Positions 1 to 22,055 of a stretch of DNA of 22,055 nt are shown in pieces. The position numbers and the translations under genes were made by a program. Source of the stretch: a virus; the IMG/VR virus record IMGVR_UViG_3300043399_001008, positions 1 to 22,055 of that record. The stretch is one strand, 5' to 3'. Position 1 is the first letter of the stretch, and every line of letters begins with the position of its first letter. The notes below the pieces were generated by a model that saw only the letters and a program-made list of their open reading frames with translations, was not told where the DNA came from and searched no databases.

Positions 1-78
1 CGTACTGTTATATATTTTTACTACGTACTGTTATATATTTTTACTACGTACTGTTATATATTTTTACTACGTACTGTT
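1..78. repeat. 23-bp tandem direct repeats (3 full units plus 9 bp)
   Basis: Three identical 23-bp units run at 1-23, 24-46 and 47-69. Each begins CGTACTGTTATATA and ends TTTTTACTA. A partial fourth unit (CGTACTGTT) lies at 70-78. The array starts at the first base of the window, so more copies may lie to the left. There is no coding potential. An AT-rich repeat array at the edge of an early region could be a replication origin, a protein-binding array or part of a terminal repeat; the sequence does not decide between these. Confidence 0.9.
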
Positions 79-471
79 GTTTTCTGGTGGTGGAGTGGAT
101 TCTATTTCGTGGTACATCATATATTGTGTTGTTGTGTCATCGTGTTCTCCTATATATGTGTAGTGCCACAGAACGGCTATTACTATATATGTGGTGCTGC
201 CATGTGTTGCCCACTATCCGCTACAGCGTGGCCTCTATATATGTAGTGGTGGTGCGTGGTGGTGGTGATCCCGCCCACTATATATGTACGTGGTGAGTGG
301 TGGTGCGGTACTTTTACTGATGCCTCAACTGACCCGCCCTATATAGGAAAATGGGCTATAGTAATAACTCATCACATTGTTTCAGTAGTCCCGCCCTTTG
401 TGGATGCGCTTATGGGGCGTAAAAGGAAAACGCGCTCGTGTGATATTTTTTAATCCATATTGGAGAGAACT
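79..471. other. Gene-less TA/GTGG-rich leader region
   Basis: I see no convincing gene here. Short open frames exist, but they lack SD sequences and their amino acids simply reflect the GTGG and TATA repeats. The region holds four CTATATATGT decamers, a shorter CTATATAGG variant at 339, and GTRGTGCCA-type elements. It ends in the SD of the first gene. It may be a control region with several promoters, but no standard -35/-10 pair is clear. Confidence 0.6.
150..347. repeat. Cluster of CTATATATGT decamers
   Basis: Identical decamers CTATATATGT occur at 150-159, 183-192, 235-244 and 278-287, and a related CTATATAGG occurs at 339-347. Distances between starts are 33, 52, 43 and 61 bp. Each is followed within about 10 bp by a GTGGTG or GTAGTGCCA stretch. 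A fifth full copy is at 1776-1785. The TA-rich core could serve as a -10-like element or as a site for a phage-specific sigma factor or activator; this is inference. Confidence 0.75.
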
Positions 472-672
472 ATGAACACCCAACTGCACCCGCTTTCTTA
501 CGGTCTCAATATCGTACGCGCTGGGGCGCACCCGTCTTTTCACAACGTACTTCGCAAGGTGCCGCACCACGGGATACACCACGTGTTCAGCGGTTTCATG
601 GACGACTTCGGTATGCTGTCCCCTATAGACTACTCGAAGCTTGCCCTTCTTCTGCGCAAAGAGGAGATATAA
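472..672 (+). CDS. Small hypothetical protein (66 aa)
   Basis: I do not recognise this protein. The ATG at 472 follows a good SD (TTGGAGAGAAC). An upstream TTG at 460 is part of that SD and is unlikely to be the start. The product has a His-rich middle (PHHGIHHVF) and a charged tail (LLLRKEEI). There is no signal peptide and no membrane segment. It is the first gene after the repeat-rich leader and stops 1 base before the next gene, so the two are co-transcribed. By position and size it resembles a phage early gene, which is an inference from context only. Confidence 0.7.
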   Translation: MNTQLHPLSYGLNIVRAGAHPSFHNVLRKVPHHGIHHVFSGFMDDFGMLSPIDYSKLALLLRKEEI

Positions 673-673
673 C

Positions 674-907
674 ATGGCCCTCGCTTTTGTGATTACGCAG
701 GGGGCGAATGTGACACGCACTGCCCGAATCTCTTACGACAGCGAATTCGACGAGTATCTCGTGAAGTTCTATGTGCGCGGTGTGCGGAAGGAGCACGCGG
801 ATTACTTCACCCCTGACAAGTGCGATGCACTGGACACAGCGAAGTATTGGTGCAATCAGATGGACACCGTGATCGTGGAGGAGACCGGAGAAGAAATCTT
901 TTTGTGA
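674..907 (+). CDS. Small hypothetical protein (77 aa)
   Basis: I do not recognise this protein. The start ATG at 674 lies 1 base after the upstream stop and uses GAGGAGATATAAC as SD. The product is soluble and acidic at the C-terminus (VIVEETGEEIFL). It has an N-terminal beta-like pattern (MALAFVITQGANVTRTARIS) and aromatic residues spaced through the middle. No catalytic or metal motif is evident. It sits in a run of small early-type genes. Confidence 0.75.
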   Translation: MALAFVITQGANVTRTARISYDSEFDEYLVKFYVRGVRKEHADYFTPDKCDALDTAKYWCNQMDTVIVEETGEEIFL

Positions 908-952
908 GTATTGACCCGCCCCGGCTGTCGGCAGAAGATGGTCGGGTAGTTT

Positions 953-968
953 TTGAAATCAATTTCAA
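953..968. promoter_or_regulatory. Dispersed 16-bp dyad, site 1 (exact)
   Basis: TTGAAATCAATTTCAA has two perfect 7-bp inverted arms around a CA centre. It lies just upstream of the SD (AAGGAG) of the gene at 988. It is an exact member of the TTGMAATNNATTKCAA family found across the window and is probably a protein-binding site. Confidence 0.8.
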
Positions 969-987
969 TTTACTAAGGAGAGACACC

Positions 988-1140
988 GTGGCAAAGACAT
1001 TCAAGGATTCCAAGGCAGCGCGTGACGCACAACAAGACCGTCTGCAGCGTGAGCGCAAGCAGAACAAGGCGCGTGGGCGGAATACTGAACAGACCCTTTG
1101 GAAGCGTATGTGCGGAGAAGAACTTCTTTCGGTGGCATAA
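988..1140 (+). CDS. Small basic hypothetical protein (50 aa)
   Basis: I do not recognise this protein. The start is GTG at 988, chosen for the strong SD TAAGGAGAGACACC. A GTG at 904 in the same frame has no comparable SD and would place the 953 dyad inside the gene. The product is strongly basic and rich in Arg, Lys and Gln (residues 8-35), mostly helical, and has one Cys. A small cationic early protein could bind nucleic acid, but no family signature supports that. The next gene begins 10 bases after the stop. Confidence 0.65.
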   Translation: MAKTFKDSKAARDAQQDRLQRERKQNKARGRNTEQTLWKRMCGEELLSVA

Positions 1141-1150
1141 GGAGCATATA

Positions 1151-1360
1151 GTGAATAACGTAACCCATATCGTGTCCTCCCTCTGGATCGAGTACTACGT
1201 CGCTGGCGTATGGCAGATGACTGCCCTGCCCGGTGCCTATATCCCGAAGAGGATTGCACTGGACCCTGCCCTGACGGTCAAGATGGCTGTCCGTATGGAG
1301 GAGGTTGATGATGCGGGACCTGTAGAGGGCGGTGAGGGTTTTTTCCTTCCGCTGATGTAG
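1151..1360 (+). CDS. Small hypothetical protein (69 aa)
   Basis: I do not recognise this protein. The start is GTG at 1151 after the SD ATAAGGAGCATATA. An ATG 129 bases further upstream in the same frame would overlap the previous gene and has no better SD. The product has a short beta-rich N-terminal half with Trp and Tyr residues (SLWIEYYVAGVWQM) and a Gly/Glu-rich tail ending FFLPLM. There is no membrane segment or metal motif. Confidence 0.65.
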   Translation: MNNVTHIVSSLWIEYYVAGVWQMTALPGAYIPKRIALDPALTVKMAVRMEEVDDAGPVEGGEGFFLPLM

Positions 1361-1401
1361 TAAGATAATTACTCGCAGTTCAATCCATAAAGGAGAACAG
1401 T

Positions 1402-1485
1402 ATGAAACCTGCAATCGTGAAATTCAGCCTAAGTAGTATTCGCTACGCTCTGAAGTCACATCGCCCCATCGTGGTCTTCTGCTGA
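1402..1485 (+). CDS. Mini-ORF, 27-aa peptide
   Basis: A short open frame starts at an ATG preceded by a near-perfect SD (AAAGGAGAACAGT). It encodes a basic peptide beginning MKPAIVKFSLSSIRYALKSH and ending in Cys. The leader before it (TCGCAGTTCAATCCATAAAGG) resembles the leaders of neighbouring genes. A GC-rich hairpin follows 7 bases after the stop. It could be a true small protein, a leader peptide, or the remnant of a longer gene whose leader survived. The SD is the only strong evidence for translation. Confidence 0.45.
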   Translation: MKPAIVKFSLSSIRYALKSHRPIVVFC

Positions 1486-1492
1486 CAAACCG

Positions 1493-1510
1493 CCCCGGTA
1501 CCTGCCGGGG
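1493..1510. terminator. GC-rich hairpin, possible weak terminator
   Basis: A CCCCGG/CCGGGG stem of 6 bp encloses a 6-base loop just after the mini-ORF. The downstream sequence (TACTATATTCTTTC) is T-rich but is not a clean U-tract, so termination would be partial at best. Confidence 0.4.
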
Positions 1511-1547
1511 TACTATATTCTTTCGCAGTCCAACAATGGAGAAACAA

Positions 1548-1745
1548 ATGAAAACAACGTTTGAACGTGTCGGTGATGCTATGGCGTATCTGGAGAGCGC
1601 GGGAGTGGCTGACCAATTCAATACTACCGAAAGTCACGACATCGCTGGGTATCTGTCTTCCGAGGAGCCGGGCGCTGACCCGCGTGCCGTCATCCACGAA
1701 AGCGTCAATGGCGTATCTGTCGAGTATCGTGCCGATGTAGCGTAG
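1548..1745 (+). CDS. Small acidic hypothetical protein (65 aa)
   Basis: I do not recognise this protein. The ATG at 1548 is preferred over the in-frame ATG at 1536 because the latter overlaps the SD (ATGGAGAAACAA) serving 1548. The product is acidic and soluble, with a helical first half (MKTTFERVGDAMAYLESAGV). It has no Cys and no membrane segment. The leader (TTCGCAGTCCAACAATGGAG) resembles that of the 1402 mini-ORF. The gene ends 6 bases before a GC-rich hairpin. Confidence 0.65.
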   Translation: MKTTFERVGDAMAYLESAGVADQFNTTESHDIAGYLSSEEPGADPRAVIHESVNGVSVEYRADVA

Positions 1746-1979
1746 TTTGCGGGGGAGGCCACGTGCTTCCCCTTCCTATATATGTGCGAGGTGGTGCCAC
1801 GTGTTGTTCATTACTACGTAACGTTGTGCTGGTGTATCGTGGTGGTGCTGAGTGCTGGTGGAAGTCTCCCTGTCTGGTCGCCGGTCGAGTGTCTGGAAGG
1901 GGCAGGGAATGTGGCACGCACGGAGCAGGAAAACGGTATAGAATGACTACTCCTCACTTCATATAGAAAGGGTTTCAAA
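1746..1979. other. Intergenic region with hairpin and TA-decamer element
   Basis: A possible terminator hairpin lies at 1751-1772 (GGGGGAG pairing with CTTCCCC, with one G-T pair), followed by TTCC rather than a T-run. Next comes a composite element at 1776-1803 (CTATATATGT, then GTGGTGCCACGTG) matching those in the first 300 bases. The rest is GTGG-rich with no gene visible. This could be a terminator followed by a control region for the gene at 1980. Confidence 0.5.
1776..1803. repeat. Composite CTATATATGT ... GTGGTGCCACGTG element
   Basis: This copy of the CTATATATGT decamer (1776-1785) is followed by GTGGTGCCACGTG at 1791-1803. The same pairing occurs at 150-170 and 183-206. A GTAGTGCCATGTG without the decamer is at 2277-2289. 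All copies lie outside genes. Confidence 0.65.
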
Positions 1980-2189
1980 ATGAATAACGCTAAACCTATC
2001 GGCGGAGAAAAAGCACGCCACATTGATATCGGCAGTCTAGTTAACACCGATAGCGCTCCTCTTCTTATCAAGGTCTACACTAGCGGAGAGGAGTTCGGCT
2101 GGATGGCAAACGATAACACGGAATGGTTCAATGGCTTTGATTCCGTTGGCTCGGCAATCGATCACGCAATTGAATACTACTCGGCATAG
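1980..2189 (+). CDS. Small hypothetical protein (69 aa)
   Basis: I do not recognise this protein. The ATG at 1980 follows a weak SD (GAAAGGGTTTCAAA). The product is acidic and soluble. It has a beta-like middle (APLLIKVYTSGEEFGWM) and an Asn/Trp-rich stretch before a short C-terminal helix ending HAIEYYSA. It is followed 16 bases later by a strong UUCG terminator, so it is the last gene of the left cluster. Confidence 0.7.
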   Translation: MNNAKPIGGEKARHIDIGSLVNTDSAPLLIKVYTSGEEFGWMANDNTEWFNGFDSVGSAIDHAIEYYSA

Positions 2190-2205
2190 AGGGCGGGTAG
2201 ATAGT

Positions 2206-2230
2206 AGGGGCTTCGGTCCCTTTTCTTTTT
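2206..2230 (+). terminator. Rho-independent terminator with UUCG tetraloop
   Basis: The stem AGGGGC/GTCCCT (6 bp, one G-T pair) closes a cTTCGg tetraloop at 2211-2216 and is followed by TTTTCTTTTT. It directly follows the gene ending at 2189, so it ends the first transcription unit. Confidence 0.85.
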
Positions 2231-2394
2231 ATCTGGGTACCTGCTGCTACAGCCCTGCTATTACCTGATGGCTGGTGTAGTGCCATGTGATATTCAGTAC
2301 TGTACAGTGGTGGTGTTCGCTCGCGGGGGGCGGAAAACTCAAAACGCATGAAAACCCATGAAACCCAGTAACGGCAAGGCACATGCGCAGGAAG

Positions 2395-2439
2395 GCTACA
2401 GGAAGGCCCTACATTCAACGCAAGCGCTACAGGAAGGCC
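2395..2439. repeat. 14-bp direct repeats GCTACAGGAAGGCC
   Basis: Identical 14-mers occur at 2395-2408 and 2426-2439, with starts 31 bp apart (about three helical turns). A related GCAGGAAGG lies just upstream at 2388. This could be a protein-binding pair. Confidence 0.7.
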
Positions 2440-2538
2440 AGCGTATAGGGAAGGATAGAAAAGCGCCTATACGTCGATTCTATGCGTTTTAGGGCTATAT
2501 CCTTACATGGCAAGCGTTACAACGTAGCGTAAAATTTT

Positions 2539-2554
2539 TTGCAATTAACTTCAA
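2539..2554. promoter_or_regulatory. Dispersed 16-bp dyad, site 2 (one mismatch)
   Basis: TTGCAATTAACTTCAA matches the family consensus at 13 of 14 fixed positions. It ends 7 bp before the -35 box of the promoter at 2562, so a bound protein could activate or block that promoter. Confidence 0.65.
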
Positions 2555-2561
2555 AAAAAAC

Positions 2562-2589
2562 TTGCAAGGAAGGAAAAGCCGTCTACAAT
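2562..2589 (+). promoter_or_regulatory. Candidate sigma70-type promoter
   Basis: The -35-like TTGCAA (2562-2567) and -10-like TACAAT (2584-2589) are separated by 16 bp. An AT-rich tract with A-runs lies upstream. Transcription would start near 2596 and read the AT-rich gene at 2662, which ends at its own terminator. Confidence 0.6.
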
Positions 2590-2661
2590 AGTAAACGTCA
2601 ACGGCGCACTTCTACGTTGTTGATAGCGCAATGCCGCGCAATTCCATAAAGGATGCAAGCC

Positions 2662-3174
2662 ATGAAAACCGCTAATATCGTTTCCAAGTCTTCCAAGTCT
2701 TCCGATACGTCCGTAAACTCTTTCGATGCTTATGTAAGCAAGCTAGATACTACGCAACAAAAAGTAATGCGCGCCATTCACGCGGAAAAGCAAGCGAAAG
2801 GCGCAACAAAGGAAGAAACCAAAAAAGGAATTTTCAAACTCGTTGCCGGTACCATTGTTAAAATTGAGAATAAGATGCTTAAAAAGGCAATCGATTATCA
2901 TTGCAAGCAAGGAAACCTTGCAAAGGTTGAAACGGGCGTCAAATTGACGGCACAAGGCGCTAACAGATGGACAACGGAAAGAGTTAGCAATGATCCGGCA
3001 CAATTCAACGAAATTGCAAAGGCTCTTCATAGTAGCGGCGAGTTCTATAAAGCTTGGAATCGCCAACCTGCGACGAAAGTAAACAAAGATATACGCTTTC
3101 CTAACCCCATTTTTTGGGGCAGCTTCGCACGTACCGAAATGCGTCAGGCATTCGCCGCAATCTTTGCAAAATAA
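2662..3174 (+). CDS. Lys-rich hypothetical protein (170 aa), moron-like
   Basis: I do not recognise this protein. The ATG at 2662 fits the SD AAAGGA with 8-base spacing. An ATG at 2653 would leave no spacing. The protein is basic and soluble, with an N-terminal Ser/Lys low-complexity stretch, then helical segments (residues about 28-100). The C-terminus is aromatic (FPNPIFWGSFARTEMRQAF). The alternation of short helices and the LLxHCxxG-like stretch around residues 76-90 could fit a winged-helix DNA-binding fold, but I cannot establish this. Codons are AT-rich (AAA, ATT, GCA), unlike the neighbours. With its own promoter, upstream dyad and terminator it forms a one-gene cassette, which suggests recent acquisition. 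Confidence 0.8.
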   Translation: MKTANIVSKSSKSSDTSVNSFDAYVSKLDTTQQKVMRAIHAEKQAKGATKEETKKGIFKLVAGTIVKIENKMLKKAIDYHCKQGNLAKVETGVKLTAQGANRWTTERVSNDPAQFNEIAKALHSSGEFYKAWNRQPATKVNKDIRFPNPIFWGSFARTEMRQAFAAIFAK

Positions 3175-3184
3175 ACACGTAGCA

Positions 3185-3213
3185 AGAAAGCCGGGAAATC
3201 CGGCTTTTTTCTT
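3185..3213 (+). terminator. Rho-independent terminator
   Basis: The stem AGCCGG/CCGGCT, extended by A-T pairs on both sides, closes a GAAAT loop. It runs into TTTTTTCTT. It lies 10 bases after the AT-rich gene ends. The flanking A- and T-tracts could let it work from both strands. Confidence 0.9.
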
Positions 3214-3440
3214 GAGTAAAAAAATCGGGCATAGAAAATGCTTTATTTTTTATAGCACTGGTGCTGTAGCGTTTTGGAACGTATTGAACTTTATAGTCAG
3301 ACCTATCAAATTTTTCCTTAATGCTTTCCTTGAGTCGGCATAGGTCGGCAGTTTGGTCGGCATAGGTATAGCACTTTTTTGGAAAGAGGGGCAATCGGGA
3401 GCAAGTCTCGATATCGCGCATCTACTATGTTTTCTGGCTA

Positions 3441-3469
3441 TTGCATACATATCAGATTCTTTGTACAAT
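3441..3469 (+). promoter_or_regulatory. Candidate sigma70-type promoter
   Basis: The -35-like TTGCAT (3441-3446) and -10-like TACAAT (3464-3469) have the ideal 17-bp spacing. Transcription from here would give a leader of about 160 bases containing the 3585 dyad before the gene at 3636. Confidence 0.55.
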
Positions 3470-3584
3470 GCGTCTTAGTTTTAGATCGTTGTATCTAACG
3501 TATTTACCTTGCGCTGAGGGGGAGAAAAAAGGGTGGTTGTCTTGAGGCCCTAGGGGCGTTGCTCCCTCTTTGCTTATTGGCTAT

Positions 3585-3600
3585 TTGAAATTGATTTCAA
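3585..3600. promoter_or_regulatory. Dispersed 16-bp dyad, site 3 (exact)
   Basis: TTGAAATTGATTTCAA is identical to the sites at 6664 and 10008. It lies 35 bp upstream of the start at 3636 and downstream of the candidate promoter at 3441, a position suited to a roadblock or operator. Confidence 0.8.
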
Positions 3601-3635
3601 AAGCAGGCGCGGGTTTTTTATAGGAGGGCGTAAGT

Positions 3636-4412
3636 ATGAGTGGTTATTTGCTTTTTAGTAGAACGGGCAATGCGGCGTTCGATAATGTCTTATCGACGAT
3701 TGAACAGGCCGGGGATGTCTTTCACAGTACAGTCGAGTGGGGGGAGGCGAGGGATTGGCTTGAGGGTTCTTCCTATACAGACAGGATCGACGAGGCGATT
3801 TGTGCGGCGGCGAAACAACTAGGGCAGGAAAGAAACAAACTGGAATCCGGGGTTTCACCGTTGCCACGTAACTATGGGGACTCTGATAGCGAAATGCTTA
3901 TTGCCGAGCGTGATCTAGGCGTTCGACAGTGCGATGGGTATGCGTCCCTTGCTAAAGAACTCCGTGAGGAAATTGCGCGTAAGGATAGGGTGATTGCCTA
4001 TTTGAGGCTAGAGACAAAAGCCTCCGTCGACGGGCCTGCGGCAGGTCTGCGAAGGGCGGCAGAAGCAGCCATTAACTTTCGTTCCGCTCGTGACGCTCTC
4101 GAAGTAGAGAGAATTGAGCTGTTGAATGATCTGGACAGGGTTATGGATACCGTCAAGTATCTAGTAGGGATCGCGGAGCGTGGAACGGGCACTAGCCTGC
4201 CGGATAACCAAACAGCCGAAGCGTTTGTTCTATCCTACGTGAAGCACCTCGAAGCAGAGAACGAGAGTCTGCGGGGGGCGTTGAGAAAGGCTAACCCAGC
4301 CATTGTAAGACTTTATGGGTGCTACCCGCCGCCATACAGAAATGACGCGGAGTCGGTGATGGTCAGGGAAGCACTGGAAGCAATCGACGCCACCATGAAG
4401 GGGATGAAATGA
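3636..4412 (+). CDS. Hypothetical coiled-coil protein (258 aa)
   Basis: I do not recognise this protein. The ATG at 3636 follows a strong SD (ATAGGAGGGCGTAAGT). The product is acidic and helical. Charged heptad-like stretches at about residues 85-130 (ELREEIARKDRVIAYLRLE) and 145-175 suggest coiled coils. A second leucine-rich helix (VKHLEAENESLRGALRKA) lies near residues 208-225. There is no membrane segment and no Cys cluster. It is the first gene of the long central run, just after a promoter and dyad. A structural or regulatory scaffold role is possible but unsupported. Confidence 0.8.
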   Translation: MSGYLLFSRTGNAAFDNVLSTIEQAGDVFHSTVEWGEARDWLEGSSYTDRIDEAICAAAKQLGQERNKLESGVSPLPRNYGDSDSEMLIAERDLGVRQCDGYASLAKELREEIARKDRVIAYLRLETKASVDGPAAGLRRAAEAAINFRSARDALEVERIELLNDLDRVMDTVKYLVGIAERGTGTSLPDNQTAEAFVLSYVKHLEAENESLRGALRKANPAIVRLYGCYPPPYRNDAESVMVREALEAIDATMKGMK

Positions 4413-4434
4413 GCTATCTGGAAAGGGGACGAGA

Positions 4435-4704
4435 ATGAACACACGTCTAGTGTCCGCGTTTTACGAGAGCGAAAGCCAGACGTATCTTCCAGAAGGCGTT
4501 GCCCCGTTTGCCTCGCTTTCCTCAAAAGAAAAGACCGCTGTGCGAAACCTATGGGCGACAATGCGCCCGTTTGAGGCAGCGGCGGAGGATCTTTACGATA
4601 CGCTACGCGTCATTGAAAAAGAGCCTGAGAATGCCTGCTATCTTGCTAGGGAAGTGATGAAGCGTTGGGGTGGGTTGATAGAAGGCAAGGCGACGGAGGG
4701 ATAA
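4435..4704 (+). CDS. Hypothetical protein (89 aa)
   Basis: I do not recognise this protein. The ATG at 4435 follows AAAGGGGACGAGA. The product is soluble and mostly helical after residue 28, with SSKEKTAVRNLWATMRPFEA forming one amphipathic helix and a second around residues 66-82. It starts 22 bases after the previous stop. In that gap a 9-codon frame (ATG at 4409) overlaps both genes and could couple translation, though this may be chance. Confidence 0.7.
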   Translation: MNTRLVSAFYESESQTYLPEGVAPFASLSSKEKTAVRNLWATMRPFEAAAEDLYDTLRVIEKEPENACYLAREVMKRWGGLIEGKATEG

Positions 4705-4709
4705 ACAAA

Positions 4710-4970
4710 ATGAAAATTGAAGAAATCGCGCTGGACGTGGCGAGCAGCATCAATCCGAAGAACTGGTACGACAACGAATACACAGTCGAATTCGCCAAAG
4801 CCCTCCTGTCTCGTGTGGATGAGGAAAGGACGAAGGCTGGCTGGAAGCCTATGCCGATTGCGCTGACTGAAGAAATGAGTGCGGTTATCCGCAACGAGCA
4901 TACGGTTTATAGCACTGAAGATGAACTGTATGCCGCAATGCTCTCAGCAGCGCCGGAGATGCCGAAATGA
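4710..4970 (+). CDS. Phage protein with PTxEM/YxAML-AAPxxP motif (86 aa)
   Basis: The ATG at 4710 has the SD GGAGGG at 4696-4701; a frame-extending upstream ATG at 4665 lacks one. The C-terminal half (GWKPMPIALTEEMSAVI, then LYAAMLSAAPEMPK) matches a modular ending I know from many small phage proteins: a GWxxxP-xxxTxEM segment followed by YxAMLxAAP. Its function is not known. The N-terminal half (residues 1-50) is a separate helical part. The stop overlaps the next start as ATGA. This begins a coupled four-gene cassette running to 5765. Confidence 0.75.
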   Translation: MKIEEIALDVASSINPKNWYDNEYTVEFAKALLSRVDEERTKAGWKPMPIALTEEMSAVIRNEHTVYSTEDELYAAMLSAAPEMPK

Positions 4971-5092
4971 TTACGCGCACAGAACCCTGTTGTCACAAGA
5001 ACGGGTGGTACGCCACTGTTCGATTCTGGATATTCCGCAAGCGCGTATTCGTTTGTTCGGACGGTGGCGCTTGTTTGGAGGTGGCGAAATGA
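4967..5092 (+). CDS. Small Cys-containing protein (41 aa)
   Basis: This short gene is easy to miss. Its ATG at 4967 overlaps the previous stop (ATGA), and its own stop at 5090-5092 overlaps the next start (ATGA). An SD (GGAG at 4955-4958) is spaced 8 bases. The peptide has Cys8, Cys9, His10, Cys30 and Cys36 around a basic aromatic core (WYATVRFWIFRKRVFVC), suggesting a small metal-binding or disulfide-stabilised beta hairpin. It fills an otherwise empty 118-base gap between two coupled genes. The function is unknown. Confidence 0.65.
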   Translation: MITRTEPCCHKNGWYATVRFWIFRKRVFVCSDGGACLEVAK

Positions 5093-5349
5093 CCACAGGT
5101 GAAGAAGCGATTATGCTGGCGAGAGAAGTCGCAGACCCACAGTCAATCGATCCTGTTGGAATACACGAAAGCAGTGTGTATCTGTCTATCGGCGAGTTAA
5201 TCAACCTCATCGACCTCGCCAAGCAGAAGGAGAACGAGGCTTGCGTGGCGATATGTGCAGAGCTTGTGAACAACGAGGAAAACACCGATGAATACCAATC
5301 CGGCGCTGCATGGTGCGGCTGGAAAATCAGTGCGAGGATGAAGCCATGA
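5089..5349 (+). CDS. Small phage protein with ENEACVAICAEL-type tail (86 aa)
   Basis: The ATG at 5089 follows TTTGGAGGTGGCGAA and overlaps the upstream stop as ATGA. A longer frame exists upstream, but it overlaps the 41-aa gene and lacks a better start. The C-terminal part (ENEACVAICAEL, then AAWCGWKISARMKP) resembles a recurring C-terminal module of small phage proteins in which a Cys-containing helix is followed by an A-x-x-C-x-x-x-I-x-x-R ending. The N-terminal 50 residues are acidic and helical. The function is unknown. Its stop overlaps the next start (ATGA). Confidence 0.75.
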   Translation: MTTGEEAIMLAREVADPQSIDPVGIHESSVYLSIGELINLIDLAKQKENEACVAICAELVNNEENTDEYQSGAAWCGWKISARMKP

Positions 5350-5765
5350 AAAAACGCGATCTAGTCCTACATTGCTCAATGTGCGGCAAGACTTTCCGCA
5401 AAGACGATGCCCCGGAATGTGGCGGCACATTTTCCGGTGAGAAGATTTGTCGGGCGGGTCTTCTGAAACGGGAACTCGATGAGCGATTTGAAAAGGAGAC
5501 CAAGTATTGCCGACGCTATCCGCGCAATGGCGAACTAATGGAAACCTACAAGAACTGGCTACGAAACGCCTACGAGTATTACTGGGGCGAAGGCTATACC
5601 ACTATGACAGACCACGAGTGGGACGCCCTTGCCCGTCAATTCGCGGAACGCTCGGAAGAGTTTGATGAGTTGCGGGGCCGGGACTACGACGGCGGCTCGC
5701 TATTCTGGATGAAGAGGGGTGACTACCCGGAGTGGGCAAAGACTATGAACGAAGCGAAGGGGTAG
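5346..5765 (+). CDS. Zinc-motif protein with NAD-ligase-Ia-like segment (139 aa)
   Basis: The ATG at 5346 overlaps the previous stop (ATGA) and uses GAGGATGAAGCC as a moderate SD. The N-terminus has CxxC (Cys10, Cys13) followed by Cys25 and Cys35, a likely zinc site. Residues about 70-108 (YEYYWGEGYTTMTDHEWDAL) resemble the Ia segment at the N-terminus of NAD-dependent DNA ligases (YY...D-x-E/W-D-x-L), which binds NMN. Nothing like the ligase catalytic KxDG is present, so it cannot be a ligase. A second protein with the same segment lies at 9571. The role is unknown; nucleotide binding or a phage-specific regulator is possible. Confidence 0.75.
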   Translation: MKKRDLVLHCSMCGKTFRKDDAPECGGTFSGEKICRAGLLKRELDERFEKETKYCRRYPRNGELMETYKNWLRNAYEYYWGEGYTTMTDHEWDALARQFAERSEEFDELRGRDYDGGSLFWMKRGDYPEWAKTMNEAKG

Positions 5766-5767
5766 TC

Positions 5768-5872
5768 ATGTGGTTCTTCTTTCCACTAGCTGCTTTGGTA
5801 TTATTAGGTTTCGCCCTATGGCTTTGGGTTCGAGAGACGTTAGCGCGTATAGGGAATGACTGGGATAGATAG
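5768..5872 (+). CDS. Small single-pass membrane protein (34 aa)
   Basis: This very short gene starts 2 bases after the previous stop, with GAAGGGGTAGTC as SD. Nearly all of residues 2-23 are hydrophobic (MWFFFPLAALVLLGFALWLW), followed by a charged tail (VRETLARIGNDWDR). This is a typical single transmembrane segment with a soluble C-terminal tail. It lies directly before a two-helix membrane protein. Together they are candidates for holin, antiholin or another membrane function, but no family match supports a name. Confidence 0.65.
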   Translation: MWFFFPLAALVLLGFALWLWVRETLARIGNDWDR

Positions 5873-5882
5873 GAGGAATACT

Positions 5883-6077
5883 ATGGAACGTAGGCGTATG
5901 CAGATGCACGGGGCACTGAGCGTAACCGTCGCCCTTGGTCTAACGCTATTGGCGCTGATCTGCGTAGGGGCTGTCTCCCTACTATTTGACGGTGGGCACA
6001 GGGTCATTGTTGTTGCGGTGCTTTGCCTTGTTATTGCTTTCGTAATGACGCATTGGCTCGACAAAAATGGTTACTAG
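5883..6077 (+). CDS. Two-helix membrane protein (64 aa), holin candidate
   Basis: The ATG at 5883 follows a very strong SD (ATAGGAGGAATACT). Residues about 10-34 (ALSVTVALGLTLLALICVGA) and 41-57 (VIVVAVLCLVIAFVM) form two transmembrane segments joined by a short loop with Asp, Gly and His. The N-terminus is basic (MERRRMQMH). Size, two helices and charged ends fit class II holins, but such proteins are too variable to name by eye. The likely endolysin is 4 kb downstream, so a lysis role is only a possibility. It overlaps the next gene by 11 bases. Confidence 0.75.
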   Translation: MERRRMQMHGALSVTVALGLTLLALICVGAVSLLFDGGHRVIVVAVLCLVIAFVMTHWLDKNGY

Positions 6078-6630
6078 AAGGGTGCGTATTCGCCGTGGGT
6101 CGGTTCCTTTGGAGGAGAAGGAGGAAGGGCCGAAATTCTCTCCCGGTGATCTTGTCTTCTTTGCGCCGGAGACGACCGTCTTTAAGAGACTCTTCCAAGT
6201 GCGGGAGATGCCGGACGAAAACGTATATACGATTGTCCGACTGACGGATGACAAGGTGCTTGTTGTCGATGAGAACGACCTATCTCCGGTAACAGAGGCG
6301 TGGATGCGGATGATTCGGGCGAAGATGGTCTATAACCTATCAACCGTGCAGGAATGGTTCGACACGCACATAGAGGCGGACGCTACCGGTGATAGAACGA
6401 ATGGCCTTCTCAAGGACGCTGGCGGTAGTGACAACGATAGACTATTCCGTTCTGAGAGCGCAGTATCGGCTTTGGCTAGCACACTGGCCCTCGCGGGTGC
6501 CATGACAGGTCGAATGTCCGGGGCGGTGCTGAACCCCTCCAATGCCCCGCGAGGGCTGCCCGGTGGCGCAACGGTACCGGAGGTGGGCTATACAGAAGGG
6601 GACGACAGCCGTAATTACGGTAGCCGATAG
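6067..6630 (+). CDS. Hypothetical protein with basic N-terminus (187 aa)
   Basis: I do not recognise this protein. The ATG at 6067 lies inside the end of the previous gene and has little SD, so translation may depend on coupling; an in-frame GTG at 6082 after AGAAGG is an alternative. The N-terminus is basic (TRRVRIRRG) and resembles the RVRRTR motif seen in other proteins of this window. Residues 22-75 (KFSPGDLVFFAPE, then VYTIVRLTDDKVLVVDE) look like a small beta-barrel of SH3 or KOW type. The C-terminal 70 residues are Gly/Asn/Ser-rich and probably disordered. Confidence 0.7.
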   Translation: MVTRRVRIRRGSVPLEEKEEGPKFSPGDLVFFAPETTVFKRLFQVREMPDENVYTIVRLTDDKVLVVDENDLSPVTEAWMRMIRAKMVYNLSTVQEWFDTHIEADATGDRTNGLLKDAGGSDNDRLFRSESAVSALASTLALAGAMTGRMSGAVLNPSNAPRGLPGGATVPEVGYTEGDDSRNYGSR

Positions 6631-6663
6631 TACCGGGGCAGTGCTCCGAGCAAAACGGTACAT

Positions 6664-6679
6664 TTGAAATTGATTTCAA
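6664..6679. promoter_or_regulatory. Dispersed 16-bp dyad, site 4 (exact)
   Basis: TTGAAATTGATTTCAA is followed at once by the SD AAGGAGG of the gene at 6694. The dyad and the ribosome-binding site are fused, so a bound protein would sit on the translation start region of the DNA. Confidence 0.8.
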
Positions 6680-6693
6680 AAGGAGGATGGTAA

Positions 6694-7386
6694 ATGGGAC
6701 ACGGGCACGTATTACCGAATGAGGATGGATCGAAAGCACGCTGCGGAGGGCCGGGATTTTGCCCTGTATGCAATAAAGAGCTTGTGCAAAAATTTCGTAT
6801 GACTTCTACCCTCCCTCCGTGGAAGGCACTAACGGATGTCTGTCTACTGTCTATTATTCGCAAGTTTCTGCTAGAAGCAGGGCACGGTGCCCTTGACATG
6901 CGCAAGGAGGAAAACCTACTGTCTCTAGTGCGTACTGTGGTAGAGACACCCGCCGCACATCCTCCTTCTGACGAAACCCGTGAAAAAGCGGAGAAGTGGG
7001 ATGCGTACCAAGCTAGGAAGAGTACGCTACGCGCTGCGGGTTTTGGTACCCGTCCTCTTCGTAACGACCATGTGTGTGACCACGTCTACGGTGTCGCCGT
7101 CCATGAAGAAGAACTTTACTTTTTACGGGAGACGGCCATAGAGAGTGAGAAGGCCCGTCTTGCCGAGAACTATAAAACATGGGCCGCTGGGAAGTACGCC
7201 TTGGAGGTGGTCAAGGTATATAGGCGTAATTGGCTCCCTCTGCAACACTTGCTAGAATACTACACGCTATTTCGCTACTGCCCTTGCTGTGGCGTAGCCT
7301 TGCCTGTACTCAGTGGCGCGTCAGTCTATGACCCGCCTATCGAGGGCGCTGCAGGCATAGGGGTCTCTTCGGAGCAAAGGCCATGA
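6694..7386 (+). CDS. Phage zinc-motif protein, GHGHV...CGGPxxCPVC type (230 aa)
   Basis: The ATG at 6694 follows a strong SD (AAAAGGAGGATGGTAA). The N-terminus (GHGHVLPNEDGSKARCGGPG, then CPVC) matches a motif I know from hypothetical proteins of phages infecting Gram-negative bacteria, with a CGGPxxCPVC zinc-like cluster. The middle (residues about 85-175) is helical and charged. The C-terminus has a second CxxC knuckle (RYCPCCGVALP). It is a two-zinc-site protein of unknown function. It is preceded by an exact dyad site and overlaps the next gene by ATGA. Confidence 0.8.
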   Translation: MGHGHVLPNEDGSKARCGGPGFCPVCNKELVQKFRMTSTLPPWKALTDVCLLSIIRKFLLEAGHGALDMRKEENLLSLVRTVVETPAAHPPSDETREKAEKWDAYQARKSTLRAAGFGTRPLRNDHVCDHVYGVAVHEEELYFLRETAIESEKARLAENYKTWAAGKYALEVVKVYRRNWLPLQHLLEYYTLFRYCPCCGVALPVLSGASVYDPPIEGAAGIGVSSEQRP

Positions 7387-7898
7387 ACGGTAGTACAGTG
7401 CCGCTCTGCGTGGCCGATTCCTCAATGGTCCTGCTAATAGACCCAAACCTTGAGCACGCGAGGGCACGCGCTGGCTTCCCTTTGGTCCTTACGCATGGTA
7501 AAGGGTGGGAGTCGTACCCTTGCCCCTTTAGTTATGCAAGCTTCGACACGCACCCAGATACTACGCGCTGCTACGACGCCGCTATGGAGACGGCAGAGAG
7601 GTACCCCCTACGGTACGTGGAGGGTTTCCTTCTTTGCTGGGTAGAAGGGCCAGACACTCCGTATATACAACCTCTTGCGCACGCATGGTGCGTGGATTCA
7701 GCCAGCTACGTAGTGGATTCTGTACTACATAAGAACCAGAACCACCCCTCTCTTAGGTACGTGGGGCTACCTATAAAGAAGGAGTACTCAAGGGACTGGC
7801 ACCGTAGGGTAGGGTATTACGGTTGCCTAGATGGTGACGTTAAGGGGCGGCGTATAGGTCCCTACTATGAGGACCCGTCGCTATGGCTAGACCTCTAG
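7383..7898 (+). CDS. Hypothetical phage protein with HAWCVD motif (171 aa)
   Basis: The ATG at 7383 overlaps the upstream stop (ATGA) and uses GGAGCAAAGGCC. The segment RYPLRYVEGFLLCW, then PLAHAWCVDSASYVVDSVL resembles a phage/bacterial family with a YVEGY...HAW.....VVD pattern. An invariant His-Ala-Trp and a following Asp could point to a papain-like or transglutaminase-like fold, but the catalytic Cys is not evident, so activity is unproven. The C-terminal part is rich in Arg, Tyr and Gly. An in-frame ATG at 7425 is a shorter alternative start. Confidence 0.75.
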   Translation: MNGSTVPLCVADSSMVLLIDPNLEHARARAGFPLVLTHGKGWESYPCPFSYASFDTHPDTTRCYDAAMETAERYPLRYVEGFLLCWVEGPDTPYIQPLAHAWCVDSASYVVDSVLHKNQNHPSLRYVGLPIKKEYSRDWHRRVGYYGCLDGDVKGRRIGPYYEDPSLWLDL

Positions 7899-8104
7899 AT
7901 ATCGAGGGTTTAGTCGCCTGTACGTCGCGTGAAATCGTACTGCACCCTAAGTGCGGCTTGACCTTTGACGCGTTTAACGGCGACTATGATTGTTCGTACC
8001 ACACAACACTTTGTTGCGATGACTGTAAGTACGGAGCGGGGCGTAAGGACCCAGAGGCAAAGTGCAACCGGCCCGAGGAGAAACGGAATGCACCAAGCGG
8101 GTAG
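7883..8104 (+). CDS. Small Cys-rich protein (73 aa)
   Basis: I do not recognise this protein. The ATG at 7883 overlaps the previous gene by 16 bases, with GAGGA at about 8-base spacing. Cysteines occur in KCGL, DCSYH and LCCDDCKYG, and one further on; this suggests a metal-binding knuckle at residues about 24-62. The C-terminal tail is charged (KDPEAKCNRPEEKRNAPSG). It overlaps the start of the following frame. Neighbours also carry Cys motifs, so this stretch is a run of small zinc-type proteins. Confidence 0.65.
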   Translation: MARPLDIEGLVACTSREIVLHPKCGLTFDAFNGDYDCSYHTTLCCDDCKYGAGRKDPEAKCNRPEEKRNAPSG

Positions 8105-8286
8105 GGGCATGCGGCACTGTCCTAGAACGGTGTACTTGTGAGATAATTGATGACTGGGGGATAGTACGCACCCTTGAGCACTTTATCAGTGAGGCGAATA
8201 GCCCTATAGGAGAGAAGCATGCTGAAGAGATATCGAAAGTGGCGGCAGAAGTTGAGTGCCGAGATACAGGCTGCACAGTACAGTAA
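8062..8286 (+). CDS. Small hypothetical protein (74 aa), GTG start
   Basis: The frame opens at GTG 8062, after CAGAGGCAAA, and overlaps the previous gene by 43 bases. No better start exists. Its end overlaps the next gene by 68 bases. The peptide has CxxxxxxxCxC (KRVGACGTVLERCTC) and further Cys at RDTGC, so it could bind a metal. The long overlaps and weak SD make it less certain than its neighbours. The frame is open for 74 codons and the amino acids look protein-like rather than random. Confidence 0.45.
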   Translation: MQPARGETECTKRVGACGTVLERCTCEIIDDWGIVRTLEHFISEANSPIGEKHAEEISKVAAEVECRDTGCTVQ

Positions 8287-8635
8287 CGGGTACGCGTACG
8301 CTGCAGGTAAGCTACTACGCAGTAACGGTAGCATCGAGTGTATTACGCGACTTGAGATGAAAGCCCTAGGGTGGGAGGATTTTCACGCGTTTGATAGGGG
8401 GATAGTGGCGGCACTTGCTGCATGGCGCTCCTTGCTTAAGGTTAGCGACCCCTGCGCAGACGGCAATCTTTGCAATCGATTGCAAATTGCACAGAATAGA
8501 ATGAACCATGTACGAACCTTGCTTAGCCTGCACCTGCAGGCTGCGCCAGAAGGCAACGGCTACGTGCAGGAGGCAGCAGACCTACTTGCGGCAGGCGTAT
8601 GTACTGGCTTTACTAAAGCAGCAGAGAGTGTGTAG
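8219..8635 (+). CDS. Hypothetical helical protein (138 aa)
   Basis: The ATG at 8219 has a strong SD (ATAGGAGAGAAGC) and overlaps the previous frame by 68 bases. The protein is helical and soluble. Two similar stretches (SNGYAYAAGKLLRSN near residues 22-36 and GNGYVQEAADLLAAG near 112-126) look like a repeated short motif. The N-terminus is basic (MLKRYRKWRQKL). An exact dyad (8470-8485) lies within the coding sequence at CNRLQIA. I do not recognise its function. Confidence 0.7.
   Translation: MLKRYRKWRQKLSAEIQAAQYSNGYAYAAGKLLRSNGSIECITRLEMKALGWEDFHAFDRGIVAALAAWRSLLKVSDPCADGNLCNRLQIAQNRMNHVRTLLSLHLQAAPEGNGYVQEAADLLAAGVCTGFTKAAESV
8470..8485. promoter_or_regulatory. Dispersed 16-bp dyad, site 5 (exact, intragenic)
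   Basis: TTGCAATCGATTGCAA is a fully symmetrical 16-bp palindrome. It lies inside the gene at 8219-8635, more than 200 bp from any start, so it is not a simple promoter operator. Confidence 0.75.
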
Positions 8636-8735
8636 TAATAGGATTACGGTATCTTAGAAGGTGCGCGGTGGTTGTCTCAAGGGAGCGCACTAATGGATAC
8701 CATTAAAGAGTTCCTACAATAGCGAGGTGTACAGT

Positions 8736-9161
8736 ATGAAAGCGATGGATTGTGGAAAGTATGACGAACTATTCACGCATATCGACCCTGACGATGGTCA
8801 TGTAACTCATTTCAATGCCACGCGTATCAAAGATGCGCTGCCTACACTACTACTCAGCGGTAGCGCCGAGCTGCTTACTGTAGAGATCGACCCTGCCTTT
8901 ATCACGTACATCATCCAGCATCGCGGGATAGAACCGTGGAAGGTGGAGAGGCTTGTGGCTCCGTACCTAAATGAGCCTATCATAGGGGTGCAGATGCCCG
9001 ATGGCTCTGTACTTACTATTGACGGGCACCACCGGCTTGTCCGATGGAGGCGTGCTGGGAAAAAGACGTATCAGATATACGTTGTTGCATACGAGGCCAG
9101 TAAGCCTTTTCAGGTCGACGATATCCCAGCAGCGCTGGTCCCTTACCTTACGCGCAACTGA
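8736..9161 (+). CDS. ParB/Srx-like GHHR-motif protein (141 aa)
   Basis: The ATG at 8736 follows GCGAGGTGTACAGT; an in-frame GTG at 8727 is part of the SD. The sequence MPDGSVLTIDGHHRLVRWRR (DGHHR at residues 96-100) matches the signature loop of the ParB/sulfiredoxin fold, where the motif binds nucleotide (CTP in ParB, ATP in sulfiredoxin). Only this domain is present; no helix-turn-helix follows. In phages such stand-alone ParB-like domains are often annotated as ParB-like nucleases, but activity is not shown. Its presence beside repeated palindromes is notable, though a partner would be needed for DNA binding. Confidence 0.75.
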   Translation: MKAMDCGKYDELFTHIDPDDGHVTHFNATRIKDALPTLLLSGSAELLTVEIDPAFITYIIQHRGIEPWKVERLVAPYLNEPIIGVQMPDGSVLTIDGHHRLVRWRRAGKKTYQIYVVAYEASKPFQVDDIPAALVPYLTRN

Positions 9162-9183
9162 ACCAGACAGACATGCTCTGGTT
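9161..9183. other. Intergenic hairpin
   Basis: AACCAGA pairs with TCTGGTT (7 bp, 9-base loop), starting at the last base of the stop codon of the ParB-like gene. No T-run follows, so it is not a clear terminator. It could stabilise the 3' end of the mRNA. Confidence 0.45.
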
Positions 9184-9223
9184 AGGTAAACTATAGTCTC
9201 TTGGTAGGTAAAGGGGAAGGTAT

Positions 9224-9571
9224 ATGGCACGTAAGGTATCCCTCTGCGTTGAAGAAGGGCAGCAGGTATTTTTCTACTCTAAGGCTAGATATATAGCGTC
9301 GGAGATGGTTCGCGTAACGAGTGTTAGCCCCCTATGGGCCAATCTAAGTAACGGGTTCAAAGCGAACAGATACTCCGGGGTCTGTGACGGCGGGGAGTTC
9401 CCTTCGCCGGGGACGATATATTGCAGTACGGAAGACTGGGAGGAGGAGCAGGCGCTGTATAAAACATGGGCCAAGCTGCGCAGGGAGATAGAACGGCTCC
9501 ATGATCTGCCAGAAGGGATTACGCGCCGGAAGCTCCTTATGGTTCGCAGGCTTTTACAGATAGGTGAGTGA
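9224..9571 (+). CDS. Hypothetical protein (115 aa)
   Basis: I do not recognise this protein. The ATG at 9224 follows AAAGGGGAAGGTAT. The first half is beta-like (KVSLCVEEGQQVFFYSKARY) with a Gly-rich middle containing one Cys pair (CDGGEF and IYCSTE). The second half is a charged amphipathic helix (EEQALYKTWAKLRREIERLH) that could be a coiled coil. It ends with an overlapping TGATG that couples it to the next gene. Confidence 0.7.
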   Translation: MARKVSLCVEEGQQVFFYSKARYIASEMVRVTSVSPLWANLSNGFKANRYSGVCDGGEFPSPGTIYCSTEDWEEEQALYKTWAKLRREIERLHDLPEGITRRKLLMVRRLLQIGE

Positions 9572-10011
9572 TGGAAAGGGTGCGTAGAACCAGAGCCTCT
9601 CCTGTGGTAGAATCCACGCCGCTTCGTGTACGCCGTTCCCGTCCTGTCCCCGTGGAGGAAGAGCAGCGAAGGGTACGAAGAACCCGCCCAGTCGCCTCGG
9701 GGCTAGATAGGCATAGCGGAGACCCCAGACAGCGCTTTGTAATTGACTGGGGGAAGTCGCTAGGGTGGAAGCTGCAGATATACCTTGTATCCTCGTATCT
9801 GTACTACGAGATGAGTAGGTCGATTATCACAGACCATGACTTTGACAGGCTGTGCAAGGAACTCAATGAAGGGTGGAATACTTTCGAGCACCAGCATAAG
9901 CACTGCACCAGCCGGGGTGCTATGGTCGCAGGAACTGGGTATGCCAATACGTACCCTTTGATGGTAAGAGGGGCAGCGGATGTGATGCTGCATACGTTTT
10001 ACGAAGTTTGA
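9571..10011 (+). CDS. RVRRTR-repeat protein with NAD-ligase-Ia-like domain (146 aa)
   Basis: The ATG at 9571 overlaps the previous stop (TGATG). Residues 1-43 hold three basic repeats: RVRRTR (3-8), RVRRSR (19-24) and RVRRTR (34-39), 15-16 residues apart and separated by Pro/Val/Glu linkers. Residues about 64-100 (YLVSSYLYYEMSRSIITDHD, then FDRLCKEL) match the Ia segment of NAD-dependent DNA ligase, as in a small phage family I know as LigA-related proteins. The ending HKHCTSRG, then GTGYANTYPLMVRGAA is also typical of that family. No adenylation KxDG is present, so it is not a ligase. The gene at 5346 has a related segment. Confidence 0.8.
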   Translation: MERVRRTRASPVVESTPLRVRRSRPVPVEEEQRRVRRTRPVASGLDRHSGDPRQRFVIDWGKSLGWKLQIYLVSSYLYYEMSRSIITDHDFDRLCKELNEGWNTFEHQHKHCTSRGAMVAGTGYANTYPLMVRGAADVMLHTFYEV

Positions 10012-10023
10012 AATTGATTTCAA
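10008..10023. promoter_or_regulatory. Dispersed 16-bp dyad, site 6 (exact)
   Basis: TTGAAATTGATTTCAA starts on the stop codon of the previous gene (TGA at 10009-10011) and ends at the SD (AAGGAG) of the 49-aa gene at 10039. It is identical to the sites at 3585 and 6664. Confidence 0.8.
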
Positions 10024-10038
10024 AAGGAGAGATAACTA

Positions 10039-10188
10039 ATGTGGTATGGCCTCAAAGAAGACGGTAAATTGATAGCGGTACGCTACTTTGACCATTACCC
10101 AGACATTCGTGATTTTGACGTAATCCCCAGAGGCAGAAAGCACACAATTGTATATGTACGCGTGCGAGAGGTCTGCCGAACACCGTGA
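10039..10188 (+). CDS. Small basic protein (49 aa)
   Basis: This short gene fills the gap between the LigA-related gene and the endolysin. The ATG at 10039 has a strong SD (AAAAGGAGAGATAACTA) fused to a dyad site. The product is basic and beta-like: MWYGLKEDGKLIAVRYFDHY, then RKHTIVYVRVREVC. There is no membrane segment or signal. It stops 6 bases before the endolysin start, so the two are co-translated. The function is unknown; by position it could belong to the lysis group. Confidence 0.65.
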   Translation: MWYGLKEDGKLIAVRYFDHYPDIRDFDVIPRGRKHTIVYVRVREVCRTP

Positions 10189-10194
10189 GGTCCT

Positions 10195-10659
10195 ATGGAT
10201 ACCATCCTTTTATGTCTCGCTCTGACAGTCTTTCAGGAGGCACGCGGAGAGCCTATTATCGGGCAACGCGCTGTAGCAACCGTAGTAGTAAATCGCGCAC
10301 GCATACGAAATACCACGATATGTGACGCCGTACTAGAGAAAGGGCAGTTTAGTTGGCACCCTGAGCGGTATATAGCGAAGGTAAAGCGCAGCACCGGGCA
10401 GAAAAACGAGCACCGGATAGCCGTATCGCGCCTCCCAACTAGGGCAAAAGGGTGGACTGCTTCGGTAGCTGCCGCCAAGTACGCCCTTTCCACTAAAGAA
10501 ACACTGCAAAATGCCGAATTTTTCCATGCCTCGCACGTAAAACCGCCTTGGAAAAGAAGGTTTTCAGTGGTTTTTAGGGCAGGAAATCACGTTTTTTACG
10601 CTAGAAAGATAGTAAAAGTGGCGCTGCGTGCCGGTTCCCTTCCCGCAAAAGACGCGTAA
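10195..10659 (+). CDS. SleB-like cell wall hydrolase, probable endolysin (154 aa)
   Basis: The ATG at 10195 follows GTGAGGTCCT. The protein matches the Hydrolase_2/SleB-CwlJ family: EARGEP at residues 15-20 with the presumed catalytic Glu, GQRAVATVVVNR at 23-34, FFHASHVKPPW at 109-119 and GNHVFY at 130-135. These enzymes cut the glycan strands of peptidoglycan, most likely as lytic transglycosylases. The length is just that of one domain, with no wall-binding repeat, as expected for phages of Gram-negative hosts. No cleavable signal is clear; the hydrophobic start belongs to the fold, so export would need a holin. This is the best lysis gene here. Confidence 0.85.
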   Translation: MDTILLCLALTVFQEARGEPIIGQRAVATVVVNRARIRNTTICDAVLEKGQFSWHPERYIAKVKRSTGQKNEHRIAVSRLPTRAKGWTASVAAAKYALSTKETLQNAEFFHASHVKPPWKRRFSVVFRAGNHVFYARKIVKVALRAGSLPAKDA

Positions 10660-10702
10660 AATACGTAAAAATCACCTTTTTTAGACGAAACGGGGGCAGA
10701 AA

Positions 10703-11119
10703 ATGGACAAAAAACCACCTAAAAAGAAGGAAAACGACAGTAGTCTCAAGGAGCGCGAGGTTTTTCTAGAGAAGCTGGATGCCCAAGCCGAGCATCGTAT
10801 ACGTAACTGGGCGGACCTTTACACCGGGCTTAAGCAGCAAATACACACGTACATCGACAGCCCCTCCAAGGAAGCTGCGGATTTCACTATAACGCTACTT
10901 CATTGTTTCGTACTAGCTCTTGAGGACCTGCCGGACGAAGGGGACGCACAGGTAATATACAAGCACATTAACAAACTCCTTATAATGGGAGAGGAAAGAA
11001 CGGGTGCATACCTTCTAGTGGGGGCAGAAGCCGAAGAGGAGCGCCGTTTGCGTGACGCGTCTGCCGCCGCAGAGGTGGCCCTTGGGCAGGCTTCCGTACC
11101 TACTCGGGTTTTGCACTAA
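10703..11119 (+). CDS. Hypothetical charged protein (138 aa)
   Basis: I do not recognise this protein. The ATG at 10703 follows CGGGGGCAGAAA, a weak SD. The N-terminus is a Lys/Pro-rich tail (MDKKPPKKKENDSSLKERE). It is followed by a helical core (residues 18-105) and an acidic Ala/Glu helix (EAEEERRLRDASAAAEVAL) near the end. There is no membrane segment, so it does not look like a holin. The stop overlaps the next start as TAATG, which couples it to the M15-like gene. Confidence 0.7.
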   Translation: MDKKPPKKKENDSSLKEREVFLEKLDAQAEHRIRNWADLYTGLKQQIHTYIDSPSKEAADFTITLLHCFVLALEDLPDEGDAQVIYKHINKLLIMGEERTGAYLLVGAEAEEERRLRDASAAAEVALGQASVPTRVLH

Positions 11120-12135
11120 TGGCGTACATAGACCCTACGCGCCTTCGCCTATCGGACCATTTTCTCTTGTCTGATTTCATAGGGAATCACTCTGTTTTCA
11201 CGAAAGGGTATAAGAACCTTTTTGTAGACCCTACCGGCGGTAAGGTAAAAGAGGCGAAGCACCTATGCGAGACACTCCTTGAACCACTACTGCAGGAGTA
11301 TGGGCCGTTAAGTGTATCTTACGGGTATATCTCCCCGGAACTCAGTAAAAAGATCGTGTCGTACCAAGACCCGACGGCCCCCTCCTACCATCGCTGGGAT
11401 AAAGGAGCAGCCGCAGATATCCTCTTGCACTACCCCCTACAGGTGCAGGGGTATTCACCGATAGAGATAGCGCACCGTATCGATGAACAGTACGACTACT
11501 CCCGCATGATTACCTACTCCGAGAGTCCTTTTATCTGTGTCGCCACGCAGATTAACGAAGGGGATAACCCACGAAAGGCGTTTTACGAGAATAGGTATTG
11601 TGGGAAAAAGGGGGCGAAACCCACGTATATAAAGAAAAGTGCAACGCCGGAGGGCAGGCGTAAGCAGGCCGCTGCTCTTTTTCTAGAGCATGACTGGCGA
11701 GGGGCGGGGTACCCTACCTATCACGGGGGTGGCATTCGACAGCTTCAGCATATACGCGTCTCCAAGTACGCCGTTGCTTCTGACTTCCTGTACTCCACGC
11801 ATGCAGTACGTGAAGGCATTGCAAATGTCCCCGACATGCGAAGAGATAGCGGTGTGTTCGAGGCAGCAGGGGCCGCGTACGACGACCTTTTGAAAACGTT
11901 GGACACCCCACGGATAAGTATTGTGAGAGCCTTTGAGTCTTTCCGCTTTAACGACTATCCTTTATTTGGGTGGAGGGATAATTTTGCAATCGATTTCATC
12001 CCCCCTTCGTATATCACTCTTGACGAGCTGGCCGATGCCGCTTTGACTATGCTAGGTAAGCATTTCTGTACCGTAGCTGCGTCGAAGGATACCGGTACCG
12101 TTCGTGTAGTAGGAGCATTTGACCATGTTAGCTGA
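11119..12135 (+). CDS. M15-like (D-Ala-D-Ala carboxypeptidase-type) protein (338 aa)
   Basis: The ATG at 11119 overlaps the upstream stop (TAATG) and has no SD of its own, so it likely depends on coupled re-initiation. The N-terminal part has LSDHFLLSDF (11-20) and SYGYISPELSKKIV (67-80). It also has SYHRWDKGAAADI (89-101), which matches the SxH...GxAxD zinc-site pattern of peptidase M15 (His91 and Asp100 as ligands). Family members trim peptidoglycan peptides. The expected second His-ligand motif (WxH) is not obvious, so activity is uncertain. The C-terminal 200 residues are unassigned; RYCGKKGAKPTYIK is a basic patch. A near-consensus dyad lies at 11984. Confidence 0.7.
   Translation: MAYIDPTRLRLSDHFLLSDFIGNHSVFTKGYKNLFVDPTGGKVKEAKHLCETLLEPLLQEYGPLSVSYGYISPELSKKIVSYQDPTAPSYHRWDKGAAADILLHYPLQVQGYSPIEIAHRIDEQYDYSRMITYSESPFICVATQINEGDNPRKAFYENRYCGKKGAKPTYIKKSATPEGRRKQAAALFLEHDWRGAGYPTYHGGGIRQLQHIRVSKYAVASDFLYSTHAVREGIANVPDMRRDSGVFEAAGAAYDDLLKTLDTPRISIVRAFESFRFNDYPLFGWRDNFAIDFIPPSYITLDELADAALTMLGKHFCTVAASKDTGTVRVVGAFDHVS
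11984..11999. promoter_or_regulatory. Dispersed 16-bp dyad, site 7 (one mismatch, intragenic)
   Basis: TTGCAATCGATTTCAT differs from the family consensus only at the last base. It lies inside the M15-like gene, 126 bp before the next start. It is weaker evidence than the exact copies, but its spacing fits the series. Confidence 0.6.
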
Positions 12136-12511
12136 ACGCGTAGGAAGAACACGCACGGTAGAATACACAATCACTTACCTGCAGCGTAAGAAAGAGCTTT
12201 ACATATACGTCGGTAGCACATGGGTAGGGCGTATCATCAAGCGTATCGAGGACCCCTTGCATAAGGAGACCCATTTTGCCGGGTATTTACAGCTACCCGG
12301 ATGCTGGGGTCCTGTGTCGCGTGCGCCTACAGTGCATGAAGTAAAGATCGAGGTCACAGCCGCTATCCGAGGGTGGCTAGCTACGCTCAGTGCCACGCCT
12401 ACCGATCCGGAGGAGAGGCCAGAGAAAGAGACGCAAAACGGTAGAGTACGCCGCACCCGCGCTGCCCCTACCCCCTACATCGTACCTACTAGGGTAAGGA
12501 GAACGCGGTGA
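12125..12511 (+). CDS. Hypothetical protein with RVRRTR termini (128 aa)
   Basis: I do not recognise the central part. The ATG at 12125 is chosen for the SD TAGGAG with 9-base spacing; an in-frame TTG at 12119 is too close. The gene overlaps the previous one by 11 bases. The N-terminus carries ERVGRTR (4-10) and the C-terminus carries RVRRTR twice (107-112 and 123-128), 16 residues apart with a Pro-rich linker (AAPTPYIVPT). The middle is beta-like with Trp and Tyr. The same basic motif occurs three times in the protein at 9571, with different codons. The ending is exactly RVRRTR plus the stop. Confidence 0.75.
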   Translation: MLAERVGRTRTVEYTITYLQRKKELYIYVGSTWVGRIIKRIEDPLHKETHFAGYLQLPGCWGPVSRAPTVHEVKIEVTAAIRGWLATLSATPTDPEERPEKETQNGRVRRTRAAPTPYIVPTRVRRTR

Positions 12512-12558
12512 TGTGCGTACTATGGAAGGTAGTAGAGGAGCGTACTGCCTATGCGTAA
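12511..12558 (+). CDS. 15-codon coupling mini-ORF (tentative)
   Basis: The ATG at 12511 overlaps the upstream stop (TGATG) and has a strong SD (GTAAGGAGAACGCG). It encodes only MCVLWKVVEERTAYA and stops inside the next gene's start region, overlapping by 8 bases. It may be a translational coupling leader that carries ribosomes to the start at 12551, whose own SD is poorly spaced. A stable product is doubtful. Confidence 0.35.
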   Translation: MCVLWKVVEERTAYA

Positions 12559-12928
12559 AGGGGCGTATCCGCGAGAGTTAAAGAAGTTTTGTATCAGGTA
12601 CGCGCATAAGGCACAGACGGGATACCCCGTAGCTGGGGTGGTCGTAGTAGTTGATGCTAGAGGGAAAGGGTACACACGTATTCGTTTCGACGAGGCATTA
12701 GTTGGCGCGGTGGGTAAGGCTATGCCTATGGGGGTTTCCCCGGAGCACCCATGCTATCTGAAAGTGCTTCAGGTACTAGGTACAGAGAGGTGGCGAGTAT
12801 TTGCGTACTACCTTGACGCGGGACGAGGAGTACTGCTTTGGGAGGCGGGAGAGAAACCCGCTTGGGTTAAAAACGTAAGGAGAGACGATAATGGAAAGAC
12901 TCAGAAGGCAGAAGGTGTTGAACCTTGA
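12551..12928 (+). CDS. Hypothetical protein (125 aa)
   Basis: I do not recognise this protein. The ATG at 12551 lies about 11 bases after GAGGAG, which is long spacing; the mini-ORF at 12511 may help translation. The product is basic at the N-terminus (MRKGAYPRELKKFCIRYAHK). It has a clear beta stretch (GYPVAGVVVVVDARGKGYTR), then an alpha/beta middle with Cys and Trp. The C-terminus is charged and overlaps the next gene by 38 bases. No catalytic motif is evident. Confidence 0.65.
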   Translation: MRKGAYPRELKKFCIRYAHKAQTGYPVAGVVVVVDARGKGYTRIRFDEALVGAVGKAMPMGVSPEHPCYLKVLQVLGTERWRVFAYYLDAGRGVLLWEAGEKPAWVKNVRRDDNGKTQKAEGVEP

Positions 12929-13232
12929 AGAGGAGCCTGAAGACATCGGTGAAGAGGAAGAGGCCGAAGAGGTCGAAGGTACCGGAGAGGAGGCCGCTGA
13001 CCTCCTGAATGAGCCGTCCTACGAAGTTGCCGAAGGGGAGACTGTGCAGCAGGCGCAGGACCGGATAGAGGCAAAATACAAGGCACGGGCTAAGTCTCCC
13101 CTCAAAGCTATTCGTGCGTTTTGCGTTCTTTGTATGGGCGCGCAGCCGCGAGAGGTGGCGCATTGTACAGCGACAAGTTGTGTTTTATACAAGTTTCGCT
13201 TCGGGCGGAACCCTTACCAGAAGAGAGGGTAA
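12891..13232 (+). CDS. Phage zinc-motif protein with AIRxxCxxC...C....C tail (113 aa)
   Basis: The ATG at 12891 has a strong SD (GTAAGGAGAGACGATA) and overlaps the previous gene by 38 bases. Residues 12-45 are highly acidic (EEEPEDIGEEEEAEEVEG). The C-terminal part (SPLKAIRAFCVLCMGAQPRE, then VAHCTATSCVLYKFRFGRNP) matches a module common in phage proteins: AIRxxCxxCxG...EVxxC....CxLYxxRxGxxP. Its four Cys probably bind zinc. The role is unknown. The mix of an acidic tail and a zinc ribbon could suit binding to a host DNA-binding protein, but this is inference. Confidence 0.75.
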   Translation: MERLRRQKVLNLEEEPEDIGEEEEAEEVEGTGEEAADLLNEPSYEVAEGETVQQAQDRIEAKYKARAKSPLKAIRAFCVLCMGAQPREVAHCTATSCVLYKFRFGRNPYQKRG

Positions 13233-13233
13233 T

Positions 13234-13554
13234 ATGACAAGGGTAGAAAAAGAGGCAACTGAAAGTGCAAACCCCGAGGAGTACACGGGCAGCGACGTAA
13301 ATTACTATTTGGTGCAGGTAAGCCAGCCAAAGAGGCTTGTCCCTTACGCTGCCGAATGCGAGGACATCATAGAGGCTCTAGGGATGACCTTCGCGGAGGG
13401 TTGCGCGTTCAAGGCTATATGGCGCTCATGTGCAGCCCGTACGTACGGCGTTAAGAAGAAAGGGCAGGATGCGCATGGCGTGTACGACGCGGAGAAGATC
13501 ATCTATTACGGGAAGCGTATGCTGGCCCAGCGGAGGAAAAAAGCCGACGCGTAG
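13234..13554 (+). CDS. Phage protein related to the DUF3310-like group (106 aa)
   Basis: The ATG at 13234 lies 1 base after the previous stop, with AAGAGAGGGTAAT as SD. The core (SQPKRLVPYAAECEDIIEAL, then MTFAEGCAFKAIWRSCAART, then YDAEKIIYYGKRML) follows a phage pattern: conserved Pro, EC-D-I-I-E-A-L, F..G.A-K-A-I-W-R and D-A-E-K-I...Y. It resembles DUF3310, a helical family often mislabelled nucleotide kinase. The biochemical role is unknown. It is the last gene before the terminator at 13578, so it ends the central run. Confidence 0.75.
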   Translation: MTRVEKEATESANPEEYTGSDVNYYLVQVSQPKRLVPYAAECEDIIEALGMTFAEGCAFKAIWRSCAARTYGVKKKGQDAHGVYDAEKIIYYGKRMLAQRRKKADA

Positions 13555-13570
13555 TTGCAGACGATTTCAA
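13555..13570. promoter_or_regulatory. Dispersed 16-bp dyad, site 8 (two mismatches)
   Basis: TTGCAGACGATTTCAA has a perfect right arm and two mismatches in the left arm (12 of 14 fixed positions). It begins right after the stop codon of the preceding gene, 8 bp before a terminator and 55 bp before the -35 of the structural promoter. It is the weakest copy listed. Confidence 0.45.
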
Positions 13571-13577
13571 AATCAAG

Positions 13578-13604
13578 AACCCCGCCCAGTGCGGGGTTTT
13601 TTAT
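13578..13604 (+). terminator. Rho-independent terminator
   Basis: The stem CCCCGC/GCGGGG with A-T extensions closes a CCAGT loop and is followed by TTTTTTATT. It ends the central transcription unit just before a new promoter. Confidence 0.9.
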
Positions 13605-13624
13605 TGCCTATTACGCCCAGTCTG

Positions 13625-13653
13625 TTGTCTTTTTCTGCCAAACTGTTTATAGT
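13625..13653 (+). promoter_or_regulatory. Candidate sigma70-type promoter for the structural operon
   Basis: The -35-like TTGTCT (13625-13630) and -10-like TATAGT (13648-13653) have ideal 17-bp spacing. They lie right after a strong terminator and 35 bp before the first gene of the structural block. Transcription would start near 13660. Confidence 0.7.
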
Positions 13654-13687
13654 CTTCAGGCAAATCTCACACATGGGGCGGTGACAC

Positions 13688-14041
13688 GTGAAAACTAACG
13701 GTAGAGTCTATGAAGCAAAGGTTGATGAGGTACATTCTGGGGATGACTTCATCGTTCTGGTAAATCTAGGGGTTGATGGCCTATACAAAAAGACCCGAGT
13801 ACGTCTGTATGGAGTAGACGCCCCCAACGCATACAAGGCACGGGCGGATACGGATGCTGGCAGAGTACGCGATGAGGTAAAACAGCTCGTCAATGGCAAG
13901 TGCCTTGTAGAGATAATCGCGGAGGGTAAAGGAGGCTGGATCGTGAACATGACAGTGTTCGACGATAACGGTCAGCCCGTATGCCTTAACTCCCTCTTAC
14001 GTGATCGCGGCTATGTGTATACCGCTACTAAACCCTCCTAA
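13688..14041 (+). CDS. SNase-fold protein, catalytic residues apparently lost (117 aa)
   Basis: The start is GTG at 13688; the SD (GGGGCGGTGAC) is unusual and no better start exists. The fold signature of staphylococcal nuclease is visible: VYEAKVDEVHSGDD (residues 7-20), RVRLYGVDAPN (37-47) and a C-terminal LNSLLRDRGYVY (100-111). In active SNases the segment after RLxGxDxP is Glu and a later GR supplies an Arg. Here these are Asn47 and Trp84 (KGGWIVN), so only the Arg39-type residue remains. It is probably an OB-fold binding protein rather than a nuclease. It is the first gene after the structural promoter and lies just before the portal. Confidence 0.75.
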   Translation: MKTNGRVYEAKVDEVHSGDDFIVLVNLGVDGLYKKTRVRLYGVDAPNAYKARADTDAGRVRDEVKQLVNGKCLVEIIAEGKGGWIVNMTVFDDNGQPVCLNSLLRDRGYVYTATKPS

Positions 14042-14052
14042 GAGGACACTAC

Positions 14053-15660
14053 ATGGAACCGAAAAGAATTACCCGCTCCCGTACGCGGGGGGATGTTGCC
14101 CTAACTACTCGTGTTGTTAGTGTGCCCAGAAAACGCGCTGACGTATCCCGGCAGGTAGAGGCGGATAGGTCGAATGGTCTTGCCGCCAGTACTGCCCCTA
14201 TCACCCCTCCTTACGATATTGATGGCCTTCTATACGTCTATGCACAGAGCAACATGCTGAAACAGTGCGTAGAGGCATACGTAACGAACATCGCGCTATG
14301 CGGGTATGAGATAGTCCCTGCGGCTAAAGGCGTACCGATGGACCCGGCAGAGGTGGAAGAGCTGCAATCGTTTATAGATAGCGCTAACTCCGAGGAATCC
14401 CTTACTGGCCTGATCGCAAAACTGGAAGAGGATTACGAAAAACTAGGCCATTCCTATATCGAAGTTATCCGGGACAGAACCCGCCGTGTTTCCATCTTGC
14501 GCCACGCTAGGGCATCGGTTACTCGGGTGTGCCCCAAAGACCCTCAGACAGTCCCAGTACGCTATGATGTACGGCGAGGCCGGAGAACGTCCTACGTTAC
14601 AGAGATGCGTACTTTCCGTATCTTTAGGCAGCAAGACGGTGGTGCCATTACCTACTTCAAAGAGTTTGGGGACCCCCGTAAGCTTGACTACAGGACAGGA
14701 TTATTTGCTACTACAGAGCGCCCTGTGCCTCCGGAAAACGAGGCTACTGAGTTGATCCACCACCGGCAGAACTCTGAAGACGCGTACGGGGTGCCTCGTT
14801 GGGTTAGCCAGCTTCCATCTATCCTCGGCAGTCGTGAGGCAGAGGAGGTTAACCTACGGTATTTCGAGGATAACACTGTCCCACCGATGATCTTGTCCGT
14901 CTCTGGGGGCAGACTAACGGCTGAATCCTTCCGGGGGCTTAAAACTTTGCTAAACCAGCAAAGCGTAGGCAAAGAGAGGCAGAACAAAATCCTGCTGGTA
15001 GAGGCCGTACCTGAGCGTGAAAGTCTGGACGACAAAGGCTCTGTACAGCTCAAGGTGGATAAGCTCACGGATGCACGGCAGAGCGACGGACTGTTCAAAG
15101 AGTATGACGAATCCAATCAGGCAAAGGTACGGTCATCTTTCCGCCTTCCGCCTGCTTCAGTAGGTCTCTCGCAGGATGTCACTTTCGCTACGGCTAATGT
15201 GTCTCAATTCATCGCGGAGACACAGGTATATGCCCCGCAGCGTAAGTTACTTGACGAGATGCTAAATAAGCGACTGGTCAATCACATGGAAGGGCTGGCC
15301 CTCTCTACTGTCGCACTCCGTAGTCAGACTCCGGCTATTACCAACCCAGAAGGATTGATTAAGAGCCTGACCGCCCTAAACGTCATGGGGGCCGTAACGC
15401 CGCGTCGTGCGCTTATAGCGGCCAACTCGATTCTGCAGATCGATATGGACCCATACCCGGAGAAGGGAGAAGAAGGGTACGAAGAGTGGATGGATAAGCC
15501 GATCATCTTTGCCGCCAAGGGCGATAGCGGGAATACTGGTATCGATCCAGCGAAGACGGGCAACACACACGCAGAGCAGGAAGGTAAAGATGCCGACACT
15601 AAAGCGGTAGAAGCGGACGGTGATACCTCGGCAAAGAACCCAGAACACGGACAGGAGTAA
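14053..15660 (+). CDS. Portal protein (535 aa)
   Basis: The ATG at 14053 follows TAAGAGGACACTAC. The protein matches the phage portal family (PBSX-type): an early helical region (LLYVYAQSNMLKQCVEAYVT), then GVPRWVSQLPSILGSREAEE, then NTVPPMILSVSGGRLT and ERQNKILLVEA, with a long wing and clip region. Portals form the dodecameric ring for DNA packaging and tail joining. The N-terminus is basic (RITRSRTRG, then RVVSVPRKR) and resembles the RVRRTR motif of other proteins here. The C-terminal 50 residues are acidic and Thr/Gly-rich. The stop is 3 bases before the protease start. No terminase lies upstream. Confidence 0.9.
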   Translation: MEPKRITRSRTRGDVALTTRVVSVPRKRADVSRQVEADRSNGLAASTAPITPPYDIDGLLYVYAQSNMLKQCVEAYVTNIALCGYEIVPAAKGVPMDPAEVEELQSFIDSANSEESLTGLIAKLEEDYEKLGHSYIEVIRDRTRRVSILRHARASVTRVCPKDPQTVPVRYDVRRGRRTSYVTEMRTFRIFRQQDGGAITYFKEFGDPRKLDYRTGLFATTERPVPPENEATELIHHRQNSEDAYGVPRWVSQLPSILGSREAEEVNLRYFEDNTVPPMILSVSGGRLTAESFRGLKTLLNQQSVGKERQNKILLVEAVPERESLDDKGSVQLKVDKLTDARQSDGLFKEYDESNQAKVRSSFRLPPASVGLSQDVTFATANVSQFIAETQVYAPQRKLLDEMLNKRLVNHMEGLALSTVALRSQTPAITNPEGLIKSLTALNVMGAVTPRRALIAANSILQIDMDPYPEKGEEGYEEWMDKPIIFAAKGDSGNTGIDPAKTGNTHAEQEGKDADTKAVEADGDTSAKNPEHGQE

Positions 15661-15663
15661 AAA

Positions 15664-15679
15664 ATGCAATCGATTGCAA
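15664..15679. promoter_or_regulatory. Dispersed 16-bp dyad, site 9 (one mismatch, over a start codon)
   Basis: ATGCAATCGATTGCAA matches the family at 13 of 14 fixed positions. Its first three bases are the protease start codon, so the site encodes MQSIA. The mismatch is the A of ATG, suggesting the site and the start codon are balanced against each other. Confidence 0.6.
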
Positions 15680-16272
15680 AAGAAGTACGCCTGTCTATCA
15701 GGGCCGATAAGGAGTGGGAGCGGGTAGTTTTCGCCGAAGTCCTTATCCCTGACGTTCCCAATGTATTCGGGGACTACTGGACGCGAGAGAGTGTTAAGCA
15801 GGCTGCGTACGTTTTCATGCAGGCAGGTTTCGGTATAGACGTTGAGCACGATAACGTCGACGTACAAGGGACAGGGGCCGTAGTGGTTGAGTCTTTTATC
15901 GTACGCAAGGGCGACCCGGACTTTATCGAAGGCTCATGGGTGGTAGGCATGCGGATCATTGATGATGCCCTATGGGCGGGGGTGTTGGACGGGACAATCA
16001 ATGGGTACTCGTACGAGGCTCTGGTTGAATTCTTTTCAGGATTCATTACCCTTGTAGATGACGGCATGCGACGGGGGATTACGGAGCCTGACCTAGAGGA
16101 CGGACACACTCACGAATTTGTAGTACTGGTCGATATGAATAACCGACCTATTGATGGCGGTACCACAGTGACGGACGGGCATGCGCATACGATCTCTACG
16201 CATACTGTCACCGACGAGGCCGACGGGCATACCCATAGGTTCAATCTTGTAAGCGGAAAGGATGGAAAATGA
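15664..16272 (+). CDS. XkdF-like phage capsid maturation serine protease (202 aa)
   Basis: The ATG at 15664 uses AGGAGTAAAAA, with the SD over the portal stop. The core matches the XkdF-like phage protease family: VLIPDVPNVFGDYWTRESVK, then FGIDVEHDNVDV (presumed catalytic His), VVESFIVRKGDPDFIEGSWV and TINGYSYEALV (presumed catalytic Ser). Such enzymes trim the scaffold and capsid proteins in the prohead. The C-terminus adds three DGH(T/A)H blocks (EDGHTHEFVV, TDGHAHTIS, ADGHTHRFN) which could bind metal. It lies between portal and scaffold-like gene and overlaps the next gene by ATGA, the classic order. Confidence 0.85.
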   Translation: MQSIAKEVRLSIRADKEWERVVFAEVLIPDVPNVFGDYWTRESVKQAAYVFMQAGFGIDVEHDNVDVQGTGAVVVESFIVRKGDPDFIEGSWVVGMRIIDDALWAGVLDGTINGYSYEALVEFFSGFITLVDDGMRRGITEPDLEDGHTHEFVVLVDMNNRPIDGGTTVTDGHAHTISTHTVTDEADGHTHRFNLVSGKDGK

Positions 16273-17729
16273 CGCTAAGGCGCATCAAACGGATGGACGG
16301 GATTGCGGAGGAAGTGACAAAGCCTGTCGAAGTAAGTAAACTCATAGAGCCAAAGTTCTTGACGCTGACGGAAAAGCCCGCAAATCAAACAGCGTTCAAG
16401 GTTATTCGTGATGATACAAATGGAGAAGCCCCAATGACTGAGAAGACGCCTGCCGTTGAACCAACGCGCCGCCGCCGAATCCGTTCTACACAGCGCTCTT
16501 CGTTGCTCTTCGTAGAGTTCCCGGAAGGGGCTACGGATGAAGAGGTGACGCAGGTGGCTGTAGAGTACGGTCTTGAAGAGTACGAAGTTACGCAAACGGC
16601 AGACGGTAGAAAGTGCCTGAAGCGTAGCGACCTCCCGGAAATCCCGAAGGATGCCCTTACCGTAGGTATCGGCGGTGGGCGTAAGGCAGGAGTGGTTAGG
16701 GCCGCGACCCCTGCCCCTGCGGCAGAGGCCATGCCCTATATCGAGACGGTTGCTGTAGAGTTCGATAAGGCAAAATTTGCCACGGAAGACGCAGTTATGG
16801 GGTACCTGCAGCGGTACGATATTGACTTCCTTGAGCAAGGCGTCGAGAATACGGACAAGCAGATTCGTGTTGTGCGTTCCGAGTTGGCTCCTGATGCAGA
16901 AATTCGCCGCGTAGAGGTAGAGACCGGGGTAGTGGCAGTAGTTACCCGTGCAGCGGTACAGGAAGTCTCCCTCGTCCCCTCGCCTTTCACCGAGATTGTC
17001 TGCGAAGAGTGTTATGGGCAGTGGGGGTGGGGGCAGTTGGACTTCAACGCAATCATGGCAGACATTGAGTTTTGCGAAGCGGCTGATGAGGCTACCTACC
17101 GTCTCCGTAACTTGATCGAACGTATTCTGTTCTATAGCCAGCTTCCGATCATTGCACGTAAGGAATTGGTAAATCGTGCTTGTACGCAGTTTGGCGATTA
17201 CGTCGGCGCTCTACTTGACGGCCTGCCATCAAAAGTTGTATTAGTTAATCGTTCCACTCTCGAAACCAAGAAGGAGACTCAAGTTATGACCCAGAAGACC
17301 AACGATCCGGCACCCGCTGCTGCCGTTGAAACCGCCGCTGTTGCCTCCGTTGCTGCTACTGCGGCCACTGACGACAGTACCCCTATCACGCGCTCAGAAC
17401 TCAAGACAATGATCGCGGAGAGCATCGCCACAGCGCTCGCTTCTGTTACGACCGCTACGACTGCTACTACGGAGACTACCGCCCCGACCCCTGAAACTGT
17501 GGCACGGGCTGATGACACCCAAGGTGAAGGCGAAGTTGCTACGGCGGCTACGTCGGTTGACTCGGTTGCCAAGTCTGTTGAGGGACTTGCTGCCACAATT
17601 CAGACGCTGGTATCCCGGATGGACACGCTGGCCGGTTCTACCACCGTACGCTCGGACAGTAGCGACAGTGTGGTAGCTGCGCCGAAGACTGACGTATTCG
17701 CTGGAATCTTCAGCACCAACCGCAAGTAA
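16269..17729 (+). CDS. Scaffold-like structural protein with nested in-frame starts (486 aa)
   Basis: The ATG at 16269 overlaps the protease stop (ATGA) after GGAAAGGATGGAAA. No single known family covers all of it. Residues about 56-77 are basic (EPTRRRRIRSTQRSS). Residues 78-230 contain two beta-alpha units (LFVEFPEGATDEEVTQVAVE and TVAVEFDKAKFATEDAVMGY). Residues 235-335 form a helical part with an aromatic-Cys segment (CEECYGQWGWG). From 340 the sequence is low complexity, Ala/Thr-rich and helical (MIAESIATALASVTTATTAT), typical of scaffolds, and ends NRK. In-frame ATGs at 16434 and 17286 have good SDs. By position between protease and capsid it is probably scaffold plus structural precursor. 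Confidence 0.75.
   Translation: MTLRRIKRMDGIAEEVTKPVEVSKLIEPKFLTLTEKPANQTAFKVIRDDTNGEAPMTEKTPAVEPTRRRRIRSTQRSSLLFVEFPEGATDEEVTQVAVEYGLEEYEVTQTADGRKCLKRSDLPEIPKDALTVGIGGGRKAGVVRAATPAPAAEAMPYIETVAVEFDKAKFATEDAVMGYLQRYDIDFLEQGVENTDKQIRVVRSELAPDAEIRRVEVETGVVAVVTRAAVQEVSLVPSPFTEIVCEECYGQWGWGQLDFNAIMADIEFCEAADEATYRLRNLIERILFYSQLPIIARKELVNRACTQFGDYVGALLDGLPSKVVLVNRSTLETKKETQVMTQKTNDPAPAAAVETAAVASVAATAATDDSTPITRSELKTMIAESIATALASVTTATTATTETTAPTPETVARADDTQGEGEVATAATSVDSVAKSVEGLAATIQTLVSRMDTLAGSTTVRSDSSDSVVAAPKTDVFAGIFSTNRK
17286..17729 (+). CDS. Possible nested scaffold from internal start (147 aa)
   Basis: Inside the 486-codon gene, AAGGAG at 17271-17276 lies 9 bases before an in-frame ATG at 17286, among the best ribosome sites in the window. 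The product would start MTQKTNDPAPAAAVE and consist of the Ala/Thr-rich helical region only. Nested scaffolds made from internal starts of capsid assembly genes are known (for example lambda Nu3 within C). A second internal start at 16434 (MTEKTPAVEPT, with SD GGAG at 8-base spacing) has a similar leader. Whether these are used is unproven. Confidence 0.5.
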   Translation: MTQKTNDPAPAAAVETAAVASVAATAATDDSTPITRSELKTMIAESIATALASVTTATTATTETTAPTPETVARADDTQGEGEVATAATSVDSVAKSVEGLAATIQTLVSRMDTLAGSTTVRSDSSDSVVAAPKTDVFAGIFSTNRK

Positions 17730-17745
17730 TTGCAATCAATTTCAA
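17730..17745. promoter_or_regulatory. Dispersed 16-bp dyad, site 10 (exact)
   Basis: TTGCAATCAATTTCAA follows the stop codon of the scaffold-like gene directly and ends 4-5 bases before the SD (GGAG) of the capsid gene. Control at this point would affect the major capsid protein, normally the most abundant product. Confidence 0.8.
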
Positions 17746-17763
17746 TTTTTGGAGAAACAGAAA

Positions 17764-18711
17764 ATGACGACCTCGAACCAGAGCCTTATCGCCCGTGCCG
17801 ACCTCGCACTGTCCGACCTGACCGCGAATGGCGGCATGCTGCAGCCGGAACAGGCCAATACGTTCATCGATATGATCCTCGAACAGCCGACCATCCTGAA
17901 GCAAGTTCGCCAGATTCGCATGAACGCCCCGGAACGCAAGATCAATCGTATCGGCTTCGACTCTCGCATCCTGCGCGCTGCAGTGCAAACCGGTGGGGCC
18001 AAGGACGACGGCGATAACGACCGTTACGTTCGTGCGGCGGATCGCGCAAAGCCTACGACTTCGCAGATCACCTTGAACACCAAGGAAGTGATTGCCGAAG
18101 TTCGCCTGCCGTACGAAGCACTGGAAGACAACATCGAAGGCCAGTCCCTCGAATCGCACATCATGCGCCTCATCGCTGAACGCGCTGCTGTCGATTTGGA
18201 AGAGTTCGGCCTTGCCGCCGATACCGGCTCCGGTGATTCCTTCCTCGCACTGCAAGACGGATGGCTGAAGCGCATGACCCCTCACGTGGTCAACAACCTT
18301 GCGGCTGGCTGCAACCCAGACCTTTTCACTGCCGGTCTCTTGGCTATGCCGCAAAAGTACCTGCGTAACCTTGCCATGCTGCGCCACTTCGTTTCTGTCG
18401 CCAACACCATCAAGTACCGCCAGAATATCTCGGCGCGTCAGACAGGCTACGGTGACTCTGCGTTGCAGCAAGACATCCCGATCTTCGGTCAAGGCGTCAA
18501 GGTAGAGGCCGCTCCGATGCTGGCGGCGGTTGGTGTAGGCAGCTCCGGCTTCCTTACCTACCCGCAGAACCTGATCTTCGGTATCCAACGCGATGTTCGC
18601 ATTGAAACGGATAAGGACATCCGTAGCCGCGAGTACATCATCGTCCTGACGGCACGCGTTGCCCTGCAGATCGACGACGTGCAGGCGACCGTCAAATACA
18701 CCAACATCTAA
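17764..18711 (+). CDS. Major capsid protein, HK97-like (315 aa)
   Basis: The ATG at 17764 follows TTTGGAGAAACAGAAA; an in-frame TTG at 17749 is part of that SD. The sequence has an N-terminal helical arm (NQSLIARADLALSDLTANGG), an E-loop-like charged stretch (AKDDGDNDRYVRAADR) and A- and P-domain-type segments (VIAEVRLPYEALEDN, then IMRLIAERAAVDLEEF). It ends with the beta-rich part typical of HK97-fold capsids. Size, position after the protease and scaffold, and the strong preference for G/C-ending codons (CTG, CGC, GAA), unlike neighbours that use CTA and GTA, all point to the highly expressed capsid protein. The family is inferred, not proven by structure. Confidence 0.85.
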   Translation: MTTSNQSLIARADLALSDLTANGGMLQPEQANTFIDMILEQPTILKQVRQIRMNAPERKINRIGFDSRILRAAVQTGGAKDDGDNDRYVRAADRAKPTTSQITLNTKEVIAEVRLPYEALEDNIEGQSLESHIMRLIAERAAVDLEEFGLAADTGSGDSFLALQDGWLKRMTPHVVNNLAAGCNPDLFTAGLLAMPQKYLRNLAMLRHFVSVANTIKYRQNISARQTGYGDSALQQDIPIFGQGVKVEAAPMLAAVGVGSSGFLTYPQNLIFGIQRDVRIETDKDIRSREYIIVLTARVALQIDDVQATVKYTNI

Positions 18712-18723
18712 CAACGACACTTT

Positions 18724-18740
18724 GGGGGCTTCGGCCCCCT
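18724..18740 (+). terminator. UUCG hairpin after the capsid gene, attenuator or partial terminator
   Basis: GGGGGC/GCCCCC (6 bp) closes a cTTCGg loop, and CAC/GTG flanks could extend the stem. Only TTGTGCGTTTC follows, so there is no strong T-run. It may reduce readthrough after the capsid gene or protect the mRNA 3' end. Confidence 0.6.
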
Positions 18741-18769
18741 TGTGCGTTTCTGGCTTATAGGAGAAAACG

Positions 18770-19393
18770 ATGCTGAACAATCTTCGGGGCGTTAGCCCCG
18801 GTCAAGTTTCCAACGTGGCTATGCTGGTGGCCCTTGCCGAATTGCAGGGGCTGTCCTTTTCACTGCTCCCCGGACAAAGCGCGGGGGTTAAAAACCCTGT
18901 AACCGCTATTCGCCCCGAGGACACCATCCTTGCTGCATGGAATAACAGTGCCGGTACCATTACGGACGTTACGGGTACCACCACGATTCTCGATACCCGC
19001 GCTGTCGCAACGATTACCTTGACCTCAGTTGCCGCAAACGATACAGTCGTTGTTGGCGGTCTCTCGTACAAGGCCGTTGCCGGTGTTGCCAAGGACTTTA
19101 CGGAGTTCTCTGTCGGCGGTACCGATACGCAAGATGCCACCGCTCTCTCTGCTGCTATTAACGCTCGTGAGAATGCGCGGGATACCTCGCAAGTAACGGC
19201 GACAAGTGCTACCAATGTTGTTACGGTTAAGGCAGTGGCTGATGGTAGTGCAGGTAATGCCGTTACCCTTACGAAATCGGGCAGCGGTATCGCTGTCAGT
19301 GGGGCTACGCTTTCGGGCGGCACGGCAACAGGCGGTATCAGTACCGTAGGTGCAACCAATCAGGTTATCCTGATCTGGGCCAACAAGAAGTAA
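18770..19393 (+). CDS. Head decoration-like protein with Ig-like domain (207 aa)
   Basis: The ATG at 18770 follows a strong SD (TTATAGGAGAAAACG). The first 60 residues resemble an N-terminal capsid-associated part (NPVTAIRPEDTILAAWN). The rest (ATITLTSVAANDTVVVGGLS, then ALSAAINARENARD, then VTATSATNVVTVKAVADGSA, then GNAVTLTKSGSGI) is a repeated beta-rich domain of the kind found in many phage head and tail proteins. Its place right after the capsid gene suggests a cement or decoration protein, though fibre or Hoc-like roles cannot be excluded. Confidence 0.7.
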   Translation: MLNNLRGVSPGQVSNVAMLVALAELQGLSFSLLPGQSAGVKNPVTAIRPEDTILAAWNNSAGTITDVTGTTTILDTRAVATITLTSVAANDTVVVGGLSYKAVAGVAKDFTEFSVGGTDTQDATALSAAINARENARDTSQVTATSATNVVTVKAVADGSAGNAVTLTKSGSGIAVSGATLSGGTATGGISTVGATNQVILIWANKK

Positions 19394-19429
19394 GTAGTTA
19401 GCAGGGCGCGGGGTAACTCCCGCGTCTCT

Positions 19430-19445
19430 TTGAAATCAATTGCAA
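19430..19445. promoter_or_regulatory. Dispersed 16-bp dyad, site 11 (exact)
   Basis: TTGAAATCAATTGCAA lies between the decoration-like gene and the next gene, 6 bases before the SD AAGGAG. It is the same 16-mer as the copy at 20868. Confidence 0.8.
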
Positions 19446-19463
19446 AAAGGTAAGGAGTACATC

Positions 19464-19763
19464 ATGGCTGGAACTGCAAACGTTACACTGAAACTCGTAA
19501 GTGGCGCACGGTACGCTATCCCCAAGCTGAAGGCTGACCCGCTGCTCAAGGGCGAGACCATTACGGTTGATCGTGAGGCTGCTGATATGCTGCTCGACGA
19601 TCACTGGATCGACGCGGCACAAAATAAGCAGAAATACTTTGAGGAAGTATCCGCCGAAGACGCTGCTACAGCCAGCGAAGATGACGGCGATGGTACGGCC
19701 AGCGAAGATGGCGACGGAGAGGCTAAACCTGCAGCACGCCCCCGCAACCGCGCCAACAAGTAA
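19464..19763 (+). CDS. Small structural protein with acidic tail (99 aa)
   Basis: The ATG at 19464 follows GGTAAGGAGTACATC; an in-frame TTG at 19440 overlaps the dyad and is unlikely. The first 60 residues form a compact beta/alpha part (VTLKLVSGARYAIPKLKADP, then ETITVDREAADMLLDDHWID), similar in pattern to small head or connector-associated proteins that follow phage capsid genes. The last 35 residues are an acidic repeat (TASEDDGDGTASEDGDGEA) and a basic end (RPRNRANK). The exact role is unknown; it is likely a head protein by context. Confidence 0.65.
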   Translation: MAGTANVTLKLVSGARYAIPKLKADPLLKGETITVDREAADMLLDDHWIDAAQNKQKYFEEVSAEDAATASEDDGDGTASEDGDGEAKPAARPRNRANK

Positions 19764-19789
19764 TCCTAAGTAACACGAAAGGTCTAGCG

Positions 19790-20416
19790 ATGAAACTAGC
19801 AACTGCAAGCCGCGTACTGCTCTCGATGAGCATTGTCGAAAACGTAGGCTCCCTTGCAAGTGCGGGGCAGGCGCTGGACCTTTCTACCCCGTTACTAGAA
19901 AACCTGCTTGAGACTACCTTTGGTGCAGAAAGCCGAACTGACTACTTCGATGTCATTAGTGGAGAGCTTTGTTTCCGTGCTACCAATCGTTTTCTACTCA
20001 AGGAGACCGTAGTAGTGCGGCTCTCAACAGATGGCCTGCCTCTTACGTCCCCTACGATGGGTGAGATACAGGACCCATCCACGTATTCGTTAGACCCCGA
20101 TTTAGGTACGATTACCTTCCGTGGCGCTATCCGGACGGGGACATGTATGCTCTCGGTAGCCTACACCTCTGGTTTCGAGGTTGGGTACGATGATCTTACG
20201 GTTTATAACGACGTTCCTGAGTGGCTACAGGCATGTGCGGTTGCTACAGCCGTGCATGTACAGAATACTTTTCCTTCCTCGCCAGCAAATCGCAAGGGGG
20301 CCTCCGTGTCTGCGGTTAGTAACGAGATTCGCGGCATTGCGTCTCATCTAGTGAATAGCCGCATGCGCCCTCGCATGACAGCCACTTTTCCCTCTTCAAG
20401 TTCTGTAAATGAGTGA
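19790..20416 (+). CDS. Head-tail connector-like protein (208 aa)
   Basis: The ATG at 19790 follows ACGAAAGGTCTAGCG. The segment SGELCFRATNRFLLKETVVV, then DPSTYSLDPDLGTITF and CMLSVAYTSGFEV, then VPEWLQACAVATAVHV is typical of phage head-tail adaptor/connector proteins that sit below the portal and close the head. The C-terminal part (RGIASHLVNSRMRPRMTATF) is a helix and strand suited to ring packing. It overlaps the next gene by 8 bases. The call rests on context and general pattern, so the exact family is uncertain. Confidence 0.7.
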   Translation: MKLATASRVLLSMSIVENVGSLASAGQALDLSTPLLENLLETTFGAESRTDYFDVISGELCFRATNRFLLKETVVVRLSTDGLPLTSPTMGEIQDPSTYSLDPDLGTITFRGAIRTGTCMLSVAYTSGFEVGYDDLTVYNDVPEWLQACAVATAVHVQNTFPSSPANRKGASVSAVSNEIRGIASHLVNSRMRPRMTATFPSSSSVNE

Positions 20417-20891
20417 TAGTCGGCAAGTTCTGGGGAGTAAGGCGTTACTTGCCAAGCTCCGTAGGGTAAGTGCTGCTGCCTCTGGGGTCGTAGGTGACGT
20501 AGAGTTAGAGCGACTACTGCTTAGTAGGGTACGGGCTAGGTTTGAGCAAGGCGTGTCTCCTGATGGGACGCCGTGGCCGGGGTTAATGGAATCCACGGTA
20601 GCCTCCAAGAAGAGGCATGGCTTTAGGCGACCCGAAGCCCCTCTGCAAGCTACGGGCAGGCTTCTACAATCAATTCAGATTATCCACGGCAGTAACGAGG
20701 GCCTTCTAGCAGGTAACACTGGCGCTGGGTTTCGTATAGGTATTTCTGATAAGATCGCTGCTGTGTATGGGCGTCTGCACAACTACGGGATTGGGCAGGA
20801 GCGTAGGCAGTTCATCGGGCTAGGAAGACTAGACGTGGTAGCAGTTAGTGGTCTCCTACGCCGCCGTTTGAAATCAATTGCAAAGGCATAG
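20409..20891 (+). CDS. Mu gpG-like virion morphogenesis protein (160 aa)
   Basis: The ATG at 20409 overlaps the connector gene by 8 bases; its SD is weak. The core (VRARFEQGVSPDGTPWPGLM, then SKKRHGFRRPEAPLQATGRL, then YGRLHNYGIGQERRQFIGLG) matches the phage virion morphogenesis family (Mu gpG/P2 gpS type), which has the SPDGxxW, L..tGxLxxS and H.yG....R.F.G motifs. These proteins help complete the tail or join it to the head. The last residues (LKSIAKA) are encoded by a dyad site at 20868. It ends 3 bases before the next gene. Confidence 0.85.
   Translation: MSDSRQVLGSKALLAKLRRVSAAASGVVGDVELERLLLSRVRARFEQGVSPDGTPWPGLMESTVASKKRHGFRRPEAPLQATGRLLQSIQIIHGSNEGLLAGNTGAGFRIGISDKIAAVYGRLHNYGIGQERRQFIGLGRLDVVAVSGLLRRRLKSIAKA
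20868..20883. promoter_or_regulatory. Dispersed 16-bp dyad, site 12 (exact, intragenic)
   Basis: TTGAAATCAATTGCAA lies within the final codons of the morphogenesis gene, 12 bp before the next start at 20895. It is identical to the intergenic copy at 19430. Confidence 0.8.
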
Positions 20892-20894
20892 AGT

Positions 20895-21377
20895 ATGGGC
20901 GCTTCGATTGACACGCTGCAGAAGGAGCTAGAGACGCTAGTGAAGGGGGTTACGGCCTTCTCTGCTAGCGGTTTCTCTTCTTTCGATATTGACGATCTTG
21001 CGGCACAGGCTGAGGGGCAAGGTCTTATCTTTCCGGTAGCCGGGGTCATGTACGCAGGATGCGCCCCGGTAGAGAAGATTCAAGGGGCGAATGGGGCAAG
21101 CCCTGTAGCCATATCGGCACACGCGGCCAGTATCGTCACCATGCAGTTTACAGTGGTGATAGCGATACAGTATCATTACGGTGGTCAGGACGACACCAAG
21201 CCACAAGCTACGTCTCTACTTGACGATCTGCGGAACCGGATTATGGGTTACAAGGGTGTAAATAACAGGCCGTGGCAATTCGCTGGTGAAAAGCCGGAAC
21301 CCGCCGCATCGGGCGACGGTATCGCGTTCTACTCGCAGGTATGGCAAACGGGTGTTTCGGCTGTTGGAAAAACTTAA
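20895..21377 (+). CDS. Tail terminator/completion-like protein (160 aa)
   Basis: The ATG at 20895 follows AAAGGCATAGAGT. The protein has a first helix (SIDTLQKELETLVKGVTAFS), a domain with beta strands (VTMQFTVVIAIQYHYGGQDD) and a later segment (LLDDLRNRIMGYKGVNNRPW, then QFAGEKPE). It resembles the pattern of phage tail terminators (Mu gpJ/lambda gpU-like: alpha-beta with a central strand and a DDLRNRIMG helix). It follows the gpG-like gene, as in many phages. The family assignment is tentative. Confidence 0.65.
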   Translation: MGASIDTLQKELETLVKGVTAFSASGFSSFDIDDLAAQAEGQGLIFPVAGVMYAGCAPVEKIQGANGASPVAISAHAASIVTMQFTVVIAIQYHYGGQDDTKPQATSLLDDLRNRIMGYKGVNNRPWQFAGEKPEPAASGDGIAFYSQVWQTGVSAVGKT

Positions 21378-21403
21378 CAATTCTTCACATTAGGAGATTC
21401 ACA

Positions 21404-22055
21404 ATGAACAACTACTACTCTGGTCAAGGTAGCATGTACACGGCAAAACGTGATCCCGCTACCGGTGCCCCCCTTGGCTTCATCCCGGTAGGCAACGTAC
21501 CTGAAGTTTCAATCGATATCGAGGTATCGAAATTCGAGCATAAGGAGTCGGAGTCCGGAGGGCGTTTGCTGGACCTCACACTGGTCAAGGAGAAGAAGGG
21601 CAAGTTCTCTATGAAGATGGAGAATGTCTCTCTGGAAAATCTGGCGATTGGCCTGTACGGAGAGAGTTCAGTCGTCGCGTCGGGTACCGTAGCTGTGGGT
21701 TCTCCTGAGCTGGTCAAGGTACCGAAGATCGCCACGGCAGGTATGCGTTTCGCCCTCAAGCACCCGTCAGTCGCTGCTGTGGTGGTGAAGGACGCAACGG
21801 GCGTTACGACCTACACCGTCGATGATGACTACACTGTTGACCCCACGAATGGCGTGATTACGCTGGTTTCCGGCGGGGAGATTCTGGCGGATGCAGCGGC
21901 TATCGTGGCCCCGGCGACTATGATGGACATTCAGGTCAGCTACACGTACGGTACGTACACGAATCTGGAAGCCTTTACGCAGGCGGTTTCACCTGAGCGC
22001 TGGCTGCGTTTCGAGGGACTGAATACGGTTGACGGCGCGCACGTTATCATTGACT
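21404..22055 (+). CDS. Tail tube (major tail) protein, 5' part, runs off the window
   Basis: The ATG at 21404 follows TTAGGAGATTCACA. The frame is open to the last base, giving at least 217 residues with no stop. The start (SGQGSMYTAKRDPATGAPLG, then VGNVPEVSIDIEVSKFEHKE, then SGGRLLDLT) matches a phage tail tube protein pattern (GqGxxxxAxRDxxGxPxGFxxVGNVP...EHKEsxsG). These proteins form the inner tube of the tail. It has an acidic and Val-rich middle. G/C-ending codons are frequent, as in the capsid gene, consistent with high expression. Confidence 0.8.
   Translation, partial: MNNYYSGQGSMYTAKRDPATGAPLGFIPVGNVPEVSIDIEVSKFEHKESESGGRLLDLTLVKEKKGKFSMKMENVSLENLAIGLYGESSVVASGTVAVGSPELVKVPKIATAGMRFALKHPSVAAVVVKDATGVTTYTVDDDYTVDPTNGVITLVSGGEILADAAAIVAPATMMDIQVSYTYGTYTNLEAFTQAVSPERWLRFEGLNTVDGAHVIID

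Follow-up and report, generated by a model that had tools for sequence, protein, structure and literature searches.

A short Arg-rich peptide of the RVRRTR type recurs at the very N- or C-terminal ends of numerous non-homologous proteins in a siphophage genome fragment and its relatives. Judged from the sequences, it is a lineage-wide terminal tag set on DNA-handling, packaging and head-assembly proteins. The fragment is a virus record of 22,055 bases, and this whole stretch of DNA is called the window below. Its portal protein shares 49% identity with the portal of Pseudomonas phage SM1 (genus Samunavirus) and 69% with the one encoded on G001, a 102 kb IMG/VR contig. The open-access PMC literature that we searched, on this phage group too, yielded no mention of such a tag, which appears not to have been described before.

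Tagged proteins in the window

The small protein encoded at 9571..10011 (plus strand; protein 9571) has an Arg- and Pro-rich tail that looks disordered, followed by an Nlig-Ia (DNA-ligase Ia-like) domain. The tail holds three tags within the first 39 residues, RVRRTR (residues 3-8, positions 9577-9594), RVRRSR (residues 19-24, 9625-9642) and RVRRTR (residues 34-39, 9670-9687), as the initial annotation had described. Residues 67-125 match Pfam PF22745 (E=1.6e-10). An identity as NAD-dependent DNA ligase was rejected; the Ia-like domain alone is matched, and the adenylation and OB domains are unmatched. The protein is therefore not a ligase but an Ia domain that stands alone. Its homologues are also tagged, in G008 (gene at 81059) with RVRRVR at the N-terminus and in SM1 (gp119) with TRVRRRSR at the C-terminus. 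Judged by eye, the C-terminal half of the product of 5310-5765 is similar to the Ia-like domain found in protein 9571 (YYWGEGYTTMTDHEWDALARQF), so the window may contain two such small proteins.

A second small protein, of no assigned function, is encoded at 12125..12511 (plus strand; protein 12125) and carries tags at both termini. RVGRTR lies at residues 5-10 (12137-12154), and two copies of RVRRTR lie at residues 107-112 (12443-12460) and at the final residues 123-128 (12491-12508), again in agreement with the initial annotation. The family retains a C-terminal RxRRxRxA at 32% identity; in the alignment of its three members R107, R109, R110, R112 and A114 are kept. An AF2 model of protein 12125 gave pLDDT values below 50 for residues 1-12 and for almost all of 91-128, with a more confident core at 15-90. 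A fold search with this protein returned no significant match (best E=0.15).

Basic stretches that had been pointed out in three further proteins are present. The portal protein (14053..15660, plus strand; Pfam Phage_portal, E=7.6e-13) has an N-terminal RITRSR at 14065-14082. The scaffold-like protein, encoded between the protease and the major capsid protein (16269..17729, plus strand), has an N-proximal RRRRIRSTQR at 16467-16496, and its orthologues are tagged at residues 47-50 with RVRRAR (G008) and RVRRVR (G012). The protein of no assigned function at 6067..6630 (plus strand) has an N-terminal RRVRIRR at 6076-6096; no homologue of it was found among the relatives compared. A small acidic cysteine-rich protein (12891..13232, plus strand) begins MERLRRQK without a full tag in the window, and its orthologues are tagged with MVRVRRTR (G001), RVRRVR (G008) or RIRRTR plus RVRRVR (G012).

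The window also contains repeated DNA elements. The 16-bp palindrome TTGAAATTGATTTCAA occurs at 3585-3600, 6664-6679 and 10008-10023, 30-51 bases before the gene starts at 3636, 6694 and 10039. Palindromes of the same length, TTGCAATCGATTGCAA and ATGCAATCGATTGCAA, occur at 8470-8485 and 15664-15679; ATGCAATCGATTGCAA extends over the protease gene start and is translated there as MQSIA. Relatives repeat N-termini such as MQSIA, MKSIS and LQSIAT, and Aeromonas phage HJ05 has LQPVAK four times. The repeated palindromes are possibly an operator or a 5'-UTR element. At the contig end (1-78) there is a perfect 23-bp tandem repeat, CGTACTGTTATATATTTTTACTA, in 3.4 copies.

Frequency, codons and spacing

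The pattern R[VI].R[TS]R matches the window proteins seven times, and 0.05 matches are expected when each protein is shuffled. None of 1,000 shuffles reached seven matches, which excludes chance, and the frequency is far higher than Arg content would predict. The preference is for Arg rather than for basic residues in general, with an Arg:Lys ratio of 28:1 in the tags of the window and 394:266 in its proteome.

The initial annotation had noted that codons differ between the copies. Comparing the tags of proteins 9571 and 12125, we found the same codon at 17 of 48 same-residue positions, with 10.3 expected from the codon usage of the window. These differences exclude recent DNA copying, and recent duplication was rejected as the source of the tags; they do not exclude distant copying. 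The 15-16-residue period that had been proposed did not hold up as a general property of the tags. In relatives of the window, neighbouring copies are spaced by 12-40 residues, and by 12, 13, 19 and 25 in homologous or similar tails, so a repeat unit of 15-16 residues was rejected.

In the window, G001 and G008 the tags are tight, R-V-R-R-x-R with almost no Lys. Position 5 is mostly T or S in the window and G001 and often V or I in G008 (p=0.007, from hand-collected counts). Non-homologous tags are more alike within a genome than between genomes even when Lys is read as Arg (16.88 vs 16.15; 0/500 permutations). The difference is small but consistent, and the likeness goes beyond charge.

Relatives carry the tag at protein termini

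Direct searches of viral contigs with proteins 9571 and 12125 found no relatives; since this first scan gave no direct homologue, relatives were fetched through neighbour genes (the portal and an endolysin-like protein). In these, the longest open frames were taken as genes, and some of the contigs are fragments. The tag-bearing relatives include Samunavirus SM1, several IMG/VR phages of 85-104 kb and HJ05. They bear the same kind of tag right at one end, N- or C-terminal, of many proteins that lack homology to each other. Some of these are orthologous to tagged proteins of the window, so that the tag is conserved in relatives. In G001, a 110-aa protein ends in RLRRTR, a 65-aa protein starts MMAVKRVRRTR and a 126-aa protein has tag copies close to its C-terminal end. 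The portal of G006 starts MSTSRVRRTR, and SRIRRSR is the extreme C-terminal end of the SM1 DNA polymerase. Six non-homologous proteins of G008 contain RVRRVR; in shuffled proteomes any hexamer is shared by at most two. In eight genomes, 29 of 33 profile matches fall in the first 45 or the last 35 residues of the protein (background 0.35), a figure that is partly circular because the profile was derived from matches in the same eight genomes. The control phages PAK_P1 and lambda have no terminal excess.

The same pattern is seen in a held-out set of relatives that were fetched by an SSB-alignment scan and not used in defining the tag. Here gp38 starts MSIGRIRRVR, MVARRIRRVR, MTERIIRRTR and similar, RecA starts MATRRTRS or MVTRTRRVRT, and the exonuclease starts MPIIRRIRTR or MVTRLRRT. 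The polymerase of contigs L122-L125 has such a tag at or near its C-terminal end, and a primase ending YIRRTR occurs in L124 and L125 alone. AT-rich or distant genomes have Lys-rich tails, such as MAERKKRKRKSK in G009 and KIKLRKQRG in phage JP1.

Tags follow protein function

Protein roles were assigned from the SM1 gene order and from Pfam and PHROG names. The tagged proteins are the AAA+ ATPase, gp27, DNA polymerase, gp38 (encoded by the gene after the polymerase), the putative SSB (gp42), helicase (gp43), gp45, RecA, a Cas4-type exonuclease, an HTH protein preceding the terminase, the terminase large subunit (TerL), the portal and the scaffold-like gp129. By a strict basic-terminus criterion, with tag thresholds set after the tags had been seen, tags occur on 44 of 159 DNA and packaging proteins and on none of 87 tail, lysis, major-capsid and protease proteins; a looser criterion gives 100/159 and 19/87. 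Because orthologues are not independent, the count by family is fairer, namely 19 of 24 DNA and packaging families against 0 of 17 tail, lysis, major-capsid and protease families (p=3e-7). The major capsid protein (0/8) and the protease (0/14) have no strict tags, and 13 of 14 portals in the clade pass the loose threshold for a basic terminus. Tags on DNA-handling and packaging proteins, with none on tail or lysis proteins, suggest a protein-sorting or docking signal.

The tag is not fixed to one end of a protein. In the polymerase it is C-terminal in SM1, G015 and L122-L125, N-terminal in HJ05 and absent in G001 and G008. TerL is tagged N-terminally in G001 and G008 and C-terminally in HJ05, and the ligase-Ia-like protein N-terminally in the window and G008 and C-terminally in SM1. 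These orthologues indicate that the tag is gained, lost or shifted between termini. Several tagged proteins are without a tag in sister genomes, hence the tag is not essential for each of them.

The SSB and its acidic tip

The gp42 gene sits between those for primase and helicase. Homologues of gp42 are annotated as ssDNA-binding protein, once as T4 gp32-like. Its best PDB sequence matches are gp32 (weak, E=0.8), its best Foldseek matches are bacterial SSBs (weak, E of at least 0.07), and an SSB profile search gave low-complexity matches only.

In bacteria, the DDIPF-type tip of SSB binds partner proteins. Two relatives have this canonical acidic tip, and in them tags are absent or rare. The SSB homologue of Rhizobium phage L338C ends EMDDNIPF, with strict tags on 0 of 11 proteins, and that of contig L128 ends EDDIPF, with strict tags on 1 of 4. 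The SSBs of tagged genomes have no DDIPF-type tip and often have a tag at the end. In G001, G008 and SM1, acidic and basic blocks alternate in the SSB tail and the basic tag comes last; in JP1 and RcTiptonus the tail is purely acidic. In the SSB of HJ05 there are basic tags, but acidic blocks are lacking. The SSB tail therefore cannot be the sole partner of the tag, and we discarded the view that an acidic tail of this protein is the only hub. Stenotrophomonas phage DLP_5 (L131) lacks both the tags and a DDIPF-type tip, and one trait therefore does not always take the place of the other. With these exceptions, the relation between SSB tip and tag holds as a correlation across few lineages and does not amount to a rule.

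The C-tail of the G001 SSB (L109, 9001-10098) and its homologues is a long block polyampholyte in which acidic blocks alternate with RRSxxR-like blocks; in the whole G001 protein 6 acidic and 11 basic blocks were counted. Such a composition is typical of phase-separating proteins. The AF2 model of this SSB has a pLDDT below 50 in the tail. In DLP_5, MGVK starts three proteins of the replication module (gp54, gp60 and a RecA-like protein) and is perhaps another shared terminus. We do not claim it as an alternative, as three proteins and two DNA pattern matches are too few.

What the tag may do

The tag is over-represented in unrelated proteins and, in the two that were modelled with AF2 (protein 12125 and the G001 SSB), its location is predicted to be disordered. 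In both respects it resembles a short linear motif, and it would seem to behave as a convergent one in disordered termini. The reading we favour, to which we give an even chance, is that the tag serves as a docking or localisation motif that brings the proteins of replication, recombination, packaging and head assembly together on a single anionic partner. Disordered Arg-rich motifs appended to the termini of these proteins would hold them on this one shared partner, most likely the phage DNA itself, the acidic tail of the putative gp32-like SSB, or both. The tagged proteins would thereby become concentrated at the centre of phage replication and packaging. An anionic common partner is the simplest reading, and a fully sequence-specific hub is possible. 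The portal N-terminus and the scaffold count against docking to DNA or SSB, since neither has an obvious need to bind them. The shared tag proposed in the initial annotation was right in kind. Its role is best read as localisation or as docking via an anionic partner, and cleavage is a poor fit, given that the tags sit at extreme termini and move between them.

A further reading, which we put forward tentatively, is a proteome-wide address system. A lineage-specific Arg tag would be read by a co-evolving phage hub that collects the machinery of replication, recombination, packaging and head assembly in one membraneless factory, and this would have replaced the canonical SSB acidic-tip network.

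Plain electrostatics is a possible but rather doubtful alternative. The tags would be generic basic tails that bind nucleic acid, with neither motif specificity nor a protein partner. Such tails would be expected on proteins that mostly handle DNA, and across the clade charge is indeed kept better than sequence, up to the Lys-rich tails of AT-rich or distant genomes. However, the tags of the window, G001 and G008 are much tighter than charge requires, tags within a genome are alike beyond charge, and portal and scaffold-like proteins are tagged too. It is unlikely that the tag is a head-targeting peptide that carries proteins into the prohead, as the capsid-targeting sequence of T4 internal proteins does. 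The tags on portal, scaffold-like protein and terminase would suit this role, but polymerase, RecA, exonuclease, AAA+ ATPase and SSB bear the tag at least as often, it is C-terminal as well as N-terminal, and the major capsid protein and the protease are untagged under the strict criterion. Arg-rich peptides of similar size bind RNA in other phages, and a sequence-specific motif that reads a phage RNA would agree with the preference for Arg over Lys; since it is DNA-handling and head proteins that carry the tags, we consider this very improbable. Neutral drift, or the functionless spread of a peptide-coding DNA element, could account for the slight codon excess between copies but is disfavoured as the least probable explanation, because most codons differ, the tag is limited to DNA, packaging and assembly proteins, orthologues with 30-60% identity retain it, and it switches from one terminus to the other.

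A removable, genome-specific tag of six residues on most of the relevant proteins makes the gathering of the machinery in shell-less phages directly testable, and Samunavirus SM1 grows on Pseudomonas aeruginosa. The tag also flags uncharacterised small proteins as probable members of a DNA-handling network, which should aid annotation.

Comparison with known systems

The eukaryotic monopartite nuclear localisation signal is likewise a short basic motif for protein sorting, but a bacterial virus has no nucleus and there is only a resemblance. The phage nucleus of the Chimalliviridae imports proteins selectively (PMC11087766, PMC8191949) and likewise collects DNA replication and recombination proteins in one place; the genomes of the tagged phages are much smaller, and a term search of PMC11087766 brought up no shared short terminal motif. 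The capsid-targeting sequence of T4 is N-terminal and confined to packaged proteins, whereas the tag is also C-terminal and also on replisome proteins. In phage phi29, the N-terminal domain of the terminal protein binds DNA independently of sequence and localises to the nucleoid (PMC4357725). There, an extension at one terminus localises a replication protein through non-specific DNA binding, as the tag might do, but in phi29 it is a domain of one protein and here a short tag on many.

The tag is also like the network around the acidic SSB tip (DDIPF) and like the acidic tails of T7 gp2.5 and T4 gp32, in which a flexible charged terminus gathers genome-maintenance proteins. The outgroup relatives of the tagged clade possess that very tip. 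In the tagged clade, by contrast, the motif is basic and is carried by many partners, packaging and head proteins included.
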